Of a stretch of DNA of 64,000 nucleotides, positions 1 through 64,000 are shown piece by piece. The DNA lies in the NCBI RefSeq assembly GCF_023703085.1, contig NZ_JAMQJY010000001.1, forward strand, positions 1,116,001 to 1,180,000, in the 5' to 3' direction. A program made the translations under genes and the position numbers. The DNA is from Alkalicoccobacillus plakortidis. Lineage in GTDB: Bacteria > Bacillota > Bacilli > Bacillales > Bacillaceae_D. The notes beneath the pieces are model-generated. The model saw only the letters and a program-made list of their open reading frames with translations, searched no databases and was not told the DNA's origin. Each line of letters starts with the position of its first letter. Position 1 is the stretch's first letter.

Positions 1-286
<286 letters not shown>

Positions 287-1072
287 TTAAGAAACAGATT
301 CTGCTGTTGTCTGCTTCGTAATTTTTGTCCCTTTAAGACCTTCACCAACGGCAAATACTGCCTGTTTGCCATTTACGATTCGAACAAAAGGTAATGAACC
401 CTTTAGGCTTTTTAGAGCTGCTTTAACCTTAGGAATCATTCCACCGTAGATGACACCTGTTTCAATTAATCGATGAACTTCAACGTCTGTTACACTTTCT
501 AAAGCCAAACCATCTTTTAAGATACCGTCTACATCCGTAACAAAAATCAGCTCAGATGCTCCTAATGCTTCCGCTATCGCTCCAGCAGCCGTATCAGCAT
601 TCACATTAAAATGTGTACCAAATTCGTCTACTCCAATTGGTGCAATGACTGGAATTAAGTCTTGGTCGATAAGTGTAAGGATGAGTTCAGTATTGACAGC
701 AACTGGCTCACCTACAAATCCGAGCTTTTTAATATCAACAGGCTTCACCATTAAGAGATTTGCATCGCAACCTGCTAGACCCACTGCTAGACCGTGACCA
801 TCTTGCGTTCGTTTTACTAGCTTCTTATTAACTCTTCCACATAAAACCATCTCAACCGTTTCAAGTACATCTGATGTGGTTTTGCGAAGTCCGCCAACAA
901 ATTCACTTTTTATCGCAAGCGTTTCAAGCATCTGATTGATATCAGGACCTCCACCGTGAACAATGATGGGGTGTTTGCCTTCTTGTTTAAGCCTGACAAC
1001 ACTGTGAAAAAATTCATCCGTTAATTCGGCTAATGTACTCCCCCCACACTTAATCACAACAATTCCAGACAT
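287..1072 (-). CDS. argB: Acetylglutamate kinase ArgB
   Basis: Phosphorylates N-acetylglutamate, the second step of the acetylated arginine pathway, in the cytoplasm. The 261-residue product shows the amino-acid-kinase fold signatures: VVIKCGGSTLAEL at the N-terminus, the IIVHGGGPDIN loop, NVNADTAAGAIAEALGA in the centre and FVTDVDGIL after it. The start is placed at ATG 1072 because an AAAGGAGG sits 8 bases upstream; a GTG three codons earlier lies inside that ribosome binding site. It lies between argJ and argD. The length is typical of short ArgB enzymes. Confidence 0.95.
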   Translation of the reverse strand: MSGIVVIKCGGSTLAELTDEFFHSVVRLKQEGKHPIIVHGGGPDINQMLETLAIKSEFVGGLRKTTSDVLETVEMVLCGRVNKKLVKRTQDGHGLAVGLAGCDANLLMVKPVDIKKLGFVGEPVAVNTELILTLIDQDLIPVIAPIGVDEFGTHFNVNADTAAGAIAEALGASELIFVTDVDGILKDGLALESVTDVEVHRLIETGVIYGGMIPKVKAALKSLKGSLPFVRIVNGKQAVFAVGEGLKGTKITKQTTAESVS

Positions 1073-1089
1073 CGACTGCACCTCCTTTT

Positions 1090-2325
1090 TTATGTGCGAT
1101 ATCCTGCATTTATTCGAACATAGTCATACGTTAAATCGCATCCCCATGCTTTTCCAAAGCCTTCAGCTACATGTAAGTTCACTTGAATAAGAATCGTTTC
1201 TTCATCTGTCATATAAGCAGTTGCTTGCTCCTCAGAAAAAACAATCGGTTGACTATTTTTGAGTGTCGCAGTATTTCCTATTGAGATATCTATATTTTCG
1301 GGATCAATTGTGCAGCCACTGTAGCCAATCGCACAAATAATTCTGCCCCAGTTTGCATCTTTACCAAAAACAGCTGACTTGACTAGATCAGAACCAACAA
1401 TTTGTTTGGCTACTTTTCCAGCTTCCTCGTCATTTAAAGCTCCACTTACTTGAACTTCAATTAACTTTGTTGCTCCTTCACCGTCACGCGCAATCTGTTT
1501 GGAAAGTGATTCACAAGCCTGCTTTAACGTTTCATAAAAAGCGGCCCAATCAGGATGGGTTGGTGTTAATGGTTGATTCTCAGCTAGCCCTGATGCCATC
1601 ACAACAACCATATCGTTTGTAGATGTGTCCCCATCTACAGTAATGCGGTTAAATGTCTGGTTTGTAATGCTAGACAACGCATGTTGTAAATGACTTGATT
1701 CAATGACAGCGTCTGTTGTGACAAAAGAAAGCATCGTCGCCATATTCGGATGAATCATACCCGATCCTTTTGCGACACCACCAACAGACACGGTTTTTCC
1801 ATCTACAACAGTTTGAAAGCAGGTCTGCTTCGTCGTCGTATCTGTTGTCAGAATGGCTTCGTTAAATTCAATAGCTGCGCCATCTAAATCACTCGGCTCT
1901 AATTGACTAATACCTGCTGTTACTTTATCAATAGGGAGGTACTCACCAATGACACCTGTTGAAGTGACAGCAACAAGGTGATCCGGAAGTCCAAATTGTT
2001 TTGCTGACGCATGTCGCATTGTATATGCATCTTGAAGACCTCTTTCACCTGTACAAGCATTTGCATTTGCACTATTCACAACTAAAGCTTGAATCTTCTG
2101 TTCGACCGCAATCGATTCCTGCGTCACTTTAAGTGGTGCTGCCTGAATTTGATTTAATGTGTAGACGGCCGCAACAGATGCTGGTACTTCACAGATAATC
2201 GCACCTAAATCTTTTCTTTTTCTCTTTAATCCTGCGTGGATACCCGTTGCCTTAAATCCCTTTGGCGTTAAAATCGAGCCCTTCTCTACTAACTCCACTT
2301 GATTTGTCTGTTTTGTCATTCCCAT
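1090..2325 (-). CDS. argJ: Bifunctional ornithine acetyltransferase / N-acetylglutamate synthase ArgJ
   Basis: Transfers the acetyl group from N-acetylornithine to glutamate, and in many bacteria also makes N-acetylglutamate from acetyl-CoA. The product is 411 residues, the usual length. It carries the ATMLSFVTTDA motif, whose threonine (in the K-G-S-G-M-I-H-P-N-M-A-T region) is the autocleavage nucleophile that divides the alpha and beta chains, and the C-terminal region with GKDANWGRI. In the raw sequence it is in frame with argC and reads as one 762-residue protein, but it has its own start (ATG 2325) 7 bases after AGGGGAG. The fusion comes from a one-base disruption at the end of argC, so separate ArgC and ArgJ are inferred. 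Confidence 0.93.
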   Translation of the reverse strand: MGMTKQTNQVELVEKGSILTPKGFKATGIHAGLKRKRKDLGAIICEVPASVAAVYTLNQIQAAPLKVTQESIAVEQKIQALVVNSANANACTGERGLQDAYTMRHASAKQFGLPDHLVAVTSTGVIGEYLPIDKVTAGISQLEPSDLDGAAIEFNEAILTTDTTTKQTCFQTVVDGKTVSVGGVAKGSGMIHPNMATMLSFVTTDAVIESSHLQHALSSITNQTFNRITVDGDTSTNDMVVVMASGLAENQPLTPTHPDWAAFYETLKQACESLSKQIARDGEGATKLIEVQVSGALNDEEAGKVAKQIVGSDLVKSAVFGKDANWGRIICAIGYSGCTIDPENIDISIGNTATLKNSQPIVFSEEQATAYMTDEETILIQVNLHVAEGFGKAWGCDLTYDYVRINAGYRT

Positions 2326-2339
2326 CTCGAAACTCCCCT

Positions 2340-3378
2340 TTACGGATAAACAGGGACAACATCCAAGCCCCGTTTTTTCATCCCAACCATTCATTACATT
2401 CATATTTTGAATCGCCTGACCTGCAGCGCCTTTACCCATGTTATCTATAACCGACACGATTGTAGCTCTTCCAGTACGTTCATCATAAGACAAGCCAATA
2501 TCACAATAATTACTGCCGTATACTTCTTTTGTTGCAGGATAGTTACCTTCTTTTCTAATCCGAACAAATGGTTTTCCTGCATATATTTCGTTATATAAAT
2601 CAAGTAGTTGCTGCTGTGTGTATGATTCTTTTAGCTGAACATACATTGTCGCCATAATTCCGCGAACCATTGGGACAAGATGTGTTTGAAACGTAATCGC
2701 TCCAATTTTATTGTTCCAACGGTTAAGTTGCTGCTCAATTTCCGGCGTATGCTTATGCGTGTTTACTTGATAGATCTTAAAGTTCTCGTTCATTTCGCTA
2801 AAGTGCGTCATCATGGAAGCGGACCTACCTGCTCCAGATGTTCCTGTTTTTGCATCAATAATAATTGAATGAGGCTCGATAAGATCCTGCTGAACCAGTG
2901 GCGCGAGTCCAAGTAATGATGCCGTAGGATAACAACCTGGATTTGAAATAATAGAGGCCTTACTTACAGCTTCGTGGCTCCATTCACTTAAGCCGTAGAC
3001 TGCTTGATTAATAGTTTCACTCTCAGCAGCAGTCCGCTTATACCAATTTTCATATACCTTTGGATCTTCAAGCCTAAGATCTCCAGATAGGTCAATCACC
3101 TTCGCTCCATGCTTCGCAATCTCTTGTGTATGCTCCGCTGAAACACCTGGTGGAGTCGCCATAAAAACAAGCTCTGATTCCTGACTCACCACAGCTGGGT
3201 CAAATGATTGTAAGGAGATATCATAAACATCTGTTAGATGCGGATACGATTCACTTATATGTACTCCTTCTTTTGATGATGTATATAAATGAATATCTTC
3301 CACTTCAGGATGGTTTTTTAATAGACGGAGAAGCTCTGCCCCGCCATAGCCTGTTGCTCCAACTATACCAATTCTCAT
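2340..3378 (-). CDS. argC: N-acetyl-gamma-glutamyl-phosphate reductase ArgC (frame broken near its 3' end)
   Basis: NADPH-dependent reductase, third step of arginine synthesis and first gene of the operon. The N-terminus IGIVGATGYGGAELLRLL is the nucleotide-binding loop; SNPGCYPTA contains the catalytic cysteine (C149 region). The last residues are frame-shifted: removing one T from CTTGG on the minus strand (plus positions 2365-2366) gives the expected ending G-L-D-V-V-P-V-Y-P followed by TAA at 2342-2340, a 345-residue protein of normal length. As deposited, the stop is lost and ArgC runs into ArgJ. The start is ATG 3378; a perfect-spacing promoter with an ARG box lies upstream. Confidence 0.93.
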
Positions 3379-3426
3379 TTAGCTCCCGCTCCGTTTCTTT
3401 ATCTCTCTAATTTTCTCTTGTGTTTC

Positions 3427-3455
3427 ATTATAAATATGAATAAAAATAAATTCAA
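3427..3455 (-). promoter_or_regulatory. argC promoter with overlapping ARG box (ArgR/AhrC operator)
   Basis: Minus-strand -35 TTGAAT (3455-3450) and -10 TATAAT (3432-3427) are separated by exactly 17 bases. The spacer contains a sequence that, read on plus, is ATGAATAAAAATAAATTCA (3436-3454), close to the ARG box consensus bound by ArgR/AhrC. Occupancy would block RNA polymerase, so arginine repression of argCJBD is the natural inference. Confidence 0.8.
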
Positions 3456-3511
3456 CTGTATTTTTATTTTATTTTCAATTATTCTTTCTGAAAGGCTGTT
3501 AATCCATATAC

Positions 3512-3554
3512 AAAAAGAGTGTAACCCGATTATCATCAATTGGATTACACTCTT
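3512..3554 (-). terminator. Rho-independent terminator of the SCO/ctaG unit
   Basis: AAGAGTGTAA (3515-3524) pairs with TTACACTCTT (3545-3554); on the minus strand the stem is followed by TTTTTG. It sits 47 bases past the SCO gene stop. Confidence 0.8.
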
Positions 3555-3601
3555 CTTAAGTAAGAAATCTATTCTATTATTCAAAAATTATGTATAAATA
3601 T

Positions 3602-4205
3602 TTATTCAGAGTCGATGACATTCTTAATATCCTTAACAAACTCCTCTTGATTCACTTCCAAGCCATCGTACTTTCTAATGACATTCCCCTCAGGATCAAC
3701 CATAAAAAACCTTGTCGTGTGTATAAAGTCCGTTCCATCTTCAGACATTTGCACAGGAGACTTAAATGCGTCTAACGAAAACTGTTCAATCGTCTCTTGT
3801 TCATATCCTGTAGCAAAAGTCCACGTATTGTAATCAACACCAAGATTCGTTCCATACTTTTTTAATACTTCATATGAATCTCGTTCTGGATCTACGGAAA
3901 ATGAAACAAACTGAAGTGGAATGCCTTCATCTATTGCTGTAGCCTGGAGGTTTTGCATATTTGGTGACATAATGGGACAGATCTCTGGACAGTTCGTGAA
4001 GATCATATTCGCTATCCAATAGTCGCCATCTAAGTCACTCGTATGCTGGGTTTCACCGTCCTGATTAACAAACTCCAGACCTGACACCTTCATTCCAGCT
4101 TCACTGATATCAAAATCTGAATCCGGCTCCTTAGCACCAATCTCATACATCCAGCCACAGCCAAGCAAGCACAAGTGTCATCAAACCAAGTACAACATAT
4201 TTCAT
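3602..4205 (-). CDS. SCO1/SenC family copper-binding lipoprotein (frame broken in signal peptide)
   Basis: SCO proteins deliver copper to, or act as thiol reductase for, the CuA site of cytochrome c oxidase at the outer face of the membrane. The copper ligands are visible: N-C-P-E-I-C-P (CxxxC) and the distal histidine in DFIHTTRFF. The longest open frame begins at 4174 within the signal peptide. Removing one T from CTTGG (plus 4163-4164) joins ATG 4205 in frame and produces MKYVVLGLMTLVLAGC, a signal peptide ending in a canonical L-A-G-C lipobox; the mature protein would start at that Cys. Predicted full length is 200 residues. It is followed by its own terminator and lies downstream of ctaG, which fits an oxidase assembly role. 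Confidence 0.88.
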
Positions 4206-4226
4206 ACAAACCTTCTCTCCTATCCT

Positions 4227-5139
4227 CTACGTAGAAGGTACATCACTAATCGTCATGTTCCCTTCTTGCTGCTTCTCTTTACGTAGCCATTGTTTAAACA
4301 CATAACCAATCGTAATGCCGTACACAATTTCCTGCATAATTTTCATTAACACACCCGCAAGCTGCTGATCCATTCTCGCATCTAGAAACGCTAGTGTTGC
4401 TGGGCCATTAAACATTGTAAATGGAACCTCAGTGCCAGCTGGTAAACAATACGACATCACATTTGCCCAAACAAGCGGATCAGTATAGGTCGCGTACATC
4501 GTTTCTGGAGCAAAAATAATGAGGGCACATGCCGGAGTAATTAATATACCGTTTGCAAAAATATACCCAATTCGTCTTAAATCAGATAGTCGATAAACAC
4601 TTGGTAAAGGCGCAAGCATATGCCACCACATCAAAACAGCGGCGAACAATAAACCATATTGATAGAAACTATGTAATAGTGGTGATTGCATAAGACTGTC
4701 AAACATAAAAGGGACATGATAAAATGAAAAAAGGCCATTAAATAACAAGAGCGCTAAAATTGGGTTACTAAAAAAATGAAAAATTGGTTGTATGCCACGT
4801 TTCTTTAAGAAATCAGCAGCTCTGCTTAAAGCCCATGTTGGAGTTCCAAGCAAAAGCAAAGGAACTGCGACAAAATAAGCCAAAACCATCTGCAGCATAT
4901 GAATACTCATTATCATATGTCCCGTCAGATAGAGCGGACTTCCCCAACCTCCGTAAAGGGCAAGCAAGCCTAACCCAAAATAGACCTTTTGTCGGATACG
5001 TGTTGGTTGTTCTGTTTGATTGGTACGCTGTTCATATTTAATGAGCCAAGCCATATAAAATAGCAAGTAGTAGCAAACCTATGAATAGCTCTGGTGTCCA
5101 AAGAGCACGGAAACTAAACGTAGTCCACAATGACTCCAT
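4227..5139 (-). CDS. ctaG: Cytochrome c oxidase assembly protein CtaG (caa3 type; frame broken near N-terminus)
   Basis: Polytopic membrane protein needed for assembly of caa3 cytochrome oxidase in Bacillus. Multiple hydrophobic segments are seen, with typical elements: a G-HMIMSIHMLQM segment, LLLGTPTW, and FSFYHVPFMFD and WWHMLAPLP with conserved histidines. The main frame begins at 5066 without a convincing start. Removing one T of CTTGG (plus 5048-5049) joins it to ATG 5139, which has AAGGGGGAAG upstream and begins MESLWTTFSFRALWTPELF, a typical CtaG N-terminus; the total is then 303 residues. It is cotranscribed with the downstream SCO gene (22-base gap). Confidence 0.9.
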
Positions 5140-5306
5140 ATGGTTTCTTCCCCCTTAGTATCGGGATATCTGCCTCTTCCATTTCTTAAAAAAGCAGTAT
5201 TTACTCCCTACACTATACCACAAATGAAAACGTATCCGCAGGTCAATTTAGTGACACAAGTATGCACACACATAGTTCTCTATGTAGTAGAAAGGACTTA
5301 TTAATT

Positions 5307-6125
5307 ATGACATCAAAACATCTTATTGCGCTTGATCTTGATGGAACACTTTTGACAGATGATAAAAAAATATCGTCACGCTCTAAACAGGCAATTGCTC
5401 AGGCAAAAGCTGAAGGCCATTTGGTCGCTATCTCTACGGGGCGTCCCGTACGAGCAAGTATTCAATATTATCGTGAATTAGGACTGAATACTCCCATGGT
5501 TAATTTCAACGGAGCGTTTGTTCATCATCCGGATGTTTCTGCCTTTGGCTCGTACCATACACCACTCGATCTGAAAACCGCTAAGGCCGTGATCGAAACC
5601 TGTGAAGCTTTCCAGGTGAGCAATATTATGGTTGAAGTGATTGACGACTTTTATTTACGTTACAAAGACGAGTTGTTTGTTGAAGCCTTTACAGCAGGTC
5701 GTAATCCAATTGATTATGGTAATCTGCTTACATTATTAAAAGATTCACCAACCTCCGTTTTGATTCACCCTCAAGAAAATCAAAGCGATTCACTACGCAA
5801 CCTCTTACAAGAATCACATGCTGAAGTCATTGAACAGCGAGTATGGGGTGCTCCTTGGAGTATTATTGAAATCATTCGTGCCGGTGTCAATAAAGCGGTT
5901 GGTTTAAAACGAATTGCTGATTATTATGGCATTCCTAAGGATCGAATTATTGCTTTTGGTGATGAAGATAATGATTTAGAAATGCTTGAATATGCAGGAG
6001 CTGGAGTCGCTATGGGCAATGCCATTCCTTCTCTTAAAACCACTGCAAACTTTGTAACAGGTACAAACGAAGAAGATGGAATTGCAGATTATTTAGAAGA
6101 AGCCTTAAATCTCGCAGTTAAATAA
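5307..6125 (+). CDS. Cof-type HAD-IIB family hydrolase (YkrA-like sugar phosphatase)
   Basis: A 272-residue haloacid-dehalogenase phosphatase, probably acting on sugar phosphates or other small phosphorylated metabolites. HAD motif I is ALDLDGTLLTDD (nucleophile and acid aspartates), motif II is the serine/threonine in AISTGRP, motif III includes a conserved lysine in GVNKAVGL, and motif IV is FGDEDNDLEML. The cap domain between motifs II and III is of the Cof/IIB type. ATG 5307 is chosen because GAAAGGA lies about 10 bases upstream and the family starts a few residues before DLDGT. It appears monocistronic. The exact substrate cannot be deduced. Confidence 0.85.
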   Translation: MTSKHLIALDLDGTLLTDDKKISSRSKQAIAQAKAEGHLVAISTGRPVRASIQYYRELGLNTPMVNFNGAFVHHPDVSAFGSYHTPLDLKTAKAVIETCEAFQVSNIMVEVIDDFYLRYKDELFVEAFTAGRNPIDYGNLLTLLKDSPTSVLIHPQENQSDSLRNLLQESHAEVIEQRVWGAPWSIIEIIRAGVNKAVGLKRIADYYGIPKDRIIAFGDEDNDLEMLEYAGAGVAMGNAIPSLKTTANFVTGTNEEDGIADYLEEALNLAVK

Positions 6126-6205
6126 CGATAATAATCAGTTCATGCGGTTTTCTATTATTTTTTTATGATAAACTTTACTAGATTTCGGACTTTAGGAGGG
6201 TGAGA

Positions 6206-6664
6206 ATGGTTGAGATTGTAGAAGTAGATAACAGTGCAGACAAACTTCTTCGTACCCAGATAGTCGATCTATTAATGGAGCAAATGGAATCTATCGGCCC
6301 AAAGGACGGGCGACCAGAGTTAGAAGGTACCATTGACCGTGCACTTGAGCCAGGGTCAGGAGCCTATTTGTTTATTGCTATCTGTGAACAAAAAGGTGTG
6401 ATCGGTGCTGCCTTCCTTAATGTCGGTCTGAGCCTAGGAAAAGGCGGTCGATACATTTGGTTGAATGACCTATTTGTTACTAAAGACTCTAGGAATAGAG
6501 GAATTGCAAAGAAGCTATTATTACGTATTATTTATTGGGCTGAGCAAAAACAAATAAAAGGAATCGAACTTGAAACAGGAAGAAACAACGCCGCAACAAA
6601 AGCACTTTATAACTCACTTGGTTTCTATGATGTCATTTCAAAACGCTATGGATTTCGATTCTAA
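6206..6664 (+). CDS. GNAT family N-acetyltransferase
   Basis: A 152-residue single-domain acyl-CoA N-acyltransferase. The acetyl-CoA loop is recognisable as LFVTKDSRNRGIAKKLL (R/Q-x-x-G-x-G/A region), followed by LETGRNNAATKALYNSLGF, a common GNAT motif. ATG 6206 is preceded by AGGAGGG at 5-6 bases; a GTG two codons earlier would overlap the ribosome binding site. The substrate is unknown. It is followed closely by a terminator, so it is probably transcribed alone. Confidence 0.85.
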   Translation: MVEIVEVDNSADKLLRTQIVDLLMEQMESIGPKDGRPELEGTIDRALEPGSGAYLFIAICEQKGVIGAAFLNVGLSLGKGGRYIWLNDLFVTKDSRNRGIAKKLLLRIIYWAEQKQIKGIELETGRNNAATKALYNSLGFYDVISKRYGFRF

Positions 6665-6679
6665 TAGGGATCCAAGAAA

Positions 6680-6729
6680 AACCGAATCATTATGGTGGTT
6701 AACTCACATCTTAATGGTTCGGTTTTTTG
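6680..6729 (+). terminator. Rho-independent terminator after the GNAT gene
   Basis: AACCGAATCATTA (6680-6692) pairs, with one G-T position, with TAATGGTTCGGTT (6712-6724), followed by TTTTT. Confidence 0.8.
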
Positions 6730-6761
6730 TTCTAAAAATAATGGTGTAAGGCTACCGCTCC

Positions 6762-6868
6762 GGACATACACTTCGCTTTCCGCGGGGAGACCGGTGAGCC
6801 TTCTTGTGCTTACGCACTGCGAAGTCTCACCCTGGCCTCTGCTCCCGCAGGAGTCTACGTGTATGTCC
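6762..6868. repeat. GC-rich palindromic intergenic element (about 107 bp)
   Basis: The element is bounded by GGACATACAC (6762-6771) and its exact inverse GTGTATGTCC (6859-6868). Inside are CGCTTTCCGCGGGGAG and CTCCCGCAGGAGT, plus inverted GGTGAG/CTCACC. The block is far richer in G+C than its surroundings. Similar CGCTTTCCGCGGG...CTCCCGCAGGAGT blocks are, from memory, frequent between genes in Bacillaceae. A related half occurs at about 8061-8120 in this window. Confidence 0.6.
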
Positions 6869-6869
6869 T

Positions 6870-7529
6870 ACGTTGCTTGTTTAGGTGATTTGTAAGCAGT
6901 TTGAGTTAATTACAGAGAAGAAAGTTCTAAAATATTTGTGCAATTGATTATTTAACCTAACTTTGTTTTTGTTATGCCCCCAGCCTATTTCCTTATTAAT
7001 TCGTTTGTATACTATCCTTTTTACAAATAAATACTAACTTAATTTAAGTAACCGAATCAACTTTTATAGTACGCATTTTTAAAAATCATAGATGAGTCGA
7101 AAATAAAAGATTAATTGTTTAAAAAGACAAAAGAATTGGATGTTACGCAGCACTTGTTGCTTCAAGAAATTTCAGTCGATAGATCGCTAATTTAGATACG
7201 TATATATAAGGTAAACAAATCGACATCACATTACATTTTGCTTACTTGTCCCTCTTTAATACTTCTGATTCAAGTGAAAATACCCTTGTGCCCAGACTAT
7301 AAAGTTTGCATTAGAGCATCTTCCAAGTCTGTTTAGTTGTGTGTCACAAAACTAATTTTTCAGCATTTAGGATCTATTCTTTTTTTGCGTTTGAACTTTA
7401 GAACTGTAAGGGCTTGAAGTTAGTAAATTATCCAGTAATAATCAGTAAAAATCCAGACGCTCTCACTAGCGGACGGGATGGGGGAGGCCGACTCCCTCCG
7501 AAAAACCTAATGTATCAGTGTTTTAAAGG
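6870..7529. other. Gene-free AT-rich stretch
   Basis: About 660 bases with no credible start, ribosome binding site or long frame on either strand. A GC-rich piece at 7467-7500 (GCGGACGGGATGGGGG...CTCCCTCC) resembles the palindromic repeats nearby and directly abuts the truncated end of the IS110 gene. It probably represents decayed mobile DNA, but I see nothing identifiable. Confidence 0.4.
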
Positions 7530-7910
7530 CTATATTAACAGGTCTTTACGGTCATTCTTCGTTTGTAGGTTATCATCAAACTCTTTGGCTCGATTGACGT
7601 GCAGCGGGCTTACCAAGACAAAAGGAATGCCATGATGGTTTAAAAATTGCGCAAGATTCATCCAGTAATGACCGGTTGGTTCAAAGCCAATGAGGATGTT
7701 TGTTTTTTGATGAGCCTTCTTTAGTTGTTCAAGCTCGTCATAGAGGTGGTGAAACCCATTTCTTGATTGATGAAACGGAAAGGCATCACTAAGTTCACGG
7801 CTGCGATCATTCACAGCACATGCGTAGTGCTTGAATTTGGCGATATCAATGCCAATCACCAATGTATCCTCTTGAACTTGATCTAATCGATCATTGCGCG
7901 TATGATTCAT
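7530..7910 (-). pseudogene. IS110 family transposase, truncated after the N-terminal RuvC-like domain
   Basis: The frame from ATG 7910 (GAGGAGG upstream) encodes 126 residues beginning MNHTRNDRLDQVQEDTLVIG. IS110 features are present: VIGIDIAKFKHYACAV with the first catalytic aspartate, IGFEPTGHYWMNLAQFL with the glutamate motif, and the approach to the third acidic site, TKNDRKD. Full-length IS110 recombinases have about 400 residues including a C-terminal serine-containing domain; here the frame stops right after TKNDRKD at 7530. It is therefore a remnant that cannot be active alone. Confidence 0.85.
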
Positions 7911-8335
7911 AGTAAGTCCTCCTCGATGTGTTGTTTGGGTACAATTGCATCTTAACGGAGGGCTTTTTTTGTGTAAATAGGACGAAAAGAAATCCCACAG
8001 GAATGCTCCTGTGGGACTTACGGGCAGGGTTGAAATGAAACGGCGTAGCCGGTTTAGACGGGCGCCCTCCCGCGGAAAGCGTGCCCGCCCATCCCGGTAG
8101 CGAAATGACTGCACATTCCCTTTTCTCTCCAATGTATTGACGAACATCCCCAGTAAATTTCTTTTACAGCCTATTCATTATTCGTGCACCTTGTCATTTT
8201 TGGACATGCTTCTGAATATGGTTGGCCCATTTTTATGAGAATTGGGTTTTTTGCGTCTTTTTTTTGTGGGTTATACATATGATGTAGCAAACTTAACAAC
8301 TGTATTAGACGCTTGTAAAAGGGGTGTGCACACTC
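7911..8335. other. Non-coding region upstream of the IS110 remnant, with hairpin and GC-rich repeat
   Basis: No gene is seen. It holds a perfect 10-bp hairpin TCCCACAGGA/TCCTGTGGGA (7993-8016, loop ATGC) and a GC-rich repeat at about 8061-8113 (read on minus: CGCTACCGGGATGGGCGGGC then ACGCTTTCCGCGGGAG). The stretch GTGCAGTCAT..CGCT (minus, around 8099-8122) recurs at 33782-33812. In intact IS110 elements the non-coding end next to the recombinase start encodes the bridge RNA, so 7911-8170 could hold a relic of it; that is inference. Confidence 0.4.
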
Positions 8336-8936
8336 ATGAGAGACGCGTATTTTGATGTAGAATTCACTGAAATCTACATTGAGCTGACGAAAACGGCTCT
8401 TCATCAATTTATTAAACGAATGATGAGTCAGCATTACTCTCTCTTCTGGAGATACGATACCACGACCATTTTCTTAATGATTGAAATGGAAGACTATATT
8501 CATGAACTTCCTTTCATCCGTAATGCTACATTTTTGACATTGTCTGCAGAGAGACTGAATATCTATGATGAAACACTCGCTGCAGCACTTGAAAAGTTGT
8601 TGCAATGCGAAAAAGGAAATGGCATCGTAAAGCGGGCTAGCAAAGGCCCGATGTACATTACCTCATACCAAGCTTGGGGACATTGAATCCATGATTGAAA
8701 TTGATGGGAGTGAGAAGGTCATGATGAACCGAAATGGCTCGATGGTCCAGTATCGGGATGACGGAAAAGCTTTGGAACCTCGAACAATATTTAATATGAT
8801 GAACCTCGAAATTGACTATGTGCTAATGGAGCTCTTTGAATCCATTCAAGACCAAGATGACAAAAACATTCAACTGCATAAACAAAGGCTAAAAAGACTG
8901 ATCAATCGACGTGAACAAGTTAAACAACTGCTCTAA
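8336..8936 (+). CDS. Uncharacterised protein (frame broken in the middle)
   Basis: I do not recognise a family. The first frame (from ATG 8336 after a GGGGTG stretch) and a second frame beginning near 8679 are both open and look coding. Deleting one T of CTTGG (8674-8675) joins them as ...SYQAGDIESMIEIDG..., giving 199 residues. The N-terminal half mixes beta-type hydrophobic stretches (AYFDVEFTEIYIEL, YDTTTIFLMIEMEDYI). The C-terminal half (LEPRTIFNMMNLEIDYVLMELFES then a basic helix LHKQRLKRLINRREQVKQLL) is helical and faintly resembles IDEAL-domain proteins. It is terminated at 8949-8979. Confidence is for being a real gene. Confidence 0.6.
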
Positions 8937-8948
8937 CATTCTTCCTCA

Positions 8949-8979
8949 GCAAGCACAGATTATGGTGCTTGCATTTTTT
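8949..8979 (+). terminator. Rho-independent terminator
   Basis: GCAAGCAC (8949-8956) pairs with GTGCTTGC (8965-8972), followed by ATTTTTT. It ends the gene at 8336-8936. Confidence 0.8.
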
Positions 8980-9078
8980 CGGGTCACGCTTACTCTACAT
9001 AAAAAACCTACCTGCCTTTATTTCTCTGCCAGAAAAAGTTACAATAGAGAGATGTTTAAAGACAGATGAGGTGATAGT

Positions 9079-10338
9079 TTGGAATTTCCCATTCATTTAG
9101 ATACTGAAGAAGCAGCAAAGAACCTGCAACCTTCTATTCTCTCCACCTTTAAGAAATTAGCAGCTTCACGTTATTATACTGCCAGTCAATTAGAATTGCT
9201 TTCATCTGAGGCTAAGCAAATCCTAAACTCTCGATATCATGAGTTAGGTGCTTTTGCATATTTAGTTTATATAGAAGGAGTTTCTACTCTTTCTCAATCA
9301 AATGATTCATCCGAGCAATCTTATAGAAGATTTGAGCATTTTTACGCATCTCTTGGCGAGGAATTAAAACAAGCCATTCAGACAGAAAAGGATACTCCTG
9401 CTGTTTTCGCTTTTATACGACAGCTCGTTATCCGAATGGAACGAGATAAACATCATCAAAATGCACCATGGCCATCGTTAGTAGACCAATTTGTACCTCA
9501 GCTCTCTGCTGGGCACATAGATCGGCTAGATCAAATCTTAGATACCTATTCATTTAGTCGTAGCGCCTCTTCTGCTGTTTTGGTGAAAAGTTATGTAACA
9601 TTGCTTGCTGGCAGAGAAAAAAACGCACTTCAGCAGCTTGTTTCCATATCTGCAAACTGGACTGAGCAGCAACTTACGAAGCATTTTAGATGCTTAGAGG
9701 AACGAGAGCGGTGGGAAACGATCCTACATTGGCTGAAACAGCTTTTCCCATCTAAATCTGAAAATCGTTATGGATCACTCCAAGCTTTTGCAGATCGAAG
9801 TCACTCCCATCTAAACAAAAACGGGACTTTTTTAACGGATGTATGGGATCGTTGGTTATTGGCACCAAGCTTTCAAAGATACGCTGCACTCACAACACAT
9901 GAAAACAAAGATAAAAAACAACAAATTGTGGATTACCTCCTTCCAAAACTGGAGGTACAGTTACATCAATCTCAAACTGTACAGGTCTATATTCGACTGC
10001 TTCATGAGCAACAGCGTTTTGAAAAAGCAGCTGAATACTTTTTAATGTATGAACGAAATCCTGCCCGCCTTCAAGAAGAGAAGGAAGCATTACTTCAATC
10101 AATGAAAACTTTTACGCCTCATCTGGTAAAACCAGTGCTTCATCAATTTGTTGTGAGGTTAGCAGAGAAAAAATCAAGAGCACATTATGAAAAAGCAGCT
10201 TATTATGTTTCTGAGCTAATGGATGTCTATAAGCAAGACCATACCGAAGACCGGTTTCAAGAATATATGCAGCTATTAAAGTCTGAGTATAAAACCTACC
10301 GTGCTTTCATCAAGGAGCTGAATCTTATTCATGCGTAA
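9079..10338 (+). CDS. Uncharacterised helical protein preceding the SNF2 helicase
   Basis: A 419-residue soluble, alpha-helical protein rich in Gln, Leu, Glu and Lys, without signal peptide or membrane segment. Helix pairs such as YIRLLHEQQRFEKAAEYFLMYE suggest TPR-like repeats in the second half. In Bacillaceae the SNF2 helicase is often paired with a SWIM zinc-finger protein; this protein occupies that position but contains only one cysteine and no CxCx(n)CxH motif, so it is either a divergent partner or only its helical part. The start is TTG 9079, 4-5 bases after GAGGTG. Its stop overlaps the ATG of the helicase gene, implying translational coupling. Confidence 0.7.
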   Translation: MEFPIHLDTEEAAKNLQPSILSTFKKLAASRYYTASQLELLSSEAKQILNSRYHELGAFAYLVYIEGVSTLSQSNDSSEQSYRRFEHFYASLGEELKQAIQTEKDTPAVFAFIRQLVIRMERDKHHQNAPWPSLVDQFVPQLSAGHIDRLDQILDTYSFSRSASSAVLVKSYVTLLAGREKNALQQLVSISANWTEQQLTKHFRCLEERERWETILHWLKQLFPSKSENRYGSLQAFADRSHSHLNKNGTFLTDVWDRWLLAPSFQRYAALTTHENKDKKQQIVDYLLPKLEVQLHQSQTVQVYIRLLHEQQRFEKAAEYFLMYERNPARLQEEKEALLQSMKTFTPHLVKPVLHQFVVRLAEKKSRAHYEKAAYYVSELMDVYKQDHTEDRFQEYMQLLKSEYKTYRAFIKELNLIHA

Positions 10339-13334
10339 AATGATTATACATGGAGGCTGGATAAACAAGGTTTTTTTTGTTTGGGCTGAACAAGTTAAAA
10401 AATCTAGATTTGATCAGGTTGATAGCTTTAAATACCCGTTTCTTTATTCGCCTTTTGAACTAAAGCTGCTACTTTATCAATTTGACCCCCATTCTTTTTA
10501 TGGAACATTTATTCACACGGGTCAAGCCGTTCTTCAAGTTCCGCTTCTAAATCGACAGGTGCAATCACCAACTTGGCGAGGCAACCGTTTACCAAGCAGA
10601 TGCTCAAACAAAACAGTATCCATTTCCTGTTGAAGGTATACGACTTAGTGCTGATGAGTTCGTTTCACAGCTTCCTTTACTTAAGAAATGGGCTACACTG
10701 CCCCATGTTGAGATTGGTGCTGATCTTCAAATATGGACTCATTTAGCTGATGAGGTATGGATGATGATTGAAGACGGACAGTTCCTTCCCGCTGCTGATG
10801 GGAGCTGGAAACTAAAAGAAAACATGATTCCACTTGATTCTTGGACAGCGTCTCTTCCAAAAGCTAGCCTTTCTTTAAAGTCTGAACAAACGATGACGAG
10901 ACAAAAACCTTCAGAAACCAACTATGAAAATCAAGTTCTAAACGCTTTAAACCTGATAACAGATGCTGCCGTACGTTCTTTAATGCAAAATAATGATGTC
11001 TACAAGGCTTTTACCCAATGGCAGGAAAGTGTTGGTGATAAGTGGAAGCCGTTAGTTCAATCTTTGGCTTCTTCTGACCGGAATCCAAAGCTTACACAGC
11101 CAACAGGTCGACTAGATCAAGAACTAGGTACGGTCAAACTGCCTCCTTTTCAAACAGCTTTGCGAGTTGAAGAACCACTTGAATCAAGTGAACCGTGGAA
11201 AGTCAAGCTATGCTTATCTGACAGACTTCACCCTACGTATATAGTCGATATGGTTGATTTAGAAAAGGGCGAGCATCCTTGGAGGGTCAATCCGATTAGC
11301 CAGTTGAAATCAGATGCTCATATGATTTCAAAAACGATTCCGTACTTAAATGAGATTGGGTTATCCCATGCTGAGATCGAGTTACATGCAGATGATGTAT
11401 TTACATTATGCACCAACTTTAATGAGCAGTTAAAAGAACTTGGTGTTCATTTAATTGTTCCAAATTGGCTGAAGCAACGTAAACAACTAAGTGTGAACTT
11501 GGCCATTGATACACCTAAACAGAATAATGCGTATAGTGAACCGTTATTAAACTGGGAGAATGTTGCGAATTTCACTTATAACATCGCCATTGGAGATGTT
11601 GTGCTTTCATCAGAGGATTTTACGCAATATGTTGAGGAAAAGAGACCTTTTATTTATCAAAATGGACAGTGGATAGCTTGGGATCCTTCTATGGCTAAAA
11701 AACTTCAATCCTATCTTGAGCATCTTGATCAGAAAGCAACCTACTTAGATACACTTCTACTTGATGAATTAGATGCCGATCAGGATCAAACCGGTCTCGA
11801 TGTTGACTGGGAAGTTGAATGGCAGGAGGAGATGAAGGACAGCTTAACAAAGATTTATCAAGAGGAACCACCATTAGTTCACTTGCCTCAATTGTTTACT
11901 GGTGAGCTACGAGCCTATCAACATCAAGGTGTTTCATGGTTGGCTCATTTACGCCGAGCCGGCTTTGGTGGTGTATTAGCTGATGACATGGGACTTGGGA
12001 AGTCCATTCAGACCTTAGTCTATATGCTCTATGTCAAAGACGCTCAAAAAAAAGCAAACGAATCATCAGAACCATTTTTACTCATTTGCCCAACTTCCCT
12101 GTTATACAATTGGGCACACGAGGCCAAACAATTTGCTCCCTCACTACGAGTATTTATTCATCATGGTCAAACAAGAATTACTCAACTGTTAGACAGTGAT
12201 GAACTAGATCAATGGGATGTTGTTCTAACGTCTTATCAACTTGCTGTAAGGGACGCTGAGGCGTTTAAAACCATTCAGTGGAATGGCATGGTACTAGATG
12301 AGGCACAACATATTAAAAATGTGGATACAAAACAACGACGAGTCATTAAACAGTTTCGGGCCAATCACATTTTTGCACTAACTGGAACTCCTATCGAGAA
12401 CCGTCTAAGAGAACTATGGTCACTCATGGATGTTACCAATCCAAGTTTATTAGGTCGATACAGTGCCTTCCAGAATCAATTTATTAAAAAGATTGAAAAG
12501 GAAAAAGATCAACAGCGCTTGGAGCAGCTTCAGGCGACGATTCGACCTTTTGTACTTAGAAGGAAAAAGAATGATCTGTCATTACAGTTAAACCTGCCAG
12601 AGAAGCGTGAGCGTATCCATAACGTCCACCTTTCACTTGAACAAGCAGCCTATTATCAAGCTGTTGTTGAAGAAGTGAGTAAACAGCTTAACGAAGTATC
12701 CAATATGGAGAGACGTTCTCTTATCTTACGGAGTTTAACCAGGTTAAAACAAATTTGTAATCACCCTGCACATTTTTTAAAAACAAAGGATATGGACGCA
12801 CACGAATCAGGAAAATGGACTGAGTTTGTACGTATTGTTGATGAAATCCAAGCCAACAACGAAAAGGTATTGATTTTCACTCAATATAAAGAGATGGGTT
12901 CTTTAATCACTCAAGAATTAGAAAAACGCTACAGCCGTCCTGTTCCTTTTTTACATGGAAGCTTAACACGAGCGATGAGACAGGCTGTCATTACTGACTT
13001 TCAAACAAATGAAGAAACAACCGCATTTGTGCTTTCTTTAAAAGCTGGTGGAGTTGGCTTAAACCTAACTGCAGCCACACATGTCATCCACTATGATCGC
13101 TGGTGGAATCCTGCTGTCGAAAATCAAGCGACAGACCGCGCATTTAGAATTGGTCAAACATCAGATGTAACCGTTCATAAACTTATTACAACGGGTACGG
13201 TCGAGGAACGAATTGATCGCATGCTTGTGACGAAGCAATCTCTCGCGGATGAAATCTTGTCATCAGATGCTGCGAAATTTACAGAGATGACAAATGATGA
13301 GGTACTGAACTTAATCCGTTTAACCAAAGACTAA
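10331..13334 (+). CDS. SNF2/RapA-type DEAD/DEAH helicase (YwqA-like; frame broken near N-terminus)
   Basis: A Swi2/Snf2 family double-stranded-DNA translocase of about 1000 residues. An N-terminal SNF2-associated region is followed by the ATPase core: GVLADDMGLGKSIQTLVYML (Walker A, about residue 550), LDEAQHIKN (Walker B, about 655), LTGTPIENRLRELWSLMD, then the helicase C lobe with FTQYKEMG, HGSLTR, LSLKAGGVGLNLTAATHVI and ATDRAFRIGQT. The first about 80 residues are in a different frame from the rest; deleting one T of CTTGG at 10573-10574 yields ...QSPTGEATVYQAD... and a continuous protein. ATG 10331 (alternatively 10340) overlaps the upstream stop codon. Likely roles are removing proteins from DNA or transcription-associated repair; specificity is unknown. 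Confidence 0.88.
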
Positions 13335-13352
13335 AGGAGGTAACACGTCACC

Positions 13353-13514
13353 TTGGATCCTATATTTGAAACCTATTGGAACGGATCTACAAAAAAAACA
13401 CCGGAACGATTCACAGCTGAACACTACCATTCAGCTGATGAAGAAGAGGCAGCATGGACGTCTTTTCGAGAAGCTGTTCAAAAGGCTGCAACAGATCAAA
13501 ATTCTAAGAAATAA
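13353..13514 (+). CDS. Small acidic hypothetical protein downstream of the SNF2 helicase
   Basis: A 53-residue frame, TTG start, with AAAGGAGG 12 bases upstream (slightly long). The product begins MDPIFETYWNGSTKKTPERF, then has a run of acidic residues (SADEEEAAWTSFREAV). It lies 18 bases after the helicase stop and immediately before a strong terminator, so it is likely the last gene of the helicase operon. I do not recognise a family. A mutual-position argument and good Shine-Dalgarno sequence support it rather than homology. Confidence 0.55.
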   Translation: MDPIFETYWNGSTKKTPERFTAEHYHSADEEEAAWTSFREAVQKAATDQNSKK

Positions 13515-13521
13515 GAAACAA

Positions 13522-13567
13522 AAAAAGCTCGGGAATCATCTTACCAAAAATGATTTCCGAGCTTTTT
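13522..13567. terminator. Bidirectional terminator between convergent genes
   Basis: AAAAAGCTCGGGAATCAT (13522-13539) pairs with ATGATTTCCGAGCTTTTT (13550-13567) with one G-T position; A- and T-runs flank it, serving the helicase operon on plus and the lipoprotein gene on minus. Confidence 0.9.
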
Positions 13568-13568
13568 A

Positions 13569-14051
13569 TTATTTTGTAATTTCAACATCTATTGTTGTTT
13601 TAGGAAGTTCAGAATTGTCCTCTGTCTTACCAGCTATTTCTGCTTGTAGTGTATAATTTCCTTCTTCAATATGAGTAAGAGGGATTGACTCTTCATACGT
13701 ACGAGAATCCCCTTTTTCAATTTCCTCTTCCATAATAGCCATTGTAAACATCATGCCCTCAGAGAAACGATACACTTCTTCATCTGCATCATCTGTCATA
13801 ACCAACTCATATGCCTGTGAACTAGAAAACTCAAGTGTTTGTGTATCATCCGTATTATTTGTCAATTGTAGTTCAACTTTAAGATCTTCATTTTCTTGAA
13901 CTGCTTGAACTTCAAGCTGCCAGCCATTCATTTCCTCGGCTCCTTCCTGATTTTCTTGACTCTCATCACCCGGTGCTTCTGCTTCTTGTCCACACGCAGT
14001 TAATGTAACGAGTAATCCCGTTATAAGAATTGGCTTCCATTTTTTAAACAT
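13569..14051 (-). CDS. Lipoprotein with BsuPI (proteinase inhibitor-like) domain
   Basis: A 160-residue secreted lipoprotein. The signal peptide MFKKWKPILITGLLVTLTAC ends in the lipobox L-T-A-C; an acidic linker follows (residues about 21-42). The remainder (LKVELQLTNNTDDTQTLEFSS, then VYRFSEGMMFTMAI and GNYTLQAEI) matches the immunoglobulin-like BsuPI fold first seen in an intracellular proteinase inhibitor of B. subtilis. The actual ligand of such extracellular copies is not known. ATG 14051 is preceded by a GGAGTGG-type site. It lies 14 bases after the YitT-family gene and is likely cotranscribed. Confidence 0.75.
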   Translation of the reverse strand: MFKKWKPILITGLLVTLTACGQEAEAPGDESQENQEGAEEMNGWQLEVQAVQENEDLKVELQLTNNTDDTQTLEFSSSQAYELVMTDDADEEVYRFSEGMMFTMAIMEEEIEKGDSRTYEESIPLTHIEEGNYTLQAEIAGKTEDNSELPKTTIDVEITK

Positions 14052-14065
14052 AAGACGTCCACTCC

Positions 14066-14887
14066 CTATTGTTTGTTAAATAATCCGTAGACACTAGCTG
14101 TTTCAACAATATTTGTAAACGCAGTTGGATCGACATCATTGATAATTGTTTTCAGATCGTATAATTCGTATCTCGTTAACACGATAAACAATACTTCTTT
14201 ATCATCGGATGTATATCCTCCTTTTGCTTGGACCCGTGTAATACCTCTTGTTAGTCGTTCATGTATTGCTGTTCTTAACTCTTCTGCATGTTTTGTTACA
14301 ATCATAGCTGTGAGTTTTACGTAACGTGTATGAATGGCATCAATAACTCTTGACGTTACATATAGTGCAACCAATGTATATAAAGCTTTCTCTGGATCAA
14401 ATAAAATTCCTGCTGCAAAAACAATTAAACTATTTAAGACAAAGAAATAAATCCCAACTGGACGATCACTGTATCTCGCAAGAACCAAAGCGATGATATC
14501 TAAACCTCCAGAGGATGCCCCCAAGCGAAGCATGAGTCCTGCTCCTACGGCTCCTAGAACCCCTCCAAATACTGCGTTAAGAAGAATATCCTGTGAGAAG
14601 GCATACTCAGGCAATACTTCAAGAAAAAAGGAGGTAATCGCTACACTGACAAAACTATATATAGTAAAGCTTTTTCCAACCTTCATCCAACCAAGAATCG
14701 CAACTGGAATATTTAATAAGAATAACAATAACCCAGTCGAAAGATCAAATAAAGAAGCTATTAACTGCGAGACACCAGTAAAACCACTCGCAAAAACATC
14801 AGCTGGGATTAAGAAAAAATTAAGTGATGCGGCGAGTAACGCCGAACCGATAATAATAATGATGACTTTCTGAATTTCCTTAAACAT
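14066..14887 (-). CDS. YitT family membrane protein (DUF2179 C-terminal domain)
   Basis: A 273-residue protein with five to six N-terminal membrane segments (for example VIIIIIGSALLAASLNFFLI, then GLLLFLLNIPVAILGW) and a soluble C-terminal DUF2179 domain of about 80 residues (LTRGITRVQAKGGYTSDDKE and VLFIVLTRYELYDLKTIIND). This is the usual YitT layout. The function of the family is poorly defined; several paralogues occur per Bacillus genome. It precedes the BsuPI lipoprotein gene on the same strand. Confidence 0.85.
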   Translation of the reverse strand: MFKEIQKVIIIIIGSALLAASLNFFLIPADVFASGFTGVSQLIASLFDLSTGLLLFLLNIPVAILGWMKVGKSFTIYSFVSVAITSFFLEVLPEYAFSQDILLNAVFGGVLGAVGAGLMLRLGASSGGLDIIALVLARYSDRPVGIYFFVLNSLIVFAAGILFDPEKALYTLVALYVTSRVIDAIHTRYVKLTAMIVTKHAEELRTAIHERLTRGITRVQAKGGYTSDDKEVLFIVLTRYELYDLKTIINDVDPTAFTNIVETASVYGLFNKQ

Positions 14888-14920
14888 TCATACACCTCTT
14901 ATTTGATCTACTAATGATAC

Positions 14921-15688
14921 CTATTTCAGATGAGTTGAAAACCAATCTGTTAATTGAAAAAATGCTGTCCGTGATAAAACATGTTCTGTGTGCTTTTCTG
15001 TGTACAAAGCAAGCCGGTCTGGAAATGATTTGTAATCTGATAATAATTCATTATAAAGCGTTGTTGAATAACTGGACGGGACTACCTGATCCTTTTCTCC
15101 ATGCCAGATCATTAATGGTCTTCCATTTAGAGCATGAAGTTGAGTCGATAAGTCAAAAGGTTTCAAACTTATCAGGGTTGCATTCACCTCTTCATCAGGG
15201 ATCGGTAAACCTTGTTTCTTCAATTGATCAATTTGTAACATGGCAAAATGTTCGTAATACGCACTACCCATTAAGCTAACAGCAGTATGAATCCATTGAT
15301 ATTGACTCAAAGCACCATACGTTGTGATGCCTCCCATTGATGTTCCGGCTACGCCTATTCGGTTAGGATCACTTAACCCACGACTGACTAGGTGATTTTT
15401 TAATCCTTCTAGCTCACTTATGGACGTCATCACAATTTCCCAAAGCATTAATGTTCTATTGAATCCAGTTATATTCGCTTCACGCTCTCCATGATGCAAG
15501 GCGTCAGGCAAAATGACTCGAAACCCTTTGGACGCAAGATGGTAAGCTATATGTAAGTTTTGATCTTTGGCACTAGTAAGTCCGTGATAAAAAAAGACCG
15601 TTGGCTGATTGTCTTGATTCATTATGGATTGCTCTGACACATGTAAAAACGGAATATCACCTAACTGCTCTCTAACAATCGAAATCAT
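14921..15688 (-). CDS. Alpha/beta hydrolase (YitV-like esterase)
   Basis: A 255-residue serine hydrolase of the alpha/beta fold. The oxyanion-side motif is FFYHGLTSAKDQN, the nucleophile elbow is GVAGTSMGGI (G-x-S-x-G), the acid is near WHGEKDQVVP and the histidine near TEKHTEHV, giving a complete catalytic triad. ATG 15688 is preferred: AAAGGAG lies 11 bases upstream, and a start farther up would place that site inside the coding sequence. It resembles YitV of B. subtilis, whose natural substrate is unknown. Confidence 0.8.
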   Translation of the reverse strand: MISIVREQLGDIPFLHVSEQSIMNQDNQPTVFFYHGLTSAKDQNLHIAYHLASKGFRVILPDALHHGEREANITGFNRTLMLWEIVMTSISELEGLKNHLVSRGLSDPNRIGVAGTSMGGITTYGALSQYQWIHTAVSLMGSAYYEHFAMLQIDQLKKQGLPIPDEEVNATLISLKPFDLSTQLHALNGRPLMIWHGEKDQVVPSSYSTTLYNELLSDYKSFPDRLALYTEKHTEHVLSRTAFFQLTDWFSTHLK

Positions 15689-15726
15689 CGTGAGTTCGTC
15701 TCCTTTTATTGAGATCTCAAAAGATA

Positions 15727-15747
15727 AAGCCACCAAAAAGGTGGCTT
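15727..15747 (-). terminator. Terminator after the small membrane protein gene
   Basis: AAGCCACC (15727-15734) pairs with GGTGGCTT (15740-15747); on minus it is followed by TATCTTTT. Confidence 0.65.
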
Positions 15748-16021
15748 ACTTGTTATTTAACTGTTGCTCTTCATTGTAACGTTGTACGCTATACAACGCT
15801 CCTTCACCAACCATTTTGCTATCTTCTGATTTAGGCACAGGGTTTCCTAACTGCTCGTCCTGTTTGGGTTCACCCGAAGTTACCTTATCCGAAACTTTAT
15901 GGTAAGAATCTTTAACGACTTTAGAAACTCTAGCACGTCTGGACTCATCATTTAACCAAATGACCGCTCCACTAACTGCTCCTGCAACGGCTGATGCTAC
16001 AAGCCATTTTTTTACACCCAT
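15746..16021 (-). CDS. Small membrane-anchored protein, YtxH-like
   Basis: A 91-residue protein with one N-terminal hydrophobic segment (KKWLVASAVAGAVSGAVIWL) followed by a basic, helical, then polar tail (VSKVVKDSYHKVSDKVTSG). This is the general layout of YtxH-type proteins; I cannot assign a function. ATG 16021 has a GGGGAG upstream. It ends in a terminator. Confidence 0.65.
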   Translation of the reverse strand: MGVKKWLVASAVAGAVSGAVIWLNDESRRARVSKVVKDSYHKVSDKVTSGEPKQDEQLGNPVPKSEDSKMVGEGALYSVQRYNEEQQLNNK

Positions 16022-16102
16022 TAAGATCTCCCCTTCCTTCTCTTATTAAATATATTTTCCTATTCCAAACGATATTAAACATGAATTAGATGATCCTATC
16101 GA

Positions 16103-16480
16103 TCATTTTCCATCTTCATATAATTCATCTGTATGTTTAACAACCCATTCCAAGCCATCTTTCACTTCGCCTTGCCATGAAAGCATACCGCCTGCAAAAT
16201 TACGAACATTAGTCATGCCTTGCTCCTTTAAATAGCGAGCAACATTTTGACTTCGTTTTCCACTTCTACAGATAAAAACATATGAAGCATTACGATCAAA
16301 ATCATCCAAAAAACTCGGAATCGTATTCATTGGAATTAATGGAACCCCTGGAATATGCGCTTCTGCATATTCATCTAACTCTCGCACATCAACTAGTATT
16401 GGTTCTTTGGCTCCAGTAGCCAAAAGCTGACGCAATTCTTCTTGATCAACCTGTACAATACCTTCTTCTTCAAATGACAT
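16103..16480 (-). CDS. Rhodanese-like domain protein
   Basis: A single rhodanese domain of 125 residues, probably a sulfurtransferase. It shows VDVRELDEYAEAHIPGV (the aspartate-arginine pair of the N-terminal half) and the active-site loop FICRSGKRSQNVA with the persulfide-forming cysteine, then NFAGGMLSWQGEV. ATG 16480 is used because AAGGGTGAGAG precedes it; GTG four codons upstream falls in that site. It resembles YtwF of B. subtilis. The sulfur acceptor is unknown. Confidence 0.87.
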   Translation of the reverse strand: MSFEEEGIVQVDQEELRQLLATGAKEPILVDVRELDEYAEAHIPGVPLIPMNTIPSFLDDFDRNASYVFICRSGKRSQNVARYLKEQGMTNVRNFAGGMLSWQGEVKDGLEWVVKHTDELYEDGK

Positions 16481-16538
16481 CGGAACTCTCACCCTTATTG
16501 TTTATTTTTATTTAGTGTAAGGAAGCATATACGGTGTG

Positions 16539-17628
16539 TCAATCAACTGGCTTTGCTATCTTTAATTTAATCAGTCGATATGTGTGAGAAACAATGACTT
16601 TGCCTACCGCATACGTTGGAACAGCTAAAAGCAATCCTAATAATCCAGCAAAACGACTTGCCACTAATAATAGAAATATAATCGTTACTGGGTGGACATT
16701 TAATTGACGTCCCATTATTTGTGGAGAGATTAAGTTACTTTCAATTTGTTGAATAACCAACACGCCTAAAATAACGGCAAGAACCATAAATGGAGAATCA
16801 AATAGTGCCACAATAACAGCCGGAGCTGTCCCAATCCATGGACCGATAAACGGAATGACATTTGTGAGCATCGCAACAATCGCTAAAACAAGTGCGTATT
16901 CAAGTCCAATACTCAAATACAAGATTAAGCACAAAATACCCACACATACACTCACAAGAATTTGCCCCTGAAGGTATGAGCTTAATGCCTTATCCATATC
17001 AGAAAGAATGCGACGACCTTCCTCCTGTTGTTTAGCAGGAACAAATTTTAATAGGAAAGCTTGGAGCTTTGTCTCCTTCTTTTAATAGATAAAATAAAAC
17101 AAAAGGGAAAATAACAAGAACAATCACAACACTCGCAACGGCCCCTATCACTTTTGCAATATTTGAACCAAGTGAGGTCACATAGCCTTCTAAATTTCCA
17201 GTGATCTTTTCAACGATATCGTTAAATGAGTTCTGTCCAGACTCTTGAAAACGCTGAACATATTCATTTTCTTGTAAATTAAGGATCATGTCTTGTCCTT
17301 GTTCAATATAAGTTGGAACATTATCTACAAAGCTGCTTGTTTGAGATTGAATTTCAGGACCAATAAGTAACACACTTCCAGTTCCTAGCCCAATTAATGC
17401 CAGGAATACAATGAGGATAGAAAGGCCTCTCGGAATTTTTTTACTTAAAAGGTTCACTAAAGGTCTTAATAGATAGTAAAATACTCCTGCAATTGCAATG
17501 GGAGCAAACAATGTTTGTACTAGAATAGCAATTGGTTGGAAGATAAAGCTTACCAATGAAGCAAGATAAATGATAAGCAAGATTAGAGCAATTCCAACCC
17601 CTACTCTAAAAGATTTCGACTGAGGCAT
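16539..17628 (-). CDS. AI-2E family transporter (frame broken in the middle)
   Basis: A polytopic membrane protein of the AI-2E/PerM family (YtvI/YueF type), about 362 residues, with N-terminal hydrophobic segments, a central soluble region (VPTYIEQGQDMILNLQENEY) and C-terminal segments containing the family motif NVIPFIGPWIGTAPAVIVAL. The two halves (17628-17032 and 16997-16539) are in different frames. Removing one T from CTTGG on the plus strand (17061-17062) gives LLKEGDKAPAFLLKFVPAKQ, joining them exactly as in the family. Some relatives in alkaliphiles are Na+/H+ antiporter-like; here the substrate is unknown. ATG 17628 follows GGAAGG. Confidence 0.83.
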
Positions 17629-17818
17629 ATAGGGCAATTTCCTTCCTAAAACATTTTTTTTAAGTATATCACTCTTATTGATGAACAGGAAACGGGGACA
17701 GATATTATATTCTATCTATATTTCTAACCTTTGATTTTTAGACATGACTTTTGGTTTATGATGATTTTCATATGGGTAATGAATAATAATAGTCTTATTT
17801 TTTGAAGGAGGGTTTCCG

Positions 17819-18391
17819 TTGAAAGCCAAACTAGGTCTAGCAATTGGAACAAGCCTGATGTTGGTGGCTTGTGGGCAAGGAAATGACGAAACACCAACCA
17901 CGGATACGGGACAAAATGAACCTGAAGAAGAAACTAATCAAGAAGCGGAAGACGAAATGACAACCGAGAGCGTCTATTTGTTTTTCCCTGATGAAAATGT
18001 CGAGGAGCTATACCGAGTTGAGCGTAGTATCTCCCAAGACGACATTGAAGGGGCAACTGAAGCATTAGAGCTGTGGCTTGAAGGTCCAGAAACAGATGAA
18101 TCAAACTTGACCACACTTACTAATGACTCTGCCATCGAGGTGCAGTCTGTTGAAGAAGAGGATGGAATTGCATATGTATCCTTCTCACCAGAATTCTTAG
18201 ACATACAAGTAGGCTCAGGAACAGAAGAGATGCTCCTGCAGCAAGTTGCCTTAATTATGGATCAATTTGGTTATGAAGAAACACAAATTTTAATAGATGG
18301 TGAAACACAAGAACAGCTATTCGGACACATTCAAACCGACCAACCAATTACCTCAGAGGACCCAGAATCATACGAGTTGGTCGAGTCATAA
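17819..18391 (+). CDS. Lipoprotein with GerMN domain
   Basis: A 190-residue lipoprotein. The signal peptide MKAKLGLAIGTSLMLVAC ends in lipobox L-V-A-C; an acidic, Thr/Glu-rich linker (residues about 19-48) leads to a GerMN domain (ESVYLFFPDENVEELYRVER, ALELWLEGPE, VSFSPEFLDIQVGSGTEEM). GerMN occurs in GerM of B. subtilis (sporulation and germination) and in other envelope lipoproteins. The start is TTG 17819 with AAGGAGGG 6 bases upstream. It is monocistronic, ending in a terminator at 18410. Confidence 0.8.
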   Translation: MKAKLGLAIGTSLMLVACGQGNDETPTTDTGQNEPEEETNQEAEDEMTTESVYLFFPDENVEELYRVERSISQDDIEGATEALELWLEGPETDESNLTTLTNDSAIEVQSVEEEDGIAYVSFSPEFLDIQVGSGTEEMLLQQVALIMDQFGYEETQILIDGETQEQLFGHIQTDQPITSEDPESYELVES

Positions 18392-18409
18392 AGGAGATTC
18401 CTACGCTTT

Positions 18410-18448
18410 AGCTCTCATGCGGGAAAATGCCGCTTGGGAGCTTTTTTT
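18410..18448 (+). terminator. Terminator after the GerMN lipoprotein gene
   Basis: AGCTCTCATGCGG (18410-18422) pairs imperfectly with CCGCTTGGGAGCT (18430-18442), followed by TTTTTT. Confidence 0.75.
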
Positions 18449-18504
18449 CGCTATTATGCAAAACCGTTGAAGACTCAGGGTAAAATAAGAGTGGAAAATC
18501 GCTA

Positions 18505-19185
18505 AGGGCAATACCAAGAAACATCTAGTCAAAACCAAGCTACATTGCAATTCATCAAGATGCTTGTTTCGATAGCAAGAGAAATTGACGAAACGTCAAG
18601 AGGGATTGATCTTTTACTAAGATCTGAGTCCCTACACAAAGAATAACAGCGGAGGAAACAAGAGCCTCTCTACCTTAGCAAGAGAAAGGACAACTTTAGC
18701 AAGGACCTCCTGCATCACATCAAGAACACTCTTCAAGTCCTAAGACCACACAGCATTTCACAAGCGTCAAATTGACTAAAAGGAATAAACCTATTCAGGT
18801 TTAGATCGATTAGACAAAGAATGCAAAGCAAAGAAGGCGTGAGCGCAATACCAAGAAAAACGAGATCGCAATCAAGGTAGATTGCTGATTCACCAAGAGG
18901 TCAGCTGCGGTAGCAAGAAAGAATGACGTTAAATCAAGCGGAATCAATCTTTTACTAAGCTCAGTACCTCTACTCTAAGAGAAAACGAGATCAAACCAAG
19001 AGCCTCGTCCCATTAGCAAGAAAAACAGTACTTTTAGCAAGAACCTTCGTCCTCACACCAAGAGTCTTCTCCAATACCAAGCCCTTCCTCCCCTCACCAA
19101 GAGCCCTCTTCCAAGTACCAAGGCCTTCCTCTCCTCACCAAGAGCCTTCTCCCTATACAAGACCACTCTACTACCACCAGCACTA
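18505..19185. repeat. Degenerate 20-21 bp periodic array (array A, CAAG core)
   Basis: No gene fits here. A core CAAG (usually ACCAAGAG or AGCAAGAA, sometimes TAAG or CAAAG) recurs at 18515, 18536, 18556, 18576, 18597, 18618, 18637, 18659, 18679, 18700, 18721, 18741 and 18761, then at 18852, 18873, 18894, 18914, 18935, 18956, 18976, 18997, 19017, 19038, 19059, 19078, 19098, 19119, 19139 and 19158. Spacing is almost always 20 or 21 bases (mean about 20.5). Sequence between cores varies. The block 18508-18728 is repeated in diverged form 337-338 bases later. It lies between convergent genes. Confidence 0.85.
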
Positions 19186-19311
19186 AAGCCTCCAACTCAT
19201 CCCGCTTCCCACAAACAATCTCTTTTTAGAACAAAAAAGAGGCGAAAGATCCCACTATTGTAGAATCAATCGCCTATCTTGTTTAAAAATGTTTTATCAT
19301 TTGACTTAAAT
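19186..19311 (-). other. Spacer with possible weak terminator
   Basis: No gene. On minus, GGCGATTGATTC... and ...ATCTTTCGCCTCTTTTTTG form a loosely paired hairpin ending in a T-run (about 19236-19283), a plausible terminator for the gene at 19312-19896. Confidence 0.4.
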
Positions 19312-19896
19312 CTAATTCTCTACATATGTAAACTGATGCTGTGGAAAACGTTCGGTCAACTGTTCTATTAAATAATCTTGGTCAAAACCACTTGGTTCTT
19401 CATCAATGATTTGTTTGATCGTTTCAGAAACGTTTTGCTGATAATATGACACCATATCAACCGATTGATCTGCCCTAATTAGAGATTCATTCTCTCTTAT
19501 GAAATCAACAAGATCCTGATAATTTGTTGTTTCAATTACGACGGAAATTTCCTCATCTGTATCCTGTGCTTGAACGGTTATTGGCTGTTGTTCGTATTCA
19601 TTAATCACAAGTGGAAGTGGTAAAGAAAAAGCGCGCGCCTGGCCCTGTTCTACTTCTTGCACGTTATTTTTGTTAACAAATAAATCTCCTAAATAAGCTT
19701 GAGGAATGACATTTGATACACTGAAATATGTAGCAACGGCAAAAGCACTTAGTAAAATAGCAACGATATGATCATTTTGCTTTGATTTTGTTTTTTCTTT
19801 AAAAAGTTTTGGTATGAGTAAACTCCCAACTGTTACAAATGCAATCAAGAGTCCAACTAATAGAATTTGAAATGGTACCTCACTTAATACAATCAC
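19312..19896 (-). CDS. Uncharacterised membrane-anchored protein
   Basis: A 194-residue protein starting at GTG 19896 (AGAGAGGAAG upstream). There are two N-terminal hydrophobic segments (PFQILLVGLLIAFVTVGSLL and HIVAILLSAFAVATYFSVSN), a short loop with KEKTKSKQ between them and a soluble C-terminal domain of about 130 residues that should be extracytoplasmic (EVEQGQARAFSLPLPLVINE; VDMVSYYQQNVSETIKQIID). I do not recognise a family. It is 90 bases downstream of the acyl-CoA carboxylase gene on the same strand, so cotranscription is possible. Confidence 0.65.
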   Translation of the reverse strand: MIVLSEVPFQILLVGLLIAFVTVGSLLIPKLFKEKTKSKQNDHIVAILLSAFAVATYFSVSNVIPQAYLGDLFVNKNNVQEVEQGQARAFSLPLPLVINEYEQQPITVQAQDTDEEISVVIETTNYQDLVDFIRENESLIRADQSVDMVSYYQQNVSETIKQIIDEEPSGFDQDYLIEQLTERFPQHQFTYVEN

Positions 19897-19986
19897 ACGA
19901 TTCTTCCTCTCTTCAGTCAAGCGTAAAACCACCTTATATGCTACCACAGGTTTGAACTAGAGAGAAGGAAAAACACCACCAATCCG

Positions 19987-21495
19987 CTATAATGGAATGT
20001 TTCCATGCTTTCTTTGGGGCTGCTCTCGTTTTTTGCCTTCCACAAACGAGAAGGCTTGAATGAGCCGTTGTCTTGTTTCATTAGGATGAATGATTTCATC
20101 AATGAGTGCTTTTTTGGCAGCGTGATACGCATTTGCATATTTACTGCGATATTCGCTAATCTTCTGCTGCCTTGTTTCCTCGGGTTTAATACTTTCTTGA
20201 ATCTCTTTCGCATAAATGATTGAAGCCGCACCCTCTGGCCCCATCACGGAGACTTCAGCGCCAGGCCAAGCAAATACAAAGTCAGCACCGATCGCCTTAC
20301 TATTTAATGCAACAAAAGCACCGCCATATGCTTTTCTAATAATAATCGTGATCCTAGGTACCGTTGCAGTCGCAAATGCGTAGATAATCTTTGCTCCATG
20401 CCTAATTAATCCACCCTGTTCTTGTTTCAATCCAGGCATAAACCCACTCACATCCTCAAGTACTAATAGCGGATAATTAAAGGCATCGCAAAAACGAACA
20501 AATCTTGCACACTTATCAGATGCGTCCATATCAATACATCCAACCATTACTTTAGGATTGTTTGCAACAAAGCCTATTGGCTGCCCATTTAACCTCGCAA
20601 AACCAACCACTATATTTCTAGCAAACTTCTCCTGAACTTCAAAAAAGGTTTCATGATCAACAATAGAACGAATGAGTGTCCTGCTATCATAGCCTTTTTT
20701 CGGATCATCTGGTAACAAAGTCATTAACTGATCCACTTTTGGTGCCATCACTTCATGAGCATGGCTAGGTTTCCATAAACAAATTAACCGTCGCACTTCT
20801 TGTAAAATGTCCTTCTCAGATGCTGCTGTTACATGTGCATTTCCACTTACTGTCGCATGCATCAATGCTCCGCCTAACTCCTCCCCACCAATTTCAGACC
20901 CCGTAATGGCTTTTACAACTTTTGGACCAGTAATAAACATTTGACTTGTTTTTTCTACCATGAATATAAAATCTGTTAATGCTGGCGAATAAACTGCTCC
21001 ACCCGCACACGGACCTAATATTACTGAAATCTGCGGGATGACTCCTGAGTAGATTGCATTTCTATGAAAAATGCTTCCATACCCCTCAAGCGCTGCTATT
21101 CCCTCTTGAATTCTTGCTCCTCCAGAATCATTTAATCCAATTATTGGCGCCTTCATATCGACAGCCAAATCCATTAGCCATGCAATTTTCTTCGCATGAA
21201 TCTCACCGAGTGAACCTCCCGCAACCGTAAAATCTTGCGCAAAAATACAAACCTTTACCCCGTAAATCGTTCCTACTCCGGTTAAGACACCATCATTTAA
21301 TAGTTCTTCTCCGTCCTGATGACCTGTAGCAAACTGTTGAAACTCAGTCCATGAACCAGGATCTACTAGATCATCAATTCGCTCTTTTGCCGTCCTTTTT
21401 CCTTTTTTATGTTGCTTTACTTTCTTTACTTGTTCATCTGCTATGATGCCATGTAGTTTATTTAAATATGCCTGCAAGCTGCTATTATCTGTCAT
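19987..21495 (-). CDS. Acyl-CoA carboxylase beta subunit (propionyl-CoA carboxylase / methylmalonyl-CoA decarboxylase alpha, YqjD-like)
   Basis: A 502-residue carboxyltransferase, the component that moves CO2 between biotin and acyl-CoA. Characteristic elements are DPGSWTEF near the N-terminus, FAQDFTVAGGSLGEIHAKKI, IGLNDSGGARIQEGIAALEGYG, ILGPCAGGAVYSPALTDF (oxyanion loop), LEDVSGFMPGLKQEQGGLIR and RKAYGGAFVALNSKAIGADF. It resembles YqjD of B. subtilis. No biotin carboxylase, biotin carrier or methylmalonyl-CoA epimerase gene is adjacent, so partner subunits must lie elsewhere. ATG 21495 with GAGGTGGAG upstream. Confidence 0.88.
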   Translation of the reverse strand: MTDNSSLQAYLNKLHGIIADEQVKKVKQHKKGKRTAKERIDDLVDPGSWTEFQQFATGHQDGEELLNDGVLTGVGTIYGVKVCIFAQDFTVAGGSLGEIHAKKIAWLMDLAVDMKAPIIGLNDSGGARIQEGIAALEGYGSIFHRNAIYSGVIPQISVILGPCAGGAVYSPALTDFIFMVEKTSQMFITGPKVVKAITGSEIGGEELGGALMHATVSGNAHVTAASEKDILQEVRRLICLWKPSHAHEVMAPKVDQLMTLLPDDPKKGYDSRTLIRSIVDHETFFEVQEKFARNIVVGFARLNGQPIGFVANNPKVMVGCIDMDASDKCARFVRFCDAFNYPLLVLEDVSGFMPGLKQEQGGLIRHGAKIIYAFATATVPRITIIIRKAYGGAFVALNSKAIGADFVFAWPGAEVSVMGPEGAASIIYAKEIQESIKPEETRQQKISEYRSKYANAYHAAKKALIDEIIHPNETRQRLIQAFSFVEGKKREQPQRKHGNIPL

Positions 21496-21642
21496 AACTC
21501 CACCTCTTTATCTATCTCTTTATATGTCCAGAAAACAGCAGAGTTATGCATGAAGAGTTCGATACAGGGATAGGGTAAGCAGTTATATCCTAATAGTCCA
21601 TAATCTAATCTAACGCGCCTATCTCTGCCTCTAGTCCCTCAT

Positions 21643-21685
21643 AAAAAACAGGGAAACCGACAATCAACATGTCGGTTTCCCTGTT
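21643..21685 (-). terminator. Terminator after the dimethylargininase-like gene
   Basis: AACAGGGAAACCGAC (21647-21661) and GTCGGTTTCCCTGTT (21671-21685) form a perfect 15-bp stem; on minus it is followed by TTTTT. Confidence 0.92.
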
Positions 21686-21690
21686 TGAAT

Positions 21691-22524
21691 TTAATTTTCT
21701 CGTGTTAGTGGCATAGTCACGCAGCGGAATGATCCACCTGATTTAATGATTTCGGAAAAAGGGACTTCGTATAAGTCAAATCCGTGTGCCCTCAGCTGCT
21801 TGTTCGTTTCCGTATTCTCAGGCAAGACGATGATTTTCCCGTTGCCAACTGAGAGAACATTTACTGCTAAGGAGAATTGCTCTTCCTTTGATACTTCTAT
21901 TAATGTGTATTTTTCCGCTAACAATTCTAGATGTTTTGCTTCTATGGCCTCTGAGTACACAAGTGCAACTTGATCTGAAACCGGATTGAATACACAGTCT
22001 AAATGAAGGTAGGCGCTGTCGAAATGAATTGGATGAATGGATTTTGTTGGGTGTTTCTTTTGAATAAAGTCAATAATATTTTGGCTTGTGCGGCTACTGA
22101 TTCCAATGAAGATATCATCTCCATCGATAATCACATCGCCCCCTTCTATCGTTCCCCCTGAAATAGGAATATAGGTGACCTGAAGATGATTTAGGTAGTT
22201 GCCTAGAACCTTTTCTTCTCCTTGGCGAATCGGTCGTTCAAGTGCAGCTAGATACAAGCTATCTTCTATCACAAATCCTATATCTCTTGTGAAAACTTGT
22301 TCTGGATACGCAGAGTCTGGAAGTAATTCATGCACATTTATGCCAAGAGAGGTTAGTGTCTTTTTTAATTCATTATGCTGAGCTAATGCGGTTGGAATAT
22401 CAATATTTGTTTCCTTATAATGTGCCTGTATTGAATTAATGACTTCTTTTATGCTCATATGTTTCGGCGGACATACGATGACTTCTTTTAATCGATCGTA
22501 TTCTGTTTGGCAAAAACTTTTCAT
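21691..22524 (-). CDS. Dimethylarginine dimethylaminohydrolase-like amidinotransferase-fold enzyme
   Basis: A 277-residue guanidino-group-modifying enzyme of the pentein fold. Visible active-site elements are the FTRDIGFVI segment (substrate-binding aspartate and arginine), GGTIEGGDVIIDG, the catalytic histidine in AYLHLDCVF, and the nucleophilic cysteine in SGGSFRCVTMPL near the C-terminus. Members hydrolyse methylated arginines or related guanidino compounds; the exact substrate is not readable from sequence. It stands alone with its own terminator. ATG 22524 begins MKSFCQTEYDRLKEVIVCPP, a normal start for this family. Confidence 0.85.
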   Translation of the reverse strand: MKSFCQTEYDRLKEVIVCPPKHMSIKEVINSIQAHYKETNIDIPTALAQHNELKKTLTSLGINVHELLPDSAYPEQVFTRDIGFVIEDSLYLAALERPIRQGEEKVLGNYLNHLQVTYIPISGGTIEGGDVIIDGDDIFIGISSRTSQNIIDFIQKKHPTKSIHPIHFDSAYLHLDCVFNPVSDQVALVYSEAIEAKHLELLAEKYTLIEVSKEEQFSLAVNVLSVGNGKIIVLPENTETNKQLRAHGFDLYEVPFSEIIKSGGSFRCVTMPLTREN

Positions 22525-22645
22525 TCTTGGCTCCCACTTTCGTTTATATTCTTACTTTCAGTCGTTTCATATATGATTGTGATGCGAACAAGCTAAAAGC
22601 GATTACATATACTAATTGTGAACCCGCATAAAAGGAGGGTGCCTT

Positions 22646-22840
22646 ATGAACATTCATTCAGATAAACTATTGGCATGGATCAAAAAGGATTCATACTTAT
22701 ATTCTGCTTACCATTATATACGATTAAATATGAATAATCAGGATGAAGCGTTACATTTTATGTATCATCTTTATATTGAAAACTCACCCATTTTATTAAA
22801 TGGCTTTCATGATTTTCTTGCCAATGAACAAAAAAGCTGA
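22646..22840 (+). CDS. Small hypothetical protein (64 residues)
   Basis: A short soluble protein, MNIHSDKLLAWIKKDSYLYS at the N-terminus, rich in Tyr, His and Asn, with a strong AAAGGAGGG ribosome binding site and its own terminator, which together support it as a real gene. I do not recognise the family. Confidence 0.65.
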   Translation: MNIHSDKLLAWIKKDSYLYSAYHYIRLNMNNQDEALHFMYHLYIENSPILLNGFHDFLANEQKS

Positions 22841-22866
22841 CTGGAAAACAATCCAGCAGCTTTTTT
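22831..22866. terminator. Terminator between small convergent genes
   Basis: AAAAAGCTG-A-CTGGA (22831-22845) pairs with TCCAG-CAGCTTTTT (22852-22865). It is usable in both directions, for 22646-22840 on plus and 22872-23012 on minus. Confidence 0.85.
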
Positions 22867-22871
22867 ACTTG

Positions 22872-23012
22872 TCACCTTCGTTTAATAACCAACTTATAAA
22901 TTAACACAATTGCAGCAGCGATCAACAATAGGTGAACTAGTTTTCCTGCAATTCGAAAGATCACACCGATTAACCATATTCCTAAAATAATCAACAAAAT
23001 CGTCCAAAGCAT
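22872..23012 (-). CDS. Small membrane protein, Lmo0937 family
   Basis: A 46-residue, almost entirely hydrophobic protein with two membrane segments (MLWTILLIILGIWLIGVIF, then LVHLLLIAAAIVLIYKLV) and a basic end (IKRR). This is the pattern of the Lmo0937/DUF5670 family of small membrane proteins, function unknown. ATG 23012 lies after GAGGTGATGAG. The stop is at 22874-22872, just ahead of the shared terminator. Confidence 0.75.
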   Translation of the reverse strand: MLWTILLIILGIWLIGVIFRIAGKLVHLLLIAAAIVLIYKLVIKRR

Positions 23013-23129
23013 CTCATCACCTCATAACATTCAGTAAAAAGTTCATATTTTATAAACCATAGTATGCGTTTTACGTTCAATAAATACTCTAAAAAAATAC
23101 TGGACGCCTCGCGCGTCCAAGCGGAATCT

Positions 23130-23426
23130 TTATTGAAAAGTAAGATGCAGTTTAAATCCATAATCATAAATTGTTTTTCCATTTTTATGATCCTCAACTA
23201 ATGTTTTATACTCATTCGTCACGGCCATAAACTGGTGCTTATTCTTGTTGACCAACGATTCATCAATTTGTGCCAGTAATTGATTTTTCTTATGATAATA
23301 GAGAGAGTATTCAAGAACTGCCTGTGCATAGAGAGAATAGACGGCAGCCTGGGAGCGCTTTTGCAGTTTTTTTATGATTTCAAGCTGCTTAATAACCTCT
23401 TTATCCATTGCGAATTGGTTGCTCAT
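23130..23426 (-). CDS. IDEAL domain protein
   Basis: A 98-residue protein; ATG 23426 has GGAGG 8 bases upstream. The second half (LLAQIDESLVNKNKHQFMAV followed by TNEYKTLVED) fits the IDEAL domain, a roughly 37-residue helical module found in small Firmicutes regulators and in YpiB. The N-terminal half is helical (IKQLEIIKKLQKRSQAAVYS). Function unknown. Confidence 0.6.
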   Translation of the reverse strand: MSNQFAMDKEVIKQLEIIKKLQKRSQAAVYSLYAQAVLEYSLYYHKKNQLLAQIDESLVNKNKHQFMAVTNEYKTLVEDHKNGKTIYDYGFKLHLTFQ

Positions 23427-23558
23427 CTTATTTTCCTCCATTTACTATGAATTCTTTGACATTTCTTAAGGCGTTAATGATTAAATACCCCGTTGTTTGT
23501 CGAATAAAACCTTCTACTCTATTTTCTTTTGTTCAATGATGTATCCTTGAATCAACTT

Positions 23559-23585
23559 AAACGATCCTGAAAATCAGGATCGTTT
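23559..23585 (-). terminator. Hairpin terminator after cheY
   Basis: AAACGATCCTGA (23559-23570) and TCAGGATCGTTT (23574-23585) make a perfect 12-bp stem with loop AAA. The T-run is weak. Position after the cheY stop supports a terminator. Confidence 0.65.
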
Positions 23586-23623
23586 GTCATTTACTTTCAA
23601 TATACTGGTTCAACCATCATCCG

Positions 23624-23995
23624 TTACTTCCCTAATGATTGAAGGACGTCGTTAACGGTTTCTACTACTCGCTCTTTTTGGAAGGGTTTTACGATAAAAT
23701 CCTTTGCTCCAAGTTGGACAGCTTCTAGTACTAATGCCTGCTGGCCCATTGCTGAACACATGATGATGTTGGCGTTGTGATCTAGTTGTTTAATTTGTTT
23801 TAATGCTTGAATACCGTCTAATTCTGGCATTGTGATATCCATTGTTACTAAGTCTGGATTCAGCTCTTGATATTTCGTTATAGCTTGAAGGCCATTTTCA
23901 GCTTCGCCTACTACGTCGTATCCAGCATTCACAAGGATATCTTTTATCATCATCCGCATAAATGCAGCGTCATCAACGATTAATATAGAAGCCAT
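23624..23995 (-). CDS. cheY: Chemotaxis response regulator CheY
   Basis: A 123-residue single receiver domain. The phosphorylation site is D53 in LVTMDITMPELDG; the acidic pocket is LIVDDA (D8, D9), the switch Thr/Ser is in IIMCSAMGQQ and the conserved lysine in DFIVKPF. Phosphorylated by CheA, it acts on the flagellar motor switch. It is the last gene of a cheA-cheW-cheY operon on minus and is followed by a terminator. Confidence 0.92.
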   Translation of the reverse strand: MASILIVDDAAFMRMMIKDILVNAGYDVVGEAENGLQAITKYQELNPDLVTMDITMPELDGIQALKQIKQLDHNANIIMCSAMGQQALVLEAVQLGAKDFIVKPFQKERVVETVNDVLQSLGK

Positions 23996-24012
23996 TTGTT
24001 CACCTCATTTTT

Positions 24013-24453
24013 CTATTCCTGCATGACTTTTTCTAAATTGATTAAACTGAACAATCGTGTTCCGAGCTTTACCACGCCATCAAGATAATGGGCTTCCACA
24101 CCACCAACTACTTCTGGTGTTGGTTCGATTTTCCCTACAGGAATATCTAATACGTCATTTGCACCATCAACAATTAACCCTAGAATTAACTCTTCATTTG
24201 CTGTGATAAGGATTCTAGTTGTTTCATCCGATTCTTTCTCTTCAAGACCAATTTTCTGTCTGAGATCAATAATTGGTGTGATAACCCCACGAAGATTCAT
24301 GACACCTTTTACAAACGATGCGGTCCCTGGAATCCTTGTAAAGGTCTGCATCCGTTCGATTGATTGGATCTCACTCACTTTGATTGCGTATTCTTCATCG
24401 TGCATTTGAAAGATGATTACTTTCATTTGCTCTTCAAGTATTTCGACACTCAT
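24013..24453 (-). CDS. cheW: Chemotaxis coupling protein CheW
   Basis: A 146-residue CheW-like SH3 module linking chemoreceptors to CheA. Typical segments are VIIFQMHDEEYAIKVSEIQS, ERMQTFTRIPGTASFVKGVM, NLRGVITPIIDLRQKIGLEE and GLIVDGANDVLDI. ATG 24453 has AGAGGAG 9 bases upstream. It lies 17 bases before cheY and 30 bases after cheA. Confidence 0.92.
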   Translation of the reverse strand: MSVEILEEQMKVIIFQMHDEEYAIKVSEIQSIERMQTFTRIPGTASFVKGVMNLRGVITPIIDLRQKIGLEEKESDETTRILITANEELILGLIVDGANDVLDIPVGKIEPTPEVVGGVEAHYLDGVVKLGTRLFSLINLEKVMQE

Positions 24454-24482
24454 TTGCAGTTACTCCTCTTTTTTTGGGATTC

Positions 24483-26477
24483 TTATTTGATCAAGGCGTT
24501 TGGATCCACAATTAAAGCCACTTCTCCATCACCAAGAATGGTCGCACCTGAAATCGCAAACACACTGGTCAGATAATTACCAAGTGATTTTAAGACAATG
24601 TCATGCTGACCAATAAGAGAATCTACAACTAAACCTGCCGTCTGGTCGCCTTTTTGGATAATAACTAAGGAATAGAAATCTTCTCCTGAGTCTATTTTAG
24701 GCGTGTCGAATACATCTCGGAGGAATACAAGAGGCACAACTTTGCCTCTAAAATCAATGACCTTCTGACCATGAGCACTAAATAATTCGTCTTTATTCAC
24801 AATGGCTGTTTCTACAATGGATGTTAAAGGAACGGCATATTTTTCCCCACCTGTTTCAACAAGCATGACATCAATGATAGAAAGTGTAAGCGGAAGCTGA
24901 ATTAAGAACGTTGATCCTTTTTGAAGCTCAGATTGCACTGTGACAATACCGCCTAACGATTCAAACGTATTTCGCACAACATCTAAGCCTACTCCGCGAC
25001 CCGATATATCTGTAATTTGGTCAGCCGTGCTAAAACCAGGTTCAAATAACAATGCAAATACTTGTGTATCTGTTAAGGTTTGTGCATCTTCTTCGGTGAT
25101 AATGTTGTTTTTAATTGCTTTATTTAACACCTTCTCACGACTAATGCCAGCTCCATCATCCTTTATCTCAATAAAGACATGATTCCCGCTATGATAGGCA
25201 CTTAACAGAACCGTACCTTGCGCAGGTTTGCCAACAGCTTCTCGCTCTGCAGGTGTTTCTATTCCGTGATCAATCGAATTGCGCAATAGATGAACAAGAG
25301 GATCACCAATTTCATCGATAATTGTACGATCAAGCTCTGTTTCTGCTCCTACAATTTCTAGATGGACTTGTTTATTTAGATCTTTAGATAGATTACGAAT
25401 CATACGAGGGAATCGATTAAATACCGTCTCAACCGGCATCATTCGCATAGTTAATATAATTTCTTGTAAGTTCCCGGTTGTACGTGACATTCTTTCTACC
25501 GTTTCAGTAAGCTCGGTATTCTCAAGCTCTCCAGAAATTTGTTCCAATCTGCCTCGGTCAATAACAAGTTCTTCAAAAAGATTCATTAAGACATCTAAAC
25601 GGTCAATATTTACTCGTATCGTTTTATTTGTCTCTGGTGCTTTTTGAACCTCTTTTTCTTTCTCATTTTCTTTTTCTTTTGTTGGCTCACTGATTGGTTT
25701 TAGTTCATTTTTGTCGTTCTGCTCAGCTTGAACAAAACTAGTCATTGATTGAACAAATACATCGTCGATTTCGGATATGCCAAGAATACGCTTTTTAATC
25801 TCTTCACCAGACTCTTTTGAGATAACCGTAACTAAAAAGTCGAGATCAAATTGCTCTTCTTCCAGTAATTCTGCCGCGGGAGTTGATTTAATGACCTCTC
25901 CAGCTTGACCAAGAACATCAAACACCATAAAAACTCGCGCCGCTTTTAGCATGGCTTTTTCATCAAGAACAACTTTTATTTGATAAACAGAATAACCTTG
26001 CTCTAATGATTCCTCTAAAACCGTACGCTCATATTCATCATATATTTCTAATAGATCAATCATTTCAGTTGTTGCTGAAACCTCGGAAGCTACCTGATTT
26101 TTCCCTTTTTCAATGGCTTCTAATTCACGAACTAATGAGGTTACGTCTAACTTACCCTCACCGCCACTTGCGATGTCATCCACCATGTTTTCTAAGGAAT
26201 CTACTGATTGAAACATAATATCAATAATCTCGGATGTAGCTTGTTTCTTTTTATTTCTAATAAGATCAAGCACATTCTCCATATTATGTGTCAGGTGAGC
26301 TAGGTCCTCATAACCCATTGTTGCTGACATTCCTTTTAACGTATGTGCAGACCGAAAAATTTCACCTATAATTGATTCATCTTCTGGCTGCTTCTCAAGC
26401 TTAAGAAGATGATCATTCACTGCCTGTAGATGCTCTTGACTTTCATCAAGAAAAACAGCCAAGTATTCTGAATTCAT
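24483..26477 (-). CDS. cheA: Chemotaxis histidine kinase CheA
   Basis: A 664-residue CheA. The P1 phosphotransfer domain has H45 in FRSAHTLKGMSATMG; a P2-like middle region and a Glu/Lys-rich linker follow; P3 dimerisation begins near NKTIRVNIDRLDVLMNLFEE; the P4 ATPase has HLLRNSIDHGIE (N box), IKDDGAGIS (G1) and DISGRGVGLDVVRN (G2); P5 is a CheW-like domain to the end. ATG 26477 is chosen over a GTG five codons upstream, which lies in the GAGGTGG ribosome binding site. It heads the cheAWY operon. Confidence 0.95.
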   Translation of the reverse strand: MNSEYLAVFLDESQEHLQAVNDHLLKLEKQPEDESIIGEIFRSAHTLKGMSATMGYEDLAHLTHNMENVLDLIRNKKKQATSEIIDIMFQSVDSLENMVDDIASGGEGKLDVTSLVRELEAIEKGKNQVASEVSATTEMIDLLEIYDEYERTVLEESLEQGYSVYQIKVVLDEKAMLKAARVFMVFDVLGQAGEVIKSTPAAELLEEEQFDLDFLVTVISKESGEEIKKRILGISEIDDVFVQSMTSFVQAEQNDKNELKPISEPTKEKENEKEKEVQKAPETNKTIRVNIDRLDVLMNLFEELVIDRGRLEQISGELENTELTETVERMSRTTGNLQEIILTMRMMPVETVFNRFPRMIRNLSKDLNKQVHLEIVGAETELDRTIIDEIGDPLVHLLRNSIDHGIETPAEREAVGKPAQGTVLLSAYHSGNHVFIEIKDDGAGISREKVLNKAIKNNIITEEDAQTLTDTQVFALLFEPGFSTADQITDISGRGVGLDVVRNTFESLGGIVTVQSELQKGSTFLIQLPLTLSIIDVMLVETGGEKYAVPLTSIVETAIVNKDELFSAHGQKVIDFRGKVVPLVFLRDVFDTPKIDSGEDFYSLVIIQKGDQTAGLVVDSLIGQHDIVLKSLGNYLTSVFAISGATILGDGEVALIVDPNALIK

Positions 26478-26553
26478 CAAAACTACGTCCACCTCATTCT
26501 ATTCATTCTACCTAAGACTTTTTTAGCGATAAAAAAGTCTACTATTACTCCTG

Positions 26554-29500
26554 TTACTTATATCGGTATGAATGTGTGTAGGTTTCAATAGTTGTTGACG
26601 TAGTTTTTAATTTAACTAATTCACGAACTGCTTCGCGAACCTCATCCTCTTGAGATTCTGTTACCGTAATTTCATGAAGCTGTTGATTGTGATCTCTTAA
26701 TACGACTAGAAATAAGCCTGATACAGACTGTCCCGTTTTTTGTTCGTACGCCCATTTATATAAAATAAGCTGCGCTCTATAGCGATTAATTAACTCTACT
26801 CCTGAATTCTCAAGAGAGTTGGTTTTGATGTCTAATAGACAGAGTTTTGAATCTATCACTGTTACCCGGTCAATGATTCCCGTTAATTCTGCGCCTTCTA
26901 CCTCTAATGAAAAAGCCCATTCATTTTCTAGTGCCTCTCCTAACTCCAATCCTGCATAAACAGTAACCAGTTTTAGCATTTCTTCTTGATAAATCGAGTC
27001 ACCTTCTAGTTCTTTTAATGTTAGGTCAACCGATTCTTTAAGCGCCCATCCCAAATCATATAGTTCACAGGCGCGGTGTACATAAGTTCCGAGACGACTA
27101 GCCGCTAAACCATGAGTGCTTGTCACGCTCAGATTGTCTTTCATTGTAGGGTTTTGTACTTTTACATATTGATTGATAAACTGCTCTGGATCATTCGAAT
27201 AGGCTACAACTTGGCTAACAGATAGTGGAACTGGCAGCAATGTATGCTCCTGTTGAACAGCTGGAGTGTTATATACTCCAATTAAATCATTTTGCCAAAC
27301 CTCACTTTTTTCTGAGGTTCTCTCTTGATACCATGTTCCATTTAAAGAATTGACATCTGCCTGTTCAATCATTTCTAACCAAGTCGTTTTGGCTTGGTTG
27401 ATTATTTGCTTTTACGAGAACTAACTTGTCCCGAGCTCTTGTCGTCGCCACATAAAATAAACGTTTGGCCTCTTCAATAGCTTTATCATTAGCTTCTGCT
27501 TTTGCTATATGGTAACCAGGTGTTTCAATTGTTTGATCTTCTGTTTCAAGGTTCATTACTACTCCGAGCGTTGAATGGAATCGTACTTTTCCTTTTTCAC
27601 CTTGTGGCTTTTGATGTAGCTGTGGCAAAAAGACGATCGGGAATTCCAAGCCTTTTGATCCATGCACAGTCATGATCGTAACCGCATCTCCTTGCGCTCG
27701 CTCAATCGTCGAATCCCCTTCTTTTGCGCTCCACTCTATACGTTGTTGAATCGCTTCAAGCAAGGCGGTTAAGTCAGGTTCTTGCTCATTCACCAATATA
27801 TCAATGAGTTTTTCTACATTCCTGACGCGTTGTAGGCCTCCAGCTTGCATAAGAAGCGAGGTTTTTAATCCACTCTGCTCAAAAAGCTGGTACAAGCCAT
27901 CTATTAAAGCGGGTACTGGCTGAAACGGAATCCATTGGTCCATCCAAGCTCTAAGCTTACTTATTGCTTGTATGAGGTGGGGATGTTCGTCAAAAAACTG
28001 CTCATCAAAACAGATATACTCACCGATTGACTGATGTTCTTTACATGCGTTTTGTATCGTTAGAAAATCGTCAATCGTTAATCCAAATAACGGACTTCTA
28101 AGTAAAGCTAATACGTAAAAGTCTTCATAAGGCTCATGAATCCATCTTAATAACATAAGAAAATCCACAACCTCACGTCGTTCATAAAAACCTATACCAC
28201 TTTGCACCTCATATGGAATTTGAGCCTCTTTTAATGACTTTTCAAGTTTTTGTAGATGTGTTCTAGTAGGAATTAATACGGCCATATCTTTCCAAGATGC
28301 AGCTTGCCACTCATCACCATTATGGACAACCTCTTTTTTCTCTCTGATGATTTCTAGCATACGATTTGCTATGAGGTCATACTCATCTAATTCTCCCGTC
28401 AATAGTTCAACTGCATGCTCAGACACTTCGGGAAGGTCTCGGTGTGCTTTAAGGGATTGATATAGAGTTTGATACGAGTAAGTCTGCGTTTCGGCCATCG
28501 CTGTTGAGAAAAGTGTGTTCACTGCCGCAACAATTGGCTCAACCGTTCGATAATTGGTATTCATTAACACTCTTCGACTACCATCATTTGTATCCGCAGT
28601 ATGCTCCAAATCATTCATGATCGTGACATCTGCACCTCTAAATTGATAGATCGATTGCTTAGTATCCCCTACAATAAAACGATAGTTCGGCTGAATTCGG
28701 TTAAGAACCTCAAGCTGCAAGGCATTTGTATCCTGGAATTCATCAATCATCATATGTTTAAGTTCTTCCCTGCAAGCTAATTGAATCTCATTATTCTCAA
28801 GTAGTGTTAGGGCCTTCTGTTGAAGATCTGTAAAATCAAGACCTCCACGGAATAGCTTCTGATTAGAATACTCTGTATCAAAGGCCTGAATGAGTTGAAT
28901 AAATTGTGTAAGATAATGCTTCGAATCCTCATTACTAATCGGCTCGGTGCTCTGCTTCAAACGATCTTTAAGGGGTTTCCAGCTATTTTCAAAAAGGTTT
29001 AATAGACTTGGTATGTCCTCCTGCCATTTTTTATTTACTCTTGATGGCATATTTTCTAGTAGTTGATTAACATATGCATCATCTGTTACATCCCTTGACT
29101 GGCTAAAAAAAGCAGTCATTCGATCAACATGTGTTTGATTTGCTTTTGACAATCCTGATGTCGGAAAGCTTTGAATTGCTTGCTTTGCTTGTTGCTCAAA
29201 TTCCTCTAATTGACGAACACTTTCTCCTTCTTTCGCTTTAGCCTGTAAACTCCACATATCATCTGCTTCTAAGGTTTGTACAATATTCTCTCCTGGTTCC
29301 AGCTCTCGTATCTGGTCATAAACCTGTGTGAGATATACAACAAGTTGATCTTTTCCAAGTGAATGAATAAACGGCTCTGCTTGTCGAAAAAACTCTACAG
29401 AATCAAATAAAGCTTGAAAGACATCTTGTTTTAATAAATTGGCATCCACATCATCTAAAATTTGAAACGAGGCAGGTAGCCCTGCTTGATAGGCATACTG

Positions 29501-29864
29501 CTTCAAGAGTCTTTGGCAGAAGCTATGAAATGTAGAAATAACCGCGCGATCCAAGCGCTTCTTTTTGTTTGGCCCAATAGGTTCTCTCTTCATCTGATTT
29601 TGAATCTTGAACCTTTTCTTCTAAACTGCCTCTAATTCTCTGTTTCATTTCTCGTGCAGCCTTTTCTGTAAACGTGATAGCTGAAATCTCTGTGATCTCA
29701 GCTCCATGCTGTGAATCAGGTTCTAGAAAAGCACGTTCACACAGATACATAACCCGTTCAGTTAATACTCTTGTTTTTCCGGAACCAGCACCTGCAGCAA
29801 CAACAACGAGTGGTTCAGTAGAAAAAATCGCTTCTTTTTGTTGGTCATTAAATGTCATACTCAT
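26554..29864 (-). CDS. addA: AddA-like helicase-nuclease subunit (two frame breaks)
   Basis: A UvrD/Rep superfamily-1 helicase with a C-terminal RecB-family nuclease, 1102 residues once joined (B. subtilis AddA has about 1230). N-terminal VVVAAGAGSGKTRVLTERVM is Walker A; MMIDEFQDTNALQLEVL is the DEFQD motif; GDTKQSIYQFRGAD and TIMTVHGSKGLEFPIVFLP are motifs III and V; the nuclease has GTYVHRACEL, GIIDRV and LLDIKTN. Breaks lie at 29553-29554 and 27381-27382; both vanish if one T is removed from CTTGG, giving ...KEALDRAVIS... and ...QNDWLEMIEQ.... ATG 29864 overlaps the addB-like stop by four bases (ATGA). With its partner it should process double-strand breaks; it is unclear whether this is the only AddAB in the genome. 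Confidence 0.85.
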
Positions 29865-32725
29865 GTAATTGCATTGGCCTCCTTCTGCTCATCCGACACA
29901 CGGCAGATTGGACCGTATGGACAGCTATCCTTGCAATCTAATGGTTTAACCGGGAATTCGCTCGTCATGCCCGTCCATAAATTCCGCACTTTATCTTCTA
30001 ACTCGTATTTATCTAGAAACTCCTGTGTACCTAACTCATTTTCTCGGTTTTTACATTGAAAGTTCACTAAAAAACGAGACTGCTTGCCGACTTCAGCTTC
30101 ATGCCATATTCCATTGTTACTCCGTTTGCCCGGTGCTCTTAGTGTTATGTAAGACGCACCAATAGCCTGGTGAGAAACGCCTGTCTGTTTTTCAAGCAAA
30201 TCTCTTAGAATATAACTGTATAGTGGCAGTTGTAGCTTTAGTCCGTTTCTCACTTCCTCCTCCATTTTTAAAGAGGATTGTCCAGTTTTATAATCATAAA
30301 TCACAAACTCGTGGTCTAATTGGTCCACACGGTCAATTTTTCCCTTAAGAATAATTCTTTCTGCCTCACTGATGGCTAACTCCATGTGAAGAGGTCGCTC
30401 TAAGGAGGTAATCGACATATTGGCGAGCTTTTCATTGTCCCAGAACAGCTTGCGTTCTGCCTTCCACCACTCTAGCAATCTTGTCTGCCATTGTTGTTTA
30501 AGTAAATTTAATTCAAGTTTTGACACATGAGGACTTTCTGCTTCAATAAGTAACCATTCTTTTTCTACTTTATCTTGAATCATCTGTGGTGCCTTTTCTT
30601 TCTCTGTTTCACTTAGCATAGAAAAAGGTCGACCAATAACATCTAGCTCTTTATATAACCACTCAATCAATTCATGTACGAGATTTCCAATTAATATAAA
30701 GGAAACACCTGTTTCTTCTGTTTCAGGCTCTTTAACCTGAAGCAGACGTTCAAAGGAATAACGAATCGGACAGCGAGCATAGCTCTCTAGCGCCGTGATT
30801 GCTACAGAAGCTTGTTGTTTAAGACGATCTGTAGTATCCATTGAAATAGGTTCCTCACCAGACTGTAATCGGCTAAGATGCTGCTCTACTAGTTGAAAAT
30901 CCTCTGGTAGGTCATCTACCTGATATTGACGACCTCTCCAATAAGCAAGCATCTCCTGCTGTTCAATTACATGACTCGCTTGATCTTTCGCCATTCTCAT
31001 TTCAAATGACCATTTCCCAACCGGTGGAACTGATTCCAGAAAAATAGACGGCAATAACGGATGATTTGGATCCACGCCTTCTATATAACTGAAGACTAAT
31101 TTCTCCGCGATATAAAATAATTGTTCAAAATACGCTTGTTGCTTTTTACGAAAATGCGCCTGACTTGGTTTTCCATAGGGGATATCATATTTGTATAAGT
31201 CCGATTCTTGTATGTAACCGGCTAACGAATAGCCCCCAGGGAATTGATCTGCACCCATAGAAGGTATATATAAAGTACGACCTGGAAACTGCGCGACATG
31301 CTGCCATGTATATGCTTCCGTGCCTGTACGCAAACCCTGCTTTAAGCTAATCTCTTTGTCTTGCAGGGTATCTTTAATCCATTGCTCCATATAGTCATTT
31401 GAAACGGTAAATGTATCCATTTTAAAATGGCGATATTCCTGTGCTTTTCGATCAATCGTTTGCTTGATTGTCGCTAACGCTTTTTGTTCTGATTTCAAAT
31501 GCTCAATATCTTTTAAATTCTTAGCTTCCGCAAGCTGGTTCTCTATCCAGTCTGCTAATTCCAACTCATCGATTCGATGTAGTAGATTGTCAAGATAATC
31601 AATAAACCCAGACTGCTTCGCCCAATCCACCTGGTTGATCTGGTCCCGTTTTTCCTCAATGTCTTGAAGTCCAGTTTGACCAGTTCGTTTCAACATGTAT
31701 TTGGCTTTGGCAAATGCAGTGCCTGCTACACCATAAAAAGAGAGCAGATCTAAAACAAGTGCTTCGTTTTGTTTTTGATCATACCCAGTCTGAAGCATAT
31801 GTTCTAACAATTTATAGGCGGTTGTTTGCTTCAGTTTTTTGGTGACAGCATGTGTAATCGGCAGCTGCTCCTCATCAGCAGCTCTTCGCCATTCATCCCG
31901 GTCCTCTGCTGTAAGTACCACACCTGCAGTGTCGGAGGTGGACTTGATATCTTGGGTAAGACCTGTCCATTGTTCCTTTACAGTAGTCGCTTTTACTAGT
32001 GAAACACTTGTGGCTATTCGTTGGGTTGGCACAATAGCAAAACCTGATGTATCGTATCCGATTTTTTGTAAGTCAGCTACCGTTTCATCTACTATGTCTA
32101 ACGGGGCGTAATGAGGAAGATAAATGGTAGTAGGAATATCTGCTTGGTACAACGCCTCTATCAGTTTAAATTGCAAAGGACTAAAATCATAAAAGCCATC
32201 GACAACAACATGCCAATCTGGAATCTCTTTTTTCTGCTGTAAAAGTGACGCTGCTAAAAGAAGCTTGTTTTCAGGATCAATGGCACCATAGTCCTCTAAC
32301 AGCTGTTCATACGCACGAAATGTAGGCATACAGTCTTTAAATGATTCTTCTACCGCGTCAATTGAAAGTCCAAGCCTTTTTAACTGACCATATGTATCTG
32401 CGTAAGCACGTGCTTTTTCCTTTGGTGATCGTGCATCTACTTGTAATTGTTGTTCAAGAATTCGTTGAAAAAAAAGCGTTCTTTCTTGTTCCGTTAAAGA
32501 AAGAAACGCCATGTTTTTATGTTTGATCATAGAGCTAGCTAAATCATCAAATGTTCCAAATGTTAACGGATAATGAGAAGATCTAGCTTCTTTTAACCAA
32601 GAGCTAGATGGCATAAGATACATGATTGTTGACTTGTGCTCTTGCATCACATGTGCATATTGTTTGATACGTTCTAAGCTTCCGATCTCATGTAAGGCTG
32701 TACCAAAAACAGATTGTGTAGCCAT
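29861..32725 (-). CDS. addB: AddB-like PD-(D/E)XK nuclease subunit
   Basis: A 954-residue protein, shorter than the usual AddB of about 1160. It has the AddB-type landmarks VVVDGFYDFSPLQFKLIEAL, an inactive helicase-like core, and a C-terminal nuclease with GNLVHELIEWL, KGKIDRVDQ and IYDYKTGQ. The four cysteines expected for an iron-sulfur cluster are seen: one in YARCPIRYSFERLL and three in DCKDSCPYGPICRV. The N-terminus lacks the Walker A loop that standard AddB has. ATG 32725 follows AAAGGAG by 9 bases. The gene is translationally coupled to addA. It is either a divergent AddB or the nuclease of a second, AddAB-like system. Confidence 0.75.
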   Translation of the reverse strand: MATQSVFGTALHEIGSLERIKQYAHVMQEHKSTIMYLMPSSSWLKEARSSHYPLTFGTFDDLASSMIKHKNMAFLSLTEQERTLFFQRILEQQLQVDARSPKEKARAYADTYGQLKRLGLSIDAVEESFKDCMPTFRAYEQLLEDYGAIDPENKLLLAASLLQQKKEIPDWHVVVDGFYDFSPLQFKLIEALYQADIPTTIYLPHYAPLDIVDETVADLQKIGYDTSGFAIVPTQRIATSVSLVKATTVKEQWTGLTQDIKSTSDTAGVVLTAEDRDEWRRAADEEQLPITHAVTKKLKQTTAYKLLEHMLQTGYDQKQNEALVLDLLSFYGVAGTAFAKAKYMLKRTGQTGLQDIEEKRDQINQVDWAKQSGFIDYLDNLLHRIDELELADWIENQLAEAKNLKDIEHLKSEQKALATIKQTIDRKAQEYRHFKMDTFTVSNDYMEQWIKDTLQDKEISLKQGLRTGTEAYTWQHVAQFPGRTLYIPSMGADQFPGGYSLAGYIQESDLYKYDIPYGKPSQAHFRKKQQAYFEQLFYIAEKLVFSYIEGVDPNHPLLPSIFLESVPPVGKWSFEMRMAKDQASHVIEQQEMLAYWRGRQYQVDDLPEDFQLVEQHLSRLQSGEEPISMDTTDRLKQQASVAITALESYARCPIRYSFERLLQVKEPETEETGVSFILIGNLVHELIEWLYKELDVIGRPFSMLSETEKEKAPQMIQDKVEKEWLLIEAESPHVSKLELNLLKQQWQTRLLEWWKAERKLFWDNEKLANMSITSLERPLHMELAISEAERIILKGKIDRVDQLDHEFVIYDYKTGQSSLKMEEEVRNGLKLQLPLYSYILRDLLEKQTGVSHQAIGASYITLRAPGKRSNNGIWHEAEVGKQSRFLVNFQCKNRENELGTQEFLDKYELEDKVRNLWTGMTSEFPVKPLDCKDSCPYGPICRVSDEQKEANAIT

Positions 32726-32729
32726 GCAC

Positions 32730-33180
32730 TTACTCTCCTTTTGTTCGTAGCATATCAACATGATCAATATCATCTAATAGATATACTTCGGAAATAGGTG
32801 TAAATCCAAATGAACGATAAAAACGATCTAAATAATATTGTGCTTGTATTTGAATGGTATTTTGATCGTAGGCTTCTTCTAGTGTTTTAATGGCTTGGTT
32901 CATTAATTCTTTTCCGCTGTCTGAACCTCGGAATTCTTTTTTAACAAGTACTCGTCCTATTGATGCATGTTCTCTTTCTGACGATGGAAGAAAAAGTCTG
33001 GAATACGCAACAAGCTTGGTCATCTATGTATCCGAGTAAATGAATGGCTTCTTGATCTTTTCCATCTACTTCTTCATATGGACAGTTCTGTTCAAAAACA
33101 AACACATTCACCCGCTCTTGTAATATGTGATAAAGTTCTTCTGTGTTTAATTCGTTAAATGTTTTTTTTACCCACTTCAT
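32730..33180 (-). CDS. ElaA-like GNAT family acetyltransferase (frame broken)
   Basis: Read together, the two frames give 149 residues with the ElaA pattern: FNELNTEELYHILQERVNVF, VFEQNCPYEEVDGKDQEAIH, then IGRVLVKKEFRGSDSGKELM (acetyl-CoA loop) and IQAQYYLDRFYRSFGF. Removing one T of CTTGG on the plus strand (33016-33017) yields GYIDDQLVAYSRLFLP and restores the frame. ATG 33180 follows AGAGGA. The substrate is unknown. Its stop is four bases upstream of the addB-like start, so the genes are probably cotranscribed. Confidence 0.8.
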
Positions 33181-33207
33181 CCTGTATTCCTCTTTTCTAC
33201 TCAATGT

Positions 33208-33579
33208 TTAGTTATTGATTCCTACATTAAATCCTAACAGCAGTACGATTGAAAGGGCTGTGAACCAAATAAACCAATAAGCGGATGTCCCACTTCGGTT
33301 ACGTTTGGTTTTTCTCAAGATCACTTCCATTGCATAGATCAATATTAGTGAAATGATTCCTTTTATTATGTACTGGGCTTGGAATTTGTAGGTATATAAG
33401 ATAGCGGCTCCTGATAAGATTTGAGCAAGGTACAAAAGCCATATCGTGGTACGCAGTATTCGGTTAGCAAATGGTATCTTCCATTTGTATAAGAGAAAAA
33501 GAATGCCGAAAACAATGAGAAGCAGCAACCATGTTCCTATATGAACTTTGTAATATAATAGAAAAATTTGAGCGTTCAA
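33208..33579 (-). CDS. YisL-like membrane protein (UPF0344/DUF1516)
   Basis: A 123-residue integral membrane protein with four hydrophobic segments (VHIGTWLLLLIVFGILFLLY; TTIWLLYLAQILSGAAILY; YIIKGIISLILIYAMEVIL; WFIWFTALSIVLLLGFNVGI) and a positive loop RKTKRNRSG. Length and topology match the YisL family; function unknown. It precedes the ElaA-like gene. Confidence 0.7.
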   Translation of the reverse strand: MNAQIFLLYYKVHIGTWLLLLIVFGILFLLYKWKIPFANRILRTTIWLLYLAQILSGAAILYTYKFQAQYIIKGIISLILIYAMEVILRKTKRNRSGTSAYWFIWFTALSIVLLLGFNVGINN

Positions 33580-33922
33580 GTTGATCCTCCTACATGTTAT
33601 CTAGCTAAGTAGACGGCCCTTTCAGCTGAATGAACCCATCTTTCTATCTAATCAAATGCTTGTGATAAAAGTGTATCATAACGGCTAGAAACATACACAA
33701 AAAAGAGTAGGTTTGATTGTAAAATTAAGGAGGAAGATCTTTGGGCATGAGGATAACTTTTATTAGATTCTTCGGCTTCGCTACCGGGACGGGAGCGACA
33801 TGACTGCACACCCCACTTTCATTACTTTAATCGGAAAAAAAAACGATCCTAGATTTAGGATCGTTCGTCTTCATAGGTAACTCGTATACTTCTGTCCCAT
33901 TAAGTCCAGGGATGTAATTGAC
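33580..33922. other. Gene-free interval with a palindromic repeat fragment
   Basis: No gene. At 33773-33812 a GC-rich palindrome (CGCTACCGGGACGGGAGCG) is followed by ACATGACTGCACA; on minus this reads GTGCAGTCATGTCGCTCCCG, close to the repeat next to the IS110 remnant (minus, about 8099-8122). The phoU terminator lies at 33835-33865. Confidence 0.5.
33835..33865 (-). terminator. Terminator of the pst-phoU operon
   Basis: AACGATCCTA (33842-33851) pairs with TAGGATCGTT (33856-33865); on minus the stem is followed by TTTTTTT. Confidence 0.88.
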
Positions 33923-34573
33923 CTAATTTAGATCAAAATGCTCTCCGTTTGATTCGTAGATAACCCATTCGGCTACGTTTGTGGCGTAGTCTGCGATTCG
34001 TTCGATGTAGCGAGCGATAAATGCGAGCTGGGTTAATTGCTCGGCGTCTTGTTCTGTTGTTCCATTTTTAAAAAGCCCTTTGATAAAGTGACCAAATTGT
34101 GCGTCGACTTTGTCGTCTAATGCAGCCATTTTTTGTGCGACGATTAGGTTCTTTGTGCGGAATGATTCTAGTGATTCTTTCATCATTTTGCGCGCATCGC
34201 CGGCCATTTGAAGTAGCTCTTGTTTTTTCTCGGCATAACTAGCTTTATCAATTCGTTTAGAAACCTTCGCCATATCAACCGTTAAGTCTCCCACTCTCTC
34301 CAAATCACCTGCAATTTTCATCGCAGCAATTAGATTGCGCAAATCAGTGGCTACTGGTTGCTGTCTGGCAATGAGTTGGAATACCTCGTTATTAATTTGT
34401 AATTCATACTCATTGATTTTTGTATCGTACTCAATAATTGTGTTCATAAGATCAAGATCTGACTTTTCAAATGCTTCAATGGCCCGATCAAACTGTTGCA
34501 GCACTTCTGCGCCAAGGTTTGTGATTTGGGCTTTTACATCTTCCATATGTTGATGGAACGAACTACGTAGCAT
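33923..34573 (-). CDS. phoU: Phosphate signalling complex protein PhoU
   Basis: A 216-residue all-helical protein with the two PhoU repeats and metal-binding acidic motifs (DLERVGDLTVDMAKVS and YIERIADYATNVAEWV). It links Pst transporter activity to PhoR/PhoP signalling and limits phosphate uptake. Last gene of the pst operon, 35 bases after pstBB, followed by a terminator. Note that B. subtilis itself has no phoU in its pst operon. Confidence 0.93.
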   Translation of the reverse strand: MLRSSFHQHMEDVKAQITNLGAEVLQQFDRAIEAFEKSDLDLMNTIIEYDTKINEYELQINNEVFQLIARQQPVATDLRNLIAAMKIAGDLERVGDLTVDMAKVSKRIDKASYAEKKQELLQMAGDARKMMKESLESFRTKNLIVAQKMAALDDKVDAQFGHFIKGLFKNGTTEQDAEQLTQLAFIARYIERIADYATNVAEWVIYESNGEHFDLN

Positions 34574-34608
34574 ATTGGAACCCCCTTTTAAATTGACCTA
34601 ACCTATTT

Positions 34609-35391
34609 TTATCCAAATTGTCCGGAGATGTATTGCTCTGTTTTTTTGTTATCAGGGTTTGTAAAGATTTTATTTGTATCTCCAATCTCCATCAGCTCAC
34701 CCATGTAGAAGAAGGCTGTTTTGTCAGAAATCCGTGCTGCCTGTTGCATGTTATGAGTAACGATCACAATCGTATAAGATTTGCGTAGCTCATCAATTAG
34801 TTCTTCTACTTTTGATGTACTAATTGGATCAAGAGCAGAAGTTGGCTCATCCATTAATATAACGGAAGGAGTTGTAGCTAGTGCTCTTGCAATACACAAA
34901 CGCTGTTGCTGTCCACCTGATAGTCCCAAGCCATTAGTATGGAGACGATCCTTTACTTCATCCCACAAAAAAGCATCCTTAAGGCTTTGTTCAACTAACT
35001 CATCAAGCTTTTGTTTCTTTTTGATGCCATGAACTCGTGGACCGTATGCAACATTTTCATAAATTGATTTTGGGAATGGGTTAGGTTTTTGAAATACCAT
35101 GCCTACCTTTTTCCGGAGATCTACTAGGTCTGGTTTACCTGTCAAAAGACTATCACCCTTGTAAACAATATCCCCTGACATTTTTACACTTGGATTCATG
35201 TTAATCATTAAGTTAAGAGTTTTAATAAATGTTGATTTCCCACAACCAGAAGGTCCAATGATTGCAGTTACTTCTGATTCATTTATATCAAAGGAAACAT
35301 TTTTTAATGCATGATTTGTTCCATACCAAAGATTAAAATCCTTTACGTTATAAACGGCTTGTAGCGCCTGTGCTTGTTTCTCCACTGTCAT
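34609..35391 (-). CDS. pstB2: Phosphate ABC transporter ATP-binding protein PstBB
   Basis: A 260-residue ATPase of the high-affinity phosphate importer. Walker A is [14 protein letters not shown], the Q-loop is [19 protein letters not shown] (the PNPFP is diagnostic of PstB), the signature is [17 protein letters not shown], Walker B is [13 protein letters not shown] and the H-loop is [15 protein letters not shown]. The start is ATG 35391, or possibly TTG 35397, which has better spacing from GGGGGA. It lies 20 bases after pstBA. Confidence 0.93.
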
Positions 35392-35410
35392 AGTCAATTC
35401 TGAGTCCCCC

Positions 35411-36220
35411 TTAACCAAATCGTCCAGATATATAATCCTCGGTCTGCTTCTCATCTGGATTAGAGAATAACTTGTCAGTCTGATTGTACTCAATTAAACG
35501 GCCGTTAAAGAAAAAGGCTGTTTTATCTGAGATACGTGATGCCTGTTGCATGTTGTGTGTCACAATAACAATCGTATAGTCTTTCTTCAGGTCAAGGATT
35601 AGTTCCTCAATTTTCGCTGTTGCGATTGGATCAAGTGCTGAAGCCGGCTCATCCAATAACAAGACATTTGGTTTCATCGATAAAGTCCGCGCGATACATA
35701 AACGTTGCTGTTGTCCACCAGATAGGGAAAGTGCAGACTCATGTAAACGGTCTTTGACTTCATCCCACAACGCTGCCTTTTTTAAAGAGTCTTCAACCCG
35801 TTCTTTCCACTCTTTTTTAGGTATACCATGGAATCTAAGACCATGAGTCAAGTTGTTATAGATTGATTTTGGAAATGGATTCGGACGTTGAAATACCATT
35901 CCAATCTCCTTACGAAGTGCGACTACATTTACTTCTTTTGAAAGGAGATTTAACCCTTGGTATTGGATTTCTCCAGTATTACGTGCAATTGAAATCAGAT
36001 CATTCATTCGATTAATACTACGTAAAAAGGTTGATTTCCCGCAGCCTGAAGGTCCTATTAGTGCCGTAACAGCCTGTTTATCTATATCTAATGAAAGCTC
36101 CTGGACAGCATGGTTCTCTCCGTAGTAAATATTTAAATCCTTAACCGTTAAAATCTGACTCGTATTCAAAGCGTTTGTTTCACTCTCCACCTGTTGTTTT
36201 TCTGCCGTTACAATGGACAT
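35411..36220 (-). CDS. pstB1: Phosphate ABC transporter ATP-binding protein PstBA
   Basis: A 269-residue ATPase paralogous to the following gene. Walker A is [20 protein letters not shown], the Q-loop [15 protein letters not shown], the signature [17 protein letters not shown], Walker [14 protein letters not shown]. The N-terminal about 25 residues ([19 protein letters not shown]) form a polar extension. Two tandem PstB subunits is the arrangement of B. subtilis pstBA-pstBB. Ribosome binding site AAGGGGG before ATG 36220. Confidence 0.93.
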
Positions 36221-36235
36221 GTGAAGGCCCCCTTA

Positions 36236-37124
36236 TTATTTTGAAGCTGTTAATTTTTTATGAAGTCTTTTACCAAACCATCTTGCAAACAGGTTAAACA
36301 ATAGAACCGCAATGATGAGCACAGCTGATGCTCCATCGGCAATCTCACGAATATCTGGAACAAGTCCTTGTGTATTTACCTTCCAAATATGAACAGCCAA
36401 CGTTTCAGCTGGTCTGAAGATATTAAGTGGTGATGTTTCACTAAAAGGATTCAGATTCATCCAGTTTAATCGTGGTGTTGTTAAACCAGCTGTGAAAAGT
36501 AAGGCAGCCGCTTCACCAAATACGCGACCAGATGCTAAAATGACTCCAGTTAGAATCGATGGGAAAGCCGCTGGCAAGATGACTGTACGGATCGTATCCC
36601 AGTGTGTAATGCCAAGTGCAAAGCTTGCTTCTTTTTGATCGCGTGGCACACTAGTTATGGCATCCTCGCACACACGTACCATAACAGGAAGGTTAAAGAC
36701 TGTAAGTGCAAGTGCTCCACCAATGATTGTGTAACCCCAGCCTGTAATAGATACAAACAATAATAGTCCAAACATCCCAACAACGATTGAAGGAAGAGAA
36801 GCCAAAACCTCTATACATGTACGAATAAAGTTTGTAATTTTACCAGGCTTCGCGTACTCAGCCATATAAATACCTCCACCAATACCAAGAGGTACCGTGA
36901 AAACCATCGTTAGAAATAAAATGTAAAAGGAATTAAATAGTTGAGGTCCAATTCCGCCCCCAAGCACGGAATGAACTTGGTGGATTGGTTAAGAAATCAA
37001 AGGAAATCACACCGAATCCTTTATAAAAGATATAGCCTAATAATCCAGCTAAAATGGCTACAATAATACCTGCAATTAAAGTAAATACACCTGTTGCGAG
37101 TTTATCAGTCATTTTTGTATTCAT
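36236..37124 (-). CDS. pstA: Phosphate ABC transporter permease PstA (frame broken)
   Basis: A membrane permease of 295 residues when joined. The first frame ends FLTNPPSSFRA..., and deletion of one T of CTTGG (plus 36962-36963) continues it as ...FRAGGGIGPQLFNSFYILF, the normal PstA sequence. The inner-membrane-loop EAA motif is EASFALGITHWDTIRTVILP. Its ATG 37124 overlaps the pstC stop (TAATG), with AGGAGG just upstream, so the two are translationally coupled. Confidence 0.92.
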
Positions 37125-38059
37125 TAAAATGACCTCCTAGATGATAAGAATCGAATAATTAGGATAAAGATATACGACATCACAAGCAGGATTAAACCAA
37201 GTGACCATAAGACATTATTATCTACACTGCCTTGTACCGTGTGTCCCATATTTAACGTAATAATTGTTGTTAATGTAGCTGTAGGATCAGTTAAGGATTC
37301 AGCTATTGTACGAGCATTTCCGATTACCATTTGAACAGCAAGAGCTTCACCAAATGCACGAGCCATACCTAGCACTATAGCTGTAAGTAGCATTGGCCAA
37401 GCAGCTGGTAAAAGCACTCGTCTAATCGTTTGCCAACGTGTGGCTCCTAAGGCTAGTGACGATTCACGCAAACCATTTGGTAGAGTTCGTAATGCATCTG
37501 TTGCAATACTCGTTATTGTTGGTAGGATCATAACCGAAAGAACAATCGTCCCAGCTAGTAAACCAAAACCTTGCCCACCAACATATTGACGAACAAATGG
37601 AACAATCACACTTAAACCGATAAATCCGTATACAACAGAAGGAATACCTACAAGCAGCTCAATGACTGGCTGTAAAATTCGTTTACCCCATGACGGAGCA
37701 ATTTCGATCATGTATATAGCAGCCCCAACCCCAAGCGGAGCAGCTACTAAAGCAGCTAATATCGTTACTGCAAAAGAACCAAAAATAAACGGGAGTGCAC
37801 CGTATACCGGTCCACCATTTGCTTCACTTCGGGTTGGGTTCCAATCCAAGCCTGTTAAAAAGCTGATTGGATTTACTCCATTCACCACAAATGCCTGAAG
37901 CCCCTTAGTCAACAGGAAAAGTGTAATAGAAATAGTAGCTAATATAATAATTGAGGCACATCCATAAACAATAATTTTCCCTTTGCGCTCAATTTTCTCT
38001 GCATTGCGATTGTTTTTCTTTAATAAACGGTCGTGGACAGTCTGCTGCTGTGCCGCCAT
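37124..38059 (-). CDS. pstC: Phosphate ABC transporter permease PstC
   Basis: A 311-residue permease with six membrane segments; partner of PstA. It contains GLDWNPTRSEANGGPVYGAL, IEIAPSWGKRILQPVIELL, VGIPSVVYGFIGL and the EAA loop ESSLALGATRWQTIRRVLLP. Ribosome binding site AAGGGGG precedes ATG 38059. Second gene of the pst operon. Confidence 0.94.
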   Translation of the reverse strand: MAAQQQTVHDRLLKKNNRNAEKIERKGKIIVYGCASIIILATISITLFLLTKGLQAFVVNGVNPISFLTGLDWNPTRSEANGGPVYGALPFIFGSFAVTILAALVAAPLGVGAAIYMIEIAPSWGKRILQPVIELLVGIPSVVYGFIGLSVIVPFVRQYVGGQGFGLLAGTIVLSVMILPTITSIATDALRTLPNGLRESSLALGATRWQTIRRVLLPAAWPMLLTAIVLGMARAFGEALAVQMVIGNARTIAESLTDPTATLTTIITLNMGHTVQGSVDNNVLWSLGLILLVMSYIFILIIRFLSSRRSF

Positions 38060-38094
38060 AACAATGGCCCCCTTGCAAAAGATATATAAGATAA

Positions 38095-38142
38095 AGGCCG
38101 GAGAACATCGGTTTTGTATATGTCCCGATCTTCTCTCAGCCT
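38095..38142 (-). promoter_or_regulatory. Intercistronic hairpin between pstS and pstC
   Basis: AGGCCGGAGAACATCGG (38095-38111) pairs imperfectly with CCGATCTTCTCTCAGCCT (38125-38142). There is no clear T-run. Such a stem often stabilises pstS message or attenuates read-through so that the binding protein is made in excess; that role is inferred. Confidence 0.5.
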
Positions 38143-38153
38143 ATTAAATGATT

Positions 38154-39087
38154 TTATTGTACGTCTGTTTGATTTCCTTCTGCATCACGTTCTACTTGCA
38201 TATCTGTTGAAGGAATATATCCAAGACCAGGAACGATTTCTTGTTGAACATCTTCGCTCATCATGTAATCAAGGAATGTTTTTGCTAGTCCTTCAGGCTC
38301 TCCGTTTGTATAAGAATGCATATAAGCCCATACTGGATATTCTCCAGTTGTTACATTTTCATCCGTTTGTTCTACACCATCTAAATTAAGTGGAAGTACT
38401 GAATCATCGTTGTAATAAGAGAAAGCAAGGTAACCAATTGCACCTTCAGTTTCAGAAAGAATTTGTTTCACTGTATTGGAAGAATCCTCTGTGATTCCTT
38501 CAGCTGGCTCAGCACCATCTAACGCATAGTTCACAAATGTTGCACGTGTTCCAGACGAATCTGGGCGGTTTACAAGAGTAATTTCAACATCTTCTCCACC
38601 AAGCTCAGACCAATTTGTTATTTCACCAGTAAATACTTTAATTAAATCTTCAGAAGAGATATCTTCAACGCCTACTTCTGGATGAACAGCCGGCCCCATA
38701 CCTACAACTGCAATACGGTGATCAACAAGCTCATCTCCTGGAATTTCTTCTTTTTCTTCTGCAAATACATCCGAGTTACCGATATCTACTGAACCATCTG
38801 CTACCTGGCTAAGACCTTGACCCGATCCACCAGCTTGAACTTGAATGTCAGCACCTGCATTTTCTGCCATAAACTCTTCTGCACCGGCAGCCATTAATGG
38901 TTGAATTGCACTTGAACCAGAAAGAACTAATTGACCTTCAGCTTCTTCAGATGGTGCCTCTTCTCCACCAGCATCTGAATCTCCTCCAAGCTGATCCTGT
39001 ATCAGTTGTGTCATCATCATTACTTCCACAAGCAGCGACGATTGCAAGCATTAGTGTTAACATCATGAATAAAAGAAGCTTTTTCAT
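38154..39087 (-). CDS. pstS: Phosphate-binding lipoprotein PstS (frame broken after the signal peptide)
   Basis: Substrate-binding protein of the phosphate importer, 310 residues when joined. ATG 39087 gives MKKLLLFMMLTLMLAIVAAC, a lipoprotein signal with lipobox V-A-A-C. The mature part has LVLSGSSAIQPLMAAGAEEF (phosphate-binding loop), VQAGGSGQGLSQVADGSVDI, NRPDSSGTRATFVNYAL and IGYLAFSYYND. One T too many in CTTGG (plus 38988-38989) breaks the acidic linker; removing it gives ...TGSAGGDSDAGGEEAP.... Regulated by the PhoP array upstream. Confidence 0.93.
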
Positions 39088-39129
39088 TTTCAAAGTAACA
39101 ACCTCCCATTTTCTCTCCAAATATTTACT

Positions 39130-39142
39130 GGGCGTTACGCCC
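39130..39142 (-). promoter_or_regulatory. Small hairpin in the pstS leader
   Basis: GGGCG-TTA-CGCCC (39130-39142), a perfect 5-bp GC stem in the 5' untranslated region between the -10 box and the ribosome binding site. Confidence 0.4.
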
Positions 39143-39155
39143 CTCTTTCAACTGA

Positions 39156-39219
39156 AGTATAAGCTTGTTCTATTAAGTTGTTATGATCTGAATGTAAAGA
39201 TTGTGTAAAGAGAAAGTAA
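39156..39219 (-). promoter_or_regulatory. PhoP-binding box array and pstS promoter
   Basis: On minus, five hexamers repeat at exact 11-base steps: TTACTT (39219-39214), TTACAC (39208-39203), TTACAT (39197-39192), TCATAA (39186-39181) and TAATAG (39175-39170). They resemble the TT(A/C/T)A(C/T)A PhoP direct repeats of B. subtilis with 5-base spacers. A -10 box TATACT lies at 39161-39156, with no -35 match, as expected for an activator-dependent promoter. Confidence 0.82.
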
Positions 39220-39220
39220 G

Positions 39221-39338
39221 CGTAATCATTTATGTGAGTTTACAAAGCCAAAACAAAGCGGTGAGAAGAAAGTTCTGAAATTAAAAAAGACTTACTCCTT
39301 TGAATAAGACGATACTATTTAATAGGGGTTATGGGTTT
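39221..39338. other. Spacer upstream of the PhoP boxes
   Basis: No gene or clear motif. GAGAAGAAAGTTCT at 39262-39275 also occurs at 6916-6929; the match is short and may be chance. Confidence 0.4.
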
Positions 39339-39552
39339 CTATCGATTTCATAGTTGTAGACTATCGCTTTGATCCGGGGGCTATCGTTTCACTTTTGCCT
39401 TCTATCGTTTCGATCTGAGGGCTATCGTTTCACTTTTGCTGTCTATCGTTTCGATCAGGGCTCCATCGTTTCACTTTTGCTGTCCATCGTTTCAATCTGG
39501 GCTCCATCGCTCCATTCCGAGCTCCATTGCTCCACTTTCACACTCCATCGCT
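39339..39552. repeat. Degenerate 20-21 bp periodic array (array B, CTATCG/CCATCG core)
   Basis: The core ATCG, in CTATCG then CCATCG context, recurs at 39341, 39363, 39383, 39404, 39424, 39445, 39465, 39486, 39506, 39526 (ATTG) and 39547, i.e. steps of 22, 20, 21, 20, 21, 20, 21, 20, 20, 21. Two unit types alternate, CTATCGTTTCACTTTTGC and CTATCGTTTCGATC, making a 41-base dimer. The right-hand units drift to CCATCGCTCC. It is non-coding and lies between the dinB-like gene and the pstS promoter. Confidence 0.85.
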
Positions 39553-39577
39553 CCCCCTAAATCATCACAACAAAATC

Positions 39578-39616
39578 AAAAAAAAACAGCAAGCATCCTT
39601 TAGATACTCGCTCGTT
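39578..39616 (-). terminator. Terminator after the DinB family gene
   Basis: AGCAAGCATCC (39588-39598) pairs with GATACTCGCT (39603-39612) on the other arm with G-T pairs; on minus a run of nine T follows. Confidence 0.7.
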
Positions 39617-39636
39617 TTTTGATAGCACTTTTATTC

Positions 39637-40113
39637 TTATTTCTGTTGTTGTTCAATCGTCGGACCATAGATTCCAGGTACTGGAAGTCCCGCTTGACGA
39701 AGTAAAACTGTCATTTGTCCACGATGGTGACCTTGGTGACTTGTAAGCATACGTAATACATGGCCTTTTGGACTAGGTGAACCGAAGAAATCAATGACTT
39801 CTGAGAAATCTTCATCTGTCCATTCCGCTTTTATTTCTTTAAGAAGATCTGAGCTGATTTTATTATAAGTGTCTAAAATCGTTGCTGCTTGATTTGGCAC
39901 TTCTTTTGTTTGAGTTTCAAGGTTTTTGATGCCAACTACGGATGCGAAAAATGGAATGGTTGTAGTCAAATGCCATCCTAACCAACCAAGTGAGCTGTGA
40001 CCTTCTACAATTGACTGTCCTAATGTTTCATCTGTAAGTGAATCTAATACTTTAATCGTTAAATCTTTCTCTACAGCCCATTCTTGTAAAAAATCTTCTT
40101 TTGTTCTAAACAT
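39637..40113 (-). CDS. DinB family protein (putative metal-dependent hydrolase/thiol transferase fold)
   Basis: A 158-residue four-helix-bundle protein of the DinB/YfiT superfamily. The three metal-binding histidines are in GWLGWHLTTTIPFF and SHQGHHRGQMTVLLRQAG. ATG 40113 follows AGAAGGAG. In B. subtilis such genes are DNA-damage-inducible or act as bacillithiol transferases; nothing here decides. It is monocistronic, with its own terminator. Confidence 0.85.
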   Translation of the reverse strand: MFRTKEDFLQEWAVEKDLTIKVLDSLTDETLGQSIVEGHSSLGWLGWHLTTTIPFFASVVGIKNLETQTKEVPNQAATILDTYNKISSDLLKEIKAEWTDEDFSEVIDFFGSPSPKGHVLRMLTSHQGHHRGQMTVLLRQAGLPVPGIYGPTIEQQQK

Positions 40114-40226
40114 TTTGTACACTCCTTCTACTAACAATCATCTTGCTTGTCTAGTATATACAGAAATCAAAAACACTTAAAGAAATAGGGTTTGTTTCAA
40201 ATTAAGCAGTATCTTTGCGAAAAACC

Positions 40227-40266
40227 AAAACGACCAACGATCCCGGTTAGGATCGTTGGTCGTTTT
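40227..40266 (-). terminator. Terminator of the mtnWXBD operon
   Basis: AAAACGACCAACGATCC (40227-40243) and GGATCGTTGGTCGTTTT (40250-40266) form a perfect 17-bp stem; on minus it continues GGTTTTT. Confidence 0.9.
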
Positions 40267-40280
40267 GCTCGTTTCATTCT

Positions 40281-40823
40281 CTAGTTTGCTTTTTGGAAAT
40301 CTGGATCGTCGAATTTGTGTGCAACCCAGCCTTCTGCATCAATAAATAGTCTCACTGCTACAACTTGGCGTTCTTCTGATAACGTGAAGAAATGCGGGAT
40401 ATTAACAGGTACAGAAATCACATCACCAGGTGAAAGATTAACATCAAAGTAACCTGTCTCTTCACCTTTTATTACAAAGGTTCCTGAACCTGCTGTAATG
40501 GCACGGACCTCATCTTCTGTATGCGTGTGGACCTGCTCAAATTTTTTCAAAAGCGCATCCAAATCAGGTGTATCTTCATTTAAAGCAATGACATCCCAAT
40601 TTTTGTAGCCACGACGTTCGGCCAAAGAACGAATTTCTTCGTCAAATGTAGCAAGCACTTGTTCTTTGTTTTCATCATTTAAGTGGCACTCGTTTTGCAA
40701 AGCTTCTGGAAGTTTCTCAGGATTCCAATATTCATATAGAACTTCCTGACTTTCTAAAAAGGCTCTAACCTCTGCCTCACCTTTAATGACTTCTCCTGTA
40801 TTACGAATCTGAATAACTGCCAT
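40281..40823 (-). CDS. mtnD: Acireductone dioxygenase MtnD
   Basis: A 180-residue cupin that oxidises acireductone to the keto acid precursor of methionine (Fe form). Metal ligands are in EQVHTHTEDEVRAITAGSG (His, His, Glu) and SVPVNIPHFFTLSEE (His). Last gene of the salvage operon on minus; 15 bases after mtnB; followed by a terminator. Confidence 0.94.
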   Translation of the reverse strand: MAVIQIRNTGEVIKGEAEVRAFLESQEVLYEYWNPEKLPEALQNECHLNDENKEQVLATFDEEIRSLAERRGYKNWDVIALNEDTPDLDALLKKFEQVHTHTEDEVRAITAGSGTFVIKGEETGYFDVNLSPGDVISVPVNIPHFFTLSEERQVVAVRLFIDAEGWVAHKFDDPDFQKAN

Positions 40824-40837
40824 TTCTAATCATCCTC

Positions 40838-41464
40838 CTAAAGATTTAGTTGTTTAAGTCGCAAGTGATACTCAAATAAAAATTCAAGTGCTTCTAAATG
40901 TTTTTTTGCCTCAAATCCATTACGGCCCCAGGCTGTAATGCCATGATTACGGATTAATACTCCTTTGATACCTGGCCGTATTTGCTCGGCTACTGCTTCA
41001 GCTAGCTGACCAAGGTCTGCATAATTAGGTACAATGGGAATGGTGATGGAGCCGTCTTCCTCCCAGATATTAAATGCTTTGATTAATTCTTGATTTTGAA
41101 AAGTAATCTCTGCCTGTTCAGCATAAAGTTCGGAAATGATATTGTTCGATATGGTATGAACGTGTAATGAACAGCCTGCATCTGTTTTTTCATAGATTCG
41201 TTGGTGGAGAACCGTTTCAGCTGATGGCTTTAAATCTGTCTGCTCTATAGATTGACTCTGTTCATTTACTAAAAGGAAATCCTCTGGTGTACGTTTTCGT
41301 TTATCCCTACCACTTGCTGTAACTAGAAAACGTAATGGGTCATGACTAACCTTTATAGAAAGGTTACCGCTTGTACCAGGAAACCAATCTCTTGCAGCCA
41401 ACTCATCCTTAATATCCGCAAGCTCGCTCCATAACGAATCATAAACAGCTTGTGTTGTACTCAT
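40838..41464 (-). CDS. mtnB: Methylthioribulose-1-phosphate dehydratase MtnB
   Basis: A 208-residue class II aldolase-fold enzyme that dehydrates methylthioribulose 1-phosphate. Zinc ligands are in [16 protein letters not shown] and the C-terminal NHGITAWG; N-terminal [16 protein letters not shown] is typical. Its ATG abuts the mtnX stop (41464), suggesting coupling. Confidence 0.94.
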
Positions 41465-42144
41465 TACATGTGCACCTCCAGCTTTGAATCAAGTTTTTCG
41501 ATAATCTGATGAAAACTAGTAAAAGACGAATGATTAAGTGAAAGCTCACGACATTTTTCTAATAGGAATGAATCACATGCAAATACCTCATCCGCTACCT
41601 TTGCCGCCTGTAGATCCGTTATTGAATCACCAATGACAATCTTATAAAACTCTTGATCTGAATACTGCCTAAGTATTGATGGTTTGCAACAACCACAATC
41701 ATTTGAACAGAACTCATCACAGCTATGTGGCCACGTAATCTGTATAGTACGGCCATCAAAATCACTGCCATTACAGTACAAATCAGGCAACAGTGCAAAT
41801 GGCTTAAGAATGGGTTCCACAAAAAAATCAATGCCTCCACTTACGATTTTTAATGAAATGTTCTTTTCTCGAACATACGTTAAAAAATCAGAAAATCCAT
41901 CCCGAATCTCCGCTTGGCTTAACACAAACTCTATGATTTCTTGTTTGCGTTCAACTGGAATTAACTTAAACATCTGACCGACGCCTGAACGAATCGAGAT
42001 CCGTTCAGCTAAAATGTCGTCCTTAATCGTTTCCAAGCCTGGAGGATTTATGTGTTTCATAAGCCCAATAATATTATCTTTTGTTGTAATTGTGCCATCA
42101 AAGTCACAGAAGATGATTGGGTCTTTACCTGCAATCTGTGTCAT
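41464..42144 (-). CDS. mtnX: 2-hydroxy-3-keto-5-methylthiopentenyl-1-phosphate phosphatase MtnX
   Basis: A 226-residue HAD phosphatase that makes acireductone. The motif I is [14 protein letters not shown], motif II serine is in [15 protein letters not shown] and motif III/IV is [14 protein letters not shown] cysteine-rich insert ([16 protein letters not shown]), typical of MtnX, lies in the cap region. Overlaps the end of mtnW by four bases and abuts mtnB. Confidence 0.94.
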
Positions 42145-43373
42145 GTTGGACTACCCCACAACTCAAGTGCTTTTGCCAGTTCTGGTGATTTAGCTGCCGC
42201 ATCAGATAATGATTGAGTAGCAAGTACTCCTGAAACCGCATCTCGAAAGGCCTTAGCACCTGCTCTTGCTCCACCTGGATGACCGTGAATACCACCGCCT
42301 GCGTTAATTACTGAATCAATGCCGAAGTCCTGAATTAGAAGTGGCGTCAAACCAGGATGAATCCCAGCCGATGGAACCGGAAAGGCTTTTTTGAGAGCTC
42401 GTTCCTCTGTTAATGCCTGTTTAATATCTATCGTTTCCGACTTTTCCATGGCAACGCTACCGTAAGGAGACGGAAACAAAACAAGGTCCGCTCCGGCTAA
42501 TCGTAACAATTTACCTAAAAGTACTTTGTTAGATATTCCGTAAAAAGGTGACGCCGTAAGGGCTCCAGAAACAGCTGGATGAGCCATAATTGGAACGTGA
42601 ATATCCGGATCCTCTGCTAATGCCTGCAAAACATCCAATCCGTATGCAAATACATTAAACAATAAGGCCGTTGCTCCCTGCTCGACTGCTCTTTTTGCTT
42701 TGTCTTTTAAGTCAAACGTTCGACCAGTTAGGTTAACCGCATACAGCTTTTGTTCACCTGTCTGTTCATACACCTCTTTGATAATCTTAGAACCAGCTTG
42801 AACTCGATCTGAAAAAGGGGTTAATGGATTATCAAATAGAATCTCGTCATCCTTTACTAGATCGACTCCACCTAGCAATTGATCAGCTAGCTGAGATTTA
42901 AATTCCGTCATGTCCTTTCCTATCATCCCTTTAAAAATACTCATCACAAGCGGCCGCTCATAGACCTGAAGCTGACTACGAATACCTTCTATTCCAAATT
43001 GCGGTCCAGGGAAAGCTTTTTCTAGATCACTAGTAAAATCAATATCTACTAGCTTGATTTCACCATCGAGAGATAGCTTTCCAAAAATCGTTGTTAAAAT
43101 GGCTGGTAGATCGGCTGAGAAGTTGGCTTGTGGATACGCGATTTTTATGAGGCCCGTTTTTCGTTCTTCCCCAAATAATCGATTGGCTATATCTGTGCTT
43201 TTCTCTTCTATTACTTCAACAACTTCACCTTTGTGTTTTTCAAGCTGCTTTTTTTCAAGCGCTTGTAAATGTGTCCATGATCCAATCGTTAACCCAAGGG
43301 CAATGGATTCTGCTTTTTTGTGAAGATCTTTTTTTTGATCGTATACTCGATATGTTGCCGTTACAAAACTCAT
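42141..43373 (-). CDS. mtnW: 2,3-diketo-5-methylthiopentyl-1-phosphate enolase MtnW (RuBisCO-like)
   Basis: A 410-residue RuBisCO-like protein that enolises the diketone in methionine salvage. Landmarks are [20 protein letters not shown] (metal-binding acidic region), [37 protein letters not shown] and [20 protein letters not shown]. It is the first gene of the minus-strand operon, behind a SAM-I riboswitch; ATG 43373 has AAGGGGGAAC upstream. Confidence 0.94.
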
Positions 43374-43401
43374 TTTGTTCAGTTCCCCCTTACCTCAATA
43401 A

Positions 43402-43430
43402 CAAAAAAATCCTCTTCTAGTGGAAGAGGA
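43402..43430 (-). terminator. SAM-I riboswitch terminator for mtnWXBD
   Basis: On minus, TCCTCTTCCACTAGAAGAGGA (43430-43410) forms a hairpin followed by TTTTTTT. An upstream AGAGGAC (43456-43450) could pair with the TCCTCT arm as alternative structure. Confidence 0.85.
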
Positions 43431-43450
43431 CAGTGTACCCATTTCTTGTC

Positions 43451-43561
43451 CTCTTATCTACCAAGGTAACCTTGTGAGAATTAGCACCTTGAATAGCTAA
43501 AAAGCCAAAACAGGTTGCCGGGTATCATCGGGTTCGTCCCTCCACCAGCTCTTCATAAGAG
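43451..43561 (-). ncRNA. SAM-I (S-box) riboswitch controlling mtnWXBD
   Basis: On minus the element starts CTCTTATGAAGAGCTGGTGG, continues AGGGACGAACCCGATGATAC and CCGGCAACC, then GGTGCTAATTCTCACAAG, and closes with GATAAGAG, which pairs with CTCTTATG (P1). These are the conserved S-box blocks. SAM binding favours the terminator just downstream, lowering methionine salvage when SAM is plentiful. Confidence 0.95.
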
Positions 43562-43595
43562 TGATACATATGTAATGTTGATAAATATACTATGG

Positions 43596-43624
43596 ATTAT
43601 GACAGTGAGATTCTATTCTGTCAA
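43596..43624 (-). promoter_or_regulatory. Promoter of the mtnWXBD operon
   Basis: Minus-strand -35 TTGACA (43624-43619), 17-base spacer, -10 CATAAT (43601-43596). Transcription would start about 25 bases before the S-box. Confidence 0.8.
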
Positions 43625-43652
43625 TTAGTAATAATCATTTTATCAGAATCTA

Positions 43653-43681
43653 TTGACAACGTACAAATTCCCTCGTATTAT
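43653..43681 (+). promoter_or_regulatory. Promoter of the importer-mtnK-mtnA operon
   Basis: Plus-strand -35 TTGACA (43653-43658), 17-base spacer, -10 TATTAT (43676-43681). Only 28 bases separate it from the divergent promoter's -35. Confidence 0.8.
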
Positions 43682-43740
43682 TTATACCAATTACTCTTAT
43701 TGGGAAAAAATGATTAAGAGTACACACAACTTTATATACA

Positions 43741-43887
43741 CTCTTATCGAGAGTTGGCTGAGGGAATTGGCCCTATGAAGCCCGGCAACCGACCTAATCA
43801 TCATTCTACTAATATGATGAAAACCTTTAAGGTTTTAAGGCACGGTGCTACATCCAACAGACTCTTCCCGAGTCTGAAAGATAAGAG
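43741..43887 (+). ncRNA. SAM-I (S-box) riboswitch controlling the importer-mtnK-mtnA operon
   Basis: Starts CTCTTATCGAGAGTTGGCTG, continues AGGGAATTGGCCCTATGAAG and CCCGGCAACC, includes an enlarged P3 arm (TCATCATTC...GATGAAAACC), then GGCACGGTGCTACATCC and closes with GATAAGAG pairing with CTCTTATC. The aptamer is about 36 bases longer than the divergent copy because of that arm. Confidence 0.95.
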
Positions 43888-43905
43888 GTTGAATCACAGC
43901 ATTCC

Positions 43906-43937
43906 GCCTCTTTCTTAAACGAAAGAGGCTTTTTTAT
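43906..43937 (+). terminator. SAM-I riboswitch terminator for the importer operon
   Basis: GCCTCTTTC (43906-43914) pairs with GAAAGAGGC (43921-43929), followed by TTTTTT. The P1 3' strand AAGAGG upstream can compete for CCTCTT. Confidence 0.9.
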
Positions 43938-43961
43938 ATTTTAATAGATGGAGAGATGACC

Positions 43962-45065
43962 ATGATAAAAGGATTTGGGGTTAAAACATTAGGAATGACT
44001 GCTGCTGCTGTAATTGTACTTGCTGGATGTGGTGATAGTGAGTCCTCGCAAGCCGAAGCAGATGTCAAATTAGACGGAGTACCTGAGAGATTCGCTACAG
44101 GTGAAGGCGCCAAAATAAAGGTCATTCGCAAGATTGGTGGAGATGACCATACTGCTCAATATTTGGCCGGAGTACAAGAAGAAGGTGAAGCGTTAGGTTT
44201 TGATGTCGATGTATTTACCGCAAATGGGGATACAGCAAGTTATCATGACGCCATATCTCAAGCAATAGATGCCGATTATGACGGCTTAATTCTTTCACAT
44301 GGTGATGATGCCGCTACCGTAGATGCCGTACAACGAGCTGTTGATAAAGGGATTGAGGTTGTAACGTTTGATTCCAATAGTGATTTAGAATCGATTGATG
44401 GTGTGACACTCACCTCCCAAGATGATGAGGAGCTTGCAACACTAGCCCTTGATCAACTAGTTGAAGATTTTGATGGAGAGGCAAATATTCTCTACTTATG
44501 GGTTGATGGTTTCCCTCCAATGGTAAGACGCGATTCAATCTATCAGGAGGTTCTTTCTGAGCAACCTGGACTTAATGAATTGGAGCGATTTGGTGTTGCC
44601 GCAGAAGATACTTCTACCCAAACTCAAAATGCAGTAGCTGCGTTACTTAATAAGTACCCTGAAGGTGAAATCGATGCGATTTTTGCGACTTGGGATGCCT
44701 TTGCAATTGGAGCAGCACGTGCACTTGATGAAGCAGGACGAGATGAAATCAATATCTATGGAATTGATGTATCAAATGCTGACCTTCAAATCATGCAACA
44801 GGAAAATAGCACATGGGATTATACTGCAGCCGTTGATCCTAAGTTAATTGGTTCTATCAACCTACGAATTCTTGCCAAAAAGCTAGCCGGTGAAGAAACA
44901 CCTCAATTTTATGATTTAGAAGCATCGCTCATTTCTCGGAAGCAATTATTAGAAGCAGATGATGACGTCAATATGGTCTCATTAGCTGAGGTCATTCCAA
45001 ACTGGGGTGAATCAGACGCGTTTGAAGAAGAATGGATGACTATATTAAAAGAACATAACGAATAA
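43962..45065 (+). CDS. Sugar-type ABC transporter substrate-binding lipoprotein, S-box controlled (probable methylthioribose binding)
   Basis: A 367-residue periplasmic-binding-type lipoprotein of the ribose/galactose group. The signal peptide ends V-L-A-G-C (lipobox). The ligand-binding fold shows IKVIRKIGGDDHTAQYLAGV, DYDGLILSHGDDAATVDAVQ, VVTFDSNSD and AIFATWDAFAIGAARALDEA. ATG 43962 is 6 bases after GGAGAG. It heads an operon with an ATPase, a permease, mtnK and mtnA under a SAM riboswitch, so the ligand is most likely methylthioribose or a related methylthio-sugar; this is inferred from context. Confidence 0.85.
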   Translation: MIKGFGVKTLGMTAAAVIVLAGCGDSESSQAEADVKLDGVPERFATGEGAKIKVIRKIGGDDHTAQYLAGVQEEGEALGFDVDVFTANGDTASYHDAISQAIDADYDGLILSHGDDAATVDAVQRAVDKGIEVVTFDSNSDLESIDGVTLTSQDDEELATLALDQLVEDFDGEANILYLWVDGFPPMVRRDSIYQEVLSEQPGLNELERFGVAAEDTSTQTQNAVAALLNKYPEGEIDAIFATWDAFAIGAARALDEAGRDEINIYGIDVSNADLQIMQQENSTWDYTAAVDPKLIGSINLRILAKKLAGEETPQFYDLEASLISRKQLLEADDDVNMVSLAEVIPNWGESDAFEEEWMTILKEHNE

Positions 45066-45076
45066 TAGGTGATTTG

Positions 45077-46572
45077 ATGAAGCTACGTATGGAAAAGATC
45101 TCCGTTTCTTATCCGGGAGTCAAGGCGCTTGATCAGGCTTCTTTTGAAGTAAGCGGCGGCTCTTCACACGCACTAATTGGTGCGAATGGCGCGGGAAAAT
45201 CAACGTTAATGAAAGTACTGTCTGGTTCAGAAAGTCATTACGACGGCACCATTCTAATTGACGGACAACATGTTTCGATCCATTCACCAAAGGATGCGCA
45301 AAAGCATGGTATCCAAATTGTTCATCAGGAAGTTGATGCTGGATTAGTTCCATACTTAACGGTCGCTGAGAACATACACCTTTATACATTTGGTTCTAGT
45401 CAGAACAAGAACGCCTTTATTCATTGGAGTCTTGTTCACAAAAAAGCTTCAGAGGTTCTCGATTCATTAGGTATCAATGTTTCTTCTAAAACGTTAGCGA
45501 GTGAGCTCACGCTTGCAGAAAAACAAATGGTTCTTATTGCACGAGCCGTTTTGACAGATTGTCGGCTATTGATCCTAGATGAACCAACAGCCCCATTAAG
45601 TCTTTCTGAAACCAAGCAATTGTTTCGGATTGTACGAGATCTACAGAGCAAAAACGTAGCAGTGGTGTTCATCTCGCATCGTTTGCCTGAGCTGTTTGAA
45701 ATTTGCGATATCATTACGGTTATGAGGAATGGGCAAGTAGTTTCATCAAGACCTATTCCTGATACGTCAATTGACCAAGTCGTTGAGCAAATGCTTGGAG
45801 AACCTTTAAGCCAGCAATTTACAGACAGAGTTTCCGAGATGGGTGACACATTTTTAGAAGCTCATTCAGTATCAGATGGCAGCAAAATTAATCATGTATC
45901 CCTACATGTTAAAAAAGGAGAAATTCTTGGATTAGCTGGCCTAGTTGGAGCTGAAAAACCGAGCTTTGCAAGCTACTCTTTGGAGCTTCTACGATGACAT
46001 CCGGCTCACTTTTGATTAACAAAAAGCCAGTTGTCATTTCCTCTCCTTATGATGCCGTTTTTCATGGAATGGCTTTTGTGCCTGAAGAACGACGAAAAGA
46101 AGGCGTCCTAATTAATGAATCTGTTTTAACTAACCTATCAGCTGCCAATCTAGGAAGCTTCAGTAAGCGATTTGGTTTTTGGAATTTCAAAAAAGAACAA
46201 GCGAGTGCTAAAACGATGATTTCAGCTCTTGGGATCAAAACACCTCAAGCTGAAACATTGGTCAAAAATCTTTCTGGCGGGAATCAACAAAAGGTCGCGA
46301 TCGGCAAATGGTTAGTCGCTGATGCAGACCTGTACCTTTTTGATGAACCAACTAAAGGTGTTGATGTTGGGGCCAGAAAGGATATTTTTGAATTAATTGC
46401 AGAACTCGCAGCGAGAGGAAAAGCGGTCATTTACGCCTCGTGTGAACTATCAGATATCATCGGTATGACAGATCGTACCTATGTTCTTTACGATGGGCAT
46501 ATTGTAAAGGAACGAATAACCGCAGAAACAAATGAAGAGGAACTGCTATTCCTTTCTACTGGAGGCAATTAA
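45077..46572 (+). CDS. RbsA-type double ATPase of the S-box controlled importer (frame broken)
   Basis: Two fused ABC domains, 498 residues when joined. The first has ALIGANGAGKSTLMKVLSGS, a degenerate signature (SELTLAEKQMVLIARAVL) and LLILDEPTAPLS; the second has the signature VKNLSGGNQQKVAIGKWL and LYLFDEPTKGVDVGA. The frame is lost in the second Walker A: the sequence reads GGAGCTGAAAAACC where GGAGCTGGAAAAACC is expected (near 45953-45956), so one G is missing; restoring it gives GLVGAGKTELCKLLFGAS. ATG 45077 follows AGGTG. Its stop is two bases before the permease ATG. Confidence 0.87.
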
Positions 46573-46573
46573 G

Positions 46574-47560
46574 ATGGCTGAACCTGAAGTGAAACAAACT
46601 TCATCTTTTGACTTATTTCGTTTTTTATATAAATACGGAACGGTTATTCTAATCGTTTTATTAATTGTTGGATTCTCTGCCGCAAATCCATCGTTCCTGC
46701 AAACGAGTAATATTGTGACCATCCTTCGCTCTATCTCCATTGTCACAATTATTGCGATTGGCATCACCATCTCCCTCTCAGTTGGAGGGTTTGATTTATC
46801 GGTTGGCTCAGTCGCCTCTCTTTCAAATGCAATGGTCATTTCGATGTTTGTTTGGTATTCACAAACACCCGTTATTGCAATTGGTGCAGCCATTGCTGCC
46901 GCACTTCTTGTTGGTGCACTTAATGCCTTTTTAATCGTAAAAATTAAAATTCCCGATCTCCTACTAACCTTAGCGATGATGTTTATCATTCAAGGTGTCG
47001 CCTTAACCTACACAAGAGGCGCCACCATATCTGAAAATATGATTATGTCTAATGGAAGTTATGCAGAGGGTACGATTAGTCCCTTTTTCGCTAAAATTGG
47101 TCAGGTTCCATACATCATTTTAATCATGGTAGCGTGTGTTGTTGTTGTTCATATCTTTTTAACGTATACCAAACATGGCCGCAGCCTTTATATCATTGGC
47201 GGAAATGAAGAAGCTGCCAGACTTTCTGGCATTGCAGTAAATAAGTATAAAGTGATTGCATATCTGCTCTCCGCTTTTTTTGCAGCATTAGGTGGGATTG
47301 TCCTAGCCTCTCGAGTGATGACAGCTGAAATAAATGCGGGTGGTCCCTATTTAATGGACGCAGTTGCGGCATCGTTTATTGGATTTGCTGTTTTTGGAGC
47401 AGGTAAACCAAATGCAATTGGAACATTTGTTGGAGCTGTGTTAATCGGAATTCTAGCTAACGGACTTGTTATGATGAGTGTCCCATACTATGCCATGGAT
47501 ATCGTAAAAGGAGCAGTTCTAGCCCTAGCGTTAGCAATTACGTATTACAAATTTAAGTAA
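46574..47560 (+). CDS. RbsC-type permease of the S-box controlled importer
   Basis: A 328-residue membrane permease of the ribose/branched-chain type, with eight to ten hydrophobic segments and the family patterns ITISLSVGGFDLSVGSVASL, IPDLLLTLAMMFIIQGVAL and GRSLYIIGGNEEAARLSGIA (EAA-like loop), and AVAASFIGFAVFGAGKPNAI. ATG 46574 follows GGAGG by 7 bases and lies right after the ATPase stop. It forms the transmembrane part of the predicted methylthioribose importer. Confidence 0.85.
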   Translation: MAEPEVKQTSSFDLFRFLYKYGTVILIVLLIVGFSAANPSFLQTSNIVTILRSISIVTIIAIGITISLSVGGFDLSVGSVASLSNAMVISMFVWYSQTPVIAIGAAIAAALLVGALNAFLIVKIKIPDLLLTLAMMFIIQGVALTYTRGATISENMIMSNGSYAEGTISPFFAKIGQVPYIILIMVACVVVVHIFLTYTKHGRSLYIIGGNEEAARLSGIAVNKYKVIAYLLSAFFAALGGIVLASRVMTAEINAGGPYLMDAVAASFIGFAVFGAGKPNAIGTFVGAVLIGILANGLVMMSVPYYAMDIVKGAVLALALAITYYKFK

Positions 47561-47574
47561 ATGGAGGAATTCAA

Positions 47575-48789
47575 ATGACAACCTTTACTGAAACCTACTT
47601 TACCATGACCGAGGCTGATGCCATTACATATGCCAAAACTCAGCTTTCTATCTTTCCAGAAGATGCAATGCTCTCATGTGAAGAGATTGGGGATGGTAAT
47701 TTAAATTATGTATTCCGTTTAGTTGATCGGAAAACTTTCCAATCTGTTATTATCAAACAAGCAGGTCCTGTTGCAAGAATTTCAGATGAATTTAAAGTAT
47801 CTCCTGACCGGAACAGAATTGAACACGATATCCTAAAGATACAAGGGCAGCTCACACCCGAATTTGTTCCTGAGGTGTACCACTATGATCCAATTATGAA
47901 CTGCACGGTAATGGAGGATTTGTCTGACTTTACGATTTTACGAAAGGCCTTTTTAAGCCATCAGACTTTCCCTAACCTTGCCGATCATCTTTCCACTTTT
48001 TTGGTCCGTACACTTCTTTCCACATCTGACTTGGTTCTTGGTCATAAGGAAAAGAAAGATCAAGTGAAAGCCTTTATTAATCCTGAGCTCTGCGAAATAA
48101 CAGAGGATCTTGTCTATACAGAACCATTTTATGACTGCCCACGAAATGAAGTATTTGAAGGAACACTTCCTTTTGTTCGTGAGGAAATTTGGAGTGATGA
48201 GTCGCTTGCTTTAGAAACAGCAAAGCTCAAATTTCAGTTCCTTACTAAAGCACAGTCTCTTATTCATGGTGATTTTCACACAGGCTCGATCTTTGTGACG
48301 AATGACCAGACGAAGGTGATTGATGCTGAGTTCGCCTTTTATGGACAAGCGGGTTATGATATCGGCAATATTATTGCGAACCTGATCTTTGCTTTTGTAA
48401 ATGGTGAACAAACCATTGAGGACCCAACCGAGCGTAGTCATTATACAGGGTATATCCTTACTACGATTCAACAAATTATTGATCAATTTAAAGAGAAGTT
48501 TATTGATGCTTTTTATGATCAAGTAACAGAACGAGTTGCAGAGTATCCTGGCTTTTTAGAATTTTATCTTGAAGATTTGCTTGCCGATACAGCTGCTGTT
48601 GTCGGTCTTGAGCTTGCGCGCAGAGTTATTGGCCTTGCCCCAGTTCAGGACCTTACTGACATTACTGACGCTGACAAACGAGCAACAGCTGAAATTGCTT
48701 GCTTAAAAGCAGCGAAAGTGTTTATTTTAAATAGGCAAGACTTCTTTCACGGGGAAGACTTTACTCGTGTAATAAGTGAGAATGCCTGA
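47575..48789 (+). CDS. mtnK: Methylthioribose kinase MtnK
   Basis: Phosphorylates 5-methylthioribose, committing it to salvage. The 404-residue product has a kinase-like fold with EEIGDGNLNYVFRL (nucleotide loop), SVIIKQAGP (lysine), the catalytic SLIHGDFHTGSIFV and KVIDAEFAFYGQAGYDIGNI (DxE motif). ATG 47575 after GGAGG. It stands 14 bases after the permease gene and 14 bases before mtnA. Confidence 0.95.
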   Translation: MTTFTETYFTMTEADAITYAKTQLSIFPEDAMLSCEEIGDGNLNYVFRLVDRKTFQSVIIKQAGPVARISDEFKVSPDRNRIEHDILKIQGQLTPEFVPEVYHYDPIMNCTVMEDLSDFTILRKAFLSHQTFPNLADHLSTFLVRTLLSTSDLVLGHKEKKDQVKAFINPELCEITEDLVYTEPFYDCPRNEVFEGTLPFVREEIWSDESLALETAKLKFQFLTKAQSLIHGDFHTGSIFVTNDQTKVIDAEFAFYGQAGYDIGNIIANLIFAFVNGEQTIEDPTERSHYTGYILTTIQQIIDQFKEKFIDAFYDQVTERVAEYPGFLEFYLEDLLADTAAVVGLELARRVIGLAPVQDLTDITDADKRATAEIACLKAAKVFILNRQDFFHGEDFTRVISENA

Positions 48790-48803
48790 GGAGAGTGAGT
48801 AGA

Positions 48804-49873
48804 ATGACTCAACTTGTTGATGTGATACAATCTGTGCGATTAACGGATGATGGTGAGGCTTTGCTCATCTTAGATCAAACCTTACTGCCAACCAGAAAGT
48901 GTATGAAGAACTTAAGACATCTAGTGAAGTATGGGATGCGATTGTCCAACTTAAGGTACGCGGGGCACCTGCAATAGGTATCGCCGCAGCTTATGGCGTA
49001 TACCTTGGTACTAAACAAAGTGAGTCCAAAACGACAGACCAGCTTTGGACCTCTTTTATAGAAATTAAAAATGATCTAGCCTCTTCTCGTCCAACTGCCG
49101 TCAATTTATTTTGGGCATTAGATCGTATGGAAAATCGGTTTAAAGATGAGCTAGCATCTAATGGCTCTATACCAGACATTTTAAATGGTTTAAAGGATGA
49201 GGCTGAATCCATCCGTTTAGAGGACGAGCAAATTTGTGAAGCGATTGGGGAACATGCACTAACTCTTCTTAAACCAGGTTACGGTATTCTAACCCATTGT
49301 AATGCCGGTACTATCGCCACATCCAAATATGGCACAGCTCTAGCTCCGATCTATCTTGGTCAACAAAAAGGCTATGACTTCAAGGTTTTTGCTGATGAGA
49401 CTCGCCCTTTATTACAAGGTGCACGCCTAACAGCCTGGGAGCTCTCTGAAGCGAATATTGATGTCACCTTGATCTGTGATAATATGGCTTCAATTGTGAT
49501 GAGTGAAGGAAAAGTACAAGCCGTTCTTGTTGGGTGTGATCGTGTAGCTAAGAATGGTGATACTGCGAACAAAATCGGGACGTCTGGTGTCGCGATTCTC
49601 GCCAAACATTACGGCATTCCTTTTTACGTATGTGCCCCCACTTCTACGATTGATTTTGAATGCGCGTGTGGCAATGATATTATCATTGAAGAACGATCGG
49701 CTGAAGAAATTACGTCAAAATGGTATACTGAACCTATGGCACCAAAAGGCGTTAAGACATATAATCCTGCCTTCGATGTAACGGATCAATCACTTATTAC
49801 GGCAATCGTTACTGAAAAAGGCATTTTTAAAGCCAATGAATTACATCAATTAGAAAAGCAACTAAAAGGGTGA
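48804..49873 (+). CDS. mtnA: Methylthioribose-1-phosphate isomerase MtnA (frame broken near N-terminus)
   Basis: An isomerase of 356 residues when joined, converting methylthioribose 1-phosphate to the ribulose form. The catalytic cysteine is in [20 protein letters not shown] and the aspartate in [20 protein letters not shown]. The N-terminal frame (from ATG 48804, RBS GGAGAGTGAG) ends as ...[10 protein letters not shown]; the expected reading is [15 protein letters not shown], which needs one extra A in CCAACCAG at 48888-48895. This is a one-base deletion, unlike the CTTGG insertions. Final gene of the importer operon. Confidence 0.92.
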
Positions 49874-49919
49874 GCCTGCCTCCCCTTTTTTATTTTGTTC
49901 ATGAAAAAGGAGCTCGCAA

Positions 49920-51035
49920 ATGAAAAAACACATAATAATCGGAGCAGGAATTCTTGGTGCAACTACTGCCTATAAGCTTGCTAAAGGTGGTGCGAGTGTG
50001 ACCATCATCGATCGACAAGAACCTGGACAAGCCACTCAAGCAGCTGCAGGTATCATTTGTCCATGGATCTCGCAACGCAGAAACAAGGCGTGGTATGCAT
50101 TGGTAAAAGCAGGCGCCGCCTATTATCCAGAGCTAATTAATGAGCTAAAGGCTGAAGGAGAAACTTATACTGGTTACGCACAGGTTGGTGCACTAAGCTT
50201 ACATTCTGACAGCAAAAAACTTGATGACCTGGTAAAACGTGCGGAGAAACGAAAAGTAGATGCTCCTGAGATCGGTGAGATCACTCGTATGTCTAGTAGT
50301 GATGTTCAAAGGCTCTTTCCTCCGTTAGCTGAGGGGCTTGAGGGTGTACATGTCAGTGGTGCAGCGCGTGTAGATGGTGCTGCCCTAAAGGATGCGTTAT
50401 TAAGATCTGCAAAACGTCATGGTGCAGAAATCGTGTACGGTGATGCTTCTATTGAGCTTGATACACAGGGGAAAACCAATATTCTTGTAGATGAGACGAC
50501 TTATGAAGCAGATTCGATCATCATCACTGCAGGGGCGTGGGCGGATACCCTGCTCTCCCCTCTAGGGATACAATTTAAGGTGACTGCTCAAAAGGCTCAA
50601 ATTTTACACGTAGATCTTGACGACCAAGAAACCGATGAATGGCCAGTTGTGATGCCACAGGGAGATCAATATCTGCTTGCTTTTCCAAACGGTCACATTG
50701 TCGCGGGCTCAACACATGAAGATGAGGTTGGTTTTGACCAACGTGTAACAGCTGGAGGAACATTAGAATTATTAAATAAGGCGCTTCATCATGCTCCGGG
50801 TCTAACGGATGCCACTGTTAACACGGTAAAAGTTGGGTTTAGACCGTTTACACCGAACTTCCTACCTGTCATTGGGAAACTGCCTGGATACTCGCAAATT
50901 TTGGTGGCGAATGGACTAGGAGCTTCAGGATTAACGATGGGACCATATATCGGATCTGAACTTGCTAAAATGGCACTCTCACAAGAAACATCTATTGATT
51001 TATCTCTTTACGACCTTTCGTTAGCAATCGAATAA
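49920..51035 (+). CDS. FAD-dependent amino acid oxidoreductase (DadA/glycine oxidase family)
   Basis: A 371-residue flavoprotein of the DAO family. The dinucleotide-binding motif is HIIIGAGILGATTAYKLAKG; the second FAD segment is ADSIIITAGAWAD; the C-terminal GLGASGLTMGPYIGSELA closes the flavin site. It could deaminate D-amino acids or glycine, but the substrate cannot be read from sequence. RBS AAGGAG before ATG 49920. Proximity to mtnA (46 bases) may be incidental, although a poor hairpin is all that separates them. Confidence 0.85.
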   Translation: MKKHIIIGAGILGATTAYKLAKGGASVTIIDRQEPGQATQAAAGIICPWISQRRNKAWYALVKAGAAYYPELINELKAEGETYTGYAQVGALSLHSDSKKLDDLVKRAEKRKVDAPEIGEITRMSSSDVQRLFPPLAEGLEGVHVSGAARVDGAALKDALLRSAKRHGAEIVYGDASIELDTQGKTNILVDETTYEADSIIITAGAWADTLLSPLGIQFKVTAQKAQILHVDLDDQETDEWPVVMPQGDQYLLAFPNGHIVAGSTHEDEVGFDQRVTAGGTLELLNKALHHAPGLTDATVNTVKVGFRPFTPNFLPVIGKLPGYSQILVANGLGASGLTMGPYIGSELAKMALSQETSIDLSLYDLSLAIE

Positions 51036-51050
51036 CGATTCAATATAAAG

Positions 51051-51085
51051 AAGAGGTCCTGTGTATGTATACACAGAACCTCTTT
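51051..51085. terminator. Terminator between convergent oxidoreductase and aminotransferase genes
   Basis: AAGAGGT-C-CTGTGTAT pairs with ATACACAG-A-ACCTCTT (51051-51084), with A- and T-rich flanks on both sides. Confidence 0.85.
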
Positions 51086-51088
51086 GTT

Positions 51089-52372
51089 TTATTTCTTTTC
51101 AAATGCTATAAGAGCTCTCTCCAACTTCGCTAATCCTTCATCAATCTGTTCCTTTGTTACGGTAAGTGGTGGAATCATGCGAATGACCTCACCATGCTTC
51201 CCACTGAAATAAAAGAGGACTCCTTCATGCAATGCAAGATCAAGAATCTCCATCGCCGCCTGTCCGTCACCCACACCTGTATCAGGATCAATGATTTCTA
51301 TACCGATCATTAAGCCGATAGAGCGAACATTTCCTATGCGGGCGTATTTCTTTTGTAACCCTTCTAGCTGCTTGCTTGCATATGCGCCGACCACTTTTGT
51401 ATTCTCAAGTAATTTTTCTTCCTTAATAACTTCAATCGTAGCAAGCGCTGCTGCACACCCAAGTGGTGTCCCACCAAAGGTAGTCGCATGAGAACCTAGT
51501 GGCCATTGTTGCATAAGCTTATGATTAGCAACCGTTGCACTCAGTGGTATGCCTGATGCAATGCCCTTAGCTACCGCCATGATATCCGGCACTACTTCAA
51601 AGCTTTGAGAGGCAAACCACTCACCCGTACGACCGAAACCAGTTTGTACTTCATCAAAAATTAGAAGAATTCCGTGCTCATCGCAAATTTGACGAATACG
51701 CTGTAACCATGATTTTGGAGGGATGATATAACCACCTTCACCAAGAACAGGCTCTAAAATCATACAAGCTACTTCATTTGGTAGCACTTGATGTGCAAAC
51801 AATTGTTCAGCGGCTGTGTTCAGCTTCTGAATAGCTTCTTCCTCTGAATCACCTGGCTTGTAATATGGCAATTGATACGTTCCACTTACATGTTGATGAG
51901 AGCGATATTTGCTTTTTGACGTACTAATAGCCATTGACCCAAGCGTTCTCCCGTGGAATCCTCCAATAAATGATACGACAAATGGTTTCTTTGTCACATG
52001 ACGCGCAAGCTTTAATGCACCTTCAATTGCCTCTGTTCCACTATTTCCAAAGAAAAAGCAATCCAGATCTCCAGGCATAATCTCAGCTAACTCATCAGCT
52101 AGTTTTAAGATGGATTCATATTGAATGACACCAATTGGTCCATGTGTTAGGTAATCGGCCGCATCCTTGATTGCAGCAACAACCTTTGGATGTCTGTGTC
52201 CTACATTTGTCACTGCAATCCCTGAGGTGAAATCAAGGTATTGCTTCCCATCCACACCCCAGTAATAACATCCCTCTTCCTTCACAACAGGTAAGTTAGG
52301 ATGATCTTTAGCCATACTTGGCGCTAAGCGAATCGGCATCTTTTCACTTAATTTCGTCCATTCAGTTGACAT
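51089..52372 (-). CDS. Class III aminotransferase (GabT-like, 4-aminobutyrate/omega-amino acid)
   Basis: A 427-residue PLP enzyme. Elements are [74 protein letters not shown] and the PLP lysine in [32 protein letters not shown] follows. ATG 52372 (AAAGGAAG upstream) is preferred to GTG 52381. The amino donor could be GABA, ornithine or another omega-amine. The neighbouring YjiH-family gene upstream is on the same strand and may be cotranscribed. Confidence 0.85.
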
Positions 52373-52417
52373 AGTAATCACTTCCTTTTCTCTTTCACAT
52401 CTTACTAGTGTATCTCG

Positions 52418-53782
52418 TTAAAATACAAATAGATGAGCAATAAGTACAACAATTGGTAACGTAATAACTGTCCGAATGATAAACATGAGGAACAACTGAC
52501 CTATGTTTACAGGTATGCTTGAGCGTATCAGCATGACACCAATTTCAGACATATATATTAATTGTGTAAGTGAAACAGCTCCTACTACAAATCGTGTTAG
52601 TTCACTTTCAATGTTTGAACCAAGGATCGTTGGCAAAAACATATCCGCAAAACCAATTAACATAGCTGGTGCTGCTTGGGAGGCCTCCGGTATTTGCATC
52701 AATTCTAATACAGGAATTAACGGGTATGAAATGATCTGAAAAACCGGCGTGAAATTTGCAATGATTAACGCAATTGTTCCAATACCCATAACAAGAGGTA
52801 ACATGCCAAACCAGATATCTGCTGCATTAAACAACCCTTTTTTCACAAGAACAGAAGCAGTAGGCACTTTTGATGCTTTAGCTACACCTTTTTGGAATGC
52901 CCATCTTGGAATAGAGATATCCTGAGGTGCTTCTTCAACAATTTGTTTACCTGCTGGCTCATAATAATCATTCCTCATTCTAGATAATGGAGGAATACGA
53001 GGACAAATAATTGCCGCCACAAAAACGGCGATTAATACGGTTAAATAAAATGGTGGAAACAGATTCTCAATGTTAAGCATTCTAGCCACGATTAAACTAA
53101 AACCAATCGATGTGATCGTAAAATTCGTGACGATAATAGCCGATTCTTTTTTTGAATAATAGCCTGATTCATATTGATTAATAGTGATTAGAATACTAAC
53201 CATGTTATTCCCCATCCAAGAAGCCATTGAATCGACAGCTGCTCGTCCAGGTAGCTTAAATAGTGGTCTCATGATCTTTTGAGCTAATGTACCAAGCCAC
53301 TCCATCAAGCCAAACTCAATTAATAATGGAAGCAACATTCCCATTACAAAAGACCAAACAGCCAAAACAGGTAGGAGATTATACAAGACTTCCTGACCAG
53401 TTCCTACTCCAATAATAACTTCCGGCCCTACTTCAAATAACGTTAAGACTGCGAAGATAGCTCCTAGAAAGCGAATAATTAGCCAAAAAGGATGAATAAC
53501 AAACAAACCTTTAAGGAAGGGCTGCTTCGTCATCCATTCTGGCTTTGCTGTTACTCCAATTAGTGCTCCAATGCTCGATAGTAACAAGATAGCAGCTAAT
53601 ATTTCTGTAATAACCCCACTCACAAATGATTCTAGATTACTAGATATGTATGCAATTAGGACTGTCCATTGCCCATCAACACCTATTGGTAACGGGATCA
53701 AAAAAAGCAATGCGCCAATTAAAGACGGGATAATGAATGCTAAAACATGTTTATTACGATTAGATATGTTGTTATTTTCCAT
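52418..53782 (-). CDS. YjiH family membrane protein (nucleoside-recognition/gate domain)
   Basis: A 454-residue polytopic membrane protein with about ten hydrophobic segments; N-terminal HVLAFIIPSLIGALLFLIPL, gate-domain features around LPGRAAVDSMASWMGNNMVS and VLELMQIPEASQAAPAMLIG. This matches the YjiH family of predicted transporters, substrate unknown. It lies 45 bases upstream of the aminotransferase gene, so it may move that enzyme's substrate, but this is a guess. Confidence 0.8.
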   Translation of the reverse strand: MENNNISNRNKHVLAFIIPSLIGALLFLIPLPIGVDGQWTVLIAYISSNLESFVSGVITEILAAILLLSSIGALIGVTAKPEWMTKQPFLKGLFVIHPFWLIIRFLGAIFAVLTLFEVGPEVIIGVGTGQEVLYNLLPVLAVWSFVMGMLLPLLIEFGLMEWLGTLAQKIMRPLFKLPGRAAVDSMASWMGNNMVSILITINQYESGYYSKKESAIIVTNFTITSIGFSLIVARMLNIENLFPPFYLTVLIAVFVAAIICPRIPPLSRMRNDYYEPAGKQIVEEAPQDISIPRWAFQKGVAKASKVPTASVLVKKGLFNAADIWFGMLPLVMGIGTIALIIANFTPVFQIISYPLIPVLELMQIPEASQAAPAMLIGFADMFLPTILGSNIESELTRFVVGAVSLTQLIYMSEIGVMLIRSSIPVNIGQLFLMFIIRTVITLPIVVLIAHLFVF

Positions 53783-53935
53783 GTGAACTCTCCTTCATTT
53801 ACAACTTATAAGATTACAGGAAAACGAATAATTATTCAATGATTAAATCGATAATTCCTCTGTGAAAATAAACTTTTTTGGGCTATTCACATCGGTAGAT
53901 TTTCTGACGATAAATGGAATATGGAGGGATACAAG

Positions 53936-55675
53936 TTGAAGAAAAACACATGGTCAATACATCGCATCTCAGGTAAGCTTACCCTTTTAATTATGATAGC
54001 TGTTGTTATAACCGGTTCAATTATTGGAGGATCAGCTTATTATCTCGCAAAGCAGCAACTAACAGATTCCGGTAAATTAGATATTCAAAATTCAGTTGAT
54101 GCTTCATTGTCATTACTCGAATCTTTACAAACTGATGTTGAAAACGGTTCACTCACTTTAGATGAAGCGCAAGAACGAGCTCGCCAGCTTATTTCTGGCC
54201 CTCAAAATGAAAATGGTTATGATATCAGTCAGTCCAATTTCTCATATAAAAATGATGGGTATATGGTTGCTTATTTAGCAGATTATACTGTCCAATTGCA
54301 TCCAACCAATGAAATTGGCGACATACCAGCTGATACAACTGTGCAGAAGATGCTCGTTGCAGCGGCTACCGAAGAGAAATCTAAAGATCGCTATACAAAT
54401 TACGAGCGTACTGAACAGAATGGCGATGTAATTAAAAAAATCGCTTATATGACTTATTTCGAACCGTGGGAATGGAACATTGGTATGACCGCAACAGAGA
54501 GCGAATTTTACGATGATATTCATACACTTCAAACTCTTATTATAGCTATTACAGCTTTTATTTCACTAGCCGCATTCCTAGTATGTTACATGTTAATTCG
54601 TAAAAAGATTAATACCTTAGGAGAAATTGCAATAGCTGCAAACCGAATTTCAGATGGTGATATTAGCCTTACGGAGCTTCCAGAAGGTCAAGATGAAATA
54701 GGACAGCTTGGAAAAGCATTTAATACGATGTCTAATCAATTACGTAGTCTTATTAATAGCTTGCAAGAAAAAGGAAGTCAGCTTCTTGATCAGGCAACAG
54801 AATTATCTGCCATTTCAGAAGAAACTTCTGCAAGTAGCGAAGAAATTGTACGGGCAATCGATGAAATCAGTACGGGCACTCAGGAGCAAGCAGCTCATTT
54901 AGAAAAAACAAACAACCAAATAATTGATCTTAACACTAGCGTTCAAGCGATGAATCAACAAAAAGAGGCAATGAATCAAGCGACCGTCCTTTCCACTCAC
55001 GCTGTTAAACAAGGAAAGGAAAAAGTACAAACTCTTGAGGAATCAAATAAAAAATCATTAGCTGCATCAGACAAAATTAGTGTAGGTATTACAAATCTCT
55101 ATTTAAAAATTCAAGACATCACTCGAATTACTGATGTCATCACAAACATTGCTGAAGAAACGAATCTATTAGCACTTAATGCTAGTATTGAAGCAGCAAG
55201 AGCTGGAGAGCAGGGTCGTGGATTTGCAGTGGTTGCTGGTGAAGTAAGAAAGCTAGCCGAACAAGCAAACGCGCGAACAAATGATATAAAAGAGATGATC
55301 CAAGGCATTGAGAAGGAAACAGAGAAGACCGTATTGTTAATGGGTGAGACTTCTACGTATTCAGACGAATTAAGCAAGGTTGTTAAACAAACGGCAACAG
55401 AATTTGTAGAAATTGAATCAGCAATCACTGAGACTTCTACGTCAATTCAATTACTTGAGCAAGAATTAAGTCAGGTAACTCTGTATACAAATACCATTGC
55501 AGAAGCCGTTGAACATGCTTCAAGTGTATCTGAAGAAACGGCCGCCTCTGTAGAAGAAATAACTGCTTCTCTTGATGAGCAAGGAAACGCAATTCAAAAT
55601 GTGGCACATGCAGCAGAAGGTCTAACCGATTTAAATCAGAAGCTTAGTGAAGATCTTGCTTTCTATAACAAATAA
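53936..55675 (+). CDS. Methyl-accepting chemotaxis protein with sCache sensor domain
   Basis: A 579-residue receptor. TM1 is about residues 12-35 ([20 protein letters not shown]), the extracellular single-Cache domain spans about 40-195 ([20 protein letters not shown]), TM2 about 200-222 ([20 protein letters not shown]), HAMP follows ([20 protein letters not shown]), and the signalling helix hairpin tip is [20 protein letters not shown] / [18 protein letters not shown]. Start TTG 53936 with GGAGGG 8 bases upstream; ATG 53921 lies upstream of that site. It should work with CheA/CheW. Terminator at 55684. Confidence 0.93.
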
Positions 55676-55683
55676 AATTACCA

Positions 55684-55720
55684 AAAAAAGAAGTGGACCT
55701 AATGTGTCCACTTCTTTTTT
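55684..55720. terminator. Bidirectional terminator
   Basis: AAAAAAGAAGTGGAC (55684-55698) and GTCCACTTCTTTTTT (55706-55720), perfect 15-bp stem between convergent genes. Confidence 0.92.
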
Positions 55721-55721
55721 G

Positions 55722-56363
55722 CTAGTAGATCATTTCTCGTAACTTTCTCATGTCCTCTTCAATCACTAGTTTTAACTTTGGATTATAGAATATCGAGGCA
55801 GGATGAAAAGTAGGAAAGACAATATAACTCTCCTCCGATGAAATATAGCGTTTGTCTTCAAGTGATTTGAGCTTTAAGATATTTGTCGTAAAAGGTGTTC
55901 CATGAATATCAACTAATCGTTCCTTCATTCCTGTTAATCTTCGGAACGCGACACCACCTAGCGTTACAATAATCTTTGGCTTAACATCTTCAATTTGTGC
56001 ATCGAGTAACGGGGCATGTGCAAGAATCTCGGACTGATTAGGTGTTCTGTTTCCTCGTGCTTCGATTTCTTTTTCCTCACCTGGTTTTAACTTTCGGTAA
56101 GGTCTGCTTCTAATGACACTCGTAATATATACATCTTCTCGAGTTAATCCAAGCCAGGTAAAATACTGATCCATCACAGCACCTGATTTCCCGATAAATG
56201 GTTTGTTTTCAATAACCTCTTGTCGTCCAGGGGCTTCTCCTACAAACATAATGCTTGCATTTGTGTTTCCTTTACCCATTAAGAAGCCATCACAAGGATA
56301 GGGTTCCATTCTCTTTTTGCAGATTTCAATTAATTTGTTTGTCAGCTGCTTATTCTGAGTCAT
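55722..56363 (-). CDS. Uracil-DNA glycosylase family protein
   Basis: A 213-residue protein of the UDG superfamily (family 4/5 type). Motif 1 is IMFVGEAPGRQEVIENKPFI with GKSGAVMD, the central ITSVIRSRP, and motif 2 is FPTFHPASIFYNP. Two N-terminal cysteines (ICKK and PYPCDGF) match part of the iron-sulfur pattern, but I do not see all four ligands clearly, so cluster binding is uncertain. Role: removal of uracil from DNA. ATG 56363 follows GGAGGG. Confidence 0.82.
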   Translation of the reverse strand: MTQNKQLTNKLIEICKKRMEPYPCDGFLMGKGNTNASIMFVGEAPGRQEVIENKPFIGKSGAVMDQYFTWLGLTREDVYITSVIRSRPYRKLKPGEEKEIEARGNRTPNQSEILAHAPLLDAQIEDVKPKIIVTLGGVAFRRLTGMKERLVDIHGTPFTTNILKLKSLEDKRYISSEESYIVFPTFHPASIFYNPKLKLVIEEDMRKLREMIY

Positions 56364-56379
56364 AGCGATTCCCTCCAAA

Positions 56380-56405
56380 AAAACAAAAACCACCTTTTAA
56401 GGTGG
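56380..56405 (-). terminator. Terminator after the 56-residue gene
   Basis: CCACCTT (56390-56396) and AAGGTGG (56399-56405); on minus, TTTTTGTTTTT follows. Confidence 0.8.
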
Positions 56406-56430
56406 CACGTTGCTTTTATCTGTTCGCTAA

Positions 56431-56601
56431 TTATACATTACAATGTTCACATTGATCACGTAATCTAGCTCGTTCAATGATTAATATAATTTGAGTAATA
56501 GAACGTTTTCGCAATCGTTCATCGTTTGATTCCACAACTCTTTGTTGTAAGCGCTTAACATTAGCAGATTCAGCATCATTTAAGAAATCCAGGTGTCCCA
56601 C
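56431..56601 (-). CDS. Small hypothetical protein (56 residues)
   Basis: Start GTG 56601 with GGGAGGG about 8 bases upstream; stop at 56433-56431, followed by a terminator. The product begins VGHLDFLNDAESANVKRLQQ, is helical and basic in the middle (SNDERLRKRSITQIILIIER) and ends with RDQCEHCNV, a CxxC that could bind metal. I do not recognise a family. Good signals on both sides support a real gene. Confidence 0.6.
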   Translation of the reverse strand: MGHLDFLNDAESANVKRLQQRVVESNDERLRKRSITQIILIIERARLRDQCEHCNV

Positions 56602-56750
56602 CTGTAAGCCCTCCCTGCTTTAAACTCTTTCATTTTTACTACCTCTAGTATAACCGATTTACGGCATTAAAAAAAGAAAGGAAAACAATTTGTCTTATTC
56701 AAACAAATTTGCCCTCCTTTTTAGTATATCCTTCCTGCTACAAATTAAAC

Positions 56751-57899
56751 CTATTCACTCTTTTGAGAGTATACAGTTTTACCATTTATAATCGTCTGTT
56801 CAACCTTTGCCATTAAGTGAAACGGAGATTCACTCCATATAACAAAATCTGCATCAAGTCCCTCTTTAAGCGACCCAACTTGATTTTCTAGTCCAATATG
56901 AATAGCCGCCTGACTTGTCATTGCACGTAATGCTGTTTCTTCAGATAATCCATGATTAACTGCTGTTTTAGCAGTTGTTAATAGATGATCAATTGTGACA
57001 ACCGGATGATCGGTAGTGATAGCAAAAGGAATGTTGTGTTGTTCAAATAACACCATCGTATCCCACGCTTTATTTGCGAGCTCCTGTTTTGACTTAGCTG
57101 ACATCGTTGGACCAACTGCAATAGGTACTTGATTCTCAAACAAAAAGTCGATTAATAGATGTCCTTCTGTACAATGCTCAATCGTAATATCAATATTAAA
57201 TTCATTCTTTATTCTAATACTCGTTACGATATCGTCTGCTCGGTGTGCGTGAACTCTTAAAGGAATTTCACGTCGTATGACCTTAGCTAGCTGTTCCAAG
57301 CCAAGATCACGGCTGTTGATCGTTTGATTTTCCAATCCTTTATTATAATCCTCAGCACGCATCAGCTCTTGACGCAGCAAACCCGCAACACCCATACGAG
57401 TAACAGCTGCTTTTCCTTTTGAACCATGAACTCTTTTAGGATTTTCTCCAAGTGCGGCTTTCATTCCTGAAGGGCTTTTAATAACCATTTGATCTGCTAC
57501 TGTACCAACGGTTTTTACCGCAACCATTTCTCCACCAATAACATTTGCACTTCCTGGTAAAACTTGTACAGTTGTCACACCATTTTTTCGTGCTTCGGCA
57601 AATCCGTTATCCTGTGGACTAAGACCATCCAATGAACGTACATAAGGAGTCGATGCTGCAGACGTCTCATTAAAATCATGTCCTGCACTACCTAATCCTT
57701 CTGGATGTACTCCAAGATGTGTATGTACATCAATTAGACCCGGTGTGACAAATTTTCCATCTAGATCGATAATTTCTGCATCATTTGGAATGATAATATC
57801 TGTTCCAATCGTTTGGATTTGACCACTATCCACTAGTAGACTTGCTTTTTCTATGTATGTCGTTCCAGTCCATGCATTTACATTGATATAGGCTTTCAT
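56751..57899 (-). CDS. Amidohydrolase (imidazolonepropionase-like)
   Basis: A 382-residue metal-dependent hydrolase. The metal pair is in VTPGLIDVHTHLGVHPEG (HxH); further ligands appear in RVHAHRADD and TIEHCTEGHLL, and the catalytic aspartate in FAITTDHPVVTIDHLL. GSLKEGLDADFVIW is the typical C-terminal signature. Such proteins include dipeptidases and hydantoinase-like enzymes; the substrate is unknown. Monocistronic. Confidence 0.82.
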   Translation of the reverse strand: MKAYINVNAWTGTTYIEKASLLVDSGQIQTIGTDIIIPNDAEIIDLDGKFVTPGLIDVHTHLGVHPEGLGSAGHDFNETSAASTPYVRSLDGLSPQDNGFAEARKNGVTTVQVLPGSANVIGGEMVAVKTVGTVADQMVIKSPSGMKAALGENPKRVHGSKGKAAVTRMGVAGLLRQELMRAEDYNKGLENQTINSRDLGLEQLAKVIRREIPLRVHAHRADDIVTSIRIKNEFNIDITIEHCTEGHLLIDFLFENQVPIAVGPTMSAKSKQELANKAWDTMVLFEQHNIPFAITTDHPVVTIDHLLTTAKTAVNHGLSEETALRAMTSQAAIHIGLENQVGSLKEGLDADFVIWSESPFHLMAKVEQTIINGKTVYSQKSE

Positions 57900-57997
57900 T
57901 ACTCAACGTCCCTTCATTCGCTCTATCGCATTATTTCGTGTGCCGAAGTATTGAATTGTTTTTAGACTGACTTTCAAAGAAAGCCAGTCAGACAGGT

Positions 57998-58279
57998 TTA
58001 CTTTTGTTCCATATATTGTTTTAATTCATTCATTACTTTATCTGCGCCTTCTGGGCTTAAGATAATATGTCCATTTGCTAATGAAATATTGTCATCAGAG
58101 CTTTCACCAGTTACCATACACGCACGATAAGGCTGGTACTTTTCAAGGATGATTTGTTCCCCGTCGACTAAAATAGCTAGAGGTGTTTTAATTTCAATTT
58201 CAAGCATATTTCTTAATTCTTTTGGGATAACAATTCTACCAAGTTGATCTAACTTACGTACAATACCTGTTGATTTCAT
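57998..58279 (-). CDS. abrB: AbrB family transition-state regulator
   Basis: A 93-residue DNA-binding dimer. The N-terminal swapped-hairpin AbrB domain is MKSTGIVRKLDQLGRIVIPK followed by ELRNMLEIE; the C-terminal half (RACMVTGESSDDN, LANGHIILSPEGADKVMNEL) is the AbrB/Abh multimerisation domain. B. subtilis has AbrB and Abh of similar length, and this could be either orthologue. It represses many stationary-phase genes. Confidence 0.85.
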   Translation of the reverse strand: MKSTGIVRKLDQLGRIVIPKELRNMLEIEIKTPLAILVDGEQIILEKYQPYRACMVTGESSDDNISLANGHIILSPEGADKVMNELKQYMEQK

Positions 58280-58567
58280 ATACCCTCACAACTCCTTCTA
58301 TTCAATCTTTTTCTGCGTTTTTTGCTACAATTGAGATACATTTTCCATAAAAACGGGAGTGACTAGCGACTCATTGTATGCACTTTTATTTTATATCACA
58401 TCAATCGCTTTTAACAGAGGATTTAGGAAAATACTCTTTTAACAGCCTAAAGGTAGTAGTGTTTTTACATTATTTACTTAATAGTAATAGAATTCCCTGT
58501 TACTCATCCATTTTTATCGTTTTTTGAGCCTTTAGACTCATATGTATGGGCACACTTCGAATCTAAT
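58280..58567. other. Intergenic region upstream of abrB
   Basis: About 290 bases with no gene. It should contain the abrB promoter (transcribed on minus), but I see no box convincing enough to annotate. The right end is the rpmA terminator. Confidence 0.5.
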
Positions 58568-58601
58568 CAAAAAGCTCTATCACCTAAGTGATAGAGCTTT
58601 T
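58568..58601 (-). terminator. Terminator of the rplU-prp-rpmA operon
   Basis: AAAAGCTCTATCAC (58570-58583) and GTGATAGAGCTTTT (58588-58601), perfect 14-bp stem; on minus followed by GATTAG after TTTTT. Confidence 0.9.
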
Positions 58602-58605
58602 CTTA

Positions 58606-58887
58606 TTAAGATCCTGGATATACACTAACTTGTTTACGATCACGACCAACACGTTCGAATTTCACAACGCCGTCCACTTTCGCAAAAAGAGTGTCATCTC
58701 CACCTTTTCCTACATTCGTTCCAGGGTAGATACGTGTACCACGTTGACGAACAAGGATGCTTCCGCCTGAAACAGACTGACCATCCGCGCGCTTAGTACC
58801 AAGACGTTTAGACTGAGAGTCACGACCGTTCTTTGTACTACCTACACCTTTTTTGGATGCGAAAAATTGCAGATTCATTTTCAACAT
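58606..58887 (-). CDS. rpmA: 50S ribosomal protein L27
   Basis: A 93-residue L27 with [20 protein letters not shown] and [20 protein letters not shown]. The N-terminus [14 protein letters not shown] carries the Firmicute-specific extension that is cut after LQFF to expose the alanine end reaching the peptidyl transferase centre. The cutting enzyme Prp is encoded immediately upstream. Confidence 0.97.
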
Positions 58888-58893
58888 GAAAAT

Positions 58894-59229
58894 TCACCTC
58901 CTGTCCGTTATGGATATGAATGCTTCATATTCTTCTTCGATTGATTTAAGAGAAAGAACCATACCTTCAAGCAACAGCTGCACATCTCTATGCTGCTCCT
59001 GATTCAAAGACTCAGGTACTGTACAACTTAAATAACCTCCGTTATCCTGCATGTCAACAATAAGCTCTGTTTGGCATAACACCTGAACAGCATTTACTGC
59101 TCCAATTGAGACAGCAGAAGCTCCGGCACATACAATATCGTATCCATAAGGACCTGATTCAGCATGCCCAGACATTGAAAAAGATACAATGCGACCTGTT
59201 GAGTGTCGATTTATACTAACATTAATCAT
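58894..59229 (-). CDS. prp: Ribosomal-processing cysteine protease Prp
   Basis: A 111-residue cysteine protease that removes the L27 N-terminal extension. The catalytic pair is H22 (SMSGHAESG) and C34 (YDIVCAGASAVSIG). Located between rplU and rpmA, the invariant Firmicute arrangement. Confidence 0.94.
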   Translation of the reverse strand: MINVSINRHSTGRIVSFSMSGHAESGPYGYDIVCAGASAVSIGAVNAVQVLCQTELIVDMQDNGGYLSCTVPESLNQEQHRDVQLLLEGMVLSLKSIEEEYEAFISITDRR

Positions 59230-59238
59230 GTCTATCCC

Positions 59239-59547
59239 TTACACGTTAATAGCGTCGATCACTACTTTAGTGTATGGCTGACGATGACCTTGCTTACGAC
59301 GGTAGTTTTTCTTTGCTTTCATTTTGTAAACGATGATTTTCTTGTCACGGCCATGTTTTTCAACTTTACCTGTAACTGAAGCACCTGCTACTAATGGAGC
59401 TCCAACTTTCGTTTCGTCTCCGCTAACAAAAAGAACTTTGTCAAACGTTACAACTTCATCAACATCTGCAAAAAGCTTTTCGATGTAAATCGTGTCTCCA
59501 GCTTGAACCTTCAACTGCTTTCCGCCTGTTTCAATAATTGCGTACAT
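59239..59547 (-). CDS. rplU: 50S ribosomal protein L21
   Basis: A 102-residue L21: [18 protein letters not shown] at the start, [20 protein letters not shown] and [18 protein letters not shown] at the end. RBS AAGGAGG before ATG 59547. First gene of rplU-prp-rpmA. Confidence 0.97.
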
Positions 59548-59559
59548 ATCTGCACCTCC

Positions 59560-59660
59560 TTATATACTCAGACTCGCCATTTCAGGTAAGGAATCTCCTA
59601 TTTGAACCTGTTCCGCGCGGTTGTAGTTCTTTGGGTGCAACCAAATCACTAACATTACCC
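59560..59660 (-). ncRNA. Probable L21 leader (ribosomal protein autoregulatory element)
   Basis: The roughly 100-base untranslated region upstream of rplU contains several short complementary segments and lies where the L21 leader is found in other Firmicutes. I recognise it by position; I did not verify the full consensus. Confidence 0.4.
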
Positions 59661-59715
59661 ATCATAGCACAAACAAAATTATGAAGTCAATAACATTTCG
59701 CTGCCTAGATTCATA

Positions 59716-61206
59716 CTATAAGCCTTGCAGAATACGCTCTGCCTCCGCTTTTTCTCCAACGTATACAAATCGATACGTATGTGTATGAGATTGCTGCTCT
59801 TCTACGCTATAAATGTGAAAACCGAGCGCTTGCTCTAAGCGAGTTTTATGAACGTTTGAATGACCAAAAAGAATTTGTCGAACAGGTATCGGTATCTCAA
59901 TGACCACCGCCTCCACTTGTTCGCGGTATTCCCATAACTCTCGTTCAATTTTAAAAGCAAGAGACTCCATAGACAAAACATAACCTGTACCCCTGCAAAC
60001 TGGACAATCTGTTGATAAACTATTCCGTAAGCTTTCTTTAACTTTTTTACGGGTAAGCTCCATCAGTCCCAGTTTAGTAAGTCCTCTCACACTCGTTTGC
60101 GTACGATCTTTTTTTAATTCTTTCTCCAATGCTTTTGTCAGTTCTAGCTTATGGTCTTCTTTTCGTAGATCGATAAAATCAATTAAAATGATTCCACCTA
60201 AATCGCGTAACCTCAGCTGTCTGGCAATCTCTTGTACAGCTTCAAGATTGACCTTTAAAACGGTATCTTCAAGCTTTGTTTTACCAGTGAACTTTCCACT
60301 ATTCACATCGATTACAGTAAGCGCCTCTGTTTGATCAAACACAAGAAACGCTCCACTTTTTAACCAAATTTGTCTACGTGTCGCTAGATCAAGTTGTCGA
60401 TCCACACCATATTCCGTAAAAATGTTCTGCTTACCACGAAATAGTGATGTGCGAACAGATGGTAACCGTATTAGTGATAATAATCGGTCAATACGCTGCT
60501 TTACTTTGAGATCGTCCACTACAATTTCAGCTAAACCCTCTGATGAATAGTCTCTAATCGTTTGCTCAATAAAGTCCGGTGCTTGCATAATAATAGAAGG
60601 AACACGTTTGTCTTTGGCTTCTTCCATTGACTCCTGGAAGCTTTGCCTTAAGACGTTTAATTCCGCTTGAATCGTCTCTTCGCTTTCTTTTTCGGCAGCT
60701 GTCCGTAAAATTAATCCCTCTGATTCATCTGTCCATTTTTCAGCGGCAACTCGCCATGCTTCACGACTCTCACTCGATTGAAATCGCTTTGAGATGGCAA
60801 TGTATTGACTATGAGGCAAGTAAACTAAATGATGTCCAGGCACCGTGACCACATTAGTCACTCTACAGCCTTTTGTGCCGATTTCTTCTTTTGTTACCTG
60901 CACAATTAGTTCCTCACCTTGGTGAACATAGTGCGAAATGCTTTTGTTTTTTTTCTTTTCTGCTTCTTCTTCACTGAGATAATACTTTAAAACATCATCT
61001 CGATACAAAAAAGCATTTTTCTCTCTACCGATATTGACAAAAGCAGCTTGCATACCTGGTAGAACCTTCTCTACTCTTGCTTTATAGATATTCCCTACTA
61101 CCCGGTCTTGGTTTGGTTGATCAATCATTAACTCTATAATCTGTTCATTCTCAATAACAGCAGCTCTTTGTTCACGTGTCGCTGCGTTTAATACTAGTTT
61201 CTTCAC
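59716..61206 (-). CDS. rng: Ribonuclease E/G family endoribonuclease
   Basis: A 496-residue RNase G-like enzyme that cleaves single-stranded RNA. The S1 domain occupies about residues 35-125 (VVGNIYKARVEKVLPGMQAA, FVNIGREKNAFLYRDD); the catalytic DNase-I-like region has LTVIDVNSGKFTGK and GIILIDFIDLRKEDH, whose aspartates bind magnesium; the zinc-link is TDCPVCRGTGYV. It lies between spoIVFB and rplU. B. subtilis lacks this enzyme but several other bacilli have it at this location. Confidence 0.92.
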   Translation of the reverse strand: MKKLVLNAATREQRAAVIENEQIIELMIDQPNQDRVVGNIYKARVEKVLPGMQAAFVNIGREKNAFLYRDDVLKYYLSEEEAEKKKNKSISHYVHQGEELIVQVTKEEIGTKGCRVTNVVTVPGHHLVYLPHSQYIAISKRFQSSESREAWRVAAEKWTDESEGLILRTAAEKESEETIQAELNVLRQSFQESMEEAKDKRVPSIIMQAPDFIEQTIRDYSSEGLAEIVVDDLKVKQRIDRLLSLIRLPSVRTSLFRGKQNIFTEYGVDRQLDLATRRQIWLKSGAFLVFDQTEALTVIDVNSGKFTGKTKLEDTVLKVNLEAVQEIARQLRLRDLGGIILIDFIDLRKEDHKLELTKALEKELKKDRTQTSVRGLTKLGLMELTRKKVKESLRNSLSTDCPVCRGTGYVLSMESLAFKIERELWEYREQVEAVVIEIPIPVRQILFGHSNVHKTRLEQALGFHIYSVEEQQSHTHTYRFVYVGEKAEAERILQGL

Positions 61207-61239
61207 TAAGAAGACACTCCCGTCTTTACATATCTCCCG

Positions 61240-62122
61240 TTATTGTACCTTAGTTTGGGCAGAATTTATACGTGGAGGTCCATTAATCAATGTACTGATC
61301 GGAACAGTTAATCTTCGGTCAAATAACGCTTGTAATAAAGCCTTCTCTGGCACTTGTTGTTTGTTTGAATGAAGTGAAAATAAGTGAGTGTGTCCTCGTC
61401 GAAGCAGCCTCACTGCATCACGCACATGAAGATCTGGCGACACGTTTAATACCAAGTTAGAGGATGAATGAATAGGTATCTGATCTCTTTCTGTTAAAAA
61501 TCGCATAAACCGATAGTGTCGCTGTTTCCATTCGAGATAATTATTAATCAGAAGAAACAGGATCACGATATATAAATTTAAATGAAAAGGCAAAATTAAA
61601 GCAGCGAGTATCATTAGAAATAAGGCACAAATGGAACTAATTAAAGAAGCATGGTGCGCTTTTTTATATGCCCAAGCGATCCATAAACCAAAGCTGAACA
61701 ATTCTTCCACCATCAAGCGGAAGAACCGGCAGTAAATTAAAACAAAGGATAATCAGGTTGTGCCAAACAAAAAGCTTGGTGCGATGAAGTGGACCAAACG
61801 GCCGTTTCTACCAATGCATACGAGGCTCCGATCATCCATAGTGCTGGAGAGGACCAGCTAAAACAACCAGTAATTCTTCTTTAATCGGCTTATTGCCACT
61901 GTCCTCTATTTCAGCTACACCACCAAATGGGAGCAGCTCAATTTTTCGGATTCTCCAGCCATAATGAACAGCCATAGATGCATGACCTAGCTCATGCACA
62001 AACACAATGAAAAAAAGCATGAGTGCTTCTCGAAAATAACCCGTTACAAATCCAGAACCAAGCACAACCCAGAAAAACGGATTAATTCGAATCAATAAAA
62101 GGAGTTTCCACATTTTATTCAA
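61240..62122 (-). CDS. spoIVFB: Stage IV sporulation protein FB, site-2 protease (three frame breaks)
   Basis: Intramembrane zinc metalloprotease that activates pro-sigma-K. The zinc-binding FVHELGHASM (H43, E44, H47) is in the N-terminal frame and LPFGGVAEIE follows; the third ligand region LPLDGGRIV lies in the middle. Three breaks interrupt it: a missing base near 61840 (expected LQHLWMIG), an extra T in CTTGG on plus at 61776-61777 (gives SHQLFVWHN) and an extra T in CTTGG on minus at 61674-61675 (gives FMDRWAYKKAHH). Corrected, the protein has 293 residues, the usual length. Its start overlaps the spoIVFA stop. Confidence 0.92.
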
Positions 62123-62891
62123 ATGAGATCACTTCATTAGGATTAATGTACTCCTCACCTTTTTTTAATGCAAAATAATAAATGCCTTTATTATCCTCGC
62201 TTTTTGATACAGTACCAAGTTCATGACCCGCTTGAATATGATCATAGATGTTGACTGTGATCTCATCTAGCATGCCATAAGTGGACTCTGTTCCATCATA
62301 ATGTTGAAGAATAACGGTTTTACCAGTATCCTCTTTTTCTGTTACATCCGTTATATACCCACCTGTCGCAGCGTGTACTTCAATGCCTTCCCCTGTCTCA
62401 ATCATCACGCCACGACCATTTTGGTCAAAGTTTTCACGAATTGTACCTGTTGCAGGAACTGCATATGGCGTCAACTCGACTGGTGGTTCTGCTGGATTGT
62501 TTGTTTGATCTGTTGTTTTTGGTGGTAATAACGTGATTGGTCGTCCAAAGTTTGACTCATACCATTGACTGATTGCAGCAAATTGAAATTCTTGCTCAAA
62601 TGTTTGACTGACAACTTCTCGCACCGGTTCTAACCTTGCTTGATCTGTCCGATAAATGATTAATAGCGATAAAAAAATCAATGTGCAAAACAATGTACGT
62701 AAAACAAAAGACCCCACATAGCGTTTTGGTGAACTTTCTCCTTCTGGATCAAACGATGTACCCACTTCTTTTACATTTGAATTCAGTTGGCGTATGCTTG
62801 ATTTAGAGGAAGTTTCTACCCCATGATACCCCCGATTTGTTTTCCTTTTTGCTTCTATTCGTTTACGGACTTGTTGAAGCTGCTTTGACAT
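62115..62891 (-). CDS. spoIVFA: Stage IV sporulation protein FA
   Basis: A 258-residue membrane protein that holds and inhibits SpoIVFB in the outer forespore membrane until the SpoIVB signal. A polar, basic N-terminal part is followed by one membrane segment (FVLRTLFCTLIFLSLLIIY) and a LytM/M23-like domain lacking catalytic zinc ligands (GVMIETGEGIEVHAATGGYI, LGTVSKSEDNKGIYYFALKK). ATG 62891 has AAGGAG 9 bases upstream. The product overlaps spoIVFB translationally. In B. subtilis minCD precede this pair; here a divergent aldo/keto reductase does. Confidence 0.92.
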   Translation of the reverse strand: MSKQLQQVRKRIEAKRKTNRGYHGVETSSKSSIRQLNSNVKEVGTSFDPEGESSPKRYVGSFVLRTLFCTLIFLSLLIIYRTDQARLEPVREVVSQTFEQEFQFAAISQWYESNFGRPITLLPPKTTDQTNNPAEPPVELTPYAVPATGTIRENFDQNGRGVMIETGEGIEVHAATGGYITDVTEKEDTGKTVILQHYDGTESTYGMLDEITVNIYDHIQAGHELGTVSKSEDNKGIYYFALKKGEEYINPNEVISFE

Positions 62892-63042
62892 CCTGCCACA
62901 CTCCTTATCATTGCAGATCTGCTTGTACTCTACTTTATGATTTGTCTGGAGACAGTATGTCCATTCCCACGATATTATGAGGTTGATTCTTGATGAAGAA
63001 GGGAAAAGAATACGATACATACTTTGAAGGAGAGTGAATTAA

Positions 63043-63960
63043 ATGAAAACAAGACAACTTGGTTCTTCTGATTTAGTAGTGAGTGAACTTGGACTCGGAG
63101 CAATGTCTCTAGGAAAAGAACCAAACAATGCGAAATCTATTATTGATGAAGCATTAAATCAAGGCGTCAATTATATTGATACAGCAGACTTATATGATAT
63201 GGGTGAAAATGAAGAATTGATTGGACAAGCTATTAAATCGAGGCGAAAAGAATTAATTCTAGCGACCAAAGCTGGAAATCGTTTCGAAAAAGGCAAGGAA
63301 GGTTGGGAATGGGACCCTTCTAAAAAACATATCCAACAAGCTGTAAAAGACAGTTTACGCCGCTTGCAAACCGATTACATCGACCTCTATCAACTTCACG
63401 GTGGAACCATAGACGATCCAATCGATGAAACGATTGAGGCATTTGAAGAGTTAAAGCAAGAAGGAGTAATCCGGGAATATGGGATTTCCTCCATCCGCCC
63501 TAATGTCATCCGAGAATACCTAACGAAATCATCCATTGTTAGTGTCATGATGCAGTATAGTCTTCTTGACCGTCGTCCAGAGGAGTGGTTTGATTTATTA
63601 TCTAAGCATCAGGTCAGTGTGGTAACCCGAGGTCCAATTGCAAAGGGAATTTTAAGTAAACGTCCTTTACAATCGAGTAAATCCATTTCTGAGAAAGGCT
63701 ATTTAACCTATTCACTGAATGAACTAGAAGAACTTCGGAAACAGTTATCAGAGCACTTCGGCCAAGAACGCTCACTTGTTGAAATTGCATTCCACTACAA
63801 TCTCTCCCAAGTGCCAGTTGCATCCGTAATTGCCGGTGCGAGCAGTGTTGAGCAAATGCGTGAAAATGTCCAAGCTATCAACGGAAATCCACTAACAGTA
63901 GAAGAGATAAACTGGCTAAAAACAAGGACCAAAGCCGATCTGTATGAACAACATCGCTAA
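63043..63960 (+). CDS. Aldo/keto reductase (YqkF-like)
   Basis: A 305-residue NADPH-dependent TIM-barrel oxidoreductase. The catalytic tetrad can be traced: D47 in NYIDTADLYDMGENE, Y52, K76 region in LILATKAGNRF and H in DLYQLHGGT; SVIAGASSVEQMRENVQAIN binds cofactor. RBS GAAGGAGAG before ATG 63043. It resembles B. subtilis YqkF; the physiological substrate is unknown. Confidence 0.88.
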   Translation: MKTRQLGSSDLVVSELGLGAMSLGKEPNNAKSIIDEALNQGVNYIDTADLYDMGENEELIGQAIKSRRKELILATKAGNRFEKGKEGWEWDPSKKHIQQAVKDSLRRLQTDYIDLYQLHGGTIDDPIDETIEAFEELKQEGVIREYGISSIRPNVIREYLTKSSIVSVMMQYSLLDRRPEEWFDLLSKHQVSVVTRGPIAKGILSKRPLQSSKSISEKGYLTYSLNELEELRKQLSEHFGQERSLVEIAFHYNLSQVPVASVIAGASSVEQMRENVQAINGNPLTVEEINWLKTRTKADLYEQHR

Positions 63961-63975
63961 TATAAGCTCATCTGT

Positions 63976-64000
63976 AGCCCAAACCATAGCCTGGTTGGGC
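63976..64000 (+). terminator. Terminator after the aldo/keto reductase (cut by the window end)
   Basis: GCCCAAACC pairs with GGTTGGGC at the very end of the window; the expected T-run lies beyond it. Confidence 0.6.

Follow-up and report, generated by a model that had tools for sequence, protein, structure and literature searches.

STAR elements of Staphylococcus aureus have a short conserved intergenic core, T(G/A/T)TGTTG(G/T)GGCCC(C/A), of the GC-rich GGGGCCC type, and poorly conserved spacers; they occupy many loci and have no assigned function. Plasmid iterons, the sites of RepA/RepE/TrfA-type initiators, are oriented direct repeats of about 17–22 bp that lie two turns apart and are bound head to tail. 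REP/BIME sequences of enterobacteria are multi-copy elements behind gene 3' ends, with several classes per genome and proposed links to gyrase and the nucleoid. Phased A-tracts form curved DNA with a helical periodicity of one turn.

The array described here, A1, lies in a 64,000-nt stretch of the Alkalicoccobacillus plakortidis chromosome (hereafter the window; contig 1, 1116001–1180000, of a 4.37-Mb genome, G000). A1 belongs to a set of non-coding DNA arrays spread over the whole genome, in each of which an oriented core of ~7–10 bp recurs every ~20.5 bp, or two turns of B-DNA. The window contains a second array, A2, with a different core; this array, the other cores, the modules and the dispersal go beyond an earlier note that had described A1. 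Genes were called as simple ORFs and named by eye; those flanking A1 and A2 resemble a lipoprotein, an unassigned protein, a phosphate-binding protein and a DinB-like protein. The features, in window coordinates, are:

17819..18391, + strand: small lipoprotein-like gene (by eye), left neighbour of A1, with an orthologue in A. murimartini
18410..18448, + strand: terminator-like hairpin and T run downstream of the lipoprotein gene, immediately ahead of A1 (by eye)
18501..18761, + strand: A1 module 1, 13 in-phase cores, consensus ACCAAGA, step 20/21 bp
18787..18802, no strand: palindrome AAACCT-n4-AGGTTT between the A1 modules
18842..19158, + strand: A1 module 2 with additional 41-bp repeats, 16 cores in all
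19312..19947, - strand: convergent gene of unassigned function, right neighbour of A1, with orthologues in relatives
39340..39565, + strand: A2, core about C[CT]AT[CT]G[CT]T[TC]C, period 20.5/41 bp as in A1
39588..39612, - strand: terminator-like hairpin between the end of gene 39637–40137(-) and A2 (1 found; shuffles mean 0.5)

Elsewhere in the window, Rfam matches a back-to-back pair of SAM riboswitches, one on each strand, at 43451–43561(-) and 43741–43887(+), and an L21 leader at 59560–59632(-). A permease-like gene near A1 (16539–17637) consists here of two ORFs, 16539–16997 and 17032–17637, and is a single ORF of 365–366 aa in A. gibsonii and A. murimartini; it is either a broken gene or an assembly error.

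The earlier note had counted about 29 CAAG cores in A1, in two runs at steps averaging 20.5 and 20.4 bp, and our count agrees: between 18515 and 19158 there are 29 in-phase cores, 24 exact and five near-matches. Run 1 (18515–18761) has 13 cores, ten exact and three matching in three of four letters, at a step of 20.5 bp. Run 2 (18852–19158) has 16; 13 exact cores and two with three of four letters sit on a 20.4-bp grid, and the sixteenth is an exact CAAG at 19059, 2–3 bp off that grid. CAAG occurs 26 times in 18400–19260. The predicted autocorrelation peak is present: 17 CAAG pairs in 18505–19185 are spaced 20 or 21 bp apart. In 2000 shuffles that preserve dinucleotides such pairs average 0.15 and never exceed 2, and 20000 random placements of an equal number of cores yield at most 10. 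Self-identity of the whole A1 sequence is 0.32 at lag 20, 0.35 at 21 and 0.38 at both 41 and 62, and 0.22–0.31 at most remaining lags. The two runs look like duplicate copies of one ~250-bp module (73% identity over 44 bp, offset 337). The 20.5-bp step breaks the reading frame and no long ORF spans A1, the longest stop-free stretch touching it being 94 codons; the cores, ~7 bp long, are degenerate and the repeats not identical. A repeat protein and a CRISPR array, both dismissed earlier, are thus rejected here as well. A1 does occupy a gap between convergent genes, 17819–18391(+) and 19312–19947(-), as had been stated; that it follows a terminator holds only by eye, the 18410..18448 hairpin not being among the sites listed by a consensus terminator scan.

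A1-type arrays were sought with the pattern CAAG-N15-18-CAAG-N15-18-CAAG, with the reversed pattern as control. The genome contains 814 such three-core matches versus 13 for the control, and BLAST of A1 against its own genome gave 23 matches at E<0.001, itself included, with ~13 further places and 67–77% identity in the longer matches. A sample of 864 kb (40 evenly spaced 20-kb stretches, contig 1 only, plus the window) was also scanned for any period of 12–50 bp without reference to a core. This core-blind scan returned 33 non-coding or frame-breaking periodic regions, 31 at 20–21 or 40–41.5 bp and the remaining two at 12 and 36 bp; read individually, 30 of the 31 are arrays, A2 among them, and one is coding-looking (21 bp, L086 19261–19520). 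A comparison set from diverse genomes (1289 kb, 78 loci, L112–L189) gave 11 periodic regions with scattered periods, one of them at 41 bp. An array with alternating TTAAGAGCG and CATGAGCGG cores at ~20.75 bp (L074 1641–1880) is absent from our hand list, and a hand-listed 21-bp array (L091 3840–4090) is not among the 33 regions. About 29 arrays, 28 hand-listed and one missed, were found in a fifth of the genome, and the chromosome total would scale to well over a hundred. Another repetitive locus, L105 6330–6960 (G000:C1 about 2166330–2166960), comprises a row of ~6 very short ORFs (MFTDILVQLFESVSNAIGTLG type, 21 residues apiece), every one with a ribosome-binding-site-like sequence of its own (by eye).

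By eye, the regions in the 864-kb sample fall into ~8 core types that share the two-turn step. Types 1 to 4 are CTCTTGGT (the A1 type, other strand), C[CT]ATCG (A2), CTCTTTACCGATATC and CTCATCCTCGATTCC, the third and fourth of which intergrade within one array (L083); types 5 to 8 are CTCATGGAGCTCG, TTTTTGAGCAC/CCGCGCAC, ACATGCGAGG and CCGATGTATT. The step of class 3/6 is nearer 20.0 and other families range from 20.0 to 21.0, so the phase across a whole long array differs between classes. In the A1 class (class 1), 41 chains with 368 units have 158 steps of 20 bp, 160 of 21, six of 19 and three of 22. Their mean step per chain is 20.506, a measure of the mean of the period and not of its existence, because the chain finder admits only steps of 19–22 bp; the core-blind scan alone is therefore independent evidence for the period. 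CAAG–CAAG distances in the sample form a comb at 20/21, 41, 61/62, 82, 102/103 and 123 bp, to which near-identical repeats of 41 bp, present in several arrays, contribute. With the listed arrays masked the comb is mostly gone, yet 21 remains the top distance among multiples of three. A phase-order test gave an equivocal result, with 7 of 20 chains at p<0.05 (median p 0.27).

Copies of the module keep core and spacing while their spacers drift, in line with the claim that phase is retained and spacers are poorly conserved. The ~250-bp module could be aligned over its length in eleven copies from ten places, which differ pairwise by 33% on average. Column identity is 0.87 in the core and 0.58 in the spacer, the core columns being defined by the consensus of the same alignment, which favours core identity somewhat. 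The 55 pairs differ by 4440 substitutions and 50 indel events in total, or 89 substitutions per indel, in counts that are not independent over pairs and come from copies within one genome that are related and maybe homogenised. Fifty comparisons of ordinary intergenic gaps with three congeners, some including short coding parts, gave 2589 substitutions and 106 indels, or 24 per indel. Palindromes punctuate A1-class arrays (L100 5349, L101 10886, L103 8178 and 13230, window 18787, L078 17443). In the sample, two of three AAACCT-n4-AGGTTT palindromes and all four of the AATAAAAATG...CATTTTTATT type lie in or within 80 bp of listed arrays, and both types have GGAATAAA-like sequence ahead at several places.

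Flanking genes could be assigned for 27 of the 28 hand-listed arrays: 12 occupy convergent gaps, 14 tandem gaps and one a divergent gap, against a background of 71 convergent, 294 tandem and 86 divergent gaps (Fisher p 0.0007 for the convergent excess and 0.04 for the divergent deficit). A tRNA suspected by eye beside the single divergent array (L071) was confirmed by neither ARAGORN nor Rfam, and the array was counted as divergent. Of the 14 arrays in tandem gaps, 13 lie closer to the gene upstream, at its 3' end, than to the gene downstream (p 0.002; two are near ties). All nine rRNA-linked arrays read ACCAAGA in the direction of transcription, but among five tandem protein-gene gaps with class-1 arrays the core follows the direction of transcription in two and opposes it in three; no orientation rule was drawn, and this split favours DNA over RNA. 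Class-1 arrays directly follow 5S genes in 4 of 8 cases in G000, 4 of 9 in G003 and 1 of 2 in G004, compared with none behind the single 5S gene of G001 or the four of G002 (three of these four cut at contig ends); rRNA cases within one species are not independent. Several 5S genes without a class-1 array run into tRNA genes. The GC skew of contig 1 turns at ~0.4 Mb, which we take as the terminus. The presumed origin-proximal half has 20 of 28 arrays in 400 of the 864 kb (p 0.012), a weak trend toward the origin.

A1 and A2 are not fixed in the genus. Judged by a neighbouring carboxylase-like protein, the nearest named species are A. murimartini (G002, 79%) and A. gibsonii (G001, 72%), and the gap orthologous to that of A1 has no array in either species. 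In both, this gap contains another dispersed-looking element of the GAGAAACC ... GGTTTCTCCTTCC type (by eye; L110 about 12270–12400 and L111 about 12220–12370), and a similar one lies in L191 at about 2250–2390. The A2-orthologous site carries arrays, with differing cores, in two of five genomes compared (G000 and G004); G001, G002 and G003 have a hairpin-like terminator by the phosphate-gene promoter and no array there. In G004 the flanks of the gap are 10 kb apart, the promoter flank bearing a CTCTTGGT array and the DinB-like gene end a third core type, CCGCATGTCGTTATG. One orthologous flank thus holds different cores at a common period in two species. Absence from the orthologous gaps of sister species indicates that these arrays are dispensable.

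CAAG arrays abound in all five genomes of the genus, with 814, 245, 396, 226 and 1314 three-core matches (controls 8–17), and core-blind samples of G001, G003 and G004 gave 12 of 13 regions at 20–20.5 or 41 bp. Among 75 non-congeneric genomes only six have at least 60 CAAG matches, and two of these (G023, G075) have high controls. Most of 199 Bacillota genomes surveyed show no raised number of CAAG arrays, the two highest counts outside the order being 92 and 42 (controls 12 and 5). An ATCG pattern has at least 100 matches in 11 of 150 genomes of the order (G141 with a high control); ATCG-core arrays were read in six of them (G000, G104, G110, G141, G146, G178), and in the other five (G001, G128, G132, G144, G156) the pattern was counted. 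G132 and G144 showed no array in 80 kb each, and their core-blind samples and that of G052 no periodic region. In other families the core-blind scan placed at 20–21 bp three of four regions in G110, one of one in G141, one of three in G075 and none of two in G104. The two in G104 are non-coding arrays (L297 3461–3840 and 12061–12520) with a 26.5/53-bp unit, a clear departure from 20–21 bp; arrays of 20/21 bp are present elsewhere in that genome. Frame-breaking arrays of 20–21 bp with other cores were read outside the genus in G075, G104, G110, G119, G141 and G178. Arrays of exactly 21 bp in G041, G070, G146 and G153 leave the frame unbroken and hence could be coding. Outside the genus such arrays are far from universal.

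A period common to different cores, the drift of spacers, the placement, and the gain, loss and change of cores at an orthologous site form the observed basis for a model to which we assign a probability of roughly 50%: the arrays would be rows of sites for putative core-specific proteins, lined up head to tail along one face of the helix where transcription ends. No transcription-direction rule, no general RNA folding, no coding capacity and a two-turn step together point to DNA. Conserved cores argue for sequence-specific recognition, scarce indels for interaction between neighbouring sites, and several cores per genome for several such proteins or one family. Each core type may be bound by its own protein, whose subunits would sit side by side and bind cooperatively, like replication initiators on iterons. 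A loaded array could mark or stiffen the DNA behind transcription units and serve as a topological barrier, a supercoil sink or a nucleoid anchor; arrays may grow and shrink by duplication of 41-bp unit pairs and spread as modules. Their placement after genes and rRNA operons suggests that they act where supercoils driven by transcription converge, or simply that such a place is safe. Weighing against the model are the dispensability of the arrays, the differences in long-range phase between classes and the equivocal phase-order test. The interpretation in the earlier note is partly upheld: its helical-phase idea gains from the autocorrelation, the arrays elsewhere in the genome and in relatives, and the spacing kept, its structured-RNA alternative found no general support, and a scaffold for a DNA-binding protein is what we infer.

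The main rival, a serious possibility that we nevertheless rather doubt, is that the arrays are satellite-like repeats, selfish or neutral and of no function to the host, which expand through slippage, unequal exchange and the dispersal of modules and persist only where they are harmless, behind terminators; the 20–21-bp unit would then be a product of the expansion machinery. Gain and loss between species, the rarity of arrays in divergent gaps, near-identical 41-bp repeats and the drift of module copies all fit, so that dispersal and turnover are explained well. Core conservation and the common unit length are explained less well: neutral drift does not readily leave cores more conserved than spacers or make indels about fourfold rarer than in ordinary gaps, and several different cores have one unit length. 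Gyrase or topoisomerase wrapping sites, a functional counterpart of REP/BIME in which anisotropic bendability at every second turn attracts gyrase behind strongly transcribed units, are an improbable explanation. The class-1 arrays behind rRNA operons in G000, G003 and G004, the preference for convergent gaps and the excess in the presumed origin-proximal half agree with it, but the 5S genes of G001 and G002 lack class-1 arrays, a general topoisomerase leaves the conserved 7-bp core unexplained, and predicted curvature, computed with wedge parameters and raised somewhat by a 20.5-bp periodicity by construction, exceeds z 2 in just 2 of 16 class-1 arrays (A1, z -0.64). The other classes exceed it in 15 of 15 (17 of 31 overall); with so few class-1 arrays above it, intrinsic curvature was rejected as the common property.

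A structured or regulatory RNA transcribed beyond the terminator would account for positions behind genes, and in three arrays (classes 3+6 and 5) one of the strands has a better fold than its shuffles (z -4.0 to -4.7). As a common cause it is very unlikely: over 28 arrays the mean folding z on the two strands is -0.29 and -0.54, neither A1 nor A2 has an Rfam match, and core strand follows no rule with transcription in the five tandem gaps. Type IIL restriction enzymes like MmeI cleave ~20 nt away from a recognition word that varies, and on paper a constant distance with a changing word would suit arrays that were their targets or by-products; judged by one enzyme family this is scarcely credible, as MmeI_TRD (PF20466) occurs in none of the five genomes of the genus (the control search matches 2 of 14 genomes, including B. 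subtilis) and the cores are degenerate. Plasmid or phage cargo was rejected, blastn giving no match for A1 against plasmids and phages or for A2 against plasmids; a search of 2.9 million viral contigs with the CCAAGA pattern returned 40 stretches, of which 35 have a single match and five have two.

The arrays hint at a DNA-organising system so far undescribed, or at an unusual satellite DNA. Their two-turn spacing is constant although the words differ from locus to locus and from one species or family to another, which makes them a natural experiment on helical phasing in live bacteria. Should proteins bind them, the chromosome would have an unrecognised layer of organisation where transcription ends; should none do so, they are a satellite DNA whose sharply preferred unit length calls for a mutational explanation.

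Among the known systems, phased A-tracts share helical periodicity with the arrays, which differ in their two-turn period and in that curvature is not raised in most class-1 arrays. Like REP/BIME, the arrays are multi-copy, lie behind gene 3' ends and form several classes per genome, but their units are non-palindromic direct repeats at a two-turn step; hairpins with perfect 8-bp arms and a loop of at most 6 nt are absent from 25 of 28 arrays, the three exceptions being of the AATAAAAATG linker type. With STAR elements they have in common intergenic short direct repeats at many loci and non-conserved sequence between them. They differ from these in the cores, ACCAAGA in A1 and about C[CT]ATCG in A2 (compared by reading), in having several cores and a 20–21-bp period, and in lying near the 3' ends of genes. 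Iterons, too, are oriented repeats spaced by two turns; the arrays, however, are chromosomal, in many copies, with several cores and drifting spacers, and no replication initiator gene was recognised among the ORFs read by eye beside A1. Tentatively, and with more doubt than conviction, some Bacillales may possess a chromosome-organising system in which several rapidly changing families of putative DNA-binding proteins, each in a head-to-tail row on a core word of its own at two-turn steps, act on arrays of invariant geometry retained behind transcription units, word and protein co-evolving and being replaced at the same sites, much as eukaryotic centromere satellites co-evolve with their proteins.
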